A stretch of DNA of 64,000 bases, from assembly GCA_020847735.1 (NCBI GenBank), contig JADLBL010000001.1:124001-188000 (forward strand), read 5' to 3'. A program made the position numbers and the translations under genes. The notes under the pieces are model-generated. The model had not been told where the DNA came from. It saw only the letters and a program-made list of their open reading frames with translations, and made no database searches. Positions within the stretch are counted from its first letter, which is position 1; every line of letters starts with the position of its first letter. Positions 1-64,000 of the stretch are shown piece by piece. The stretch comes from Candidatus Eisenbacteria bacterium. GTDB lineage: Bacteria > Eisenbacteria > RBG-16-71-46.

Positions 1-831
1 CTGGTCGAGCGCCATCTCGTCAGTCACGAGCTCGGCGACGGCGCGCGGCCGCGCGGGATCCTCGTCGCGTCGGACCCGCGCCTGTCGCTGATGATCAACG
101 AGGAGGACCACCTGAGGCTGCAGGCGCTCACGCCGGGCTTCCAGCTGGCGGAGGCGTGGTCGCTCGCGGATCGGGCCGACGACGAACTGGATCCGTCGCT
201 CGAATTCGCGTTCTCGGAAGAAATCGGCTATCTCACCTCGTGCCCGACGAACGCGGGCACCGGCCTGCGCGCCTCGGTGCTCATCCACCTGCCGGCGCTG
301 GTGCTGCTCGAGGAGATCCAGCAGGTCCTCAAGAGCGTGATGCAGGTGGGGCTCAACGTTCGCGGCCTGTACGGCGAGCACAGCGAAGTGATGGGCAACC
401 TCTTCCAGATCTCGAACCAGACGACGCTCGGGCGCAGCGAGCGCGACTCGATCGAGAGCCTGGAACGCGTGACACGGCAGATCATCGAGACCGAGGAACG
501 GGCCCGCGAACGGATGCTGCGCGACGCCCGGGTGCAGATCGAGGACAAGGTGTGGCGCGCGTACGGGACGCTCCGGTACTGCCGGTCCATCCATGCGCGC
601 GAGGTGATCAACCTGTGCTCCGCGGTACGGCTCGGGGTGGCGATGAACCTGCCCGGCCTGTGCCCGCTGCGGACGCTGAACGAGCTGCTCGTGCTCACGC
701 AGCCCGCGCACCTGCAGCGCGCCCACGGTGGGGAGCTGTCGCCCGCCGAACGGAACATCGTCCGTGCCCGTCTCGTGCGCGAACGGCTTGCCGCCGGCGA
801 CCACGAGTCGGGAGCGAATCCCCAGGGATAG
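1..831 (+). CDS. mcsB: Protein-arginine kinase McsB, 5'-truncated
   Basis: This is the C-terminal part of an ATP:guanido phosphotransferase of the McsB family, which phosphorylates arginine side chains and marks proteins for ClpC. The frame is open from base 1, so the true start lies upstream of the window. Visible family signatures are the NEEDHLR segment (from about base 94) and TSCPTNAGTG, which carries the catalytic cysteine of guanido kinases. The C-terminal domain, with the ITR-like ESLERVTRQIIETEERAR region, is complete to the stop. The clpC gene follows after 45 bp, the usual partnership. McsA and CtsR would be expected upstream and cannot be seen. The family call is firm; activity is inferred. 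Confidence 0.93.
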   Translation: MVERHLVSHELGDGARPRGILVASDPRLSLMINEEDHLRLQALTPGFQLAEAWSLADRADDELDPSLEFAFSEEIGYLTSCPTNAGTGLRASVLIHLPALVLLEEIQQVLKSVMQVGLNVRGLYGEHSEVMGNLFQISNQTTLGRSERDSIESLERVTRQIIETEERARERMLRDARVQIEDKVWRAYGTLRYCRSIHAREVINLCSAVRLGVAMNLPGLCPLRTLNELLVLTQPAHLQRAHGGELSPAERNIVRARLVRERLAAGDHESGANPQG

Positions 832-876
832 CCAAGGAGGAGGCCGCGGCGCGGAGCGCCGGGAGCCGGAAACCCC

Positions 877-3345
<2,469 letters not shown>

Positions 3346-3367
3346 TTAGGACGGACTCGTGTCGCCC

Positions 3368-3397
3368 GGCGCCGGCGGCCCCTGGGCCGCCGGCGCC
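3368..3397 (+). terminator. Perfect 14-bp hairpin after clpC
   Basis: The left arm GGCGCCGGCGGCCC (3368-3381) is an exact reverse complement of the right arm at 3384-3397, with only CT between, so the realistic loop is about four bases. It begins 23 bp past the clpC stop and has no U-tract. It probably ends or stabilises the mcsB-clpC transcript; termination itself is inferred. Confidence 0.6.
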
Positions 3398-3464
3398 GCC
3401 GCATTCACGGGGAACGTCGGCCCGGCGGACGGTGTAGGAAGGACGCCCCCGACCCCGGCGGCGC

Positions 3465-3492
3465 TGGACAAGCGCCCGGCGGTGGCTATCAT
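3465..3492 (+). promoter_or_regulatory. Predicted promoter for bamA and the envelope operon
   Basis: TGGACA (3465-3470), a 16-bp spacer and TATCAT (3487-3492) resemble a sigma-70 promoter. It lies after the clpC hairpin and about 110 bp before the bamA GTG. It would separate the envelope genes from mcsB-clpC. No transcription start evidence is available. Confidence 0.4.
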
Positions 3493-3603
3493 CCGGGTGC
3501 GACTCCCCACAGGCATGGCCATACCCGTCCGACTCGCGCGTGCACGGACGCCCGCCGCGGGCCCGCGACGCGGACCTACCGGCCACGAGAGGAATCCATC
3601 CGA

Positions 3604-5988
3604 GTGCTTGGAAACACCCTTCGTTTCACCGGCAGGGCCCTGCTGACCGCGGCGGCCCTGCTGGTGTTGATGGTCGCGCGGCCCGGGAACGCGGTGGCGC
3701 AGGAGGAGGCCGGTGGCGGGCCGCTGATCGGCCGGGTCAGCGTCGAGGGAAACGCCCATACCGACAGCAGCCGCATCCTTCGGACCTTCGAGGTGCTGCC
3801 CGGGCAGCGATTCGCCCAGGACGCCATCCGGCGCGGAGTGCGGAAGCTGGTGGCGCTCGGACTGTTCAGCGACGTCAAGGTGCGCCAGCGCGACCACGAC
3901 GGCGTGGTGGACCTGATCATTGAAGTGGTCGAACGGCCGCGCATCGGCTCGATCCGCTACGCGGGCAACAAGAAGCGCGAGGACGTGGATCTCGAGAAGA
4001 AGACGTTCCTCAAGGTCGGCGAGACGTATTCGCCCGTGCAGGCGAGCCTGCAGGTGGACTCGCTCGTCAAGTACTACAAGGACGAGGGCTTCGCCCGCGC
4101 CCGCGTGACCCCGAAGCTCGACACCCTGCAGGCGACGAACGAGGTGAACGTCACCTTCGAGGTGGACGAGGGCGTCAAGGTGCGCGTCCAGCGCATCACG
4201 TTCGTCGGCCGCAGCGCGTTTCCCGAGAAGCGCCTGCGCAAGGCGATGAAGACGAAGCAGCACTGGTTCCTGGGCGGCGGCGGCATCAAGGACGACACCT
4301 TTTCGGAGGACCGCGAGGCGCTCGAGCGCTTCTATCACGACCACGGCTACCGGGACATGAAGGCGGTCGCGTTCGATCTCGAGCCCGGCCCCGACGCGCG
4401 GGACTTCACGCTGCGCGTGACGGTGGACGAGGGGCGCCCGTACGTGTTCGGGAACGTGGAGTGGTCGGGCAACAAGGTGGTGCCGACGACGACGCTGGCG
4501 AAGCTGTGGACCGGCCGTTCCGGGTCGCCCTACGACCGCGGCCGCGTCGAGAAGACGACGGCCGCCGCCTACGGCGAGTACGCCGAGTACGGCTACCTCT
4601 ACCTGAACGTGGACCCGCGCGAGACGGTTCGGGACTCGGTCGTGGACGTGGAGTTCGTCGTTTCGGAGGGCGCCCCCTCGCACATCCGCCTCATCAGCAT
4701 CACCGGCAACAAGGCGACGCGCGAGCACGTCGTGCGGCGCGAGCTGTCCATTCACGAGGGCGACCTGTTCCGGCGCTCCGCGCTGGTGCGCAGCCAGGGC
4801 GACATCATGCGGCTCGGCCTGTTCGAGGAAGTGCTGCCCGACTTCACGCCCGCCGAGAGCACCGACGTGGACCTGGTCTTCAAGGTCAAGGAGAAGCAGG
4901 TCGGCACCGCCTCGGCCGGCGCCGGTTACACGAGCCAGACCGGGCTGACCGGATTCCTCGAGCTCGGCCACAACAACGTGCTGGGCAACGGGCAGCAGCT
5001 CGCCCTGCACGTCGAACGCGGCGGCAAGCGCGAGGACTACTCGCTGAGCTTCACGGAACCCTGGTTCCACGACGCTCCGACGCTGCTCGGCTTCTCGGCC
5101 TACAGCACGACCGCGCTGCTCGACGAGTACGACCTCCGCCGCCGCGGCGGTTCCGCGCGCATCGGCCGCCCGCTGCCGTGGCCCGACTACTCGCGCGGTT
5201 CGGTGAGCTACACGCTCGAGAACGTGCGCATCACCAACGTGCGCGATTCATTGCTGCTGACGGGCGTCAAGGTCGGCGTGGACCAGCTCACCAGTTCCCT
5301 GGAGCTCAACTTCCTGCGCAACAGCACGGACAACCCGTTCTACCCGACGCGCGGCACGCGCCTGACGGCGAACGAGGACTTCACCGGCGGTCCCCTGCTC
5401 GGCGACCTGCACTACCACAGCCACCGCTACGAGGGCCGCATCTACACGCGTTCGCTCGTCAGGGGCGTGACGACCATGGCGCGCGTGCGCATCGGCCTCA
5501 TGGGCCAGTACCCGTGGAAGCACGAGGCGGTGCCCGACTACGCGCGCTTCCGCCTCGGCGGCGGAAACACGCTCGATCCGCTGCGCGGCTACCTCGATTA
5601 TCAGGTCGTGCCCGAGGGCAACGTGACGAAGATCTGGAGCCGCTTCACGCGCGCCGGCAAGACGAGCGGCGGCGCCGACACCTCGTTCGCGGATTCCTCG
5701 CTGGTGACCCGGCGCTACCCGGGCGGCCTGTACATGGGCCTGGTCACGGTCGAACAGCAGTTCCCGATTGTGCATCCGTTGCACGGTGTGCTTTTCTTCG
5801 ATGCCGGCAACGTCTGGAACCGGCCGCGCGACATTCGGCCGTTCGACCTCAAGGCCGGCGCCGGCATCGGCTTCCGCATGGAGATCCCGATCCTCGGCAA
5901 CGTCGGCTTCGACTACGGCTACGGTTTCAACCGCGACGACGGGCCCCGTTGGCAGGGGCACTTCCTGATGGGCAACATGGGGTTCTGA
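3604..5988 (+). CDS. bamA: Outer membrane protein assembly factor BamA
   Basis: This is the central Omp85-family subunit that inserts beta-barrel proteins into the outer membrane. The 794-residue protein has a signal peptide (hydrophobic stretch about 9-28, cleavage near VAQ-EE). A string of POTRA domains fills about 35-410, with repeated glycine-containing motifs such as VSVEGNAHTDSSRI and ITGNKATREHVV. A C-terminal surface-antigen barrel follows from about 430 and ends in Phe, as expected for a Bam substrate or barrel. The start is GTG. A Skp/OmpH gene follows after 10 bp and lpxD after that, the classic bamA-skp-lpxD order. No BamB-E genes are present. Confidence 0.95.
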   Translation: MLGNTLRFTGRALLTAAALLVLMVARPGNAVAQEEAGGGPLIGRVSVEGNAHTDSSRILRTFEVLPGQRFAQDAIRRGVRKLVALGLFSDVKVRQRDHDGVVDLIIEVVERPRIGSIRYAGNKKREDVDLEKKTFLKVGETYSPVQASLQVDSLVKYYKDEGFARARVTPKLDTLQATNEVNVTFEVDEGVKVRVQRITFVGRSAFPEKRLRKAMKTKQHWFLGGGGIKDDTFSEDREALERFYHDHGYRDMKAVAFDLEPGPDARDFTLRVTVDEGRPYVFGNVEWSGNKVVPTTTLAKLWTGRSGSPYDRGRVEKTTAAAYGEYAEYGYLYLNVDPRETVRDSVVDVEFVVSEGAPSHIRLISITGNKATREHVVRRELSIHEGDLFRRSALVRSQGDIMRLGLFEEVLPDFTPAESTDVDLVFKVKEKQVGTASAGAGYTSQTGLTGFLELGHNNVLGNGQQLALHVERGGKREDYSLSFTEPWFHDAPTLLGFSAYSTTALLDEYDLRRRGGSARIGRPLPWPDYSRGSVSYTLENVRITNVRDSLLLTGVKVGVDQLTSSLELNFLRNSTDNPFYPTRGTRLTANEDFTGGPLLGDLHYHSHRYEGRIYTRSLVRGVTTMARVRIGLMGQYPWKHEAVPDYARFRLGGGNTLDPLRGYLDYQVVPEGNVTKIWSRFTRAGKTSGGADTSFADSSLVTRRYPGGLYMGLVTVEQQFPIVHPLHGVLFFDAGNVWNRPRDIRPFDLKAGAGIGFRMEIPILGNVGFDYGYGFNRDDGPRWQGHFLMGNMGF

Positions 5989-5998
5989 CGGAGAGCGC

Positions 5999-6550
5999 AT
6001 GCGACTCGCGAGACGGGCATCCCGGATCGGCGCGGTGGCGCTCGCGGCGGTCCTCTACGGCGCCGCCGCCCAGGCGGCCGACCTGCGCGTGGGCTACATC
6101 GACTCGTCGCGCATCTTCGTCGAGTTCAAGGAGGCGCAGGAGGCCCAGCAGCGCTTCGACCGGCTCGTGACGGGCTGGCGCGACGAGGCGCTCGAGAAGG
6201 AGAAGGCCGTTCAACAGATGCGCGACGAAGTCCGCGACCAGTCGCCCATCCTGTCGGCCATGCGCCGTCAGGAAAAGGAGGCGGCGCTGCAGCGCGCGAT
6301 CAGCGAGTACGACGCGTTCATCCAGGACGTCTGGGGGCCTTCCGGCCGGGCCTCGACCGAAAACGAACGCGCGACCGGCGAAATCGTGCAGCGTATCCGC
6401 GTGGCGGTCGAGAAAGTCGCGAGCGAGAAGGGCCTCGAACTGGTGCTGGACGCCGCCAGCGGCTACCTGGTCTACGCCGACAAGAACCTCGACCTGACGA
6501 CCGAGGTCCTCACCGAACTCGCCGCGAGCTCCACCAGCGGCGCCAAATAG
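5999..6550 (+). CDS. OmpH/Skp-family periplasmic chaperone
   Basis: This 183-residue exported protein has a signal peptide (about 1-26, cleaved near QAA-DLR) followed by VGYIDSSRIF, the typical first strand of Skp/OmpH. A long charged, coiled-coil-prone segment rich in Glu, Gln and Arg follows (about 40-130). The C-terminal strand with the LVLDAASGYLVYAD pattern completes the fold. Skp-type chaperones carry unfolded outer-membrane proteins to BamA, and its position between bamA and lpxD matches the widespread gene order. The family assignment rests on context and overall pattern, because sequences in this family diverge strongly. Confidence 0.88.
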   Translation: MRLARRASRIGAVALAAVLYGAAAQAADLRVGYIDSSRIFVEFKEAQEAQQRFDRLVTGWRDEALEKEKAVQQMRDEVRDQSPILSAMRRQEKEAALQRAISEYDAFIQDVWGPSGRASTENERATGEIVQRIRVAVEKVASEKGLELVLDAASGYLVYADKNLDLTTEVLTELAASSTSGAK

Positions 6551-6560
6551 GAGGCCGCCC

Positions 6561-7616
6561 GTGAGCGTTCGCACGCTGGCCGAACTTGCCGCCGAGCTCG
6601 GCGGCGAAGTGGTCGGGGATGGCTCGATCGAAATCCGCGGCGTCGCGGGAATCCGCGAGGCGAAGAGCGGCGACCTGACGTTCATCGCGAACGCGCGCTA
6701 CGACGCCTACCTGTCGCAGACGCACGCATCGGCCGTGCTCTGCTCGCGCGAACCGCGCGAGGCGCGGGTGCCGCTGCTGCAGGTGGACAATCCCTACCTG
6801 GCGTTCCAGAAGGCCGTTCGGCTCTTCCGGCCGGAACTCTACCAGCCCCTGCCGGGCGTGCACCCGAGCGCGGTGGTTTCGCCGGCGGCCTCGATCGGCG
6901 CGAACGCCTCGATCGGCGCCCACTGCGTCCTCGAGGCGGGGGCGCACGTCGGCGCGAACTCGGTCCTGATGCCCGGCTGCTACGTGGGCGTGCAGGCGAC
7001 CATCGGCGAGAACACCCTGCTCTATCCGCGGGTCGTGGTGCGCGAGGAGTGCGTGATCGGCGACCGCTGCATCCTGCACCCGGGGGTGGTCATCGGCGCC
7101 GACGGGTTCGGCTTCGCCTTCGACGCCGGCCGCTATCACAAGGTGCCGCAGGTCGGGAACGTGGTGGTCGGCGACGACGTCGAGATCGGCGCGAACACGA
7201 CCATTGACCGCGCGACCACGGACGCGACCCGGATCGGCGACGGCACGAAGATCGACAACCTCGTCCAGATCGGGCACAACGTCGTCACCGGCCGCCACTG
7301 CATCATCGTCGCCCAGGTCGGCATCTCCGGCAGCACGATCCTCGAGGACCACGTCACCATCGGCGGCCAGGCCGGACTGGTGGGCCACGTGCGCATCGGC
7401 AGCGGCTCGATGATCGGCGCCCAGAGCGGGGTCACGAAGTCGGTTCCCGCGGGCGAGAAGGTGTCCGGCTACCCGGCCATGGCGCTGAACGCGTGGAAGC
7501 GCGTGACGGCCTATCTCATGCGCCTGCCGCAGCTGTTCGAGCGCGCCAAGGCCCTCGAGGAGCGCGTGGGCAAGCTCGAGCAGGAAAAGGAAAAGGAGAG
7601 GGAGGCCGTCCGTTGA
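6561..7616 (+). CDS. lpxD: UDP-3-O-(3-hydroxyacyl)glucosamine N-acyltransferase LpxD
   Basis: This cytoplasmic enzyme adds the N-linked hydroxyacyl chain in lipid A synthesis, the third step. The 351-residue protein has the N-terminal uridine-binding domain (about 1-100) and a left-handed beta-helix of hexapeptide repeats (about 105-310). NLVQIGHN carries the catalytic His at residue 239, the same number as in E. coli LpxD. A charged C-terminal helix ([13 protein letters not shown]) closes the protein. The start is GTG, 10 bp after ompH. Its stop overlaps the TTG start of the lpxC-fabZ fusion. Confidence 0.96.
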
Positions 7617-8932
7617 AGGGACGCAACCAGCGCACGATCGGCCGCGAAACCTCGATCGAGGGGGTCGGCCTGCACACCGGCGAGAAGGGCACGATGACGT
7701 TCAAGCCGGCGCCGGTCGGCCACGGCGTGCGCTTCGCGCGCGTGGACCTCGAGGGCGCGCCCGAGGTCCGCGTGCGGCCCGAGAACGCGCACTTCGATCC
7801 GGGCGCGGGCCGGCGCACGATCCTCCAGCAGGACGGGGTGCAGATCCACACCATGGAGCACGTGCTTTCGGCGGTCGCGGGCCTGGGGCTCGACAATCTC
7901 CGGATCGAGGTCAGCAGCATGGAGGTGCCGGAGGGCCACGACGGCAGCGCGTTGCCCATCGCGCGCGCGCTGCTGGCCGCCGGAATCGTCGAGCAGGACA
8001 AGCCGACGCGGCACATCAAGGTGACCAAGCCGGTCACCTGGTCCGAGCACCGCGTGGAACTGAGCGCCGTGCCCTACAGCGGCTTCCGCATCACGTTCAC
8101 GATCGAGTACGACCACCCGCTGATCGGCACGCAGACGATCTCGCTCGACATCACGCCCGAGGTGTTTCTCGAGCAGATCGCGCCGGCACGCACGTTCGTG
8201 CTCGAGCGCGACCTCGAGGTGCTGCGCCAGTCGGGCTGGATCAAGGGCGGGCGCATCGAGAGCGCGATCGTGGTCGGCGCCGACCGGGTGCTGAACGAGG
8301 AGCCGCTGCGCTTCCCGGACGAATTCGTGCGCCACAAGGTGCTCGACCTGCTCGGCGACCTGTTCATCCTCGGCGGCCCGTTGCTCGGGCACGTGACCGC
8401 CCGGCGCTCGGGGCACCACGGGCACGTCGAATTCGTCAAGGTGCTCAAGGAGACGCTGCCGCTGCCCGGACGACGCGCCGGCGGCCCGCCGGAGGAATGG
8501 GACACGACCGCGATCATGGACCTCATGCCGCACCGATACCCGTTCCTGCTGGTGGACCGCATCACGTCCATCGAGGAGGGGCAGAGCATCGAGGGCCTGA
8601 AGAACGTCACGATCAACGAGCCGTTCTTCCAGGGGCACTTTCCCGGCCAGCCGACGATGCCGGGCGTGCTGATCCTCGAGGCGATGGCGCAGGTCGGCGG
8701 CATGCTGATGCTGAACTCGGTGGAGGATCCCGCGAACAAGCTCATGTACTTCATGGGCATCGACGGCGCGCGTTTCCGCCGCCCGGTGGTGCCCGGTGAC
8801 CAGCTGCGCTTCCGGCTCACGCTGCTCAACGTCAAGCGGCGGACGATGAAGATGCGCGGCGAGGCGTTTGTGGACGGCCAGCTCGTGGCCGAGGCGGAGC
8901 TTCTCGCCACGGTCGTGGACAAGCGGCCGTGA
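7613..8932 (+). CDS. lpxC: Bifunctional LpxC-FabZ (UDP-3-O-acyl-GlcNAc deacetylase / hydroxyacyl-ACP dehydratase)
   Basis: This is a fusion of two normally separate enzymes. Residues 1 to about 290 are LpxC, the zinc deacetylase that commits UDP-sugar to lipid A: HTMEH gives base/ligand pair E82/H83, and [10 protein letters not shown] and RSGHHGH supply the other metal and catalytic residues. From about 295 to 439 lies Fab[12 protein letters not shown] carries catalytic His307 and LILEAMAQ carries Glu356. The predicted start is TTG at 7613, overlapping the lpxD stop and preceded by a GAGAGGGAGG-type ribosome site. It aligns with the usual LpxC N-terminus; an in-frame upstream start lies inside lpxD. 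Such fusions are known from Bacteroidetes and relatives. Confidence 0.95.
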
Positions 8933-9714
8933 GCGCGGGCGGCGCGGGGATCCATCCGGCCGCGTTCGTGGACCCGAGAGCGAAGCTCGGCCGGAACGTC
9001 TCGATCGGCCCGGGCGCAATCGTCGGCCCCGACGTCACCCTCGGTGACGGCACGCGCGTGGACTCGCACGCGCTCGTCACCGGCTGGACGACGATCGGCC
9101 GCGACTGTCACCTGCATCACGGCGCGGTGGCGGGCTCGCCGCCACAGGACCTCAAGTACCTCGGCGAGCCGTCCTTCCTGGTGATCGGCGACCGCACGGT
9201 GATGCGCGAGTACGCGACCGCCAACCTCGCCACCGAACCGGGTTTCACGACCCGGATCGGCAGCGACTGCCTCCTCATGGCGTACTCGCATGTCGCGCAC
9301 AACTGCCAGATCGGCGACCGGGTCGTGATCGCCAACGCGGTGCAGATGGCCGGCTACGTCGTCGTGGACGACTGGGCGATCGTCGGCGGCGGCACCGTCG
9401 TCCACCAGTTCACGCGCATCGGCCGGCACTCCATGATCGGAGGCGGTTCGCGCATCCCGCAGGACGTCGCGCCGTTCGTGAAGGCGGCGGGCAGCCCGCC
9501 GCGAAACGCCGGGATCAACTCGATCGGGCTCGAGCGCCGCGGCGTTCCCGCGCCGACGCGCGCGGCGCTGGAGGGCGCCTACCGGGTCTTCTTCCGCGAC
9601 GGCCTCACCGCCGCGCGCGCCGTCGGGGAAATTCGCGCGCGCTGGCCGGGCATCCCGGAGGTCGAGCACTTCGCGCGCTTCTGCGAAACCTCGGTGCGCG
9701 GCATCTCGCGCTGA
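8929..9714 (+). CDS. lpxA: Acyl-ACP--UDP-N-acetylglucosamine O-acyltransferase LpxA
   Basis: This enzyme transfers the first 3-hydroxyacyl chain to UDP-GlcNAc or an amino analogue. The 261 residues form a hexapeptide beta-helix plus a C-terminal helical domain. SHVAHNC carries the catalytic His124, equivalent to E. coli His125. By manual alignment the site of E. coli His144 is Tyr143, and the chain-length site Gly173 remains Gly172. The region that usually reads near TIxRGT is TANLATE here, an unusual substrate-site loop. The start GTG overlaps the lpxC-fabZ stop by four bases. The neighbours are a Gfo/Idh dehydrogenase and lpxB. Confidence 0.95.
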
Positions 9715-9725
9715 AAGGAGACCTC

Positions 9726-10709
9726 GTGCAGCCGGTGCGTTGCGGTGTGTGGGGGGTCGGCGTCTGGGGGGAGAAGCACGCCCGCGTCTACGCCGCGATC
9801 GCCGAGGCCGAGCTCGCCGGCGTCTACGACCGCTCGGCCGAACGCGCACGGGCGGTCGCGAAGGAGTACGGCACGCGCGCGTTCGACTCGCCGGAGGCGC
9901 TGCTGCGCGAGTGCGAGGCGGTTTCCGTCGCGACCCCGACGATCACCCACCGCGAGGCGGCGGAAGCGGCGCTCGCGGGCGGCTGTCACGTGCTGGTCGA
10001 AAAGCCGATGGCCGCGACGGTCACCGAGTGCGACGCGCTGATCGCCGCGGCGGCGCGTGCGAACCGGGTGCTGCAGGTCGGGCAGGTGGAACGATTCAAC
10101 CCGGCGCTGATGGCGGCGCGCCCGTTCCTGCGGACTCCGAAGTTCATCGAGGGGCACCGCATGGCGGCGTTCCAGCCGCGCTCGCTCGACATCGACGTCG
10201 TGGGCGATCTCATGATCCACGACATCGACGCGGTCCTTCACCTGACCGGCCGGTCGCCGTCGCAGGTCTCGGCCGTCGGGGTGGCCGTGCTGTCGAGCAC
10301 CGAGGACATCGCCAACGCCCGGCTCGAGTTCGACGACGGCTGCGTCGCCAACCTGACCGCCAGCCGCGTGTCGGTCGAACGGCTGCGGCGCCTGCGCTTC
10401 TTCCAGGACGACGCGTACGTGTCGGTGGACCTGTTCGAGAAGTCGGGAGAGGCGTTCGTCATCCGCGATCCCGGTTCGTTCCGGCCCGGGCAGGTGAACC
10501 CGCTGTCGCTGCTCGCCGGCATCCAGCGCACGAAGCTGGAGGTCGGCGGTGGCGAGCCGCTGACGCTCGAGCTGCAGGCGTTCCTTCGCTCGCTGCGCGG
10601 CGAGGGTGAAGGCGCGGCGCCGGCGCGGGCGGGACGCGAGGCGCTGCGCGTGGCGGAGGAGGTGCGCGAGGCCATGCGGCGCCGGGCGCTGCAGTGGGCG
10701 GAGCGCTGA
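9726..10709 (+). CDS. Gfo/Idh/MocA-family NAD(P)-dependent sugar oxidoreductase, possibly GnnA-like
   Basis: This 327-residue two-domain dehydrogenase has an N-terminal Rossmann fold (GVWGVGVWGEKHARVY) and the conserved EKP motif with Lys93 (VEKPMAAT), then the Gfo/Idh C-terminal domain. It sits inside the lipid A operon between lpxA and lpxB. In Acidithiobacillus and Leptospira that context hosts GnnA, which oxidises UDP-GlcNAc at C3 so that the aminotransferase GnnB can make the 3-amino sugar. No gnnB is present in the window, so a GnnA role is only suggested. The start is GTG, and the 3' end overlaps the lpxB start by 16 bp. Confidence 0.8.
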   Translation: MQPVRCGVWGVGVWGEKHARVYAAIAEAELAGVYDRSAERARAVAKEYGTRAFDSPEALLRECEAVSVATPTITHREAAEAALAGGCHVLVEKPMAATVTECDALIAAAARANRVLQVGQVERFNPALMAARPFLRTPKFIEGHRMAAFQPRSLDIDVVGDLMIHDIDAVLHLTGRSPSQVSAVGVAVLSSTEDIANARLEFDDGCVANLTASRVSVERLRRLRFFQDDAYVSVDLFEKSGEAFVIRDPGSFRPGQVNPLSLLAGIQRTKLEVGGGEPLTLELQAFLRSLRGEGEGAAPARAGREALRVAEEVREAMRRRALQWAER

Positions 10710-11848
10710 GCGTTCCCGGCGCGCGGGAGGCGCGTCGCCTGCTGATCGTGGCCGGCGAGGCGTCCGGGGACCACCATGCGGCGAACCTGCTGCGGGCGCT
10801 CGGCGCCCCCGGTCGCTTCGAGGCGCGGGGCGTCGCCGGCCCGCAGCTGCGCGCCGCGGGCGCGCAGGCCATCGTGCGGCAGGAGGAGCTGGCGGTGATC
10901 GGCTTCAGCGGAATCCTGGCCAAGTTGCCGGCGCTGCTCGGCGCGCGCGCCAGGCTGCTCGGCGAATGCGCGCGCTGGCGGCCCGACGCGGCCGTACTGG
11001 TGGACTATCCCGGCTTCAACCTGCGGCTCGGGCCGCAGCTGCGCGCGCGCGGCGTGCCGGTCTTCTACTACGTCGCGCCGCAGGTCTGGGCGTGGCATCC
11101 CGAGCGGGCGGCGCAGATGGCGGCGTGGGTGAACCGTCTCGCCGTCGTCTTTCCGTTCGAGGAGCCGCTCTTCCGGGAGGCCGGGGTGCCGACCACCTTC
11201 GTCGGCCACCCGCTTCTCGACGATCTCGCGCCCGAGGTGGACGCGGACACGCTGCGCCGCGAGCTCGGTGCCCCGCCGCACGCGCGCCTCGTGGGCCTGC
11301 TGCCGGGCAGCCGGGCCGGCGAGATCGCGCAGCACGCGGCGACGCTGGTCGAGGCCGGCCTGCGCGTGCGCCAGCGTCACGCGGACGCCTTCCCGGTCGT
11401 CGCCCTCGCCGACGGCGCCTCGCTCGACGTCCTGCCGGCCGCGCTGCGCGGCGCGCTGCCGGCGGTGCGCGGGCGCACGAGGGCGGTGCAGGCGCACGCG
11501 GCGTGCTGCGCCGTCGCCTCGGGCACCGCGACGCTCGAGACGGCGCTGTTCGGGACTCCGCTGCTCGTCGTCTACCGGGTCGGCTGGCTCAACTGGCAGA
11601 TCGCTCGCCGGCTGGTGACGCTGCCGCACATCGGCCTGCCGAACATCGTCGCGGGCGCTTCGGTGGCGCCGGAGCTGCTCCAGGACGCCTTCACGCCCGG
11701 GGCCGTCGCGGAGGTGCTCGGCGGCTGGCTCGCCGATCCGCGGGCGCTCGGCGCCCGTCGCGCCGCGCTCGCGGGGCTGCGCGACCGTCTCGGCGGGCCC
11801 GGAGCTTCGGCGCGCGCGGCCGCGGCGCTCGCGGAGATGCTGGCGTGA
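10694..11848 (+). CDS. lpxB: Lipid-A-disaccharide synthase LpxB
   Basis: This inner-membrane-associated GT19 glycosyltransferase condenses UDP-diacylglucosamine with lipid X. The 384-residue protein carries the family start RLLIVAGEASGDHHAAN, the YYVAPQVWAWHP motif, VGHPLLD and LLPGSRAGEI, and a C-terminal VASGTATLE segment that fits the nucleotide-binding half. Its substrate lipid X would come from LpxH, LpxI or LpxG, none of which is encoded in this window. The start is taken as GTG 10694, overlapping the upstream gene. Confidence 0.95.
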   Translation: MGGALSVPGAREARRLLIVAGEASGDHHAANLLRALGAPGRFEARGVAGPQLRAAGAQAIVRQEELAVIGFSGILAKLPALLGARARLLGECARWRPDAAVLVDYPGFNLRLGPQLRARGVPVFYYVAPQVWAWHPERAAQMAAWVNRLAVVFPFEEPLFREAGVPTTFVGHPLLDDLAPEVDADTLRRELGAPPHARLVGLLPGSRAGEIAQHAATLVEAGLRVRQRHADAFPVVALADGASLDVLPAALRGALPAVRGRTRAVQAHAACCAVASGTATLETALFGTPLLVVYRVGWLNWQIARRLVTLPHIGLPNIVAGASVAPELLQDAFTPGAVAEVLGGWLADPRALGARRAALAGLRDRLGGPGASARAAAALAEMLA

Positions 11849-12510
11849 ACGCGGTCCGCCAGCCGTGGTGGATCGGCGTGGCCGCGACGCTCGGCGCCGC
11901 GGCGCTGTGGCTGCTCGCGCGCACCTGGCGGATCGAGGAACGCAACGCCCCCGAGTTCGAGGAGGCGAAGCGCAGCCACGAGCCCGTGATCTACGCCTTG
12001 TGGCACGCCCGCCAGCTGCCGCTCGTGTATGTGCATCGCGGCCGGGGCACGGTGGTGCTGGTGAGTCAGTCGCGGGACGGCGAGCTGATTTCGCGGATCC
12101 TGGCCGCCTTCGGCTCGCAGACGGCGCGCGGCTCGAGCACGCGCGGAGGCGATACGGCCGTCCGCGAACTGCTCGCTGCGGCGGCGGCCGGACACTGTCT
12201 CGCGATCACACCGGACGGGCCGCGCGGGCCCGCCGGGCGGGCGAAGCCGGGGTTGCTCCAGGTCGCCGCACGGTCCGGCCTGCGCGTCGTGCCGCTCGCA
12301 TCGGCGGCGCGCCGCTCGTGGGTGCTGCGCTCGTGGGACCGCTTCCGGATCCCGCAGCCGTTCGCGCGAGTGTGCGTCGCGCACGCGGCGCCGATGGCGA
12401 TCACGGCCGCGGACGACGCCGGAACCCTCGAACGCGAGCGCGCCCGGGTCGAGCGCGCGATGGACGAGCTCACGGCCGAGGTGATGCGCCGCGCGGGGGA
12501 GTCGGGGTGA
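11845..12510 (+). CDS. DUF374 late acyltransferase, LpxJ-like
   Basis: This 221-residue protein has one N-terminal hydrophobic segment and the DUF374 acyltransferase signatures: LWHARQLP (Trp53-His54) and TPDGPRGPAGR (Asp124). DUF374 includes LpxJ, the secondary acyltransferase of lipid A described in epsilonproteobacteria. No LpxL/LpxM-type gene is visible. The position between lpxB and waaA, with four-base overlaps at both ends, makes a role in lipid A late acylation likely. Acyl donor and position cannot be read from sequence. Confidence 0.85.
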   Translation: MNAVRQPWWIGVAATLGAAALWLLARTWRIEERNAPEFEEAKRSHEPVIYALWHARQLPLVYVHRGRGTVVLVSQSRDGELISRILAAFGSQTARGSSTRGGDTAVRELLAAAAAGHCLAITPDGPRGPAGRAKPGLLQVAARSGLRVVPLASAARRSWVLRSWDRFRIPQPFARVCVAHAAPMAITAADDAGTLERERARVERAMDELTAEVMRRAGESG

Positions 12511-13754
12511 GCGCCGTGTGGTGGGCGTACCGCCTGGCCGCGCCGCTCCTCGGCTCGATCGCCCCGGCCGCCGGCGCCTTCGTGCCGAGTCGCGAGAGAC
12601 CCTACTGGCGCGAACGGCTCGGAGCCGTCAGGCGGCCGGGCGGCTGCCACGCGTGGGTGCACGCGGCCTCGCTCGGCGAGTCGGCCGGAGCGCCGGCCCT
12701 GCTGCGCGAACTGCGTGCCCGGCAGGCCGACGCGCGATTCTGGCTGACGGCCACCTCGCTCGCCGGGCGCGAGCGGCTCGCGCGGCTCGACCCGCACTGC
12801 TCGCTCGCGCCGCTCGACTCGCCGCAGGCCGTCCGCCGCTTCGTCGCGGGCGTCCAGCCGCGCAGACTCTTCCTGCTCGAGACCGAGCTGTGGCCGCACT
12901 GGCTGCTGCGTGCCCGGCTCGAGCAGCTTCCGGTCGCGGTCGTGAGCGCGCGGCTCTCGGAACGTTCGGTCCGGCGCTACCGTGCGCTCGGCCCCGGCAT
13001 GCGCGGGCTGATCGGCACCCTCGCGGCGGTGCTCTGCCAGAGCGACGAGGACGCCGCCCGCTGGCTTTCCGCCGGCGCGCCGGAGGAACGGACGCGCGTG
13101 GTGGGGAACCTGAAGAGCGACGGCCTGCCGACGCCCGCGGGCGATCGCGCCGTCGTCCGCGCGGAACTGGGACTGGATCCCGCGCGGCCGCTGCTCGTGC
13201 TCGGCAGCCTGCGTCCGGGCGAAGCGCGCGCGCTGGCGAGAGCGTGGTCCGCGCAGTCCGTCGCGACGAGGGCGCGATGGCAGGTCGTGGCCGTGCCGCG
13301 CCATCCGCGCGCCTCCGACGAACTGCGCGCCGAGGCGGCCTCGAACGGAGTGACCGTTGACGCGCGGGAGTCCGCGGGCGGCTCCTGGCGCTGGGACGAC
13401 CGCGTGGGCGTGCTCACCGGCTGGTACCGCGCCGCCGACGCGGCGTTCGTGGGCGGCAGCCTGTCGCCCTTCGGCGGCCACAATCCCCTCGAGCCGGCGG
13501 CGTGCGGCGTCGCGGTGCTGATGGGGCCCCATCACGCTTCGCAGGCGACCTACGTGCGGGCGCTCGAGGCGGCCGGCGCGCTGCTCGTCGCCGCGGCGGG
13601 CGAGCCTCTGGCTGCCGCGTTGCGAGGCCTGCTCGAGCACGACGCGGCGCGGGCCGAACGCGGCCGCGCCGGGCTCGCGGTGGCGCAGGCCCAGCGCGGT
13701 GCGGCGTCCGCGGTCGTGAAGCTGCTCGGGGAGTGGAACCTGTGGCCGGCATGA
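12507..13754 (+). CDS. waaA: 3-deoxy-D-manno-octulosonic acid transferase WaaA (KdtA)
   Basis: This GT30 enzyme adds Kdo to lipid A precursors at the inner membrane. Starting at GTG 12507, which overlaps the previous stop, it has 415 residues. Signatures are HAASLGES with the likely catalytic Glu58, LLETELWPHWL, VVGNLKSD, and the C-terminal AFVGGSLSPFGGHNPLEPA that binds the donor. Whether it adds one or several Kdo residues cannot be inferred. Kdo synthesis genes (kdsA, kdsB, kdsC, kdsD) are not in the window. lpxK follows with an ATGA overlap. Confidence 0.95.
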   Translation: MSAVWWAYRLAAPLLGSIAPAAGAFVPSRERPYWRERLGAVRRPGGCHAWVHAASLGESAGAPALLRELRARQADARFWLTATSLAGRERLARLDPHCSLAPLDSPQAVRRFVAGVQPRRLFLLETELWPHWLLRARLEQLPVAVVSARLSERSVRRYRALGPGMRGLIGTLAAVLCQSDEDAARWLSAGAPEERTRVVGNLKSDGLPTPAGDRAVVRAELGLDPARPLLVLGSLRPGEARALARAWSAQSVATRARWQVVAVPRHPRASDELRAEAASNGVTVDARESAGGSWRWDDRVGVLTGWYRAADAAFVGGSLSPFGGHNPLEPAACGVAVLMGPHHASQATYVRALEAAGALLVAAAGEPLAAALRGLLEHDAARAERGRAGLAVAQAQRGAASAVVKLLGEWNLWPA

Positions 13755-14707
13755 GCGGCCTTCCGGCCCGTATGGCCGCCGGACTCTTCGCGCTGGCGTG
13801 GGAGGCGCGGCGCGGGATCTACGCGCGCGGCTGGCGGGAGCCCGGGCGCGTTCCGGCCCGCGTCGCCAGCATCGGGAACCTGGCGGTGGGCGGCGCGGGC
13901 AAGACGACGCTCACGCTGCACCTGGCCGCGCGCGCGCGCGAGCGCGGAGTGGATGCGGCCATCGTCTGCCGGCGCTACCGCCCGGGACCTCAGGGCGAGG
14001 GCGACGAGGAGCGGCTCTTCCGCGCGGCCGCCGGCCCGGCACGCTGCTTCGCCGGCACGGACAAACGCGCCCTGGCCGGCGCCGCCGCGGCCGCGGGCGC
14101 GCGCCTCGTGCTCGTGGACGACGGATTCCAGCACTGGCCGCTCGCGCGCGACGCGGACCTCGTCCTGCTGGATCGCACGGATCTGTTCGGCGGAGGGGCG
14201 TTGCTGCCCGCCGGCCGGTTGCGCGAACCGTTGCGCGCGCTGCAGCGGGCGAGCGCGCTGGTCGTCACGCGCCTCGCGGCCGGGGAGGACCCCGCGCCGC
14301 TGCTCGAGGCGGTGCGCCCTTACGCGCCGGCGGCGGCGCTCGCGGCGGCCCGGCATGCCGTCGTCGGCGTGCGCGGGCCCGGCGGCACCCTCGAATCGGC
14401 GCGCGGCGCCGCGCACGTCGTGACCGCGACCGGAAATCCCGCGGCGGTCGTGGCGAGCGCGCGCGAAGCGGGCTTCTCGCCGGTCACCTCGTCGGTCTAT
14501 CCGGATCATCACTGGTTCACCGCCCGCGAGGCCGCCCGCGAGGTCACGCGCGCGAGAGGCGCGACGCTCCTCGTCACCGCCAAGGATGTCGTACGCTGGC
14601 CGGCGGACGTGGGCGCGGCCCGCCCGCACGTGCTCGAGATCGCCTGGGAATGGATCTGCGGAGCGGAGGCGGTCGAGGCGCAGGTGTTCGGGTCCGGGCG
14701 ACCCTGA
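13751..14707 (+). CDS. lpxK: Tetraacyldisaccharide 4'-kinase LpxK
   Basis: This membrane-associated P-loop kinase phosphorylates the 4' position of the lipid A disaccharide. The 318-residue protein has a hydrophobic N-terminal helix and the Walker A segment GNLAVGGAGKTT (Lys51). The VDDGFQHWPLARDADLVLLD block is characteristic of LpxK, and YPDHHWFT near the end is also conserved. ATG 13751 overlaps the waaA stop. This completes the lpxD-lpxC-lpxA-lpxB-waaA-lpxK set in one operon, unlike the scattered arrangement in enterics. Confidence 0.95.
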   Translation: MSGLPARMAAGLFALAWEARRGIYARGWREPGRVPARVASIGNLAVGGAGKTTLTLHLAARARERGVDAAIVCRRYRPGPQGEGDEERLFRAAAGPARCFAGTDKRALAGAAAAAGARLVLVDDGFQHWPLARDADLVLLDRTDLFGGGALLPAGRLREPLRALQRASALVVTRLAAGEDPAPLLEAVRPYAPAAALAAARHAVVGVRGPGGTLESARGAAHVVTATGNPAAVVASAREAGFSPVTSSVYPDHHWFTAREAAREVTRARGATLLVTAKDVVRWPADVGAARPHVLEIAWEWICGAEAVEAQVFGSGRP

Positions 14708-14719
14708 AGGAGCGAGATC

Positions 14720-16348
14720 GTGGCGGACGCGGACATCCTCATCCTCGGCAGCGGCATCGGCGGGCTGACGCTCGCGCTCGAGGCGGCCCGGCACGGGCAG
14801 GTGCTGGTGGTGACCAAGCGCGAGGCCGACCAGTCGAACACGAACATGGCGCAGGGCGGGATCGCCGCCGTGTTCGGCCCGACGGACAGCTTCTCGCGGC
14901 ACGTCGCCGACACGCTCCGCGCCGGCGCGGGGTTGTGCGACGAAGCCGTCGTGCGGGCGATCGTCCGCGAGGCCCCCGAGCGCGTGCGCGAGCTGGCGCG
15001 TCTGGGCGTGCCCTTCGATCGCCACGGACGGCGGTTCGAGCTCGGGCGGGAAGGCGGGCATTCGCGCCGGCGGATCGTGCACGCCAGCGACTTCACCGGT
15101 CGCTCGGTGCAGGAGGTGCTGCTGGAACGCGTCCGGGAGCACCCGAGCATCCGGGTGCTCGAGAACCAGCTCGCGGTGGACCTGATCCTCGAGTCGAAGC
15201 TGCGCACCAGACGCTCCGGCGGGAGGGACACCGTGTGGGGCGCCTACGTGATGGACGGCGCCACCCGCCGCATTCGCGCGCTGACCGCCTCGGTCACCGT
15301 GCTCGCGACGGGAGGCTGCGGAAAGGTCTACCTCTACACGAGCAATCCGGACGTCGCGACCGGAGACGGGCTGGCCATGGCCTACCGCGCCGGCGCGACG
15401 CTCGAGAGTCTCGAGTTCGTGCAGTTCCACCCGACCTGCCTGCACCACCTCGGGGCGCGCACGTTCCTCATCTCCGAGGCGGTGCGCGGCGAGGGGGCGG
15501 TCCTGCGGACGCTCGACGGCGTGCGTTTCATGCCGCGCTATCACCCGCTCGCCGAACTGGCGCCGCGCGACATCGTGGCGCGCGCGATTGACCGCGAGAT
15601 GAAGCGGCGTGGCGACCCGCACGTCTGGCTCGACGTCACGCGCGTGCCCGCGGCACGGATCCGCCGGCGATTCCCGAACATCGACGCGCGCCTGCGCGCG
15701 CTCGGAATCGACCTGTCGCGCGATCCGGTGCCGGTGGTGCCGGCCGCGCACTACATGTGCGGCGGCGTTCGCGCCACGCTGTCCGGGCGCACGAACCTCG
15801 ACGGTCTGCTGGCGATCGGCGAGGTGGCGTGCACCGGCCTGCACGGCGCGAACCGCCTGGCGAGCAACTCGCTGCTCGAGGCGCTGGTCGGCGCCCACCA
15901 CGCGGCCGCCGAGATCGGCACTCGCCTGGCGCGGCGCCCGCGCGTCCCGCGCGTGCATCCGTGGCGGTCCCACGGCACTCGGCCGCCGCACGAGGCGGTC
16001 GTGACCGACCACAACTGGGACACGGTGCGGCGGGTGATGTGGGACCTGGTCGGGATCGTCCGGACGGACGAGCGGCTGGCGTTCGCGGCGCGGCGCCTGG
16101 CGCTGCTTCGCGAGGAGATCGAGCGCGACTACGAACGGCTGCGTCTCTCGCCGGACCTGGTCGAGCTGCGCAACATCGCTCTCGTCGGGAGCCTGATCGT
16201 GTCGAGCGCCCAGAAGCGGCGCGAGAGCCGCGGCCTGCACTACAACCTCGACCACCCGCACCGCGTCGGAGCGTTCGCGCGCCGTCGCACGCGCCTGCGC
16301 CGTCCCGTGCGCGGACCGCTTGTGCCCGGCGAACGCGCCCGCCTATAG
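14720..16348 (+). CDS. nadB: L-aspartate oxidase NadB
   Basis: This FAD enzyme oxidises aspartate to iminoaspartate, the first step of de novo NAD synthesis. The 542 residues show the dinucleotide fold LILGSGIGGLTLALEAA, the SNTNMAQGGIAAVF segment, HSRRRIVHASDFTGR and EFVQFHPTCLHH. The late block AAHYMCGGVRATLSGRTNLDGLLAIGE is cited by position (about 341-367), and it is followed by HGANRLASNSLLEALV. Start GTG 14720 lies 12 bp after lpxK. NadA and NadC are not present, so NAD synthesis is completed elsewhere. A fumarate reductase subunit is less likely given the NadB-type active-site blocks. Confidence 0.94.
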   Translation: MADADILILGSGIGGLTLALEAARHGQVLVVTKREADQSNTNMAQGGIAAVFGPTDSFSRHVADTLRAGAGLCDEAVVRAIVREAPERVRELARLGVPFDRHGRRFELGREGGHSRRRIVHASDFTGRSVQEVLLERVREHPSIRVLENQLAVDLILESKLRTRRSGGRDTVWGAYVMDGATRRIRALTASVTVLATGGCGKVYLYTSNPDVATGDGLAMAYRAGATLESLEFVQFHPTCLHHLGARTFLISEAVRGEGAVLRTLDGVRFMPRYHPLAELAPRDIVARAIDREMKRRGDPHVWLDVTRVPAARIRRRFPNIDARLRALGIDLSRDPVPVVPAAHYMCGGVRATLSGRTNLDGLLAIGEVACTGLHGANRLASNSLLEALVGAHHAAAEIGTRLARRPRVPRVHPWRSHGTRPPHEAVVTDHNWDTVRRVMWDLVGIVRTDERLAFAARRLALLREEIERDYERLRLSPDLVELRNIALVGSLIVSSAQKRRESRGLHYNLDHPHRVGAFARRRTRLRRPVRGPLVPGERARL

Positions 16349-16349
16349 T
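16344..16349 (+). promoter_or_regulatory. Possible -10 box before the Minf_1886-family gene
   Basis: TATAGT overlaps the nadB stop codon, with a weak TTGTGC 18 bp upstream. A GGAGGA-type ribosome site and the GTG start at 16368 follow. It could start a separate transcript for 16368-19697. The match may be incidental, because the stop codon supplies part of it. Confidence 0.3.
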
Positions 16350-16367
16350 CCCGCCCGGAGGAAAAGC

Positions 16368-16805
16368 GTGAGCGGAGAGACGACGTTCTGGGCCACGGTG
16401 GACGCGCTGCGCGAAGCCCGTCCGCGCTACGCGCGCGAAGCGTACGGCTTCGTGGTCGCCGCGCTCGGCGAGACGGTGAAGGCGCTGCCGCGCGAACGCC
16501 TCGAGGACGAGCGGCGGCGGCACCTGTCCGGGCAGGAGCTGCTCGCGGGCGTCGTGGCCATGGCGAGGCGCGAGTTCGGCCCGATGGCGCCCGTGGTGTT
16601 CCGCGAGTGGGGCGTCGTCATGGCCGAGGACGTGGGCGAGATCGTCTTCGAACTCGTGCGCACGGAGCAGTTGAGCGCCCGGCCCGAGGACACGCTGGAC
16701 GACTTCCGGGCCGGGTTCGATCTCGAGGCCGGGCTGCGTACCGGGGGCGGCGACGACGCCGCGCCGCGCAGCGGCCCGGGAAATCGGCGGACCCCGGCGG
16801 CCTGA
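16368..16805 (+). CDS. Conserved hypothetical protein, Minf_1886 family
   Basis: This 145-residue soluble protein resembles the small family known from planctomycetes, verrucomicrobia and relatives (TIGR04138/Minf_1886). Recognisable parts are FWATVDALREARPRYAREAY at the N-terminus, HLSGQELLAGVVAMARREFG in the middle, and REWGVVMAEDVGEIVFELV towards the end. The tail is low-complexity. No function is known. Starting at GTG 16368 keeps a strong ribosome site (CGGAGGAA). It is followed within 4 bp by the ABC exporter. Confidence 0.75.
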   Translation: MSGETTFWATVDALREARPRYAREAYGFVVAALGETVKALPRERLEDERRRHLSGQELLAGVVAMARREFGPMAPVVFREWGVVMAEDVGEIVFELVRTEQLSARPEDTLDDFRAGFDLEAGLRTGGGDDAAPRSGPGNRRTPAA

Positions 16806-16808
16806 CGC

Positions 16809-18629
16809 GTGCCCGCGTTCGCGCGCCTCCTACGCCTGCTGCGCCCGTATCGCCGCCGCCTCGCCGGCGCGATCGCCTGCATGCTCGTGTACTCGGCGGC
16901 GTTCACCGCATCGCTGGTGCTGGTGGACCCGTTCACGCGGCTCATGTTCGGAACCGCGCCGCCGGCGGCGGGGCTGGCGACCGGCGGGGGCGCGGCCACC
17001 GCCTGGCTGGATCGCCTGCCGGCGGCCTGGCACCACTGGCTTTTCGAGGCGGACCGGCTGGTGGCGTTCGAGCGGCTGTGCGCGGTCATTCTCGTGCTGT
17101 TCCTGCTCAAGAACCTCGCCGACTACCTGGCGTCGTACCTGAGCGTCTCGGTCGAGCAGGCGGCGATGCGGGACCTGCGGCGCGACGTGTTCGCCCACCT
17201 GTCGCGACTGTCGCTGGACTTCTACCACGGTCGGCGCTCGGGGGCGCTCATCTCGCGCCTGACGAACGACGTCGAAGCGCTGCGCAGCACGCTGGCCGTG
17301 AGCATCAGCAACCTGCTCAAGGACGGGCTGACGCTCGCCGGCAGCCTGGCGATCGTGTTCATGGCCTCGTGGCGACTCGCCCTGTTCGCGATGGTGGTCG
17401 TTCCGCCGGCGGCGCTCGCGCTGGTGGTGATCGGACGCAAGATGCGGCGCCGCTCGGGCCGCGCGCAGGAACGCATGGCCGACCTGACGAGCGTGCTGCA
17501 GGAGTCCATCGCGGGCGTGCGCGTCGTGCAGGCGTTCGGCATGGAGGCCTACGAAGGGCGGCGCTTCGAAAGGGCCAACTCCGGCTACTACGCCGCGTTC
17601 GTGCGGCTGCGGCGGGTGTCCGCCGCGGCGAAGCCGCTCAGCGAGCTGGCCGTCATCGTCGTCGCCGTGGCGATCGCGTGGATGGGCGCGCGCGAGATCT
17701 TCCACGTCGAGAGCCTCCCGCCGTCGCGCTTCTTCCAGTTCGTCACCGCGCTGCTGGCGACGATCTCGCCGATCAAGAGCCTGTCGGAGATGAACAGCAC
17801 GATCGCGATCGGAATCGGCGCCGCCGACCGCGTGTTCGGCCTGCTCGACACGCCCGCGACCATCGCCGACCGCCCGGGCGCGAAGTCGCTGGCGCCGTTC
17901 TCGGACGCGATCCGCTACGAGGACGTCTCGTTCGAGTACGACCGGGGCGCCCCGGTGCTGCGGAACCTGACCTTCACGGTGGGGCACGGCGAGGTGGTGG
18001 CGCTGGTGGGCGCGAGCGGCGCCGGCAAGAGCACGACGCTCGACCTGCTGGCGCGCTTCTACGATCCGAGCGCAGGGCGGATCACGTTCGACGGCGTGGA
18101 CCTGCGCGACGCCTCGCTGGGTTCGCTGCGCGGCCAGCTCGGCATTGTCACGCAGGAGACGATCCTGTTCCACGACAGCGTCCGGGCGAACATCGCCTAC
18201 GGCCTCACGAACGCATCGGACGCGGAGGTCGAACGTGCGGCGCGCGCGGCGCACGCGCACGATTTCGTCTCGCGCCTGCCGGAGGGCTACGAGACGGTCG
18301 TCGGGGACCGCGGCGTGCGGCTTTCGGGCGGCGAACGGCAGCGGCTGGCGATCGCGCGCGCGCTGCTGCGCAATCCGCCGTTGCTGCTGCTCGACGAGGC
18401 CACCTCGGCCCTCGACAGCGAAAGCGAGCGTCTCGTGCAGGAGGCGCTCGAGCGGCTGATGCGGGATCGCACGGTGCTGGTCATCGCGCACCGGCTCTCG
18501 ACGGTCCAGCACGCGGGCCGCATCCTGGTGTTCGACGGCGGGCGCATCGTGCAGCAGGGCGATCACACCCGGCTGCTCGCCGAGGACGGACCCTACCGCC
18601 GGCTGCACGATCTGCAGTTCCGGAGCTGA
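16809..18629 (+). CDS. MsbA-type ABC exporter (lipid A flippase candidate)
   Basis: This 606-residue half-transporter has an N-terminal six-helix membrane domain (about 1-330) and a C-terminal nucleotide-binding domain. Walker A is GASGAGKST near 402, the signature is LSGGERQRLAIARALL near 505, Walker B is LLLLDEATSALD, and the H-loop is IAHRLSTV. An insertion around 50-75 (glycine/alanine-rich) lengthens the first periplasmic loop. With lipid A genes upstream and heptosyltransferases downstream, flipping of lipid A-core is the natural role. Generic multidrug or lipid export is not excluded. Confidence 0.85.
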   Translation: MPAFARLLRLLRPYRRRLAGAIACMLVYSAAFTASLVLVDPFTRLMFGTAPPAAGLATGGGAATAWLDRLPAAWHHWLFEADRLVAFERLCAVILVLFLLKNLADYLASYLSVSVEQAAMRDLRRDVFAHLSRLSLDFYHGRRSGALISRLTNDVEALRSTLAVSISNLLKDGLTLAGSLAIVFMASWRLALFAMVVVPPAALALVVIGRKMRRRSGRAQERMADLTSVLQESIAGVRVVQAFGMEAYEGRRFERANSGYYAAFVRLRRVSAAAKPLSELAVIVVAVAIAWMGAREIFHVESLPPSRFFQFVTALLATISPIKSLSEMNSTIAIGIGAADRVFGLLDTPATIADRPGAKSLAPFSDAIRYEDVSFEYDRGAPVLRNLTFTVGHGEVVALVGASGAGKSTTLDLLARFYDPSAGRITFDGVDLRDASLGSLRGQLGIVTQETILFHDSVRANIAYGLTNASDAEVERAARAAHAHDFVSRLPEGYETVVGDRGVRLSGGERQRLAIARALLRNPPLLLLDEATSALDSESERLVQEALERLMRDRTVLVIAHRLSTVQHAGRILVFDGGRIVQQGDHTRLLAEDGPYRRLHDLQFRS

Positions 18630-18635
18630 GCGCCG

Positions 18636-19697
18636 ATGCGGGCCCTTACGGTGCCGGCGGGCGGATTTCGCGAGATCGCGGTGCTGCGGCTGTCGTCGCT
18701 CGGCGACATCGTGCTGACGCTGCCGGTCGTGCACGCGCTGCGCGCGGCCTTCCCGGCCGCGCGACTTCACTACTGGGTGAAGGAGGAGTACGCCGACCTG
18801 CTGCGGTTCGACGCGGCCGTGGACCATGTGCGTGTCCTGGAGCGCGACGCCCGCCGTCTCGAGGACCTCGTGTCCATGAGCGCCGAACTCGAGTCCTGCG
18901 ATCTGCTGGTGGACCTGCACGCGAGCGTCCGCACGCGGCTGCTGACGCTGCGCCAGCGCGCGCCGGTCCTTCGGCCGGTGTCGCAGCGGTGGTTGCGCGA
19001 GCGCTGGGTGCACGCGCGCTGGACGCGGCCGCGTCCGGCCGATCCGGTGCTCCGGCGCTACGCCTCGGCGCTCGCTCCGATCGGGCTCGCGGCCGCGGGC
19101 GAGCCGCGCCTCTCGGCCGGACCGGAGGCCGAGGCGTGGGCCTCCGACCTGCTCGCGGGCTGGCGCGGAGCGCGCGGGCCCATCGCGCTGTGCCCGGGCG
19201 CGCGTCACCCCACCAAGTGCTGGCCGCAGGAGCGCTGGCTGGCGCTCGACCAGGCTCTGGCGGAGGCGGGCGGGACGCGGATCGTGTTCTCGACCGCGGC
19301 CGAGAAGCGCGCGCTGCCGCAGCTCGCCGCGCGCATCGAAGCGGACCCGCGCGCGCGTTGGTGCCTCGAGCCGCTGCCGCGCATGGCCGCGCTGCTGTCG
19401 CGCGTCGCGGTCGCGGTGACGCACGACAGCGGCCTGATGCACCTGGCCGCCGCCCGTGGGACGAAAGTCGTCGCGCTCTTCGGGAGCACCTCGCCGGTGC
19501 TGGGCTTCGCACCCGCCGGCGCCGGGCACGAGGTGCTGTGCCGCGACGAACCCTGCCAGCCCTGCACGCTGCACGGGCGCGCCGCCTGCCCGCGAGGACA
19601 CTTCCGCTGCATGCTCGGGATCGAGGTCGCGCAGGTGCTGGCCGCGATCGAGCGCGCGAGGGCCGCCGGCTTGTCGGGCGGCGAGCCGGTGACCTAG
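18636..19697 (+). CDS. Glycosyltransferase family 9 (heptosyltransferase-like)
   Basis: This 353-residue GT-B enzyme of the ADP-heptose LPS heptosyltransferase family starts at ATG 18636. It has the N-terminal LRLSSLGDIVLTLPVVHALR motif, the donor-site PGARHPTKCWPQERW, and HDSGLMHLAAARGTKVVALFG near the C-terminus. A cysteine-rich stretch (DEPCQPCTLHGRAACPRG) follows, as in WaaF relatives. It probably adds an inner-core heptose, but acceptor and linkage cannot be told. It follows the MsbA-type gene by 6 bp. Confidence 0.87.
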   Translation: MRALTVPAGGFREIAVLRLSSLGDIVLTLPVVHALRAAFPAARLHYWVKEEYADLLRFDAAVDHVRVLERDARRLEDLVSMSAELESCDLLVDLHASVRTRLLTLRQRAPVLRPVSQRWLRERWVHARWTRPRPADPVLRRYASALAPIGLAAAGEPRLSAGPEAEAWASDLLAGWRGARGPIALCPGARHPTKCWPQERWLALDQALAEAGGTRIVFSTAAEKRALPQLAARIEADPRARWCLEPLPRMAALLSRVAVAVTHDSGLMHLAAARGTKVVALFGSTSPVLGFAPAGAGHEVLCRDEPCQPCTLHGRAACPRGHFRCMLGIEVAQVLAAIERARAAGLSGGEPVT

Positions 19698-19700
19698 ACT
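19671..19700 (+). promoter_or_regulatory. Predicted promoter for proS
   Basis: TTGTCG (19671-19676), a 17-bp spacer and CTAGAC (19694-19699, or TAGACT one base later) overlap the end of the glycosyltransferase gene. The proS GTG is about 63 bp further on. The form fits the YTAnnn -10 pattern seen elsewhere in this window. Confidence 0.35.
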
Positions 19701-19762
19701 CCGCGCCTTCCCTCACCCCGACGGGCCTGATTCAAAGGTCCGCGCGACCCCCCGGAGACCGT

Positions 19763-21211
19763 GTGAGCGACACCCCGTCCCGCAAGCAGTTCGTCGAGGA
19801 ACTCACCGACCAGACCGACGACTTTTCCCGCTGGTACAACGAGGTCGTGCGCAAGGCGCAACTGGCGGACTACTCGCCGGTGCGGGGCTCGATGGTCATC
19901 CGCCCCTACGGCTACGGCCTGTGGGAAAACATGCAGGCGGCCCTCGACCGGCGGATCAAGGAGACGGGGCACCAGAACGCCTATTTCCCGCTGCTGATCC
20001 CCGAGTCGCTGCTGCAGCTCGAGGCCGATCACGTCGAGGGCTTCGCGCCCGAGTGCGCGTGGGTCACCGAGGGCGGGCGCGAGAAACTCGAGGAGCGCTT
20101 CGCGATCCGGCCGACGAGCGAAGCCATCATCGGCCACATGTACTCCAAGTGGATCGAGTCGTACCGCGACCTGCCGGTGCTCCTCAACCAGTGGGCGAAC
20201 GTCATGCGCTGGGAGAAGGTGACGCGCCTGTTCCTGCGCACGGCCGAGTTCCTGTGGCAGGAAGGGCACACCGCGCACGCGACCGAGGCGGAGTGCCTGG
20301 AAGAGGTGCTGCGCATGCTCGAGGTCTACCGCGAGTTCGTCGAGACCGAGCTGGCGATCCCCGTGTACGCGGGCAAGAAGAGCGATGCCGAGCGTTTCGC
20401 GGGCGCGCAGGACACCTACGCGATCGAGGCGCTGATGAAGGACGGCAAGGCGCTGCAGGCCGGCACGTCGCATCATCTCGGGCAGCATTTCGCGAAGGTG
20501 TTCGACATCACCTTCCAGGACGAGCAGGGCCGCCGGCAGCACGTCTGGCAGACGTCGTGGGGAGTCTCGACGCGCCTGGTGGGCGCCATCGTCATGACGC
20601 ACGGCGACGACCATGGCCTGCGGCTGCCGCCCAACGTGGCGCCCATCCAGGCGGTGGTGGTGCCGATCTGGCGCAAGGACGAGGACCGCGCCCAGGTGCT
20701 CGAGTTTGTCGGCAGGGTCCGGGAGGCGCTCGGGCGGAGCGTCCGTCTGCACGTGGACGATCGCGACCAGTACACCCCGGGCTGGAAGTACAACGAGTAC
20801 GAGATGCGCGGCGTGCCGGTGCGCCTCGAGGTCGGACCGAAGGACGTCGCCAGCTCCGCGGTCATGAGCGTCCGCCGCGACACGCGGGGCAAGGAGTCCA
20901 TTCCGCTCGCGGCGCTGGGCGAGCGGCTGCCGGCGCTGCTCGCGGAGGTGCAGGCGTCCCTGTTCGAGCAGGCGCGGGCGTTCCGCGAGGCGAACACGGT
21001 GCGCGTGAGTTCGAAGGACGAGGTGATCGCCCACTTCGCCGCCGAGCGGCGCGGTTTCGTCGCCGTGCCGTGGGACGGGAGCGCGGCGTTCGAGACCGAG
21101 GTGAAGGAACGCTGCGGCGCGACGCTGCGCTGCCTGCCGCTCGATCCGACGCCGTTCGCCGGGCTCGCGCGCCCCGGCCACCGCGTGGCGCTGTTTGCCC
21201 GGGCCTACTGA
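19763..21211 (+). CDS. proS: Prolyl-tRNA synthetase, short (archaeal/eukaryote-like) type
   Basis: This class II synthetase charges tRNA-Pro. At 482 residues it lacks the editing insertion of the long bacterial type and matches the short form, beginning KQFVEELTDQTDDFSRWYNE. Class II motifs include motif 2 in LNQWANVMRWEKVTRLFLRTAEF and the HTAHAT region, then TSHHLGQHFAKVFDITF and the anticodon-binding domain from about 285. The start GTG 19763 is preceded by CGGAG. It sits between two heptosyltransferase genes with no functional link. Confidence 0.95.
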   Translation: MSDTPSRKQFVEELTDQTDDFSRWYNEVVRKAQLADYSPVRGSMVIRPYGYGLWENMQAALDRRIKETGHQNAYFPLLIPESLLQLEADHVEGFAPECAWVTEGGREKLEERFAIRPTSEAIIGHMYSKWIESYRDLPVLLNQWANVMRWEKVTRLFLRTAEFLWQEGHTAHATEAECLEEVLRMLEVYREFVETELAIPVYAGKKSDAERFAGAQDTYAIEALMKDGKALQAGTSHHLGQHFAKVFDITFQDEQGRRQHVWQTSWGVSTRLVGAIVMTHGDDHGLRLPPNVAPIQAVVVPIWRKDEDRAQVLEFVGRVREALGRSVRLHVDDRDQYTPGWKYNEYEMRGVPVRLEVGPKDVASSAVMSVRRDTRGKESIPLAALGERLPALLAEVQASLFEQARAFREANTVRVSSKDEVIAHFAAERRGFVAVPWDGSAAFETEVKERCGATLRCLPLDPTPFAGLARPGHRVALFARAY

Positions 21212-21239
21212 GGACGGCCGCGGGCCCGGCGGAGCGCCG

Positions 21240-22229
21240 ATGCGCCGGCTGATCGTCCGGCTGCCGAACTGGCTCGGGGACGCGCTCATGGCGCGGCCGC
21301 TGCTGCGCGCCCTGCGGGATTCGTTTCGCGAGGCTTCGATCCGCGCCGTCGGACCGGCGGCCCTGCTCGAACTGCTCGCGGCGGACCGCGCCTGGGACGA
21401 AGCGCACGCCTGGCCGCTCACGTCCTCCGCGCGGGTGTCGCTGCGCTCGCCCCGGGCCGACTGCGCGATCGTCCTGCCGCCCTCGTTTTCCTCGGCGTGG
21501 TTCGCGCTGGGCACCGGAGCGCGCGAGCGCGTCGGGTTCGCGCACGAGGGGCGCTCGCCGCTCCTGACGCGCGCCCTGCGCCGGCCGCCGCGCGGAGACC
21601 TGCACTTGTCGCGCGAGTACCTGCGCCTCGGCGAGGCGGCCGGAGCGGTGTCGGAAGGTCCGCCCGCGCCGCTGGCCGTGAGCGCCGAAGCCCGTGCGGC
21701 GGCGGTGGAGCTCTCCGGAACCTCAGGCGGCGCGCCGTACGCGCTGCTGGCGCCGGGCGCCGCCTACGGTCCCGCCAAGCGCTGGCCGGCCGATCGCTTC
21801 GCCGAGGCCGGACGCCGGCTGTCGAAGGCGGGCATGCGCGTTCTCGCCTGCGGAACGGCCGCCGAGCGCGCGGTCTGCGAAGCGGTGGCTTCGGCCTGCG
21901 GCGCGACCGCGCTCGCGGGACGCACGCCGCTACCCGTCCTCGCGGCGCTGTGCGCGGGCGCGGCGACCGTCGTCAGCAACGACTCGGGGCTCGCCCACCT
22001 GGCGGCGGCGACGGGCGCGCCGACCGTGGCGGTGTTCGGCTCGACCAGCAGCGGCTGGACGGCGCCGCTCGGACCGCGGGCGAGAGTCGCGCAGCGGCCA
22101 CCCGTTTGTTCGCCGTGCTTCGCGCGCACCTGCCGGATCGGCTACCGCTGCCTGACGGCCGTGACGGTGGAGGACGTCCTCGCCGCCGCGGCGCGGGCCC
22201 GCGCCGCCGACGGTGGACGGGCGTCATGA
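21240..22229 (+). CDS. waaF: ADP-heptose--LPS heptosyltransferase, WaaF-like (GT9)
   Basis: This 329-residue enzyme begins MRRLIVRLPNWLGDALMARP, the hallmark N-terminus of WaaF. It has LAPGAAYGPAKRWPADRFAE at the donor site and VSNDSGLAHLAAATGAPTVAVFGST. The cysteine-containing SPCFARTCRIGYRCL tail is typical of WaaF. It transfers L,D-heptose to the LPS inner core on the cytoplasmic face. Another in-frame start exists 45 bp upstream, but ATG 21240 gives the family N-terminus. The stop overlaps the next start (ATGA). Confidence 0.9.
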   Translation: MRRLIVRLPNWLGDALMARPLLRALRDSFREASIRAVGPAALLELLAADRAWDEAHAWPLTSSARVSLRSPRADCAIVLPPSFSSAWFALGTGARERVGFAHEGRSPLLTRALRRPPRGDLHLSREYLRLGEAAGAVSEGPPAPLAVSAEARAAAVELSGTSGGAPYALLAPGAAYGPAKRWPADRFAEAGRRLSKAGMRVLACGTAAERAVCEAVASACGATALAGRTPLPVLAALCAGAATVVSNDSGLAHLAAATGAPTVAVFGSTSSGWTAPLGPRARVAQRPPVCSPCFARTCRIGYRCLTAVTVEDVLAAAARARAADGGRAS

Positions 22230-23302
22230 GGGTGCTCGTGCACGGCGGCTCCGCGGCGACCCGCGGCGGTCGGCTGCGTCCGGCGCTGGTCGGTCTCGCG
22301 CGGCGCGGGCACGACGTCCGCTGGTCCGGAGCGGATGCGCCCGAGGACCCCGCGCTGACGCGAATCGCCTCGGGCCGCGAGCTGGCGGACTTCTCGGCCG
22401 ATGCCGTGATCGGAGGCCCGCGCGTCGTGGCCGCGGCGTTCGCGGGCTGGCGGGCCCGCGCCCGGGTCCTGCTCGTCGCGACCGGCGGCCGGGACGTGGC
22501 GGGCTGGTCGCCGCTCGAGCGCTGGGCGTGGGACTCGCTGCACGCTTCCGCGCTCATCGAAGAGGCGGATGCGGACACGGTCCGCGCGCACGCCCGCGAC
22601 CTGCCGCTGGATCGCTTCGCGCTCTGGTCCCCGGAGGGTCCGCCCGCCGCGGCGGACGTCACGCATCCGGACGTCAGCGTGCTCGAGCGCGCGCTCGAGC
22701 GGGCCGTGGCCCGGCAGGAGCGTCGCGCCCTGCGCCCGGCGGCGTTCCTTGATCGCGACGGAACGCTGATCGCCGAGCGCGGGTATCTCGACGACCCGGC
22801 GGGACTCGAACTGCTCCCCGGGGTGACCGCGGCGCTGCGATCCCTTCGGGACGCGGGACTGCCGGCCATCGTGATCTCGAACCAGGCGGGCGTCGGACGC
22901 GGGCTGTTTCCGCTCGCGCGCGTCTACGAGGTCATGGCGGCGCTGCGCCGCCGGCTGCGCGCCGAAGGTGTCGAGCTGGCCGCGATCTACTTTTGTCCGC
23001 ACCACCCCGACGAAGGCTGCGCCTGCCGCAAGCCAGGCGCCGAACTCCTGCGGCTCGCCGCCGAGGATCAGCGGGTGGCGCTGCACGCCTCGATGATGGC
23101 CGGTGACAGGCGCCTCGATGCCGCGGCGGGACAGGCCGCGGGAGCGTTCGGCATCCTGCTGCGAACGGGCTACGGGCGCGACGAGGAAGCGCGCATCGGC
23201 GACGGCGGGTTCGCGCGCGCGCCCGACCGGGTCTTCGACGGGCTGTTCGAAGCCGTCGCCTGGTTCGTCGCCGGAACCGAGGAGCACTTCGGGACGCTGT
23301 GA
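22226..23302 (+). CDS. Heptose-bisphosphate 7-phosphatase (GmhB/HAD) with extra N-terminal domain
   Basis: From about residue 170 this is a HAD phosphatase of the HisB/GmhB type: FLDRDGTL with Asp176 and Asp178, VISNQAGVGRG, the zinc-site CPHHPDEGCACRKPGAEL, and GDRRLDAAAGQAAG. GmhB removes the 7-phosphate in ADP-heptose synthesis, matching the adjacent WaaF. Residues 1-165 are an additional domain beginning MRVLVHGGSAATRGGRLRPA that looks like the N-terminal half of a nucleotide-sugar or GT-B fold, which I do not recognise. The frame is continuous, so it is a genuine fusion by reading. GmhA and HldE are not in the window. Confidence 0.82.
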   Translation: MRVLVHGGSAATRGGRLRPALVGLARRGHDVRWSGADAPEDPALTRIASGRELADFSADAVIGGPRVVAAAFAGWRARARVLLVATGGRDVAGWSPLERWAWDSLHASALIEEADADTVRAHARDLPLDRFALWSPEGPPAAADVTHPDVSVLERALERAVARQERRALRPAAFLDRDGTLIAERGYLDDPAGLELLPGVTAALRSLRDAGLPAIVISNQAGVGRGLFPLARVYEVMAALRRRLRAEGVELAAIYFCPHHPDEGCACRKPGAELLRLAAEDQRVALHASMMAGDRRLDAAAGQAAGAFGILLRTGYGRDEEARIGDGGFARAPDRVFDGLFEAVAWFVAGTEEHFGTL

Positions 23303-23317
23303 CGGACGGGCCGCCGC

Positions 23318-24409
23318 TCAGCGGTCGGGTTGCAGTTCGAGCTGGTAGGCCTGACCCGCGTCGCTGACGTGGTAGAGGAGCAGGTAGCCCGGCAGGGAGA
23401 TCTGGTCCCGGGCGATCCAGCGATCCTCGACGAGGTCCTCGAGACGCTGCGGGTACTGCCCGCGCTCCCGGTGGTACAGCTCGAGCGCGTAGCGCGCGTC
23501 CCGCACCTGCGCGGCGGCGAACACGTCGTTCTTCGGGTTCGCCCGGGGGCCGAGCGACAGGCGATCGCTCGCCGTGCGCAGGCCGAAGAGCACCAGGCAG
23601 ACCGCGAGCGCGAAGACGAGATCGTTGAGCGGCCGCGCGACGGGCCTGCGCGCGTGCTCGGGCGTCGGTGGCGCGGGCGCGGGCGCCACCGGCTTTCCGG
23701 GCACGCGACGGCCGGTGAACTCGATCCAGTTCGAGTCGTGCATCCGCTGCAGCGCCTCGTACACCTCGTACTCCGACAGCGGCGCGGCCTCGACGATCTC
23801 GGCGACCGTGTGCTGGCCGTCGATGATCCCGAACAGCTCGCGCTCCTCGTCGGACAGCGATTCGTCCGGATCCGGCAGGTCGCGGACGCCGAGCAGCTGG
23901 TGCGGATCCTTGAACAGCGAGACGAACCGCTTCTGCTCGTCCACGCGCCGTGAGGCTTCGATGAGCGCGCCTTCCATGCTGAGCGAGGCGACGGGCGGGA
24001 AGGGCCAGCGGGCGTTCGGGTCGAAGCGGTACGAGCCGTTGTCCCAGCGCACGACGCGCATCAGGTCGTCGAGCACCTGCCGTTCGACGAAGTGCCCCAG
24101 CTCCTGCGAGTCCAGGTAGCGACCGTTGAGCAACAGGTCCTCGAGATCGCGGTTCGACTCGCGCTGGATCGTGACGATGCCGCGATACTGCTCCTCCGAG
24201 AGGCGCTTGGTGCGACGCAGGAACGCCAGCAGGGGGTCGTCCTTGGTCATGCCCGGCTGGCGGGTCGAGACGATGCGACCCTCGAGCACCCAGAGGGAGG
24301 CGCGTTCGGTGTTCCACTCCAACGTCAGGCAGCCCGATTTCCGCTGCGTGCCGACGAGCTGGAGGATCTCGGTCGAGGCGAAGTCGCGAAGATTGCCCTG
24401 GAGCGCCAT
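23318..24409 (-). CDS. DUF4388 (PATAN-like) protein with membrane anchor and pseudopilin-like tail
   Basis: This 363-residue protein starts MALQGNLRDFASTEILQLVG, the DUF4388 opening found in bacterial signalling proteins. A middle part (about 195-245) looks like a winged helix (SDEERELFGIIDGQHTVAEI). A Pro-rich linker and one membrane segment (LNDLVFALAVCLVLFGL, about 263-280) follow. The tail (DARYALELYHRERGQYPQRL) resembles the post-TM helix of type II secretion pseudopilins. The start is ATG at 24409. It lies 7 bp downstream of the TPR membrane gene and faces the GmhB gene with 15 bp between stops. Function is unknown. Confidence 0.75.
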   Translation of the reverse strand: MALQGNLRDFASTEILQLVGTQRKSGCLTLEWNTERASLWVLEGRIVSTRQPGMTKDDPLLAFLRRTKRLSEEQYRGIVTIQRESNRDLEDLLLNGRYLDSQELGHFVERQVLDDLMRVVRWDNGSYRFDPNARWPFPPVASLSMEGALIEASRRVDEQKRFVSLFKDPHQLLGVRDLPDPDESLSDEERELFGIIDGQHTVAEIVEAAPLSEYEVYEALQRMHDSNWIEFTGRRVPGKPVAPAPAPPTPEHARRPVARPLNDLVFALAVCLVLFGLRTASDRLSLGPRANPKNDVFAAAQVRDARYALELYHRERGQYPQRLEDLVEDRWIARDQISLPGYLLLYHVSDAGQAYQLELQPDR

Positions 24410-24416
24410 GTCGAAC

Positions 24417-26474
24417 CTACGCGGCTTCCGACGTGATGCGTCGGGAGGCCTGGGTGATCCGCCCGCGCTGCGCGGAGTTGAGGGCGGCCTCGCGGGACCG
24501 ATCGCGCGCCGCGAGGTGCAGGTAGCCGAGAACCGAGTTGGCCAGCACGATCGCGAAGACGGCGAGCAGCACGACCGGCGGGACCTCCTGCGTCGAGAGC
24601 GCGAGGCGCGGCTCGATGGCGAAGGGCGGTGGAGTGCCGAGCCAGGCGCGAAGGAGCGACCAGCTGGTGCCCAGCAGGCCGACGGCGGTGAAGACGTGTC
24701 GCTGGGCCAGAAGTCCATAGCCGGGGACGAGCGTCGCCAGCGCGATGCGGACGTGATGCAGGCGGCGCTGGCGGGCGAAGCGGAAGCGGGACAGCATCAC
24801 GCGCGCGAACTCGCCGGTCTCGCCCTGGGCCTCGACGCGCACGCACGCGGGACACAGGGCGTGCTCCCGGCGGCGCTCGGCGCAGCGGCGGCACACCGTC
24901 GCGCCGCAGTTGCCGCACGCGCGCAGGGGCAGCGTGCGATGCTGTCGCAGCCCGAGGATCAGGCCGATCGCGGCGAGCAGGACGGCGGCGAGGGAAAACG
25001 GCCAGCCGGACGCCTCGACGTGCCGGCGCAGCGAAACGGGGAGCGAGCCGGCGAGGTCGGCCGGCAGCTTCGCCTCACGCAGCGCCCGCCAGAAGACGGA
25101 CGGCGTCAGCCATTCGTCCACCAGCGGCAGCAGGCCGTCGGTGGCGCCCTGCGACTGGTAGTTGCGGACCAGCTCGAAGTTGATCGCCGAGGCCCGGGAT
25201 AGCGCCGTGGTGGCTTTCGCGTACTCGAATCGCTGCGTGTAGAGCTGCGAGGAGTTGTACAGGGGCGCCGCGGAGTTGGGGTTGGCGGCGATCGCCTTCT
25301 CGTAGCATTTCAAGGCCTCGTCGGGGCGGCCCGCCATGGCGACGACGTTGCCGAGGTTGTTCCAGGCGCGGTCGTTGTCCGGCCACAACTCCAGCGTGCG
25401 GCGGTAGGCGCGTTCGGCGACTCCGAGGTGTCCGCCGCGCCGGGCCGTCCATGCGAGGCCGAAATGCAGGATCGGATTCTGCTCGTGAGCGGCGACGAGC
25501 GCCGCGAGACGTGCCTCACGGGCGGCGTCGTAGGGCTGGTTCTCGAGGGTCGGAACCGCGTAGAACGGCTCGGCGTTCGCGTGCAGCGGGAGGGACATGC
25601 GCTCGACGGCGCGCAGGGTGAGCGGCAGCGCCGCCACGAACGCGAGCAGCACGACGAACAGCGAGCGCTCGCGGACCCGCAGGTAGGGCCACAGGAAGCC
25701 GAGGAAGAACAGGGTCGGAAGCGTCAGGCCGAAGCCCGCGAAGTACGGCAGGACCACCAGGGCGGTCGCCCACCAGCGGGCACCGCTCTCGGACGCGAAC
25801 CGGCCGATGTCCTCCTGCCAGGCGTGCGTCAGGTCGCGTCGCCGCAGCCACACGACGATGCCTCCCGCGCCGAGCAGCCCGACGAACAGCGCCTCGAGCA
25901 GCAGGATGGCGGCGTTGGCCACGAGGTTGAGCTGCAGCGAGAAGTTCTGCCGCAGAAGATCCACGACGGTGGCGTACTGGAGAAGCGCCTGGCTGGGCTC
26001 GCGAACGAGCGCCCATGAAGCCAGGGTCAGGTGCGGCTCGACGAACGACGGATCCAGCTCGGCGGCGCCGCGCACGTCGAGCACGGCCTCCTCGTACTGA
26101 CCGGCCTGGCGCGCCATGAGGCCGCGACGGTAGAAGAGCCGGGCCTCGTTCGGCAGCGAAGCGAGATGGGCGGCCGCGCGGTAGTCCACCCAGTCCTGGA
26201 CGTGCCGGAGATCGCGGGGGGGCACCGGGGCGGTGCGGACGAGGTGGACCGCCGGCGCGGAAGCCGCGAGGGAATCCGGGCGTGCCGGCGGACGGGCGGT
26301 GGCGGAGGAGTCCACCTGCGCGTGCACCGGCGCGGGCAGGGCGTCGGCGAGCAGGGTCGTCGCCACGAGCGCGAGGAGCGCCGGCAGGGCGCGGAGCGCG
26401 CGGCGCCATCCGGTGTAGCCCGGAAGACGCGGCGAGGATGGATGGAAACGGGATGTGCGGACCCTGGGGTGCAT
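24417..26474 (-). CDS. TPR-containing multi-pass membrane protein with zinc-ribbon segment
   Basis: This 685-residue exported or membrane protein has a hydrophobic N-terminus (about 25-45) ending in VHAQ. TPR-like repeats lie near 100-160 and 315-420 (AYRRTLELWPDNDRAWNNLG). Several membrane helices fall around 185-210, 235-290 and 500-520. Four paired cysteines (CGNCGATVCRRCAERRREHA, then CPAC) form a likely zinc ribbon near 520-550. Two or three more helices end the protein. It shares the strand and probably the transcript with the DUF4388 gene. I do not recognise a specific function; an envelope assembly or secretion accessory role is only a guess. Confidence 0.7.
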   Translation of the reverse strand: MHPRVRTSRFHPSSPRLPGYTGWRRALRALPALLALVATTLLADALPAPVHAQVDSSATARPPARPDSLAASAPAVHLVRTAPVPPRDLRHVQDWVDYRAAAHLASLPNEARLFYRRGLMARQAGQYEEAVLDVRGAAELDPSFVEPHLTLASWALVREPSQALLQYATVVDLLRQNFSLQLNLVANAAILLLEALFVGLLGAGGIVVWLRRRDLTHAWQEDIGRFASESGARWWATALVVLPYFAGFGLTLPTLFFLGFLWPYLRVRERSLFVVLLAFVAALPLTLRAVERMSLPLHANAEPFYAVPTLENQPYDAAREARLAALVAAHEQNPILHFGLAWTARRGGHLGVAERAYRRTLELWPDNDRAWNNLGNVVAMAGRPDEALKCYEKAIAANPNSAAPLYNSSQLYTQRFEYAKATTALSRASAINFELVRNYQSQGATDGLLPLVDEWLTPSVFWRALREAKLPADLAGSLPVSLRRHVEASGWPFSLAAVLLAAIGLILGLRQHRTLPLRACGNCGATVCRRCAERRREHALCPACVRVEAQGETGEFARVMLSRFRFARQRRLHHVRIALATLVPGYGLLAQRHVFTAVGLLGTSWSLLRAWLGTPPPFAIEPRLALSTQEVPPVVLLAVFAIVLANSVLGYLHLAARDRSREAALNSAQRGRITQASRRITSEAA

Positions 26475-26478
26475 TCCC

Positions 26479-26507
26479 TTGACACTCCGAATGGGCGCTC
26501 CTACCTT
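26479..26507 (+). promoter_or_regulatory. Predicted promoter for asnS
   Basis: TTGACA (26479-26484), a 17-bp spacer and TACCTT (26502-26507; CTACCT one base earlier) form one of the clearest promoters here. It lies in the divergent gap between the minus-strand TPR gene and asnS and implies a leader of roughly 155 nt before the asnS ATG. No T-box core was found in that leader. Confidence 0.55.
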
Positions 26508-26667
26508 GCGGCGCGATCGACCGAGTTATCGGCGGACCGTCTGGACCGCTTGAGAGGCATCTCCGGCTCCCGATTCCCGGATCACCGGCCCGCGAGGCTC
26601 CACGCGCGCGCGGGCCCCGGATTGGGAGCTTCTTCGTTCGCAGCCAGGCCTGGAGCATCCCCCGGAA

Positions 26668-27987
26668 ATGAGCGAGAAGCCGTCCGTAGCGCCCGCCCCA
26701 TGGACCCGGGTCGCCGATGCGCCGTCCCACGTCGGCGAGCGCGTCGAGATCCGGGGCTGGATCGTTCACCGTCGCTCGAGCGGCAAGGTGCAGTTCCTGG
26801 TGGTTCGCGACGGCTCCGGGCAGATCCAGTGCGTGGCCGGGGTGAAGGACCTGCCGCCGGAGCAGTGGGAGGCGGGCGCCTCGCTCACGCAGGAATCGGC
26901 GGTGATCGTGCGCGGGACGCTGAAGTCGGACGCGCGCCAGGTGGGCGGCGTCGAGCTCGGGCTCGATCATCTCGTCGTCGTCTCGGCGGCGGTGGACTAC
27001 CCGATCACGCCGAAGGAGCACGGCACCGACTTCCTCATGGACCACCGGCACCTGTGGCTGCGCTCGCCGCGCCAGCAGGCCATCCTGCGCATCCGCGCCG
27101 AGATCGTCGCCGGCTTCCGGGAGTTCATGAACCGCGAGGGCTTCGTCCTGATGGACGCCCCGATCTTCACGCCGAACGCGTGCGAGGGCACGACGACCCT
27201 GTTCGAGACGCAGTATTTCGACGACCGCGCCTACCTCACCCAGAGCGGCCAGCTCTACATGGAGGCGGCGGCGATGGCGTTCGGCCGCGTCTACTGCTTC
27301 GGGCCCGCGTTCCGCGCCGAGAAGAGCAAGACACGCCGTCACCTGATCGAGTTCTGGATGATGGAGCCGGAGTGGGCGTTCGCGACGCTCGAGGACGTCA
27401 TCGCGCTCGAGGAGCGACTGCTGGTGGACGTGGTGGCCCGCGTGCTCGACCGCCGGGCCGAGGACCTCAAGACCGTGGAGCGCGACACCTCGAAGCTCGA
27501 GCGGGTGCGCGGGCCCTTTCCGAGAATCCACTACGACGAGGCGGTGAGGATGCTGCACGCGGCCGGGCGCGAGTTCGCCTACGGCGGAGACTTCGGCGCC
27601 CCGGACGAAACCGAGCTCTCGGGCCGTTACGAGACCCCGATCTTCGTCACCCACTACCCGGCCGCCGTGAAAGCCTTCTACATGGAGCCGGACCCGGACA
27701 ATCCGGCGCTGAGCCTGTCCTGCGACTGCCTTGCGCCGGAAGGGTACGGCGAGATCATCGGCGGGGGGCAGCGCATGGCGTCGCTGGAGCTGCTGACCCG
27801 CCGCATCGAGGAGCACGGGCTGCCGCAATCCGCCTTCGAGTGGTACAAGGACCTGAGGCGGTACGGGTCGGTGCCGCACGCGGGCTTCGGCATCGGAGTC
27901 GAGCGCACGCTCGCATGGATCGCCGGGCTCGAGCACGTGAGGGAGAGCATCCCGTTCCCGCGCATGCTTTACCGACTGGCCCCCTAG
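26668..27987 (+). CDS. asnS: Asparaginyl-tRNA synthetase
   Basis: This class IIb synthetase charges tRNA-Asn. The 439 residues comprise an N-terminal OB-fold anticodon domain (about 10-120, [19 protein letters not shown]) and a catalytic domain. Motif 2 is [21 protein letters not shown] and motif 3 is [29 protein letters not shown] is also conserved. The asparagine-specific AsnS rather than AspS is indicated by the short OB-to-catalytic linker and the absence of the GAD insertion domain of bacterial AspS. The start is ATG with only a weak ribosome site (CCGGAA). Confidence 0.93.
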
Positions 27988-28025
27988 CAACGATGACCGC
28001 CCTCCGGTGTGCGGCCACTTCCCGG

Positions 28026-28039
28026 GTCCGGGCCCGGAC
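28026..28039. promoter_or_regulatory. 14-bp perfect palindrome upstream of the lipoprotein promoter
   Basis: GTCCGGGCCCGGAC is its own reverse complement and ends 16 bp before the TTGACA box at 28056. It could be a regulator binding site for the lipoprotein/TPR genes or part of the asnS terminator. High GC raises the chance of coincidence. Confidence 0.3.
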
Positions 28040-28055
28040 GTCGCGGAGCTTTGCG

Positions 28056-28084
28056 TTGACATGGCTTCCCCGCACTTCTTAGAC
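28056..28084 (+). promoter_or_regulatory. Predicted promoter for the phosphate-binding-like lipoprotein
   Basis: TTGACA (28056-28061), a 17-bp spacer and TTAGAC (28079-28084) form a good promoter match. It overlaps the ATG at 28061, an in-frame possible start, and leaves only about 12 bp before GTG 28097. It therefore supports the later start codon and a very short leader. Confidence 0.5.
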
Positions 28085-28096
28085 TCACGGCACTTC

Positions 28097-29029
28097 GTGA
28101 ACCGGAGCGCCGGACGTGTTGCTCTCCAACCGGTTGCGCTCCTGCTCGTGTGCGCCCTGGCCGGTTTGAGCGGCTGCGCGCGGGGCGGCTCCCCGGGAGC
28201 CACGGAAGATTCCGAGACCAGCGGGCGTATCAAGGTCGTCTGCACGCCCGAGTTGCGGGCGCTGATGGACCGGGAAGTGGACGCGTTTCGGAAGCTCTAC
28301 CCGACGTCGGCCATCGAGCTCACGACGGGGGACTCGCGAGAGGGGGTGGCGGCCCTGATGAGCCGTACGGTGGATCTCGTGGCCGCCGCTCGCGAACTGG
28401 CTCCGGAGGAGCGGGACGTGAGGATCAAGGGCGGCATGCAGATCGAGGGATACCGAATCGGGAAGGATGGCCTGTGCGTGGTCGTCCATCCCGACAACCC
28501 GATCCTGCGCGTGTCCGTCGAGGAGCTCCGGCGCGTCTACCTCGGCGAGATCACGCGCTGGGAGGAACTGCGCGGCTCCGGCGGGGCGATCGTCCCCGTC
28601 ATCCCGCCGCCCGGCGGCGACCTCATGGCGGCTTTCGACCAGCGCGTGATGGGAGGGCAGGCGCCGACCGCTCCGGCCGTGCGCGCGGGTTCGGATTCCG
28701 CGGTCGTGGCGCTCGTCCGCGCGAACCGCGCCGCGATCGGATTCGTCTCGGGGGCCGACCCGACGGGGGACGTCAAGGTCCTGCGCGTTTCGTCGCTGAA
28801 CGGGCTGCCCGACTGGAAGCCCGACGCCGAGCGCGTGCACGATGGCGACTATCCGCTGGTCCGGACCGTCAACCTGTTCGTGCGCGCGCGCGGTGCGCGC
28901 CTCGCGAACGGGCTCGTCACGTTCGTCTCGAGCCGGGACGGGCAGGCGATCGTCCACGAAGCCGGTTTCGTGCCGACCGCGGTCCCGGTGCGGTTCGTTC
29001 GACGCTCCCCGATGCTGGGGTCCCACTGA
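28097..29029 (+). CDS. PstS-like substrate-binding lipoprotein
   Basis: This 310-residue protein has a signal peptide with lipobox LSGC (Cys27) when started at GTG 28097; starts at 28007 or 28061 would bury the signal behind a non-hydrophobic leader and predate the promoter. The mature part has the periplasmic phosphate-binding pattern (IKVVCTPELRALMDREVDAF, LYPTSAIELTTGDSREGVAA, AIGFVSG and the VRTVNLFVRARG end). PstS-type folds bind phosphate or similar oxyanions. No pstCAB genes are adjacent, so a sensing or non-transport role is possible. The TPR protein follows after 26 bp. Confidence 0.78.
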   Translation: MNRSAGRVALQPVALLLVCALAGLSGCARGGSPGATEDSETSGRIKVVCTPELRALMDREVDAFRKLYPTSAIELTTGDSREGVAALMSRTVDLVAAARELAPEERDVRIKGGMQIEGYRIGKDGLCVVVHPDNPILRVSVEELRRVYLGEITRWEELRGSGGAIVPVIPPPGGDLMAAFDQRVMGGQAPTAPAVRAGSDSAVVALVRANRAAIGFVSGADPTGDVKVLRVSSLNGLPDWKPDAERVHDGDYPLVRTVNLFVRARGARLANGLVTFVSSRDGQAIVHEAGFVPTAVPVRFVRRSPMLGSH

Positions 29030-29055
29030 TCCCGAGGAGAAGCGACAGGCACACC

Positions 29056-30837
29056 ATGAACCACATCACTCGAAACGGATCCTCCGTCCGCGTCGTCGTC
29101 GCGGGCCTGATCGTCCTCGCCGGGCTCGCGCTCGCGACGCCCGGCGCCCGCGCCGACGATCTCAAGGACGCGCGCACGGCGCTCGAAGCCGGACAGTACG
29201 ACCAGGCGCTGCGCCTGTTCGAACGCGTGGCCTCGCAGGGGTTCGCCGAGGGGCGTGCCGGCGTCGGGCAGGTCTATCTGCGCAAGCGCGAGTACGCGAA
29301 GGCGAAGGCGGCGTTCGAGAAGGCTCGAGACATGGACGGCAACCTCGCGCTCGCCTGGTACGGGCTGGGCGAGGTGGAGCGCCGCCACGAGCGTTGCGAC
29401 GCCGCGGTTCCGCTGTTTCGCAAGGCGACCGAACTCGACCGCAAGTACCCGGAAGCGCAGCTCGCGCTCGGCGAGTGCCTGACCCGGACCGGGCATCAGG
29501 CCGAGGCCATCACGGCGCTCAATCCCGGCCTCGGCTGGGGCACGAAGTGGAAGCCACGGTTCCTCGTCGCGCTCGGCAACGTCGAGATGAGCCGGGATTC
29601 CCTGCGGGACGCCGGCATCTATTTCACGCAGGCGCAGCAGGCGGCGCCCGACGACCCGATCACCAACCGCGCGCTTGGTGATTTCTACCTCAAGCGCCGG
29701 ATCGGCTCGCTCGCGATCCCGAACTACGAACGCGCGGTGGCGCTCGACAGCAGTGACGTCGAGCTGCGTTTCGCGCTCGCCAACGCGCTCGAGTACGACC
29801 AGCGCAACGGCGAGGCGCTGACCGAGTACCAGGGCGTGGTCTCGAGGGACCCGGAGTTCGCGCCCGGCCAGCTGGCGCTGGGCAGCCTGCTCTACCGGGC
29901 CGGACAGGCCGATCCACGGCGCTTCGCGGAAGCGCGCGAACCCCTCGAGAAGTACACCGGCATGGTCCCCGACGACCCGCGGGGCTGGAGCCTGCTGGGG
30001 CGCGACTACTACTTCCTGAAGATGAAGGACGAGGCCGTCGCGGCCATGACGAAGGCGGATTCGCTCGGCGACAAGTCGAAGGAGCTGTACACGGTCCTGG
30101 GGCGGGCGTACGTGGACCGGAAGGACTGGCAGAAGGCCATCGACGCCTACGCCAAGGGTGAGCCGAACCTGGCCGACCAGTTCAAGATCGGTCAGATGCT
30201 CGTGATCCTCGGACGCCTGGCGCAGGCGGACTCGATGTACCGGGGCATGATCGCCCGGGACTCCACTTCCCTGGACGCCAAATACGCGATGGTCGAACTG
30301 GGCAAGCTGGCCTTCCGCCAGAAGGACTACCCGGCCACGGTGGCCACCATGCAACGCCGAAACGCCCTTGACCCACCGTCCGACGAGGCTTACTACTACA
30401 CCGGTTTGTCCTACAAGGAGATGAAGCAACTTCCGGAGGCCATCGCCGCGCTCCGGCAGGCGGCCACGCTTGCCCCGGACAAGGCGGACCGGCACTTCTG
30501 GCTCGGGCTCGTGCTCGCCGGCGCGGACTCGACCGCGCAGGCCGACGCCGAACTGCTCCGGTCGACCGAAATCGATTCCACCAGCAAGAACGCCGCGATT
30601 GCCTACCAACAATTAGGGTACCGTGCGCTCCTCGAAAAGGACTGGTCGCGTGCGATCGGGCTGCTCGAGCGCTCGGCGTCATTGAACGACAAGGACGTTC
30701 ATACGCTCGTCTGGCTGGGGCAGGGCTACCAGAACTCCGGGAACCGGGGGAAGGCCATCGAGGCCTATCGCCGGGTCCTGTCGTTGGAACCCGACAACAC
30801 GGACGCGCGAAACGGCCTCAAGGTGCTCGGGACCTGA
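29056..30837 (+). CDS. Secreted TPR-repeat protein
   Basis: This 593-residue protein has a Sec signal peptide (hydrophobic 11-30, cleavage near ARA-DD) followed by tandem tetratricopeptide repeats almost to the end. Typical units are ARTALEAGQYDQALRLFERV and KAIEAYRRVLSLEPDNTDAR. It is therefore a periplasmic scaffold. ATG 29056 starts just after the lipoprotein gene, and both are probably co-transcribed. Two STAS genes and exbB-exbD-tonB follow. A role in an envelope complex is plausible, but no specific partner can be named. Confidence 0.8.
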   Translation: MNHITRNGSSVRVVVAGLIVLAGLALATPGARADDLKDARTALEAGQYDQALRLFERVASQGFAEGRAGVGQVYLRKREYAKAKAAFEKARDMDGNLALAWYGLGEVERRHERCDAAVPLFRKATELDRKYPEAQLALGECLTRTGHQAEAITALNPGLGWGTKWKPRFLVALGNVEMSRDSLRDAGIYFTQAQQAAPDDPITNRALGDFYLKRRIGSLAIPNYERAVALDSSDVELRFALANALEYDQRNGEALTEYQGVVSRDPEFAPGQLALGSLLYRAGQADPRRFAEAREPLEKYTGMVPDDPRGWSLLGRDYYFLKMKDEAVAAMTKADSLGDKSKELYTVLGRAYVDRKDWQKAIDAYAKGEPNLADQFKIGQMLVILGRLAQADSMYRGMIARDSTSLDAKYAMVELGKLAFRQKDYPATVATMQRRNALDPPSDEAYYYTGLSYKEMKQLPEAIAALRQAATLAPDKADRHFWLGLVLAGADSTAQADAELLRSTEIDSTSKNAAIAYQQLGYRALLEKDWSRAIGLLERSASLNDKDVHTLVWLGQGYQNSGNRGKAIEAYRRVLSLEPDNTDARNGLKVLGT

Positions 30838-30891
30838 AGTTTCGCGAATCGCGCCCACGCGCGGCGTCGCGCGAACGGCACGGAGGAGACG

Positions 30892-31248
30892 ATGGCATCG
30901 CTGAAGAGTCGGCAGGTGGGGAGCATCACGATCCTGCAGCCCAAGGGCTACCTGACGGGCGGCGAGGAGACGGAGGAGCTCGAGAAGGCGATCGCGCAGC
31001 TCAACGCCGAGGGCGCCAAGCACCTCGTCATGAACCTGAGCGAGACCCAGCACCTGAACTCGACCGCCCTCGGCGTGTTCATCCGCGCGCGCGACCAGTT
31101 CATCCGCCGGGGCGGCCAGGTGAAGCTGTGCTCCGTGGACAAGCGCATCGAGAACATCTTCGTGATCACCAAGCTCTCGATGGTCTTCGACGTCTATCCG
31201 ACCGAGGAGCAGGCCATCGCCAGCTTCGCGGAACGGGAATCGGTCTAG
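30892..31248 (+). CDS. STAS-domain protein (anti-sigma factor antagonist-like), first copy
   Basis: This 118-residue single STAS domain is like SpoIIAA/RsbV. The phospho-acceptor region reads HLNSTALGVF with Ser57; the Asp usually before that Ser is Asn. ATG 30892 is preceded by GGAGGAG. Such proteins bind anti-sigma kinases or act in signalling complexes, but no RsbW-like kinase is encoded nearby. A paralogue follows after 20 bp. Confidence 0.88.
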   Translation: MASLKSRQVGSITILQPKGYLTGGEETEELEKAIAQLNAEGAKHLVMNLSETQHLNSTALGVFIRARDQFIRRGGQVKLCSVDKRIENIFVITKLSMVFDVYPTEEQAIASFAERESV

Positions 31249-31268
31249 TCCGCGAACGGGAGGTCGCC

Positions 31269-31619
31269 ATGGCCGTCAGCCGCAAGCAGGTCCGCAGCAT
31301 CGTCGTCATCTCGGCGAAGGGGCGCTTTTACGGCGACCGTGAGACCGACGAACTGGACAAGGCGATCCTCGACGAAGCCGCCGCGGGGAACCTGCGACTC
31401 GTCCTGAACATGCAGGAGTGCGACGCGCTCAATTCGATCGCCATCGGCGTCCTGATGAAGGCCTACACGAGCTACAAGAATCGGGGCGGCGAGATCAAGC
31501 TCTGCGGCCTGGGCAAGCGGCTCAAGGATCTCTTCGTCATGACCAAGTTGATCATGGTGTTCGATCACCACGACACCGAGGAGCAGGCGCTCGCGGCGTT
31601 CGCGGAGGTCGAGAAGTAG
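31269..31619 (+). CDS. STAS-domain protein (anti-sigma factor antagonist-like), second copy
   Basis: This 116-residue STAS domain is paralogous to the preceding gene, with the corresponding motif ALNSIAIGVL and Ser56. Both share a KLCGLGKR/KLCSVDKR segment and an end of the EEQAxAAFAE type, pointing to tandem duplication. As in the first copy, Asn replaces Asp before the serine. GGGAGGT lies before ATG 31269. The partner is unknown. Confidence 0.86.
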   Translation: MAVSRKQVRSIVVISAKGRFYGDRETDELDKAILDEAAAGNLRLVLNMQECDALNSIAIGVLMKAYTSYKNRGGEIKLCGLGKRLKDLFVMTKLIMVFDHHDTEEQALAAFAEVEK

Positions 31620-31707
31620 CCCTCGCCTGACCGGGTCGGGGGGAAGTCGAAGACAGGGCGCGTCCGCGACCCGGGCGGTGAGAAAGCCTCATCCGCTGAA
31701 CAGCAAC

Positions 31708-31743
31708 CGCCACCGAGCCGCGCAACGACGCCGCGCGGTGGCG
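31708..31743 (+). promoter_or_regulatory. Inverted repeat just upstream of the exbB ribosome site
   Basis: CGCCACCG (31708-31715) pairs exactly with CGGTGGCG (31736-31743) across 20 bases. The right arm ends directly before the ribosome site (GGAGGAAAG) of exbB. A second pair, CCGGGTCG (31632-31639) and CGACCCGG (31668-31675), lies further up. They may shape the exbB leader or end the STAS transcript. Confidence 0.3.
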
Positions 31744-31762
31744 ATGGAGGAAAGACAGCGCA

Positions 31763-32503
31763 ATGGCCAGATTCCTTGTCCCAGTCTATTTCGTCCTCGC
31801 GACCGCGGTTTCGTTCTTCGCCTGGTGGAACCTTCCGGCGCTCGGCGAGCTCGGCAAGCAGATGCGGGAGGCCGGCCCGCTGGTGGCCATGCTGATCCTG
31901 CTGCTGATCCTCCAGGTGACGTTCGTGCTCGAGCGGACCTGGAGCCTCAACAAGGCCAAGGGCCGCGGATCGCTGCCCGACTTCCTCAACAACGTTCGCA
32001 AGAAGATCCACACCGGCGACGTGGACGGTGCGATCCAACTGTGCGGCCAGCAGCGGGGCTCGGCGGCGAACGTCATGCGCGCCGGACTCGAGCGCTACCT
32101 GATGCTCCGCAGGGAAGGAGCCCCGAAGGACAAGATCGTGGCCGAGACGCAGGCGGCGATCCAGGAGGCCAACGGCCTCGAGGTGCCGCTGCTCGAGCGG
32201 AACCTGATCGCGCTCTCGACGATCGCCTCCATCGGCACGATGGTCGGCCTGCTCGGAACGGTCATCGGCATGATCCGTTCGTTCGCCGCCCTCGGCAACA
32301 CCGGCGCGGTGGACGCTTCCAAGCTCGCCGTCGGCATCTCCGAGGCGCTCGTGAACACGGCCGGCGGCCTGATCGTCGCCATTCTCGGCATCGTCATGTA
32401 CAACGTCTTCGTCACGCGCGTGGACGGCTTCAACTACATGATGGACGAGGCCTCGTACGAGGCGGTGCAGCTGCTCGCGGCCACCGCCAGCGACAAGAAG
32501 TAG
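31763..32503 (+). CDS. exbB: ExbB/TolQ/MotA-family proton channel protein
   Basis: This 246-residue inner-membrane protein has an N-terminal helix (about 5-22), a second (about 38-60), and the two conserved ExbB channel helices (LIALSTIASIGTMVGLLGTV near 150-170 and EALVNTAGGLIVAILGIV near 195-215). With ExbD it forms the stator-like motor that couples proton flow to TonB. It leads an exbB-exbD-exbD-tonB operon with gaps of 18, 27 and -4 bp. A Tol role is less likely because tolA, tolB and pal are absent. Confidence 0.9.
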   Translation: MARFLVPVYFVLATAVSFFAWWNLPALGELGKQMREAGPLVAMLILLLILQVTFVLERTWSLNKAKGRGSLPDFLNNVRKKIHTGDVDGAIQLCGQQRGSAANVMRAGLERYLMLRREGAPKDKIVAETQAAIQEANGLEVPLLERNLIALSTIASIGTMVGLLGTVIGMIRSFAALGNTGAVDASKLAVGISEALVNTAGGLIVAILGIVMYNVFVTRVDGFNYMMDEASYEAVQLLAATASDKK

Positions 32504-32521
32504 CCGGGGGAGGACGAGCCC

Positions 32522-33025
32522 ATGCTCAAGAAGATGCGCCGCATCGGCATCTCCATCGACATGACGCCGATGGTCGATGTGGCGTTCCTCCTGCTGATCT
32601 TCTTCATGACGACCACGCAGTTCCGCCCGCCGGAGAAGGACAAGATCGATCTGCCGGACTCGAACTCCGAGGCCAAGGCGCCCGAGTCCGACGTCATCAC
32701 CATCTCGGTGACGGCGCCCAAGGCGGCGAACAACAACATGTCCGTGGTGCGCGTCGAGTACCGGCAGGGTGGGCAGGACGTCGAGCGGATCCTCGAGCCG
32801 CAGGACGTCAAGGCCAACCTCGGTCCGACGCTCAGCACCGCGCGTGCCGCGAACCCCCGGGCCCGGGTCCTCGTCAAGATGGACAAGGACGCCCAGTTCG
32901 GGGTGATGGCCGACATGATGGGCGCGTTCCAGGAATCCAACGCGACCCGTTTCAACGTGCAGACCAACCTTGCGCAGGGCGGCGGTCTCTTCAAGCGGCA
33001 GGGCGCGCCCCCGGCGAAGCACTGA
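32522..33025 (+). CDS. exbD: ExbD/TolR-family protein, first copy
   Basis: This 167-residue protein has one N-terminal membrane helix introduced by IDMTPMVDVAFLLLIFFM, in which Asp19 is the proton-carrying residue of the family, and a periplasmic domain. It lies between exbB and a second exbD. ExbD dimerises inside the ExbB pentamer; two different copies may form a heterodimer. Confidence 0.9.
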   Translation: MLKKMRRIGISIDMTPMVDVAFLLLIFFMTTTQFRPPEKDKIDLPDSNSEAKAPESDVITISVTAPKAANNNMSVVRVEYRQGGQDVERILEPQDVKANLGPTLSTARAANPRARVLVKMDKDAQFGVMADMMGAFQESNATRFNVQTNLAQGGGLFKRQGAPPAKH

Positions 33026-33052
33026 CGCCGGACACGTCGGAGGATTTGAACG

Positions 33053-33553
33053 ATGGGTGCAGTCGACGCCCCACAACCCAGGGAAAAGAAGGGCAAGGCC
33101 AAGGGTTTCCATCGCCCGAAGCGCCGTGTCGGCATTCGCATCGACATGACGCCGATGGTGGACGTGGCCTTCCTCCTGCTGATTTTCTTCATGGTCACGA
33201 CGGTGTTCCGCAAGCCGCAGGCGCTGGAAATCAACCTGCCGCCGGACAACGACACGCCGGCGCAGATCGCCGAGTCGAAGATCCTGCAGCTGCGGGTGCT
33301 GTCCGACAATCGCATCTACTGGAAGCGCGGCCCGAAGGAAGACCCGTGGTCGCGGACGACGCCGGAAGGCATGAAGGACGTGCTCAAGCCGTTCGTGGGC
33401 AACAAGGACCTCGTCGTGCTGATCAAGATTGACCGCGAGGCGCGGTTCGACAACATGGTGACGATCATCGACCAGCTCGACATCGCGAAGCTCGGACGCT
33501 TCTCGATCCTCGAGCTGCCGCCGAACGAGAAAGCCGAGGTGGAGAAGCTGTGA
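33053..33553 (+). CDS. exbD: ExbD/TolR-family protein, second copy
   Basis: This 166-residue paralogue of the preceding protein has a longer basic cytoplasmic N-tail (EKKGKAKGFHRPKRR). It shares the identical IDMTPMVDVAFLLLIFFM core, where the equivalent Asp is residue 37. The periplasmic part diverges from the first copy. Its stop overlaps the tonB start by four bases. Paired exbD genes are common in TonB operons of FCB-type bacteria. Confidence 0.9.
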   Translation: MGAVDAPQPREKKGKAKGFHRPKRRVGIRIDMTPMVDVAFLLLIFFMVTTVFRKPQALEINLPPDNDTPAQIAESKILQLRVLSDNRIYWKRGPKEDPWSRTTPEGMKDVLKPFVGNKDLVVLIKIDREARFDNMVTIIDQLDIAKLGRFSILELPPNEKAEVEKL

Positions 33554-34266
33554 GCGCACGCAAGATCGCACTCTACGACTTCATGCCCTACGGAGCCCCG
33601 GAGCTCCTCGAGGTCGCGCAGACCTATCTGACGCGCGCCCTGACCGTGGCGATGGCCGGGCTCGCGGTGATCTTCGCGCTGATCCTCGCGCTCTCCTTCT
33701 GGCTCGCGAACCGGCCGAAGGAGACGAGCACGATCGTGGTGCCCTACCGTGAGCTGGCGGCGCCACCGCCCCTCACGGACGCCACGCCGCCCCCGAAGGT
33801 GCAGGTGACGACGCAGGTGGCCCCGCCCGCGGCGGCCGTTCCGGTGCCGGTCCCCGACGCCGAGGCGCCGCAGGAGCAGACGATCGCCTCGCAGGAGGAG
33901 TTGTCCGCGGCTTCGCCCGGGGTGAGCACGGAAGGCAACGGCGACATCGTCGTGGCTCCGCCGGAGGACGAACTGCCGCAGTTCGGCCAGTACGTCTACG
34001 TCGAAGAACTGCCGGAAGCCGTGACGCGGGTCGCGCCCCAATATCCGGACATCGCCCGTGAGGCGGGAGTGGACGGTACCGTGCTGGTGCAGGCGCTCGT
34101 CGGCAAGGACGGCAAGGTCAAGGACGTGCGGGTCCAGAAGTCCATCCCCATGCTCGACGCCTCGGCGATCGCGGCGGTCAAGCAGTGGGTCTTCAAGCCC
34201 GCGCTGTCCAACAACAAGCCCGTCGCGGTCTGGGTGGCGGTGCCGGTGAAGTTCAGCCTGCACTGA
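33550..34266 (+). CDS. tonB: TonB-family energy transducer
   Basis: This 238-residue protein starts at GTG 33550. It has one membrane helix (about 32-52, VAMAGLAVIFALILALSFWL), a Pro/Ala/Val-rich periplasmic spacer (about 70-145), and a C-terminal TonB domain with APQYPDIAREAGVDGTVLVQ and VKQWVFKPALSNNKPV. It transmits ExbB/ExbD energy to outer-membrane receptors, none of which lie in the window. It is the last gene of the operon, followed by a terminator-like hairpin. Confidence 0.92.
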   Translation: MSARKIALYDFMPYGAPELLEVAQTYLTRALTVAMAGLAVIFALILALSFWLANRPKETSTIVVPYRELAAPPPLTDATPPPKVQVTTQVAPPAAAVPVPVPDAEAPQEQTIASQEELSAASPGVSTEGNGDIVVAPPEDELPQFGQYVYVEELPEAVTRVAPQYPDIAREAGVDGTVLVQALVGKDGKVKDVRVQKSIPMLDASAIAAVKQWVFKPALSNNKPVAVWVAVPVKFSLH

Positions 34267-34299
34267 CTTTCCACCCACGCGGTCGAGTTCGCGGGAGTC

Positions 34300-34343
34300 G
34301 GGCGCAGGAAGCCGTCGAGCTTCCCGCGCCCATTCCGTTTTCC
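34300..34343 (+). terminator. Rho-independent terminator after tonB
   Basis: The left arm GGGCGCAGGAAGC (34300-34312) pairs with GCTTCCCGCGCCC (34319-34331) with a single A-C mismatch and a six-base loop. ATTCCGTTTTCC follows. It lies 34 bp after the tonB stop and is the most canonical terminator in the window. Confidence 0.7.
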
Positions 34344-34451
34344 GGGCGGACCGGGCCCGCGCGATGCACCGCGTCCCGGGCCTCCGACCGGGGCTGCCGC
34401 GAGTTCCAACCGCGCCCGGAGCGGGGTTTTCCGCGCCTGTCGCGGGCGCGT

Positions 34452-34480
34452 TTGACCCGCTCCAGCGGGCTGCCTAACGT
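34452..34480 (+). promoter_or_regulatory. Predicted promoter for the Yip1-family gene
   Basis: TTGACC (34452-34457) is followed after 16 bp by CTAACG (34474-34479), or after 17 bp by TAACGT. The Yip1 ATG lies about 48 bp downstream with a GCAGGAG ribosome site. It sits after the tonB terminator. Confidence 0.45.
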
Positions 34481-34527
34481 GCGGGTCCCCGTCTCCCGGC
34501 GCCCCCTCTTTCCCGCAGGAGCTTCGC

Positions 34528-35286
34528 ATGTCGCTGCCGCCCGTGGTGCCCGCAGAGGCCGCCGCGCCATCCCGGCCGATTTCGCCGCTGGCGCGCGCCC
34601 TCGCGATCTTCGCCAACCCGGGCGGCGCCTGGGGTGGTCTCGAGGAACGCTCCCGGTGGTGGATTCCGGTGCTCGTGATCGCGCTGATCAACATCGTGGT
34701 GATGCTGCCGCTGTACCAGCGCGCCTACCTGCCCATGTACTTCGATCAGCTCGACTCGCAGCTGGCGTCGGGGGCGATCGACGCGGCGCAGGCGGCGCAG
34801 GCCGAGAAGATCATGCAGTGGCCGGGAATGGGCCCGATCGTCGCGGGGGTCACCGGACTCATAAGCGTCCTCTTGACGCTCCTCATGGCCCTCGCCGCGT
34901 GGTTCGGTGTCGGGTTCCTGCTGGGCGCGAAATTCCGCTACCGCCTGGCGCTCGAAGTGACGGCCTGGTCCGGGCTCGTCTGGATACCGCAGCACATCGC
35001 TTTCTTCCTGATGGCGTGGTCGCAGGAAACGATGAAGGGGATCCATTTCGGCCTCGCGGCATTCCTCCCCGCCATGGATCCGCCTTCGAAGCTGCACGCC
35101 GCGGCCAGCGTCCTGCTGGACACCGTCGGCCCGTTCAACATCTGGTTCCTGGTGGTGGCGGTGCTCGGCGCCTCGGCGCTCAGCGGCGCCCCGCGACGCA
35201 GCGTGGCCTGGGTGCTGGTCGGCCTCGCGGTCGTGATCGCCGTGATCATCGCCCTGATCACGGGCTGGTCCACTCCGGCAATCTGA
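34528..35286 (+). CDS. Yip1-family multi-pass membrane protein
   Basis: This 252-residue protein has about five membrane helices. The family opening LARALAIFANPGGAWGGLEE precedes the first helix, and helices lie near 47-65, 108-135, 148-170, 200-220 and 225-247. Bacterial Yip1 proteins are poorly understood membrane proteins. The gene has its own predicted promoter and is followed by the tolC-macAB-type operon after 105 bp. No function beyond family membership is claimed. Confidence 0.75.
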   Translation: MSLPPVVPAEAAAPSRPISPLARALAIFANPGGAWGGLEERSRWWIPVLVIALINIVVMLPLYQRAYLPMYFDQLDSQLASGAIDAAQAAQAEKIMQWPGMGPIVAGVTGLISVLLTLLMALAAWFGVGFLLGAKFRYRLALEVTAWSGLVWIPQHIAFFLMAWSQETMKGIHFGLAAFLPAMDPPSKLHAAASVLLDTVGPFNIWFLVVAVLGASALSGAPRRSVAWVLVGLAVVIAVIIALITGWSTPAI

Positions 35287-35391
35287 CGGCCGGGACCGCA
35301 ACCCGGTCGGGCCCATCCCCGTAGTCAGCGCGCGCCGTGACGGTTCGCGGCGCCTCACCGTATCAGCAGCACGAGAGGAGTGGAATTCCGG

Positions 35392-36675
35392 ATGCGCCGA
35401 GTCTTCCTGACCCTGATTGCCCTGTCCGCCGCAACGACCCTTCCGGCTTCCGCGGAACCCCTGACCGCCGAGGGCGCGGTGCGGATCGCGCTTCAGCACA
35501 GCCCCGCCCTGGTGCAGGCCAGTGCCGCCGTGGATGGCGCTTCGGCCGGACTGTGGGGAGCGTATTCCGGCGTGTTGCCTCGCATTTCCGGTGCGGCCAG
35601 CCGCTCCGGCAGCGCCACCGACCCGCCCTACGTCTACTCGCACGGCAACAGTGGCGGGATCTCGGGGAGCTGGTCGGTCCTGAGCCTCTCGAACTGGGCG
35701 TCGCTCGCCGGCGCAAGAGCCGGCATGAGCGCCGCTCGGCTGGACCGCGCGGCGGCCCGTGCCGACGTCATCCTCGGCACCAAGAGCCAGTTCTACGAGG
35801 TCGTCAAGGCGATGCACCTCGCGCGCGTTTCGGGGCAGGCGCTGCGCCTCTCGCGCGACGACGAACGCCGCGTGCGCGCGCTCTTCGAGGTGGGTTCGGT
35901 TTCGAAGAGCGACCTGCTCCAGGCGCAGGTGCGCACCTCGCAGTCCGAGCTGGATTCGCTGCTCGCCGACCACGCGGTGTTCGCGCAGCGGATCACGCTC
36001 GCCCGGCAGCTGGGGGTCAGCGAGGAGAGCCTCGGCGAGGTGGACTCGACGCTGACGGCCACGGCGATGGCCGTGGACGCCGCGGCCGTGCTGGCCGACG
36101 CGCGGTCGCTGCGGCCCGACGTCCGCGCCGCGCAGGCGGGGCTTCGCTCCGCCGAGTTCGGGATGCGCGCCGCGCAGCTCGCACGGCTGCCCGAGCTGTC
36201 TGCGGACGCCAGCTGGTCGGCGAGCCACCCGGGCGTGCCGGCGGCGGACCTCTCCTCGCCCGGCTCGTTCATCGAGCGGGACTGGTCCCACACCAAGCGC
36301 GGCACGGTCTCCCTTTCCATGCCGCTGTTCGACCTCGGCGTCGAGTCCGGTGTCGCGCGCGCGCGCTCGAGCCTTCGCTCGGCCCGCGAGAGCCGGGACG
36401 CGGTCCTGCGCAATCTCGACGGCGAGGTGCGCCAGGTGCTGCTGCTGTACCGCGAGGCCACCGAGCGGGAGGCGCTCGCCAGGCGCACCATCGAGTCGGC
36501 GAGCGAGAACCTCAACCTCATCCAGCAGAAGTACAACGTCGGTTCGGCGACGATTCTGGACCTGATCGCCTCGCAGGTGCAGTACCAGGGCGCCCAGAAC
36601 GATCTCGTCACCGCGCTGGCCGCGATGCGCGTGGCGGAGGCCTCGATCGATCGCGTTCGCGGCCGCAGCGAATGA
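35392..36675 (+). CDS. TolC-family outer-membrane efflux protein
   Basis: This 427-residue protein has a signal peptide (1-20, ASA-EP) and the two repeated outer-membrane efflux domains with long alpha-helical hairpins, for example IALQHSPALVQASAAVDGAS and RARSSLRSARESRDAVLRNL. ATG 35392 is preferred over the in-frame GTG 35380, because the latter overlaps the ribosome site (GAGAGGAG, 35373-35380). It forms the outer-membrane duct for the adaptor and ABC permeases downstream. Confidence 0.92.
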   Translation: MRRVFLTLIALSAATTLPASAEPLTAEGAVRIALQHSPALVQASAAVDGASAGLWGAYSGVLPRISGAASRSGSATDPPYVYSHGNSGGISGSWSVLSLSNWASLAGARAGMSAARLDRAAARADVILGTKSQFYEVVKAMHLARVSGQALRLSRDDERRVRALFEVGSVSKSDLLQAQVRTSQSELDSLLADHAVFAQRITLARQLGVSEESLGEVDSTLTATAMAVDAAAVLADARSLRPDVRAAQAGLRSAEFGMRAAQLARLPELSADASWSASHPGVPAADLSSPGSFIERDWSHTKRGTVSLSMPLFDLGVESGVARARSSLRSARESRDAVLRNLDGEVRQVLLLYREATEREALARRTIESASENLNLIQQKYNVGSATILDLIASQVQYQGAQNDLVTALAAMRVAEASIDRVRGRSE

Positions 36676-36697
36676 CCCGAAAGGAATCCGTTTCCTC

Positions 36698-37981
36698 ATG
36701 AAGAAGCAGGCGTGGATCTGGATCGTTCTCGGCCTCGTCGTGTTCGGCGGCCTCCTGGTGGCAAACTCCGCGAACATCTCGCGGGGCAAGGTCGAGGCGG
36801 TGCAGATGGCGCTGGTGCGCCGCGAGGACATCACGGCACGCGTGCGCGCTCCCGGCAAGATCGAGGCGAAGACCCGGGTGCAGGTGAGCGCCGACATCAT
36901 GGGCCGCATCGTGCGACTGCTCGTCAAGGAGGGCGACCGGGTCCGGCGCGGGCAGCTCATGCTGCAGCTCGACGACACGCAGTACCGCAGCGCCTTCGCG
37001 CAGGCGCGCGCCAGCTACGCCTCGGCTCAGGCGCGACTGCGCGAGGCGCAGACCACCCTGCGCATCAACGAGTCGAACTTCGCGCGCCAGCGCACGCTGT
37101 ACGACCAGAAGCTCCTGTCGCAGGCCGAGTGGGAACAGGCCCAGAGCGCCAACGAGAGCGCTCGCGTCGCCTCGGCGACCGCCACGGAGGACGCAGCGCG
37201 GGCGAAGGCGGCGCTCGACGCGGCCGCCGACAACCTGTCCAAGACGAGCTTCAAGGCGCCGTTCGACGGGGTGGTGAGCGCGCTGAACGTCGAGCAGGGC
37301 GAGAACGTGATCATGGGAACCATGAACAACGTCGGCACGCAGATCCTCACGGTCTCCGACCTCTCCCGGATGCTGGTGCGGGCGGACGTGGACGAAACCG
37401 ACATCGTGGACCTCAAGCTCGGCCAGAAGGTCCGGATCTCCGTGGACGCCGTGCCCGACACGACGTTCGCCGGGACGGTGACCGAGATCGGCAACACCGC
37501 GAAACGCTCGATCACCTCGACGGTCGAAGGGCAGACCGACTTCGAGGTCAAGGTGGTCTTCGACGACAATGTGCCGCAGGTGCGCCCGGGCATGACGGCG
37601 GACGTGAACATTGACACCGGGACGCACGCCCACACCCTCGCCGTTCCGATCCAGGCCGTGGTCGTCCGCACACAACGCGAGCTCGACCGCGCCGCGAAGA
37701 AGCCGGACGAGCGCGCGAAGCGCCGTCCGCGCAGCGTGGTCAGCGCCGAGGACGACACCGTCGGCAAGCGGGACGCGGAGATCACCGGGGTGTTCGTGGC
37801 GAAGGACGGCGTCGTGCGATTCCTTCCCGTGCGGACCGGCCTGGCGAGCGAGACGATGATCGAGGTCTTCGGTGACCTCAAGGAAGGCGACGCGGTGGTT
37901 TCGGGCCCGTACAAGGCGCTCCGCGACCTCAAGCCCGGAAGCAAGGTCAAGCGGGAATCCGCCGGCAAGGAGAAGAAGTGA
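36698..37981 (+). CDS. MacA-like periplasmic adaptor (HlyD/RND type)
   Basis: This 427-residue membrane-fusion protein has an N-terminal membrane anchor (about 4-24), a split lipoyl domain ([20 protein letters not shown] and [20 protein letters not shown]), and an alpha-helical hairpin between them (about 90-175). A beta-barrel and membrane-proximal domain follow. A basic insertion near 330-355 ([13 protein letters not shown]) is unusual. It links the inner-membrane ABC permeases to TolC. The ATPase gene starts 7 bp later. Confidence 0.9.
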
Positions 37982-37988
37982 GGACCCG

Positions 37989-38707
<719 letters not shown>

Positions 38708-38711
<4 letters not shown>

Positions 38712-39925
38712 ATCCGCGCGAGAGCATCGGCATCGCTCTCGGCGGGGTTCGTGCGAACAAGCTTCGGTCCGTTCTCACCCTGCTCGGGACCATCATCGGC
38801 GTCGCGTCGGTGATCGCGGTCCTTTCCTTCGTCGAGGGGCTCAACCGGTTCGTGACCGACAAGCTGCTGAACGCGGGCGCGAACGTGTTCGTGGTGGACA
38901 AGTTCGGCTTCATCACCAGCCGCGAACAGTTCGACGAGGCGGTCAAGCGGCCGGACGTGACGCTCGCCGACGCCGACGCGCTGCGCGACGGCGTCACCCA
39001 CGCGACGATGGTCGTTCCGCAGGCGGGGGCCTCGGTGCCGCTGCGCTTTCGCAATCGGACGCTGAAGGCGGTGACCCTCAACGGCCGGGGTGCGGGCTAC
39101 GACGTGGTGGACGACCTGACGATCGACGACGGCCGGCACCTTTCGGAGTTCGACGACGCCGGGCGTTCGGCGGTATGCGTGATCGGCCCCGAAGTGGCGG
39201 ACGAGCTGTTCGGCTCTCTGCCCGCGCTCGGACGCTTCATCCGTGTCGGCGAGTACGAGTTCCAAGTCGTCGGGGTGACGAAGGCGAAGGGCAAGGTCTT
39301 CGGCCAGTCCCAGGATCGTTTCGTCACCGTGCCGATCCGCACGTTCCTGAAGTACTGGATGGAGCGGGGCTCGCTCTCGATCGCGCTCAAGAGCGTGGAT
39401 CAGGCCTCCCTCCCGGTGGCGGAGCAGGAGGCACGCAACATCCTGCGCGGCCGGCGCCACCAGCGGCCCGGACAGCCGGACGCGTTCGGAATCACGAACT
39501 CCGAGACCTGGATGACGCTGTACCGCACGGTGACCGGGGGCATCTTCGTTCTGACGATCGGCATCGCCGCCATCTCGCTGCTCGTCGGCGGTATCATGAT
39601 CATGAACATCATGCTGGTGTCGGTCACCGAACGGACGAGGGAGATCGGCATTCGCAAGGCGCTCGGCGCCCGGCGGCGCGACATCCTCATGCAGTTCCTC
39701 GTCGAGGCCACGACGCTGTCGCTGTCGGGTGGAATCCTCGGAATCCTGTTCGGAGGCGGATTGGCCCTGCTGGTCGGCGCGCTCTCGCCCCTGCCGGCCG
39801 AGGTGAGCCTGCCGGCCGTCGTGCTCGGGATCGTCGTGAGCTCGGGCGTCGGCGTGTTCTTCGGCTCCTACCCGGCCTTCCGCGCCGCGCGCCTCGATCC
39901 GATCGAAGCGCTGCGCTACGAGTAG
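38708..39925 (+). CDS. MacB-type ABC permease, first copy
   Basis: This 405-residue FtsX/MacB-like permease has an N-terminal helix ([20 protein letters not shown]), a large periplasmic MacB_PCD domain (about 45-260) and three C-terminal helices (from about 275). These include [21 protein letters not shown] and the end [17 protein letters not shown]. It is homologous to the next gene, which begins 4 bp later. MacB-type mechanotransmission expels substrates through the adaptor and TolC. Confidence 0.9.
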
Positions 39926-39929
39926 CGGC

Positions 39930-41201
<1,272 letters not shown>

Positions 41202-41230
41202 CTCCGAGCCGGGCCGGGCGGGCGGCAGGC

Positions 41231-41239
41231 TGGTATAGT
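41231..41239 (+). promoter_or_regulatory. Extended -10 promoter for uvrA, near-leaderless
   Basis: TGGTATAGT combines a TGn extension with a TATAGT -10 box, and no -35 box is evident. The uvrA ATG at 41249 is only nine bases beyond the box, so the transcript would have almost no leader. No ribosome site is visible before this ATG. Confidence 0.45.
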
Positions 41240-41248
41240 CGCGCGCCC

Positions 41249-44121
<2,873 letters not shown>

Positions 44122-44125
<4 letters not shown>

Positions 44126-45219
44126 CCACCACCGCGACGGCGGAAAAGGTTCGAACGTCCACGCGGGCCCGGACCATGCGGGCGATCGTCAAGGCCTCCG
44201 CGGCCCCGGGCGTCGAGATTCGCGAGGTGCCGGTGCCGGCCGCCGGACCCGGCGAGGTCCTGCTGAAGGTCAAACGCGCCGGAGTGTGCGGCACCGACCT
44301 GCACATCTGGAACTGGGACCGCTGGTCGCAGGGCCGCGTGCGGCCGCCGGTGACGCTCGGCCACGAGTTCGTCGGCGAGGTGGTCGAACTCGGCGAGGGC
44401 GTGGACCACGTCACGCCCGGCGAACTGGTGTCGGCCGAGAGCCACGTGATCTGCCACACGTGCACGGCGTGCCGGAACAACCTCGGGCACGTGTGCGAGA
44501 ACACCCGGATCCTCGGCGTGGATCTCAACGGCGGGTTCACCGAGTACGTGGCGATCCCGGCCGTGAACGCCTGGCGCGTTCCGCCGGGCGTGCCGCTCGA
44601 GGTCGCGGCGATCCTGGAGCCGACGGGCAACGCGGTGCACACGGCGTTCTCCGGCCCGCTTTCGGGCTGCAACATCGGCGTGACCGGCTGCGGACCGATC
44701 GGCCTGTTCGCGATCGGCATCGCGCGCGCCGCCGGCGCCTCGCGGGTGATCGCCTCGGACGTTTCGGCCTACCGGCTCGAGCTGGCGCGCCGGATGCACG
44801 CCGACGCGGTGATCGACGTTTCGAAGGAGAACTTCGTCGAACGGGTGAAGGAAGTGACGCACGGACGCGGGCTCGACGGCGTGCTCGAGATGTCCGGCAA
44901 CCCGCAGGCCATGCGCGACGGACTGCAGTCGCTGCGCAACGGCGGGCGGCTGTCGCTGCTCGGGCTGCCGACCGAACCCTTCGACCTGGACTGGAACCGG
45001 CTGCTGATCTTCAAGGGCGTCACGCTGCACGGCATCGTCGGGCGCCGGATGTACGAGACGTGGGACCAGCTCGACCAGCTCCTGCGATCGGGCCGGCTGG
45101 ACCTTCGACCGTCCATCACGCACGTGATGGCGATGGAGCGCTTCGACGAGGCCGTCGGACTGCTGCGCGAAGGTCGCGCGGGCAAGATCGTGCTCGTTCC
45201 GTGGGGCGAGGCGGAGTAG
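44122..45219 (+). CDS. tdh: L-threonine 3-dehydrogenase (zinc-dependent MDR)
   Basis: This enzyme oxidises threonine to 2-amino-3-ketobutyrate with NAD. The 365-residue protein has the catalytic zinc site ([11 protein letters not shown] and GHEFVGEV), a structural zinc four-Cys cluster ([15 protein letters not shown]), and a Rossmann fold ([20 protein letters not shown]). About 18 extra N-terminal residues precede the usual start. kbl follows after 11 bp, the classical tdh-kbl pair converting threonine to glycine and acetyl-CoA. Confidence 0.95.
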
Positions 45220-45230
45220 GGGAGGCAGGC

Positions 45231-46439
45231 ATGTTCGACTCGATGAAGGAGCCGCTCGCGCAGGAGCTGGCGAGGATCCGCGAGGCTGGCCTGTACAAGG
45301 ACGAGCGGGTCATCGTATCGCCGCAGGGGCCGCAGGTGCGGCTCGAGGACGGCCGCGACGTGCTGGTGTTCTGCGCCAACAACTACCTCGGGCTCTCGAG
45401 CCACCCGAAGGTGATCGAGGCGGCGCACCGGGCGCTCGACTCGCACGGTTACGGCATGTCGTCGGTGCGCTTCATCTGCGGCACGCAGGATCTGCACAAG
45501 CTCCTCGAACGCCGGATCTCGGAGTTCCTCGGCACCGAGGACACGATCCTCTACGCGGCGTGCTTCGACGCCAACGGCGGGGTGTTCGAGCCGCTGCTGG
45601 GAGAGAACGACGCCGTGATCAGCGACGCGCTCAACCACGCCTCGATCATCGACGGGGTGCGGCTGTGCAAGGCCCGGCGCTGGCGCTTCGCGAACAACGA
45701 CATGTCGGACCTCGAACGTTGCCTTCGGGAGGCCGACGCGCAGGGCTGTCCGCAGAAGCTGATCGTCACGGACGGCGTCTTCAGCATGGACGGCACGGTC
45801 GCGAACCTGAAGTCCATCGTCGAGCTCGCGGAGGCGCATCGGGCGCTGGTGATGGTGGACGAGTGCCACGCGACCGGCTTCGTGGGGCGCACCGGCCGCG
45901 GCACGCCCGAGCTGCACGGCGTGCAGGGGCGCGTGGACATCCTCACCGGCACGCTGGGCAAAGCCCTGGGTGGCGCGCTGGGCGGCTTCACCTCGGGACG
46001 TCGCGAAATCGTCGAGATGCTGCGCCAGCGTTCGCGACCCTACCTGTTCTCGAACGCCCTTCCGCCCGCGGTCGTCGGCGCCAGCATCGCCGTCTTCGAG
46101 CTGCTTTCCTCGACGACCGAGCTGCGCGACCGACTCGAATCGAACACCCTGCGATTCCGGGAAGGCATGGCCGCCGCGGGGTTCGAGATCAAGCCCGGCA
46201 CGCACCCGATCGTCCCGATCATGCTGTACGACGAACGCCTCGCGCACGAGCTGGCGGCCCGGCTCCTCGAGCGGGGAATCTACGTGATCGGCTTTTCGTT
46301 TCCGGTCGTGCCGCGTGGCCAGGCACGCATTCGCGTGCAGCTCTCGGCCGCGCACACGCACGAGCAGATCGACCGGGCGATCGAGGCGTTCACGCAGGCG
46401 GGAAGGGAACTGGGCGTGCTCCGGCACGCCGCCCGCTGA
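45231..46439 (+). CDS. kbl: 2-amino-3-ketobutyrate CoA ligase (glycine C-acetyltransferase)
   Basis: This PLP enzyme cleaves 2-amino-3-ketobutyrate with CoA to glycine and acetyl-CoA. The 402-residue protein has [55 protein letters not shown] and [12 protein letters not shown], where Lys244 binds PLP, the same number as in E. coli Kbl. ATG 45231 follows a GGGGAGGCAGG ribosome site. It partners tdh upstream. Confidence 0.96.
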
Positions 46440-46452
46440 CCACCCGGCCGCC

Positions 46453-46481
46453 TTGACCCCCTCCCGGCGCCGGACCTAAGT
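46453..46481 (+). promoter_or_regulatory. Predicted promoter for gcvT-gcvH
   Basis: TTGACC (46453-46458), a 17-bp spacer and CTAAGT (46476-46481) lie between kbl and gcvT, about 34 bp before the GTG. An inverted repeat brackets the -10 box and is listed separately. Confidence 0.5.
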
Positions 46482-46490
46482 TGCGCCGGG
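46463..46490. promoter_or_regulatory. Inverted repeat flanking the gcvT -10 box (operator candidate)
   Basis: CCCGGCGC (46463-46470) and GCGCCGGG (46483-46490) are exact reverse complements. They are 20 bp apart start to start and enclose the -10 element in the 12-base loop. The geometry suits a dimeric repressor; it could also be a kbl terminator stem, although no U-tract follows. Confidence 0.4.
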
Positions 46491-46514
46491 CCATTCGCCA
46501 CAGGAGCCTTGACC

Positions 46515-47624
46515 GTGCCACCCGCCACGTCCCTGAAGCAGACGCCGTTCACGGAGTTCCATCGCGCCGCCGGCGCGAAGCTCGTCGAGTTCGCGGGCTT
46601 CGAGATGCCGGTCCGCTACACGGGCGACGTCCGCGAACACCTCGCGGTTCGCAACACCGCGGGCCTGTTCGACATCACGCACATGGGCGAGTTCGAGGTG
46701 CGGGGCGCCCAGGCGGGCGAGTGGCTCGACCGCATGCTCACCAACCACGTCGGTGGGATGGCGATCGGGCAGTGCCTCTACTCGCCGATGTGCCGTCCCG
46801 ACGCGGGCATCGTGGATGACCTGCTCGTCTATCGTTACGCGGATCGCTTCATGCTGGTCGTGAATGCGTCGAACATGGCGAAGGACTTCGCCTGGCTCGA
46901 CTCCCACCGGCCGGCCGGGATCTCGCTCGAGGACCGCTCCGCGGCGACGGCGTTGCTGGCGGTGCAGGGCCCGAAGGCCTCCGCCGTGCTGGCCGGCCAC
47001 GTGCCGGCGGCGGCGCTTGATCTCGGCTTCTACCGCTTCACCGAAGGCGGAATCTTCGGCGTCCCCGCAACGGTTTCGCGGACCGGCTACACCGGCGAAG
47101 ACGGCTTCGAGCTGTACTTCGAGCCCGCTCACGGAGCCGCCGTCTGGGAAGGGCTGTTGCGGGCGGGGGAGCCGCATGGACTGGAACTCGTCGGCCTGGG
47201 AGCGCGCGACACGTTGCGGCTCGAAATGGGCTACATGCTCTACGGAAACGACATTGACGACACGACCACCCCGCTCGAAGCCGGCCTGGGCTGGACCGTC
47301 AAGCTCGCCAAGGGCGAGTTCCACGGCAGCGCGGTCCTGGCGAAGCAGAAGGCGGAGGGCCTCAAGCGTCGCCTGGTCGGCTTCCAGCTCGAAGGCCGAC
47401 GCGTTCCGCGTCACGGCATGAACATCGTCGCGGGCGGACGCACCGTCGGGCAGGTCACGAGCGGCACCTTCAGTCCGAGTCTCGAGCGACCCATCGGCAT
47501 GGGCTACGTCGAGACGGCGCTCGCCGCCAACGGGACGGCGCTCGAGATCCAGGCCGGCAGCAGCTTGCTCGCCGCGCGGGTCACCGCGCGACCGTTCTAC
47601 ACCCGCGGTTCGCACCGCTCATGA
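46515..47624 (+). CDS. gcvT: Glycine cleavage system T protein (aminomethyltransferase)
   Basis: GcvT releases ammonia from the aminomethyl-lipoyl arm of GcvH and passes the carbon to tetrahydrofolate. The 369-residue protein has FHRAAGAKLVEFAGFEMPVRY, NTAGLFDITHMGEFEV, the folate-domain segment SRTGYTGEDGFELYF and LGARDTLRLEMGYMLYG. GTG 46515 is chosen because CAGGAG lies 8 bp upstream; the TTG at 46509 would leave two bases. gcvH follows; the P protein is not in the window. Confidence 0.94.
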   Translation: MPPATSLKQTPFTEFHRAAGAKLVEFAGFEMPVRYTGDVREHLAVRNTAGLFDITHMGEFEVRGAQAGEWLDRMLTNHVGGMAIGQCLYSPMCRPDAGIVDDLLVYRYADRFMLVVNASNMAKDFAWLDSHRPAGISLEDRSAATALLAVQGPKASAVLAGHVPAAALDLGFYRFTEGGIFGVPATVSRTGYTGEDGFELYFEPAHGAAVWEGLLRAGEPHGLELVGLGARDTLRLEMGYMLYGNDIDDTTTPLEAGLGWTVKLAKGEFHGSAVLAKQKAEGLKRRLVGFQLEGRRVPRHGMNIVAGGRTVGQVTSGTFSPSLERPIGMGYVETALAANGTALEIQAGSSLLAARVTARPFYTRGSHRS

Positions 47625-47643
47625 AGCCGTAGGGAGGAGTCCC

Positions 47644-48033
47644 GTGGGATTTCCCGACGACGTTCGCTACACGAAGGAGCACGAGTGGGCCCGCGAAGAG
47701 GGCGGGCTGGTCACGGTCGGCATCACGAGCTGGGCCACCGATCAGCTCGGAGACGTGGTGTTCGTCGAGCTGCCCGAACCCGGACGGGCGCTGGAGGCCG
47801 GCAAGCCGTTCGGGGTCGTCGAAGCGGTCAAGACGGTGAGCGACCTGTTCGCTCCCCTGGCGGGCGAAGTGGTCGAGGTGAACACGTTGCTGGCGGACAA
47901 CCCGGCGGTCGTGAACCAGGCGCCGTACGGCGACGGCTGGATGGTGCGGATCCGGCCCTCGGACCCGAAGGCCTTCGCGCAGCTCCTCTCGCACGACGAC
48001 TACGAGAAGCTCGTCGAGGAACAGCACGCGTGA
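47644..48033 (+). CDS. gcvH: Glycine cleavage system H protein (lipoyl carrier)
   Basis: This 129-residue carrier begins DVRYTKEHEWAREEGG and has the lipoylation site GVVEAVKTVSDLFAP with Lys63, followed by GEVVEVN and the C-terminal helices. It shuttles the aminomethyl group between the P, T and L proteins. The start is GTG. A lipoate-ligase-like gene at 55339 might modify it. The unknown eight-gene cassette begins 37 bp downstream. Confidence 0.96.
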   Translation: MGFPDDVRYTKEHEWAREEGGLVTVGITSWATDQLGDVVFVELPEPGRALEAGKPFGVVEAVKTVSDLFAPLAGEVVEVNTLLADNPAVVNQAPYGDGWMVRIRPSDPKAFAQLLSHDDYEKLVEEQHA

Positions 48034-48070
48034 CGCGCCACGGCGCGGGCGCCGGGCGGGCCGATCGAAC

Positions 48071-48538
48071 GTGAACGCGGCGCTGCCGGCGGAGCTCGAA
48101 CCCGTCGCCGCGCCGGTGCGGACGGCGGCGGCATGGACGTACGACCCGTGGCGCGAACGGCCGCGAGTCGCCGCGCTCGCGCTCGCCGGCGCGCTCGGGC
48201 TGTGCGCGCTGGTGGTCTCGGCGCGCGAGCCGTTTCTCGTCGTCGCCGGCCTGTGCGCGTTCTGCATCGCCGCGTTCGCGCCCGCCCTCGCTCCGACCGA
48301 GGTGCGTCTCGACGGCGACGCCGTGGCGGCCCGATCGCTGTTCGGCTGGCAGCGTCGCCGCTGGGCGTCCGTGCGGCGCGTGGACGTGCTTCCGGCGGCG
48401 GTCCTGCTCTCGCCGTTCGCCGAACGCCGCTGGCTGGACCGGACCCGGGGCCTCGTCCTGCCCCTGCCGGCCGAGGGCAGGGCGGAGCGGATCGCCCTCA
48501 TCCGCTCTCTGCAGGAGGCGGCGATTGGCCGACCGTGA
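48071..48538 (+). CDS. Hypothetical small membrane protein, PH-like tail
   Basis: This 155-residue protein starts at GTG 48071. Two adjacent membrane helices (about 34-50 and 55-73) precede a domain with EVRLDGDAVAARSLFGWQRRRWASVRRV, given by position 78-105, that looks like a bacterial PH-type beta fold. No known function. It overlaps the next gene by 14 bp and is the first of a tightly linked series through 51778. Confidence 0.55.
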   Translation: MNAALPAELEPVAAPVRTAAAWTYDPWRERPRVAALALAGALGLCALVVSAREPFLVVAGLCAFCIAAFAPALAPTEVRLDGDAVAARSLFGWQRRRWASVRRVDVLPAAVLLSPFAERRWLDRTRGLVLPLPAEGRAERIALIRSLQEAAIGRP

Positions 48539-48836
48539 GGAAGTCGCGGCCCCCGACGCGGCCCTGCTCGATCGGCTGGCCGTCCGGATCGTCGAGTTGC
48601 GGCTCGAGACCCCGGCGATGCTGACGATCGAAACGGCGCGTCCGCTGTCGCTCGTCGCGGGACAGGCCATGCTCTTCTTCGAGCCCATCGTCCAGGCGCT
48701 GTTCCGTCTTCCGGACTACCGTCGCTACTCCGAGCTGGTCGGCCGTCGCGAGTGCCTCGCGCACCTCGCGGACCGGATCGAGCATCATGCCGCGGGCCGC
48801 CAGGCGCCTCGCGGTCCGGCCGGGAGACCCACATGA
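48525..48836 (+). CDS. Hypothetical 103-residue protein of the MutL-like cassette
   Basis: This gene starts at TTG 48525 with GGAGG ten bases upstream. The protein has a helical N-terminus (LLDRLAVRIVELRLETPAML) and a hydrophobic centre (VAGQAMLFFEPIVQALF) that may be an amphipathic helix or a membrane dip. Both ends overlap neighbouring genes by 14 and 4 bases, so it is probably co-translated with the MutL-like protein. I do not recognise a family. Confidence 0.6.
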   Translation: MADREEVAAPDAALLDRLAVRIVELRLETPAMLTIETARPLSLVAGQAMLFFEPIVQALFRLPDYRRYSELVGRRECLAHLADRIEHHAAGRQAPRGPAGRPT

Positions 48837-50653
48837 GCGGTGACATCCGGTCGATTCTCGCGACCGACTGCGGCTCGACCACGACCAAGGCGATCCTCAT
48901 CGAGCGGGAGGCCGACGGTTTCCGGCTCAAGACGCGGGGTGAGGCTCCGACCACCGTGGAGGCGCCGTTCGAGGACGTGACGCGCGGCGTGCTGAACGCC
49001 GTCCGCGAGGTCGAGGAGCTTCGCGGACGGCCGTTGCTCGACGGCGAGCGCATCCGCACGCCGCAGCAGGGAGAGGCCGGCGTGGACCTCTACGTCTCGA
49101 CGTCGAGCGCCGGCGGCGGGCTGCAGATGATGGTCTCGGGGCTGGTGCTGCAGATGACGGGCGAGAGCGCGCAGCGTGCCGCGCTCGGCGCGGGCGCGAT
49201 CGTGATGGACGTGATGGCGCTGAACGACGGGCGCCGGCCGCACGAGAAGATCCGCCGCCTCCGTCAGCTGCGACCCGACATGATCCTGCTCTCCGGCGGG
49301 ACCGACGGCGGCGACGTCCGCCGGGTCGCGGAGATGGCCGAGCTGCTCGCCGCGGCCGATCCCAAGGCGCGCCTCGGCGCCGGATACGAGCTGCCGGTGG
49401 TCTTCGCCGGGAATCGCGACGCGGCGGCGACCGTCGCATCGAGCCTCGGGTCGCGCGTCGCCCTTTCGACCGTTCCCAACCTGAGGCCGACGCTGGAGCG
49501 CGAGAACCTCGGACCGGCCCGCGACGCGATCCACGAACTGTTCATGGAACACGTCATGGCGCACGCGCCCGGCTACAAGAAGCTCATGACCTGGACGGCC
49601 GTGCCGATCATGCCCACTCCCGGGGCCGTGGGCCTCATCATCGAGAAGATCGCACGGCGCGACCGCCGCTCGGTGCTGGGCGTGGACATCGGCGGCGCGA
49701 CCACCGACATCTTCTCGGTGTTCGACGATCCGGGCGGCGCCGGGCCGGTGTTCAACCGCACGGTCTCGGCCAACCTGGGAATGAGCTACTCGATCTCGAA
49801 CGTCATGGCGGAGGCGGGGCTGGACGGCATCCTGCGCTGGGTGCCGTTCCCCGTGGACGAAGTCGAGCTGCGAAACCGGATCAAGAACAAGATGATCCGT
49901 CCCACCACCATCCCGCAGTCCCTCGAGGACCTCGTCCTCGAGCAGGCCATCTGCCGCGAGGCCCTGCGGCTGTCCTTCGAGCAGCATCGCGCGCTCGCGG
50001 TCGGGCTCAAGGGACGCCAGCAGGCCCGCGACATCTCGGATGCGCTCGAGCAGTCGGCGAGCGGCGCCTCGCTCGTGGACCTGATGGCCCTCGGCCTGCT
50101 GGTCGGCTCGGGCGGGGTGCTCTCGCACGCGCCGCGGCGCGCGCAGGCGATGCTGATGATGATCGACGCGTTCCTGCCCGAGGGTGTCACGGCGCTCGCG
50201 GTGGACAGCATCTTCATGACCCCGCAGCTGGGAGTGCTCTCGACCGTTCACGAGGAGGCGGCCGCCCAGGTCTTCGAACGGGACTGCCTCGTCCACCTCG
50301 GCGCGTGCGTCGCCCCGATGGGGCCGGGACGAGCCGGCCATGCCTGCATGAGCGTCGAGCTGACGCCCGAGCGGGGCGCCCCGGCACGACACGCCGTGAC
50401 CTACGGCGAGTTCACGCTCGTGCCCGTTCCGCAGGGCGGGCGGGTGCGGCTGGAGGTGCGGCCGGAACGCGGCTTCGACGTCGGGGCGGGGCGCGGCAAG
50501 CCGCTGCAGACGGAAGTGGAAGCGGGTGTCGTGGGCATCGTTCTGGACGCGCGCGGGCGCCGGCCCTTCACGCTGCCGGAGGACGCCGCCGCGCGCATCG
50601 CCAAACTGCGCGAGTGGAACCGGGCGATGTCCCTGTACCCGCGGGAGGTCTGA
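48833..50653 (+). CDS. MutL-family ASKHA ATPase (glutamate mutase MutL-like)
   Basis: This 606-residue protein belongs to the MutL family named from clostridial glutamate mutase operons; it is unrelated to mismatch-repair MutL. The ASKHA nucleotide fold is visible as phosphate-1 DCGSTTTK (12-19) and phosphate-2 DIGGATTD (from 285). TSSAGGGLQMMVSGLV, LLSGGTDGGD and MPTPGAVGLIIEK are family blocks. Such proteins resemble reactivators or chaperones of B12 enzymes, but no mutS or mutE lies nearby. ATG 48833 overlaps the preceding stop, and the next gene begins immediately at 50654. ATPase fold is firm; role unknown. Confidence 0.85.
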   Translation: MSGDIRSILATDCGSTTTKAILIEREADGFRLKTRGEAPTTVEAPFEDVTRGVLNAVREVEELRGRPLLDGERIRTPQQGEAGVDLYVSTSSAGGGLQMMVSGLVLQMTGESAQRAALGAGAIVMDVMALNDGRRPHEKIRRLRQLRPDMILLSGGTDGGDVRRVAEMAELLAAADPKARLGAGYELPVVFAGNRDAAATVASSLGSRVALSTVPNLRPTLERENLGPARDAIHELFMEHVMAHAPGYKKLMTWTAVPIMPTPGAVGLIIEKIARRDRRSVLGVDIGGATTDIFSVFDDPGGAGPVFNRTVSANLGMSYSISNVMAEAGLDGILRWVPFPVDEVELRNRIKNKMIRPTTIPQSLEDLVLEQAICREALRLSFEQHRALAVGLKGRQQARDISDALEQSASGASLVDLMALGLLVGSGGVLSHAPRRAQAMLMMIDAFLPEGVTALAVDSIFMTPQLGVLSTVHEEAAAQVFERDCLVHLGACVAPMGPGRAGHACMSVELTPERGAPARHAVTYGEFTLVPVPQGGRVRLEVRPERGFDVGAGRGKPLQTEVEAGVVGIVLDARGRRPFTLPEDAAARIAKLREWNRAMSLYPREV

Positions 50654-51778
50654 GTGTCGCATTCCTACACGCCCGGGCTCCGGGTCACGGCGCAGGCCCG
50701 CGTGCGGCGCGAACGGCGCCTGCCGCTGCGCGGCGAGGTGCTGCTGGAGCGCGGCGCACGCGTGACGCCCGAGACCGTGGTCGCGCGAACCGAGCTTCCC
50801 GGCAACGTCCAAACGGTGAACCTCGCGGCCGGCCTGGGAGTCGAGCCGGCGCGCGCGGCGGAAGCGCTGCTGGTTCCGGTCGGCTCGGCCGTGCGAAAGG
50901 GGGACGGGATCGCGCGGGCCTCGACGATGTTCGGGCTCGTGCAGAACCGCGTCGAGGCCCCGGCCGACGGCGTGATCGAGAGCCTCTCTCCGGTGACGGG
51001 GCAGCTGATCCTGCGCGAGCCGCCGATCCCGGTCGAGGTCAACGCGTACGTCGCCGGCACGGTGGCCGAGGTGCTGCCGGGTGAAGGCGTCGTCGTCGAG
51101 ACGGAAGGGGCGTTCCTGCAGGGCATCTTCGGGGTCGGCGGCGAGACCTCCGGGCCGATCGCCTGCGCGGTCGCCGGGCCGGACGCGGAGCTGCGGACCC
51201 CGGACCTGCGCGCCGAACACCGCGGATGCGTGGTCGTGGGTGGCGCGTGGGTCAGCCACGACACGCTGATGCAGGCCCGCGAGTTCGGCGTCCGGGCGGT
51301 GGTGGTCGGCGGCTTCGACGATGCGGACCTGCGCCGGCTGCTCGGACGCGATCTGGGCGTGGCGATCACCGGCTCGGAGGAGATCGGCCTGACGCTCGTC
51401 ATCACGGAGGGCTTCGGCCGCATCCCGATGGCGGCGCGGACGTGGGACCTGCTCTCGGAGCGACAGGGCGAGACGGCGTCGGTGAGCGGCGCCACGCAGA
51501 TTCGCGCCGGCGTCCAGCGGCCCGAAATCCTGGTGCCCCGCGCCGGCGGAGCGCCCGCGCCCTCCGAATCGGCCGAGGACGGCGGGCTCGACATCGGCTC
51601 TCCGGTTCGCGTCATTCGCGCGCCCCATTTCGGGCGGCTCGGAAAGGTGTGTGAGCTGCCGGCCGCGCTCCAGCCGCTCGAGACGGAGGCGCTCGCGCGC
51701 GTGCTGGTGGTCGAGTTCGCGGACGGCTCGGGACGCGCGACGGTGCCGCGCGCCAACGTGGAGCGGCTCGCGCCGTGA
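50654..51778 (+). CDS. Conserved hypothetical, barrel-sandwich plus KOW-like C-terminus
   Basis: This 374-residue soluble protein starts at GTG directly after the MutL-like stop. Residues about 75-155 resemble a barrel-sandwich hybrid (VGSAVRKGDGIARAST, RVEAPADGVIESLSPVTGQL, VAGTVAEVLPGEGVVVE). The modifiable lysine of biotinyl or lipoyl carriers is missing. A middle alpha/beta part (CVVVGGAWVSHDTLMQAREF) follows. The end (SPVRVIRAPHFGRLGKVCEL) looks like a KOW-type small barrel. No function is known. Tight coupling suggests it binds the MutL-like ATPase. Confidence 0.6.
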   Translation: MSHSYTPGLRVTAQARVRRERRLPLRGEVLLERGARVTPETVVARTELPGNVQTVNLAAGLGVEPARAAEALLVPVGSAVRKGDGIARASTMFGLVQNRVEAPADGVIESLSPVTGQLILREPPIPVEVNAYVAGTVAEVLPGEGVVVETEGAFLQGIFGVGGETSGPIACAVAGPDAELRTPDLRAEHRGCVVVGGAWVSHDTLMQAREFGVRAVVVGGFDDADLRRLLGRDLGVAITGSEEIGLTLVITEGFGRIPMAARTWDLLSERQGETASVSGATQIRAGVQRPEILVPRAGGAPAPSESAEDGGLDIGSPVRVIRAPHFGRLGKVCELPAALQPLETEALARVLVVEFADGSGRATVPRANVERLAP

Positions 51779-51811
51779 ACCGCACGCGCACCCGAAACGA
51801 CGCGCGATTCG

Positions 51812-51840
51812 TTGACGTGCCCGCGGAGCGGTTGCTAGTT
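51812..51840 (+). promoter_or_regulatory. Predicted promoter for the DUF6754 gene
   Basis: TTGACG (51812-51817), a 17-bp spacer and CTAGTT (51835-51840) lie in the 70-bp gap after the MutL-like pair. The GTG at 51849 follows after eight bases and the alternative ATG at 51873 after 32. It divides the cassette into two transcription units. Confidence 0.45.
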
Positions 51841-51848
51841 TCGCCGCC

Positions 51849-53096
51849 GTGGGCGCGCAGCTCGTGCGCGGAATGCTGGTCACGAACGGAGATCGGTTGA
51901 GCCACCTCGACGCCTCACGAGGTCCGGCGCGGGCGGGAGTCGCGCTCGCGATCCTGCTGTCGTTCGCGCCGCGGCACGCGGCCGCGGCCACCGCCGCGCC
52001 GGACACGCCGGCGCCGCCGGCGGCGCCCGCGGGCCTGGTCTTCGAGGACGTTCCGAACGACGCGGGCCGGGAAATGGACCTGCGCTGGACGCTGTCGCCC
52101 GACGACACGTCCGGTGGACGGCGGGTGACGGGATACCTGCTGCTGCGCGCGGCGACTCCGGGGGGCCCGTGGGCCGTCGTGGACTCGGTCGGAGCGGGCG
52201 TGCACGAACACCGCGACGGCACGTTGCACCGGGACTCGAGCTATTTCTATCGCGTCGCCGCCGTCGGGCCGGGGGGCCGCACGCTCGCCGGCGCCGCCGC
52301 GGGCCCCGCCATCGCGCGGGCCGCCTGGTTCAATTCGACGCGGGGCAGCGTGCTCGCGTTCATGGCGCTGTTCTTCCTGCTGGTGCTCTACTACATGTAC
52401 ATGGCGCAGTCGGGACGCAAACCGTTCGTGCGCCGGCTGGCGGGTATTGACGCGATCGAGGAGGCGATCGGGCGGGCGACCGAGATGGGCCGGCCGGTGC
52501 TCTACGTGCCGGGCATCCAGGACATCGACGAGATGCAGACGGTCGCCAGCCTCATCATCCTGGAGAGCGTCGCGCGCATCACCGCCCGCTACGAGACGCC
52601 GATCCGCGTTCCGGTCGCCTACCCGATTCCCTTCACGATCGCGCAGGAGATGGTGCGCAGCGGACACATCAATGCCGGACGGCCCGAGACCTTCGACGCG
52701 AAGAGCGTGAGTTTCGTCTCGCCGGAACAGTTCGCCTACGTCGCCTCGCTGACGGGCATCATGCTGCGCGACCGCCCCGCCGCGCACCTCTTCCTGGGCT
52801 CCTTCTACGCCGAATCGCTGATGCTCGCCGAGACCGGCTTCTCGACGGGCGCCATCCAGGTCGCCGGAACCGCGAACGTGCACCAGCTGCCGTTCTTCGT
52901 CGTGGCCTGCGACTACACGCTGATCGGCGAGGAGCTGTTCGCGGCCAGCGCCTACCTGTCCGGCGAGGCGCGCCTGGTGGGCGGGCTCAAGGGCGCCGAC
53001 ATGCTGAAAGTCGCGATCGTGGTGGTCGTGATCGTCGGCTGCGTCCTCGAAACCATGGGCGTCCACGGGCTCACCCGCTGGATGCAGACGCAATAG
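51849..53096 (+). CDS. DUF6754-domain membrane protein with fibronectin-III-like domain
   Basis: With the GTG start this protein has 415 residues. A hydrophobic signal or anchor (about 29-48) precedes an Fn3-like domain (about 62-155). A membrane helix (about 167-185, FMALFFLLVLYYMYM), the DUF6754 core (about 195-385, beginning IDAIEEAIGRATEMGRPVLY) and a last helix (about 387-408) follow. ATG 51873 is an alternative start giving 407 residues. The core includes LFLGSFYAESLMLAETGF and QVAGTANVHQLPFFV; no catalytic signature is recognised. Three further membrane-protein genes follow with gaps of 9, 2 and -4 bp. Confidence 0.7.
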   Translation: MGAQLVRGMLVTNGDRLSHLDASRGPARAGVALAILLSFAPRHAAAATAAPDTPAPPAAPAGLVFEDVPNDAGREMDLRWTLSPDDTSGGRRVTGYLLLRAATPGGPWAVVDSVGAGVHEHRDGTLHRDSSYFYRVAAVGPGGRTLAGAAAGPAIARAAWFNSTRGSVLAFMALFFLLVLYYMYMAQSGRKPFVRRLAGIDAIEEAIGRATEMGRPVLYVPGIQDIDEMQTVASLIILESVARITARYETPIRVPVAYPIPFTIAQEMVRSGHINAGRPETFDAKSVSFVSPEQFAYVASLTGIMLRDRPAAHLFLGSFYAESLMLAETGFSTGAIQVAGTANVHQLPFFVVACDYTLIGEELFAASAYLSGEARLVGGLKGADMLKVAIVVVVIVGCVLETMGVHGLTRWMQTQ

Positions 53097-53105
53097 GAGC
53101 GGCCC

Positions 53106-53786
53106 ATGAAGCGCGAGATCCCGCTGTTCCTGACCGCCGTGATCGGGGCCGTGATGGTTCTCGGCTTCTTCATGCCGCACCCGTGGATCAGCGTTCCCGC
53201 CGACTTCCTGCAGCAGAGCGCGGTGATCGTCGTGGCGTTCGGCTACGTGCTCGGCGGCGCCAATCTGCTGCGTGTCCATCTCGAGGCCATTTCGCGCCGT
53301 GAGCGCGACTGGCCCTACCGGATCGTGCTCGTCGCCGGACTGCTGGGCACGGTTTCGGTCGGACTGTTCGTGGACGGACCGGGGTTCCAGGCGCAGGGCG
53401 CGCGAACGATGTGGATCTACAACAACATCTATGCGCCGATGAACGCGACGATGTTCTCGCTGCTCGCCTTCTTCATCGCCTCGGCGGCCTTCCGGGCGTT
53501 CCGCATCCGCACGATCGAGGCGGGCCTGCTGGCGGTCGCGGCCCTCGTCGTGATGCTCGGACGCGTCCCGCTCGGGGACTTCCTCGCGCGACCGTTGACG
53601 GACCACGCGTGGGTGCCCGCGTGGTTGCGTGAGGCGCCGCTCGGCACGATCCAGCAGTGGATCATGGACGTGCCGCAGAACGCCGCGAAGCGGGCGATCC
53701 TGATCGGCGCGGCGATGGGCGTGATGGCGACCGGCCTGAGGGTCATCCTGGGCATCGAGCGGGCGTACCTGGGCGGGGGGGAGTAG
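53106..53786 (+). CDS. Hypothetical six-helix membrane protein of the DUF6754 cassette
   Basis: This 226-residue protein is mostly membrane: helices near 7-22, 38-58, 75-92, 118-133, 140-156 and 196-214. There are short loops and a Trp/Pro-containing periplasmic or cytosolic segment at about 165-190. ATG 53106 follows AGGAGCGG. No family is recognised. Two bases separate it from the next gene, indicating an operon. Confidence 0.55.
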   Translation: MKREIPLFLTAVIGAVMVLGFFMPHPWISVPADFLQQSAVIVVAFGYVLGGANLLRVHLEAISRRERDWPYRIVLVAGLLGTVSVGLFVDGPGFQAQGARTMWIYNNIYAPMNATMFSLLAFFIASAAFRAFRIRTIEAGLLAVAALVVMLGRVPLGDFLARPLTDHAWVPAWLREAPLGTIQQWIMDVPQNAAKRAILIGAAMGVMATGLRVILGIERAYLGGGE

Positions 53787-53788
53787 AG

Positions 53789-54628
53789 GTGAACTGGCGC
53801 TCGCTCGAGAAGCTGGACCGTCGCTGGCTGTTCCTCGCCATGGCGCTGCTCGTGGCCGGGCCCCTGCTGTGGCCGGTGGGCCTGCCGATCGTGGTGTCGA
53901 GCCCCGTGCAGCGCTTTCACGACGCGATCGCGGCGGTGCCCGACGGTTCCCCGGTGCTGGTGCCCTGCGACTTCGATCCCGGCAGCCGGCCCGAGCTGAT
54001 TCCGATGATGAAGACGGTGCTGCGGCAGCTGTTCGACAAGAAGTGCCGCCCGATCGTGACCTGCTTGTGGCCCGGCGGCCCGGCGCTCGTGGACCAGACG
54101 CTCGAAAGCGTCGCGGACGAGTACCGCGCCCGCGGCGTGCCACTCGAAAGCGGCGTGGACTACCTGGACCTCGGCTACAAGTCGGGGAACGAGGCGGTGA
54201 TGGTGCTGATGGGGCAGGGAATCGCGAGGGCGTTCCCGCGCGACCTGCGCGGCCGCGAGACGCGCTCGCTGCCGATCCTGCGGGACGTGGGCGACTATTC
54301 GAGCATTCCGCTGCTGGTCAGCATCTCGGGCGGCTATCCCGGCACGAAGGAGTGGGTGCAGCAGGTCAACGCGCGATTCCACCTGCCGATGGTCTCCGGC
54401 TGCACGGCGGTGAGCGCGCCCGAGTACTACCCGTACCTTCAGTCCGGCCAGCTGCGCGGCCTGCTCGGCGGCATGGCCGGCGCGGCGGAGTACGAAAAGT
54501 TGCGCGGCGAAAAGGGCTCCGCGACCCGGGGCATGGACGCGCAGTCGCTGGCGCACGTGTTCATCGCCCTGTGCATCGTGCTCGGCAACGTCGTCCAGTG
54601 GCGGCGCGGGACGGGGGGGCGTTCATGA
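53789..54628 (+). CDS. Hypothetical membrane-anchored protein of the DUF6754 cassette
   Basis: This 279-residue protein starts at GTG 53789. An N-terminal helix (about 14-36) and a C-terminal helix (about 255-272) enclose a soluble domain. The domain contains SPVLVPCDFDPGSRPELIPM, YLDLGYKSGNEAVMVLMGQG and LLVSISGGYPGTKEWVQQVN. Its alternating strands and helices suggest a Rossmann-like alpha/beta fold, but no nucleotide-binding signature is present. The last four bases overlap the next start. Confidence 0.55.
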   Translation: MNWRSLEKLDRRWLFLAMALLVAGPLLWPVGLPIVVSSPVQRFHDAIAAVPDGSPVLVPCDFDPGSRPELIPMMKTVLRQLFDKKCRPIVTCLWPGGPALVDQTLESVADEYRARGVPLESGVDYLDLGYKSGNEAVMVLMGQGIARAFPRDLRGRETRSLPILRDVGDYSSIPLLVSISGGYPGTKEWVQQVNARFHLPMVSGCTAVSAPEYYPYLQSGQLRGLLGGMAGAAEYEKLRGEKGSATRGMDAQSLAHVFIALCIVLGNVVQWRRGTGGRS

Positions 54629-55299
54629 TCGTGTCCCACGACCTCGGCGTCTGGCTGGCGGCGCTGCTCACGCTGTTCATCTTCTCGTTCCTCTACCGCG
54701 ACAATCCGCTCTACAAGTTCGCCGAGCACCTGTTCGTCGGCGTCTCCGCCGGCTACTACGTCGTGATCAACTACTGGACGGTGATCGATTCGAACCTGAT
54801 CCAGCCGCTGCGGGCGGCGTTCGGCGGACATCCGGAGGGCGGCCCGTGGCACGCGAGTCTCGGGGATTACCGCGGCTGGCTCGTCCTTCCCGGTATTCTC
54901 GGCGTGCTGCTGCTGACGCGCATGATCGGCAGGATCAGCTGGGCCTCGCGCTGGGCGCTGGCCGTCATCATCGGCGTGTACGCGGGCCTGAAGACCACGG
55001 GCTTCGCGCAGGGCGACCTGGTCGCGCAGGTGCAGGCCAGCCTGAACCCGCTGTTGATCCCCGGCGACCTGTGGGCGAGCTTCAATGCCCTGTTGTTCAC
55101 CGTCGGTCTGCTCTCGAGCCTGCTCTACTTCTTCTACAGCCGCGAGCACCGCGGAGCGCTCGGCTGGACCTCGAAGATCGGCATCTGGTTCCTGATGGTC
55201 TCCTTCGGAGCCGGCTACGGCTACACGGTCATGTCGAGGGTGTCGCTGCTCATCGGCCGCTTCCAGTTCCTGTTCGAGGACTGGCTCCACCTTCGCTGA
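54625..55299 (+). CDS. Hypothetical polytopic membrane protein, last of the DUF6754 cassette
   Basis: This 224-residue protein has about six or seven helices, starting at 7-24 (LGVWLAALLTLFIFSFLY). A conserved-looking first loop YRDNPLYKFAEHLFVG follows. Helices continue through 75-95, 105-125, 150-170 and 180-210. It overlaps the previous gene (ATGA). No family is recognised. It is the last cassette gene before the lipoate-ligase-like gene, 39 bp on. Confidence 0.55.
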   Translation: MIVSHDLGVWLAALLTLFIFSFLYRDNPLYKFAEHLFVGVSAGYYVVINYWTVIDSNLIQPLRAAFGGHPEGGPWHASLGDYRGWLVLPGILGVLLLTRMIGRISWASRWALAVIIGVYAGLKTTGFAQGDLVAQVQASLNPLLIPGDLWASFNALLFTVGLLSSLLYFFYSREHRGALGWTSKIGIWFLMVSFGAGYGYTVMSRVSLLIGRFQFLFEDWLHLR

Positions 55300-55338
55300 T
55301 CGGGCCGGGTCGGGGCGCGGATTCCGACGGGCCAGGCG

Positions 55339-56139
55339 ATGTCTCGGGGAGGCGGCATGATCCTGTGGTGCGATGGCGCGCACGCTCCGGCCGAGAACAT
55401 GCGGCGCGACGCGGCTCTCCTGGCCCGCGCCGTCACGGCACCGCCCGGGGAGCCCGCGGTCCTGCGCGTGTTCCGCTTCTCGCCCGCCGGGATCACGCTC
55501 GGGGCCAACCAGCGCCCGGATCGCGAGCTCGACCTGGATCGCCTCGCCGCGGCCGGCGTTCCATGGGTCGTTCGCCCGACCGGAGGCCGGGCGATCTGGC
55601 ACGACGAGGAGTGGACCTTCTCGCTCAGCGCCCGCCTGGGCCGGGGCGCCTGGGCCGCCGATGCCGCGGCCGCCTACGCGCGAACCGCGACCCTGCTGGC
55701 CGCCGCGTTCCGGTCGCTCGGGGTGCCGGCCGAGTGCTCGCCGGGCTCGCCGCGAGGCGCGGGACCGCCGCGGGCTCCGGGCGGACCGGCCGCCCCGTGC
55801 TTCGCCTCGGCGGCGCGCCACGAGCTGACGATTTCCGGCCGCAAGTTCGGCGGCATCGCGCAGCGCTTCCAGGGCGACGCCCTGCTGCAGCAGGGGAGCC
55901 TGCTGCTCGGACCGTCCCACCTGCGGATCGCGGACTGTCTGCGGCTCGCCGAGGCCGACCGCGCTCGCGTGCGGACGGCGCTGGCCGCAAGTACGGCGCA
56001 CGCGGGCGCCTGGCTCGCGGCCGACACTCCGCTCCAGCGCCTCGCGGACGCGCTGGGGGCGCTGATTCCGGGCGCCGCGCACGTGCGCGGCGCGGAGGGT
56101 CTCGCGCTTCCAGGCCCGGAGGCTCCGGCCGCCCCGTGA
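55339..56139 (+). CDS. Lipoate-protein ligase A family protein
   Basis: This 266-residue protein of the BPL/LplA/LipB fold has RPTGGRAIWHDEEWTFSL, the LplA substrate motif. ISGRKFGGIAQRFQGDALLQ carries the catalytic Lys, and QGSLLLG follows. Such enzymes attach lipoate or octanoate, or transfer lipoyl groups to GcvH or E2 proteins. gcvH lies about 7 kb upstream on the same strand. Ligase and octanoyltransferase (LipM/LipL) activities cannot be told apart by sequence here. A Gly/Pro/Ala-rich insertion at about 130-150 is unusual. Confidence 0.82.
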   Translation: MSRGGGMILWCDGAHAPAENMRRDAALLARAVTAPPGEPAVLRVFRFSPAGITLGANQRPDRELDLDRLAAAGVPWVVRPTGGRAIWHDEEWTFSLSARLGRGAWAADAAAAYARTATLLAAAFRSLGVPAECSPGSPRGAGPPRAPGGPAAPCFASAARHELTISGRKFGGIAQRFQGDALLQQGSLLLGPSHLRIADCLRLAEADRARVRTALAASTAHAGAWLAADTPLQRLADALGALIPGAAHVRGAEGLALPGPEAPAAP

Positions 56140-56197
56140 GGAGTCCGGCGGGTTTCCGGCGCGAAGCCCGGTGGCCCGGCCACTGGATCCGGACGGG

Positions 56198-56226
56198 TTC
56201 CCACGCGGGCCCGGGCTTCCTATACT
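56198..56226 (+). promoter_or_regulatory. Weak promoter for the peptide ABC importer
   Basis: TATACT (56221-56226) is a good -10 box with only a weak TTCCCA (56198-56203) 17 bp upstream. The dppA-like ATG is 47 bp downstream with a GGAGGAAGGAGAGGA ribosome site. Confidence 0.35.
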
Positions 56227-56273
56227 CGGCGCGCGCCGCGTTGCGGCGCACGACCGGAGGAAGGAGAGGACGC

Positions 56274-58100
56274 ATGCGGCGGCACGGCTGGTCGCTCGCG
56301 ACGCTGCTGCTGGTGACACTGGCGGGCGGATGCGGTGGCCCCGTCACGCGGGAGGCCTGGGTGGACCGCGTGCCGCTGCCCGCGGACACGATGGTCACGC
56401 CGATGGCTCGCACCGGCGTTCATGGCGGCCGTTTCCGCATGGGGGTTTCCTCGGCGCCGCGGACCTTCAACCCGGTGGTGGCGAACGAGGCCTCTTCGAA
56501 CGAGGTCTGTGGAAAGCTCTACACGTCGCTCACCGACGTGGACTACATCACGGGCGACGACATCGCGCTGGTGGCGAAGTCGTGGGAGTTCAGTCCCGAC
56601 GAGCGCACCGTCACCTTTCACCTCCGGCACGGCCTGCGCTTCAGCGACGGACAGCCGCTCACCTCGGCCGACGTCCTGTTCAGCTTCGACGTCTACATGG
56701 ACGACTCGCTGCGCTCGGCCGCGCAGGAAGCCCTGACCTGGCGGGACTCGCTCACCGGCGAGCGCCACAAGTTCAGCTACGCCGCCCCCGATTCCTACAC
56801 GTTCCAGGTCACCGGCCCGCGGCCGTATTCGCTCATGCTGGCCGCGACCGGTTCGATCCGCATCCTGCCGCGACACGTGCTCGAGGCGCCGTTCCGTTCG
56901 GGTGGGTTCGCCTCCGCCTACAACATCGACACGCCCGCGGCGAAGCTGGTGACCAGCGGGCCATGGCGGCTTCGGCAGTTCGTTCCGGGCGAGAAGGTCG
57001 AGCTGGAGCGCAACCCTTACTGGTTCGGGGTGGATGCGAACGGCGGCCGGCTGCCGTATCTCGACGCCCTCGTGTACCTGGTCACGAAGGACCAGGACAA
57101 CGCCGCGCTCAGGTTCGAGGCCGGCGAGATCGACGCGCTCGACAACCTGCGCCCGGCGGATTACCCGGGCCTCGAGAAGGGGCAGGCGCGCGGCGGCTAC
57201 CGCCTCTACGAGCTGGGGCCGTCGTACAACACCAACTTCATGTGGTTCAACCTCAACCCTTCGCCGGGCGCGATGCCGGGGCGCCGGCCCGGCGAGCCGG
57301 CGGTGGGCGCGGTCAAGTACGCATGGTTCTCGAACGCGGACTTCCGGCGCGCGATTTCGAAAGCCATCGATCGGGACGCGTTGATCGCCGGCCCCCTGCA
57401 CGGCTTCGGATACCGCAACTGGAGCACCATGACGCCCGGCAACGCGAAGTGGTTCGACTCGACGCTGGTGGGGGTGGACGACGACCCGGCCGGTGCGGCG
57501 CGCCTGCTGGCCGGGCTCGGGATGAAGGATCGTGACGGCGACGGCCAGCTCGAGGACGCGGGCGGCCACCCCGTCGCCTTCGACATCACGACCAACGCCG
57601 ACAACCCGTGGCGGCAGGAAATGGTGAACCTGATCCGCGACGACCTGGCGAAGGTCGGAATCCAGGTCACTCTCGTGCCCCTCGATTTCAACACTCTGAT
57701 CACCCGCTACCGTCGCGACTTCCGCTACGACGTGATGCTGCTCGGGCAGGGCTCGGCGGTGCCGGCCGATCCCGGCATGGGGCAGAACGTCTGGCGCTCC
57801 TCCGGGGCGACGCACTACTGGCGCGTCCGCTCTCCCCGGCCCGGTTCCCCCGAGGAGGCCCGCGTGGACGCGCTGATGCAGCGCGTCGTCTACACGCGCG
57901 ACGTCGCGGCGCGCAAGGCCGCGTGGCACGAGCTGATGCAGATCGTCAACGACCAGTGCTGGCTGATCTGGCTGCCGATCATGGACCTGCGGATCCCGGT
58001 GCGCGACCGGTTCGCGAACGTCGCCCCGAGCCCGATGCCGCCGCGCGTGCTGTGGAACGCGGAACGCATCTTCGTCCGCCCCGGGACCGGGAGGCGCTGA
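56274..58100 (+). CDS. Peptide ABC transporter substrate-binding lipoprotein (family 5)
   Basis: This 608-residue extracytoplasmic protein has a signal peptide with lipobox-like LAGGC (Cys20). Family blocks include MGVSSAPRTFNPVVANEASS, TFHLRHGLRFSDGQPLTSAD and DFRRAISKAIDRDALIAG. It captures peptides, nickel-type ligands or oligosaccharides for the permeases downstream. The C-terminal part has LMQIVNDQCWLIWLPI. It is slightly longer than typical DppA/OppA. It leads a five-gene operon. Confidence 0.92.
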   Translation: MRRHGWSLATLLLVTLAGGCGGPVTREAWVDRVPLPADTMVTPMARTGVHGGRFRMGVSSAPRTFNPVVANEASSNEVCGKLYTSLTDVDYITGDDIALVAKSWEFSPDERTVTFHLRHGLRFSDGQPLTSADVLFSFDVYMDDSLRSAAQEALTWRDSLTGERHKFSYAAPDSYTFQVTGPRPYSLMLAATGSIRILPRHVLEAPFRSGGFASAYNIDTPAAKLVTSGPWRLRQFVPGEKVELERNPYWFGVDANGGRLPYLDALVYLVTKDQDNAALRFEAGEIDALDNLRPADYPGLEKGQARGGYRLYELGPSYNTNFMWFNLNPSPGAMPGRRPGEPAVGAVKYAWFSNADFRRAISKAIDRDALIAGPLHGFGYRNWSTMTPGNAKWFDSTLVGVDDDPAGAARLLAGLGMKDRDGDGQLEDAGGHPVAFDITTNADNPWRQEMVNLIRDDLAKVGIQVTLVPLDFNTLITRYRRDFRYDVMLLGQGSAVPADPGMGQNVWRSSGATHYWRVRSPRPGSPEEARVDALMQRVVYTRDVAARKAAWHELMQIVNDQCWLIWLPIMDLRIPVRDRFANVAPSPMPPRVLWNAERIFVRPGTGRR

Positions 58101-58107
58101 GCGGGCG

Positions 58108-59076
58108 ATGCGCGCCTTCATCGCCCGCCGTCTGCTGCAGCTGGTCCCGTTGCTGCTCGGGATCTCGGCGCTGACGTTCCTGCTGCTGCAGCTCGCGCCC
58201 GGGGACTTTCTCGCCACGATGGCGGAGAACCCGCAGGTTCCGGCGGAAGCGCTCGAGCAGATGCGGCGGGGTTTCGGCCTCGACCAGCCCTGGTACGTCC
58301 AGTACGGCCTCTACCTCAGGAACGTCTTCCTGCATTTCGACTTCGGCTACTCCTTCGCCTACCGCCTTCCCGTCTTCAGCGTGCTCGGCAAGGGAGTCCT
58401 CAACACCCTGCTGCTCGCCTCGGCGGCGATGGTCGTGACCTGGGGCCTGGCGATTCCGTTCGGCGTCCTCGCCGCCGTGCGTCAGCATCGCTGGCAGGAC
58501 CGGACGCTGTCGGTGGCGGCGTTCGTCTCGTTGTCGGTGCCCGAGCTGCTCTCCGGCATGCTCCTGCTCATGCTCGCGGCGAACACCGGCTGGTTTCCCG
58601 TCGGCAACATGCACTCGGACGACGCGGCGGACCTGGGAGCGATCGCGCGCGCCCTGGACGTGGCGCGGCACCTCGTCCTGCCGGCGCTGGTCGTCGGGCT
58701 GGTTCCGTTCGCGAGCCGCATGCGGCAGATGCGCGCGAGCCTGCTCGACGTGCTGAAACTCGACTACGTGACGACGGCGCGGGCCAAGGGACTGTCCGAA
58801 TCGCGGGTGGTGACCCACCACGCCCTGCGCAACGCCCTGAACCCGATGATCACCCTGTTCGGCTTCACGCTCGGCTCGCTGCTCTCCGGTTCGTTCGTCG
58901 CCGAGACCATCTTCTCGTGGCCCGGAATCGGGACGATCACGCTGGAAGCCATCCGCACCGAGGACCAGTACCTCGTGATGGGCGCGGTGCTGGTGGCCGC
59001 GACGGTGCTGGTGCTGGGCAACCTCGCCGCCGACCTGCTGCTGGCGGCGGCGGACCCGAGGATCTCGCATGACTGA
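58108..59076 (+). CDS. Peptide ABC transporter permease, DppB-like
   Basis: This 322-residue inner-membrane subunit starts MRAFIARRLLQLVPLLLGIS, the classic DppB/OppB opening. It has six helices and the EAA loop (ARAKGLSESRVVTHHALRNA), ending in FSWPGIGTITLEAIRTEDQY. The gene overlaps the next permease by eight bases. It forms the pore with the DppC-like subunit. Confidence 0.95.
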   Translation: MRAFIARRLLQLVPLLLGISALTFLLLQLAPGDFLATMAENPQVPAEALEQMRRGFGLDQPWYVQYGLYLRNVFLHFDFGYSFAYRLPVFSVLGKGVLNTLLLASAAMVVTWGLAIPFGVLAAVRQHRWQDRTLSVAAFVSLSVPELLSGMLLLMLAANTGWFPVGNMHSDDAADLGAIARALDVARHLVLPALVVGLVPFASRMRQMRASLLDVLKLDYVTTARAKGLSESRVVTHHALRNALNPMITLFGFTLGSLLSGSFVAETIFSWPGIGTITLEAIRTEDQYLVMGAVLVAATVLVLGNLAADLLLAAADPRISHD

Positions 59077-60187
59077 CGTCGCGCACGAGGTGGGGGCGGA
59101 GGTCCGGGTGGCCCCGCGGTCGCGCGCCTGGCACCGGTTCCGGAGCAGCCCGCTGTCGGTGGCGGGCATGGGCCTGCTGGCGCTGCTCTACGCGGCGGCG
59201 TTGCTGGCGCCGTTCCTCGCCCCGTACGGCGAGAACGAGGTGGATCGCGGGCGCTTCTACCATCCGCCGACCCCGGTGCGGTGGATGGACGGGGCCGGCC
59301 GGTTCCATCCGGGAGGCTTCGTCCGGGCGACGGTCGCGGACGCCGCGTCTCCCGGAGGGTTCCGCGAGGACCCTGAGCGCGTGGTGCCGCTGCGCTGGTT
59401 CGCGCGGGGCGCGTCCTATCGCTGGCTCGGCCTGTTCGCCACCGACCGCCACCTGTTCGGCGTGGACGCGCCCGACCGGGTCTACCTGCTCGGCGCGGAC
59501 CGGCAGGGGCGCGACCTCCTCTCGCGCGCGCTGTTCGGCGCGCAGGTCTCCTTGACCGTCGGCCTGCTGGGCATCCTGATCTCGTTCTCGATCGGACTGC
59601 TCCTGGGTGCGATCTCGGGCTACTTCGGTGGCTGGCCGGACGAGGTCCTGATGCGCTTCACCGAACTGGTGCTGAGCATTCCGGCGCTGTACCTGATCGT
59701 CGCGATGCGCGGCGCCTTCCCGACGCACCTGTCCAGCCGCGAAGTCTACCTGGGCATCGTGCTGGTGCTCGCGCTCCTCGGCTGGGCGGCCCTGGCGCGC
59801 GTCATTCGCGGCATGGTGCTGGGGCTGCGGCGCGCGGAGTTCGTGCTCGCCGCCGAAGCGCTCGGCGCCGGCAGGCTGCGGATCATCGTCCGTCACATCC
59901 TGCCCAACACCGCCTCGTTCGTGATCGTCGCCGCGACCGTGGCCGTGCCCGGCTACATCCTCGGCGAGGTGTTCCTGTCGTTCCTCGGCATGGGCGTGCA
60001 GGAGCCGGCGGCCTCGTGGGGCAACATGCTCGGGGACGCGCGCTCGCTGAGCGTGTTGCGCAACTCCCCGTGGATGCTGTACACGCCGGCGGTGGCGATC
60101 TTCGTCACCGTCATGGCTTTCAACCTGTTCGGCGACGGTCTGCGCGACGCACTGGACCCGCGCGGCACCAGCGGAGGACGTCCGTGA
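59069..60187 (+). CDS. Peptide ABC transporter permease, DppC-like (long form)
   Basis: This 372-residue subunit has a longer first periplasmic loop (about 52-145) than the standard 300-residue DppC. The loop holds WMDGAGRFHPGGFV and LFGVDAPDRVYLLGADRQGR. Membrane helices and the EAA loop (AEALGAGRLRIIVRHILPN) are conserved, and the end NLFGDGLRDALDPR is typical. It is partnered with the DppB-like protein. The start ATG overlaps that gene. Confidence 0.94.
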   Translation: MTDVAHEVGAEVRVAPRSRAWHRFRSSPLSVAGMGLLALLYAAALLAPFLAPYGENEVDRGRFYHPPTPVRWMDGAGRFHPGGFVRATVADAASPGGFREDPERVVPLRWFARGASYRWLGLFATDRHLFGVDAPDRVYLLGADRQGRDLLSRALFGAQVSLTVGLLGILISFSIGLLLGAISGYFGGWPDEVLMRFTELVLSIPALYLIVAMRGAFPTHLSSREVYLGIVLVLALLGWAALARVIRGMVLGLRRAEFVLAAEALGAGRLRIIVRHILPNTASFVIVAATVAVPGYILGEVFLSFLGMGVQEPAASWGNMLGDARSLSVLRNSPWMLYTPAVAIFVTVMAFNLFGDGLRDALDPRGTSGGRP

Positions 60188-61215
60188 GGGAACCGCTGCT
60201 CGAGGTTCGCGACCTGCGGACGCAGTTCCACACCGAGGACGGCGTGGTTCGCGCCGTGGACGGCGTTTCGTTCACGCTGCATGCCGGCGAGACGCTGGCG
60301 GTCGTGGGGGAGTCCGGCAGCGGCAAGAGCGTGACCTCGCTCTCGATCCTGCGGCTCGTGCCCTCGCCGCCCGGCCGCATCACCGGCGGCGAGGTGCGCC
60401 TGCGCGGCAGGGACCTGCTGGCCCTTTCGGAGGCCGAGATGCGCGGCGTGCGCGGGCGCGAAATCTCGATGGTCTTCCAGGAGCCGCAGACTTCGCTCAA
60501 TCCCGTCCACACCTGCGGGGCGCAGGTCGCTGAGGTGATCGAGACGCACGAGCGGCCGGGCCGCCACGAAGCCCGCGCGCGGGCGATCGAGCTGCTGCGG
60601 CGCGTCGGCATTCCGGCGCCGGAGCAGAGGGCCGACGAATATCCGCATCAGCTGTCGGGAGGCATGCGCCAGCGGGTGATGATCGCGATGGCGCTGGCCT
60701 GCCGGCCGGCGGTGCTGATCGCCGACGAGCCGACGACCGCGCTGGACGTGACGATCCAGGCGCAGATCCTCGAGCTGCTGTCCTCGCTTCGCCGCGAGTT
60801 CGGCATGGCGGTACTGCTCATCACCCACGATCTCGGCGTCGTCGCCGGGAACGCCGATCGCGTGGTGGTGATGTACGCCGGACAGGTGGTCGAATCGGCC
60901 GCGGTGCGCGATGTGTTCGCGCGGCCGCTGCACCCGTACACGGCGGGCCTGCTCGCCTCGCTTCCGCGGCTCGGCCGCAGGTCCGAGCGGCTCGCGGTGA
61001 TTCCCGGCGGCGTGCCGGACCCGCTGCGCTTCCCGACGGGCTGCCGCTTCCATCCGCGCTGCCCGCTCGCCGTGGACCGCTGCCGGAGCGAGGCTCCGCC
61101 GCTCGTCGCCTTCGAGGGCGAACGCCAGTCGCGCTGCTGGCGCGGCGGGGAGATCGCCGTGGGGACCGTCGCCGCGTGGCCCGCCGCGGCGGAGTCGCCG
61201 GGAGCCGGCTCGTGA
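60184..61215 (+). CDS. Peptide ABC transporter ATPase, DppD/OppD-like
   Basis: This 343-residue ATPase starts at GTG 60184. It has Walker [10 protein letters not shown] near 42, the Q-loop [16 protein letters not shown], signature [19 protein letters not shown], Walker [13 protein letters not shown], and the oligopeptide-type C-terminal domain with [18 protein letters not shown]. This end carries the Cys pattern seen in ATPases that bind an iron-sulfur cluster. It powers import with the next ATPase. Confidence 0.95.
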
Positions 61216-62192
61216 GCGGCGCCCTGCTCGAAGTCCGCGACCTCAGGATGCATTTCCCGATCCGGCGCGGTCTGTTCGGCCGCGTGCGCGGACACGTGAA
61301 GGCCGTGGACGGCGTCAGCTTCACGATCCGGCGCGGCGAGACGCTCGGCCTCGTGGGGGAGAGCGGTTGCGGAAAGACCACGACCGGCCGCGCGATCCTG
61401 CGGCTGCTGCAGCCCACCTCGGGCAGCGTGCGCTTCGACGGCGTCGAGCTGACCACCCTTCCGCGCTCCGCGTTGAGGGCGATGCGGCGGCGCATGCAGA
61501 TCGTTTTCCAGGATCCCTACTCGAGTCTGAATCCGCGGCTGACCGTGGGGGACATGGTCGGCGAGGCGCTGGCGATCCACCGCCTCGCCCGCGGCGCCGC
61601 GGCCCGGGTCCGCGTCGCCGAGCTGCTGGAACTGGTGGGCCTGTCGCCCGAGCACGCCCGCCGATATCCGCACGAGTTCTCGGGCGGGCAGCGCCAGCGC
61701 ATCGGCATCGCGCGCGCGCTGGCCGTGAGCCCCGAACTGCTCGTCCTCGACGAACCCGTCTCGGCGCTCGACGTTTCGATCCAGGCGCAGGTGGTGAACC
61801 TGCTCCAGGATCTGCAGCGCCGCCTCGGCCTCACGTACCTGTTCGTGGCGCACGACCTGTCGGTCGTCGAGCACGTCAGCACCCGGGTGGCGGTCATGTA
61901 CCTCGGGCGCATCGTCGAGATCGCCGGCCGTGACGAGCTGTACGCCCGCCCGCTGCATCCGTACACGCAGTCGCTGCTCTCGGCGGTTCCGATTCCCGAC
62001 CCGGCGCGCGAGCCGTCGCGGATCGTCCTGAAGGGCGACGTGCCGAGCCCGGCCAGGCCGCCCTCGGGCTGCGCGTTCCATCCGCGCTGCTTCCTCGCCG
62101 AGCGGATGACCGGCCGGGAGCGCTGCGCGGCCGAGACACCGCCCCTGCGCGAGGTCGCGCCCGGCCACTGGGTGGCCTGCCACTTCGCCTGA
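61212..62192 (+). CDS. Peptide ABC transporter ATPase, DppF/OppF-like
   Basis: This 326-residue second ATPase starts at GTG 61212. It has [20 protein letters not shown], the OppF-type start, then Walker [10 protein letters not shown]. The Q-loop is [16 protein letters not shown], the signature [17 protein letters not shown], and Walker [13 protein letters not shown]. The Cys-containing end is [14 protein letters not shown]. Four-base overlap with the DppD-like gene indicates translational coupling. It is the last gene before the long intergenic region. Confidence 0.95.
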
Positions 62193-62286
62193 CGCCGCCG
62201 GCGGGCTGGTCCGCGCTTCGCGCCCGCTGCCCCGACCGACGGGGGCTTTGCCCCAGCCGGGCCGCCCGGTGCGCGGTTCGGCGCCG

Positions 62287-62309
62287 CGCCCGCAACGCCG
62301 ACGCGGGCG
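62287..62309 (+). terminator. Hairpin after the peptide importer operon
   Basis: CGCCCGC (62287-62293) pairs exactly with GCGGGCG (62303-62309) over a nine-base loop, about 95 bp after the dppF-like stop. A smaller GGGGC/GCCCC hairpin precedes it. There is no U-tract, so termination may be Rho-dependent. Confidence 0.35.
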
Positions 62310-62694
62310 AGTCGCAACGCTCGGGCGGTCGCGAAGGCGGTGAAGCGCGGCGAATCCCGCACTCGCGTTCCCATTGGCAATCACATCCGCCCGGCCGGGG
62401 GCGCTGGCGCGACCCGGCACCGCGTTTGCAATGAGGCTCCGGTGAAGTTCGGCCGCGAGGCACCGCCGCACGAACGGACGGGTGGACCGCGCTCGAACAC
62501 AAGGATTGCAGCGAAGTGTTCCCTGTTCGACTCGTGATTGGCAGTTGGTGGGCTGATCCCCCTATCGCGAGCGAAGGAGTCTACCGGACCGCACACGGTC
62601 GTTACGGGGAACTTATTGACGGGCCCTGTTGCCTGCGGCGCTATTGGCCTCCGTGCTCGACTCACGCGACCGCGACCCAGGGCCCATGAATCCG

Positions 62695-62726
62695 ACGCCG
62701 CGCCCTCCGCTCCGGGGGCGCGGCGT
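62695..62726 (+). terminator. Strong 11-bp stem-loop upstream of the microcompartment promoter
   Basis: ACGCCGCGCCC (62695-62705) is an exact reverse complement of GGGCGCGGCGT (62716-62726) with a ten-base loop. It ends 23 bp before the TTGACC box. It may insulate the microcompartment operon or terminate an unseen short RNA. Confidence 0.45.
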
Positions 62727-62749
62727 TCGCGTGCGTTCCGCCCCGGGCG

Positions 62750-62777
62750 TTGACCGCTGCGCGGCCGGGGGTTAGCT
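62750..62777 (+). promoter_or_regulatory. Predicted promoter for the microcompartment operon
   Basis: TTGACC (62750-62755), a 16-bp spacer and TTAGCT (62772-62777) fit the promoter form seen repeatedly in this window. The first shell gene starts 51 bp downstream with a GGAGG ribosome site. Confidence 0.5.
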
Positions 62778-62828
62778 TCCGCGCACCCGCGACGGCAGTG
62801 CTCGCCGCGGCGGCTGGTACGGAGGCGC

Positions 62829-63122
62829 ATGGAAAGTCCTCGAGCCCGCCGGGCGCTCGGCCTGGTGGAAACACGCGGTTTCACGGCGGCCGTCGAGGCC
62901 GCCGACGCCATGGCGAAGGCGGCCCGTGTCGAGATCGTCCGCTACGAGGTGGTGCGCTCCGCGCTGGTCACGATTCTCGTTCGGGGACCCCTGGCCGAAG
63001 TCGAGGCCGCCGTGGCGGCGGGCTCGGCCCAGGGCGCGCGGGTGGGCGAGTTGCTGCGCGCCCACGTGATTCCGTCCCCGGCGCCCGATATCGAGTTCAT
63101 GCTGGAACGGCGCGGCTCCTGA
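62829..63122 (+). CDS. BMC-H microcompartment shell protein, first copy
   Basis: This 97-residue single-BMC-domain protein forms hexameric tiles of a microcompartment shell. It has [20 protein letters not shown] and HVIPSP, the hallmark segments. At the pore loop it reads VRSAL (42-46), where the PduA type has a Gly-Ser-Gly pattern, placing Arg43 near the pore. A second BMC-H gene follows after 46 bp. Confidence 0.93.
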
Positions 63123-63168
63123 CGGGGCTCCGCGCACGCCCGCACCGCTGGACCACACGGAGGGTGCC

Positions 63169-63468
63169 ATGCAGGAAGAGGCTCTTGGCCTGATCGAGAC
63201 CCGCGGCTTCGTCGCGATGGTCGAAGCGTCCGACGCCATGGTGAAGGCGGCGCGGGTGACGCTCGTTCACTACGAGAAGATCGGTGGCGGTTACGTGACG
63301 ACCGTGGTTCGCGGCGACGTCGCCGCGGTTCGTGCCGCGACCGAGGCCGGCGCGGCGGCCGCCGCCAAGGTCGGCGAGGTCGTGTCGGTGCACGTCATTC
63401 CGCGTCCGCACGGCCAGCTCGAGGACGCGCTGCCCATCCGGCACCCCGAAACCGCGGCCAAGAAGTAG
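63169..63468 (+). CDS. BMC-H microcompartment shell protein, second copy (PduA/EutM-like)
   Basis: This 99-residue shell protein starts [20 protein letters not shown] and has a canonical pore loop KIGGGYV (37-43) and [11 protein letters not shown]. It should form hexamers with a small glycine-lined pore for polar metabolites. The different pore of the first copy suggests a mixed facet. ATG follows GGAGGGTGCC. The vertex protein starts 2 bp later. Confidence 0.95.
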
Positions 63469-63470
63469 CG

Positions 63471-63776
63471 ATGATTCTCGCGCAGGTGCTCGGCACGGTC
63501 GTGTCCACGCGCAAGGACGCCGGACTCTCCGGGCTCAAACTCATGCTCGCGCGCGAGGTGGACGGTCAGTTCAAGCCGGCCGGCAACTTCGTGGTGGCGG
63601 TGGACGCCGTGGGAGCCGGGGCGGGCGAGCTGGTGCTGGTCGCGGCCGGCTCCTCGGCGCGCCTGACCGAGGTGACGAAGGACCGGCCGGTGGACCACGT
63701 CATCTGCGGGATCGTGGACGCGGTCGAGACGGGCGGCCGTGACGTCTATCTGAAGCGCGCAGGGCTGCCGGGCTGA
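63471..63776 (+). CDS. BMC-P pentameric vertex protein (EutN/CcmL family)
   Basis: This 101-residue protein has the EutN/CcmL fold: MILAQVLGTVVSTRKDAGLSG, LKLMLAREVDG, the central FVVAVDAVGAGAGELVLVA and VDHVICGIVDAVE. Pentamers cap microcompartment vertices. The presence of BMC-H and BMC-P together means a closed shell can be built. The aldehyde dehydrogenase gene follows after 5 bp. Confidence 0.95.
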   Translation: MILAQVLGTVVSTRKDAGLSGLKLMLAREVDGQFKPAGNFVVAVDAVGAGAGELVLVAAGSSARLTEVTKDRPVDHVICGIVDAVETGGRDVYLKRAGLPG

Positions 63777-63781
63777 AGCTC

Positions 63782-64000
63782 ATGTCCCTCGATCCGGCGC
63801 GCATCGAGTCCATCGTCGCCGAGGTGCTGGATCGCCTCGACGGCGGCGACGCCGCGGGCGGCGGCGCGCTCGGTATCCACCGCACGCTCGACGAGGCCGT
63901 GGCGGCGGCCCGCCGCTCGTTCGCGGCGTTCCGCGAGGTGCCGCTCGAGACGCGCGACCGGATCATCGCCTCGATCCGCAGGACGATGCTCGCCAGCCTC
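63782..64000 (+). CDS. Aldehyde dehydrogenase, microcompartment-associated, 3'-truncated
   Basis: Only the first 73 codons are in the window. The N-terminal MSLDPARIESIVAEVLDRL is an amphipathic helix of the kind that targets cargo to the shell. A Gly/Ala linker follows, then TLDEAVAAARRSFAAFREV and RDRIIASIRRTML, the usual opening of the CoA-acylating dehydrogenase of microcompartments. The catalytic cysteine lies beyond the window. It indicates an aldehyde-processing compartment; the substrate is unknown. Confidence 0.85.
   Translation, partial: MSLDPARIESIVAEVLDRLDGGDAAGGGALGIHRTLDEAVAAARRSFAAFREVPLETRDRIIASIRRTMLASL

Follow-up and report, generated by a model that had tools for sequence, protein, structure and literature searches.

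The gene between lpxA and lpxB in a 64,000-nucleotide stretch of Candidatus Eisenbacteria DNA (the whole of which is called the window here) is, by sequence, predicted fold and phylogeny, a gnnA. It stands alone in its operon and a DegT aminotransferase of the GnnB type is encoded elsewhere in the genome, an arrangement (solo gnnA with an unlinked GnnB-type DegT) that is the rule in Eisenbacteria and Acidobacteriota. We consider it likely, with a probability of about 0.8, that GnnA works with such an unlinked GnnB-type partner in trans to yield a lipid A with amide-linked chains on a 3-amino sugar.

The window gene encodes a GnnA dehydrogenase

The product of the gene belongs to the Gfo/Idh family by Pfam (PF01408, 1.9e-31) and its top sequence match in the PDB is 7bvj (6.3e-63, 216 bits; 63 bits for the next match), described in its entry as GnnA of Acidithiobacillus ferrooxidans. 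The fold, predicted with a mean pLDDT of 93, also matched 7bvj best (E 1.8e-36, TM 0.87-0.94, about 41% identity), the next protein being found at 2.2e-22. The signature RLAxFxPRSxDxxVxxDLMIHDxD is kept, whereas WbpB has RVNLG...ALWSFAPHD instead. Moreover, the 28 columns that do not vary among 25 GnnAs, both linked and solo, including the EKP (E92 K93 P94, catalytic lysine motif) and MIHD-D motifs, are all held in the window protein. In a tree of 136 proteins, it is placed apart from WbpB, within a GnnA clade of 92 rows (support 99) that spans the GnnB-linked GnnAs of Pseudomonadota and the solo GnnAs of six phyla (Acidobacteriota, Verrucomicrobiota, Planctomycetota, Gemmatimonadota, Bacteroidota and Spirochaetota). 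WbpB-type proteins fell nearly all outside this clade; the two that fell inside, placed as GnnAs, are fragments or variants lacking the motif. Named relatives at 80% identity are Candidatus Eisenbacteria. Since the best sequence and fold matches are both 7bvj, the signature is kept and the clade support is 99, we regard the gene as a genuine gnnA. The sequence-only reading, which had placed a GnnA-like dehydrogenase between lpxA and lpxB, is therefore borne out by sequence, fold, tree and operon.

gnnA is embedded in a conserved lpx operon

The features of the locus are collected in Table 1. The gnnA open reading frame is intact and has a GTG start codon preceded by a strong Shine-Dalgarno sequence; its 3' end overlaps lpxB by 16 bases when the proposed GTG at 10694 is taken as the lpxB start. 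The genes form a tight operon in the order lpxD, lpxC-fabZ, lpxA, gnnA, lpxB and DUF374, flanked by bamA- and ompH-like genes on its upstream side and by waaA- and lpxK-like genes on its downstream side (open reading frames assigned by reading). No DegT aminotransferase gene is found within the lpx operon of the window. In every Eisenbacteria genome read whose contig continues, gnnA lies 3' of lpxA, and because this order recurs across genomes the arrangement cannot be put down to chance.

Table 1. Features of the lpx operon in the window and candidate partner gene in the same genome (G000)
Feature	Position	Strand	Evidence
lpxD	6561..7616	+	PF04613 4.3e-20, hexapeptide repeats
lpxC-fabZ fusion, ORF as listed	7493..8932	+	PF03331 6.2e-89 and PF07977 6.4e-38, single frame
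lpxA, UDP-GlcNAc acyltransferase	8929..9714	+	NF003657 322 bits (cut-off 226)
Shine-Dalgarno AAAGGAG of gnnA, first base shared with last base of lpxA stop codon	9714..9720	+	sequence
gnnA, UDP-GlcNAc 3-dehydrogenase (Gfo/Idh/MocA), 327 aa	9726..10709	+	Pfam PF01408, 7bvj match, GnnA clade
lpxB, lipid A disaccharide synthase	10694..11848	+	PF02684 2.3e-76; TIGR00215 above cut-off
DUF374 gene, lysophospholipid-acyltransferase-like, 3' of lpxB	11845..12510	+	PF04028 2.3e-27
GnnB/WbpE-type DegT, candidate partner	G000:C12:48125-49210		PF01041 6.5e-122

Other features of these loci deserve mention. In the window, lpxC and fabZ share one reading frame, a fusion familiar in Bacteroidota, and its true start is probably near 7610 and not at 7493. 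In many Acidobacteriota (e.g. L355 5299-6141), an lpxI-like gene, named by eye, separates lpxA from gnnA. The GnnA frames at G077:C24, G097:C4 and G100:C75 each contain one in-frame TGA, reflecting either a sequencing error or a broken gene.

The window LpxA is the sole LpxA of its genome: a search of this genome for a second copy, as in Capnocytophaga, returned LpxD as the only other match. The catalytic His125 (E. coli numbering) is kept, while His99 is replaced by Asn and His144 by Tyr, two residues common to the LpxAs of the window's family; the Gln73 motif is unchanged. We considered such residues as markers of UDP-GlcNAc3N use and dropped them, as residues 99 and 144 vary among GnnA-linked LpxAs and the His99 to Asn change is frequent in them, not constant. 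In Leptospira, the selectivity of LpxA for UDP-GlcNAc3N is determined by a backbone turn at Gln68, and the E. coli LpxA has been reported to accept both sugars.

The genome encodes one DegT aminotransferase of the GnnB type

Two full-length DegT genes are present in the window genome (99.6% complete), one on contig C12 (Table 1) and one at C20:79459-80535. A genome search for a DegT-family GnnB, the check proposed by the sequence-only reading, yields the C12 gene as its one WbpE/GnnB-type candidate, so that the description "without GnnB" holds for the operon and fails for the genome. The C12 protein carries the invariant PLP lysine K192, is 46-47% identical to the GnnB encoded directly after GnnA in Limnohabitans, and resembles WbpE in sequence and in predicted fold, with Tyr (YYP) where WbpE has His308. 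It is encoded on a different contig from gnnA and, because it is not beside gnnA, we label it GnnB-type and not GnnB.

The C12 gene forms a trio with two neighbours that encode a dehydrogenase of the WbpB type and an acetyltransferase of the WbpD type; next come genes for a sensor kinase and a regulator resembling NtrC, and an lptE-like gene. This trio (L195 6258-9222, on G000:C12) is kept across the window's family, flanked by a menG-like gene and by the kinase-regulator-lptE-like-leuS row, and the setting resembles a core locus more than it does an O-antigen cluster. The trio recalls the WbpB-WbpD-WbpE enzymes of the UDP-GlcNAc3NAcA pathway of Pseudomonas, with the differences that the window gene itself is not a wbpB and that the C12 DegT has Tyr and WbpE His at position 308. 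The window genome also encodes UDP-sugar 6-dehydrogenases, which could supply the usual substrate of the WbpB trio; their presence did not settle to which pathway the C12 DegT belongs.

GnnA and GnnB-type DegTs co-occur in Eisenbacteria and Acidobacteriota

Among 26 Eisenbacteria genomes with a completeness of 90% or more, GnnA was found in 25 and a GnnB/WbpE-type DegT in all 26. The one genome without GnnA (G014) is also without lpxA, and the contig carrying both is therefore probably missing from the assembly. Of the 25 GnnA-bearing genomes, 24 yielded a DegT in which YYP occupies the WbpE His308 position, the exception being family f10 (G031, 95% complete), in which GnnA is present and the only DegTs seen are HYP-type or ArnB-type. 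In the three genomes of genus g17 (G023, G037 and G077), one Y-type DegT is kept beside an AsmA-like gene, and a search at E 1e-25 found no WbpB-type dehydrogenase. In family f5 and in G034 (family f11), the YYP DegT likewise stays in a neighbourhood without WbpB and WbpD. In family f5 (L205, L206, L207, L239, L240 and L248), it sits in a conserved row of cytochrome-like, deoxyhypusine-synthase-like and AsmA-like genes (named by eye), away from WbpB-type genes.

The same picture was obtained for Acidobacteriota, where GnnA was found in all 60 genomes sampled and a GnnB-type DegT in about 58 of them; G082 and G085 gave weaker DegT matches only, ArnB-like or untyped. Typing of 38 acidobacterial DegT genes gave 34 YYP and 4 HYP. 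The compact genomes G118, G121, G083 and G098 have one or two Gfo/Idh candidates and a single DegT, which is YYP. When 28 acidobacterial GnnA loci were read, lpxA was near GnnA in 20 and a DegT in none. Linked GnnA-GnnB pairs are confined to Pseudomonadota in this sample and solo GnnA is the commoner form. Y-type DegTs were not seen in some solo-GnnA MAGs (G048, G049, G051, G066 and others), which together with family f10 counts against the pairing; the exceptions are, however, mostly MAGs. It should be noted that DegTs of the WbpE/GnnB type are widespread among bacteria and that these counts come from GnnA-bearing groups.

The Verrucomicrobiales genome G048 (L186, L194; L052) encodes GnnA and two lpxA genes, as in Capnocytophaga, and a search of it at E 1e-30 gave no DegT of the GnnB type. 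In contigs titled Akkermansia muciniphila (L060, L072 and L077), a solo GnnA precedes lpxB; these contigs come from metagenome bins whose species name may be wrong.

Y-type DegTs mostly form one clade

The Y-type DegTs of solo-GnnA genomes, that of the window genome included, fall mostly in one clade (29 rows, support 97), and a second tree built on a different sample recovered a Y-type clade of 23 rows (support 90). This clade is separate from the main clade of linked GnnBs and from an HYP WbpE-like group that includes the WbpB clusters, while some Y-type DegTs of Acetobacteraceae, compact Acidobacteriota and flavobacteria fall elsewhere. Because the branching among DegT groups lacks resolution, the C12 DegT cannot be named GnnB by the tree alone. 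The position of WbpE His308 sorts most cases, not all: two of the linked GnnBs carry HYP, and some Y-type DegTs adjoin WbpB. WbpE Arg229 (the NSR arginine) was also tried as a marker and dropped, since most family members retain it and it is uninformative.

Proposed pathway and alternative explanations

The reactions, the partner and the final lipid A structure given here are inferred, the GnnA step from the enzyme family. GnnA would oxidize UDP-GlcNAc at C3 with NAD, converting the 3-hydroxyl into a 3-ketone, from which the unlinked DegT, most likely the C12 protein, would form UDP-GlcNAc3N. LpxA, encoded directly 5' of gnnA, would then transfer a 3-hydroxyacyl chain onto that new amino group. 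The steps of LpxC, LpxD and LpxB would follow as usual and give a lipid A whose chains at position 3 are amide-linked. A partner acting in trans is favoured because the genome holds a GnnB-type DegT and because co-occurrence is nearly complete in Eisenbacteria and Acidobacteriota. Since the C12 DegT belongs to the WbpB-WbpD-DegT trio, its main job in the window's family may be the synthesis of another 3-amino sugar. It is conceivable, at somewhat below even odds, that in this family one 3-aminotransferase acts in two envelope pathways, on the WbpB product towards a sugar resembling UDP-GlcNAc3NAcA and on the GnnA product towards lipid A. The 3-amino lipid A predicted for all Acidobacteriota and Eisenbacteria would then depend, in this family, on a gene that surface-glycan synthesis also uses.

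GnnA could conversely act without any aminotransferase, its 3-keto sugar having some other fate, such as being reduced again with inversion of configuration or entering a regulatory side branch, and the C12 DegT working for the WbpB-WbpD trio alone. Such a scheme would fit the facts that GnnA has a fixed place in the lpx operon and the DegT has none, that in the window's family the DegT comes with a WbpB-type dehydrogenase of its own, and that a few solo-GnnA genomes such as G048 show no GnnB-type DegT. We nevertheless hold it to be improbable, given the nearly complete co-occurrence in two phyla and the retention of the DegT both in genus g17, where no WbpB-type gene was found, and in compact genomes poor in Gfo/Idh candidates; to our knowledge, no lipid A with a 3-keto-derived sugar of that kind has been described. 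The same co-occurrence led us to discard the notion of solo GnnA as the mark of a new enzyme. Even less probable is that the partner of GnnA is the C20 protein: although it is one of just two full-length DegTs in the genome, its nearest PDB relatives are the ArnB 4-aminotransferases, it is 31-37% identical to linked GnnBs, and its surroundings look like envelope polysaccharide genes.

It might also be argued that the pathway is a relic, gnnA being kept by its operon position while lipid A is still ester-linked; LpxA can be lenient, as reported for the E. coli enzyme, so that a change in LpxA would not prove use of the amino sugar. However, the window protein conserves the columns that are invariant among the 25 GnnAs, and 25 of 26 relatives as well as 60 of 60 Acidobacteriota carry the gene, which argues for selection on gnnA and makes a relic very unlikely. 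Least credible of all is the accidental presence of another Gfo/Idh enzyme, whether an inositol or generic sugar dehydrogenase or WbpB: the NCBIfam matches to iolG and others that might suggest it are weak and all below cut-off, whereas GnnA is far ahead in fold (1.8e-36 versus 2.2e-22) and in sequence (216 versus 63 bits) and the tree separates the protein from WbpB. The most probable reading is the usual GnnA/GnnB chemistry, with GnnA assisted in trans by a GnnB-type DegT.

Comparison with known systems

The GnnA of A. ferrooxidans (7bvj/7bvk) and that of the window share family, fold and active-site signature. The A. ferrooxidans gene also lies between lpxA and lpxB, with gnnB next to it, whereas in the window genome the GnnB-type gene is on another contig. 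Unlinked genes are found in Mesorhizobium loti MAFF303099, of a genus with GlcN3N lipid A (PMC5644692); there gnnA is outside the lpx cluster, while that of the window is inside. The alphaproteobacterium Granulibacter bethesdensis, whose GlcN3N lipid A was established by chemistry, has a gnnA 44% identical and two gnnB candidates 37-39% identical to those of A. ferrooxidans, under separate accessions (PMC8036547); these candidates are not proven by mutation. GlcN3N-GlcN hybrid lipid A was likewise shown by chemistry in Capnocytophaga canimorsus (PMC3342949), which has two LpxAs compared to one in the window genome, and in Zunongwangia profunda (PMC9470727). Their flavobacterial relatives Mesonia and Eudoraea encode a solo GnnA with a Y-type DegT elsewhere.

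The surprise at a solitary gnnA that the sequence-only reading implied is therefore unwarranted, since unlinked gnnA and gnnB are published (PMC5644692, and by implication PMC8036547) and solo gnnA is commoner here. Its suggestion of an aminotransferase encoded elsewhere, on the other hand, gains support from the GnnB-type DegTs found on C12 and in almost every GnnA-bearing relative. An operon without gnnB need not mean a pathway without gnnB, and the Y-type DegTs now constitute a candidate aminotransferase subgroup named as possible GnnB. No lipid A structure for Acidobacteriota or Eisenbacteria was found in the literature searched. If the proposed pathway is true, 3-amino, amide-linked lipid A would be no rarity of a few lineages but the expected form across Acidobacteriota and Eisenbacteria.
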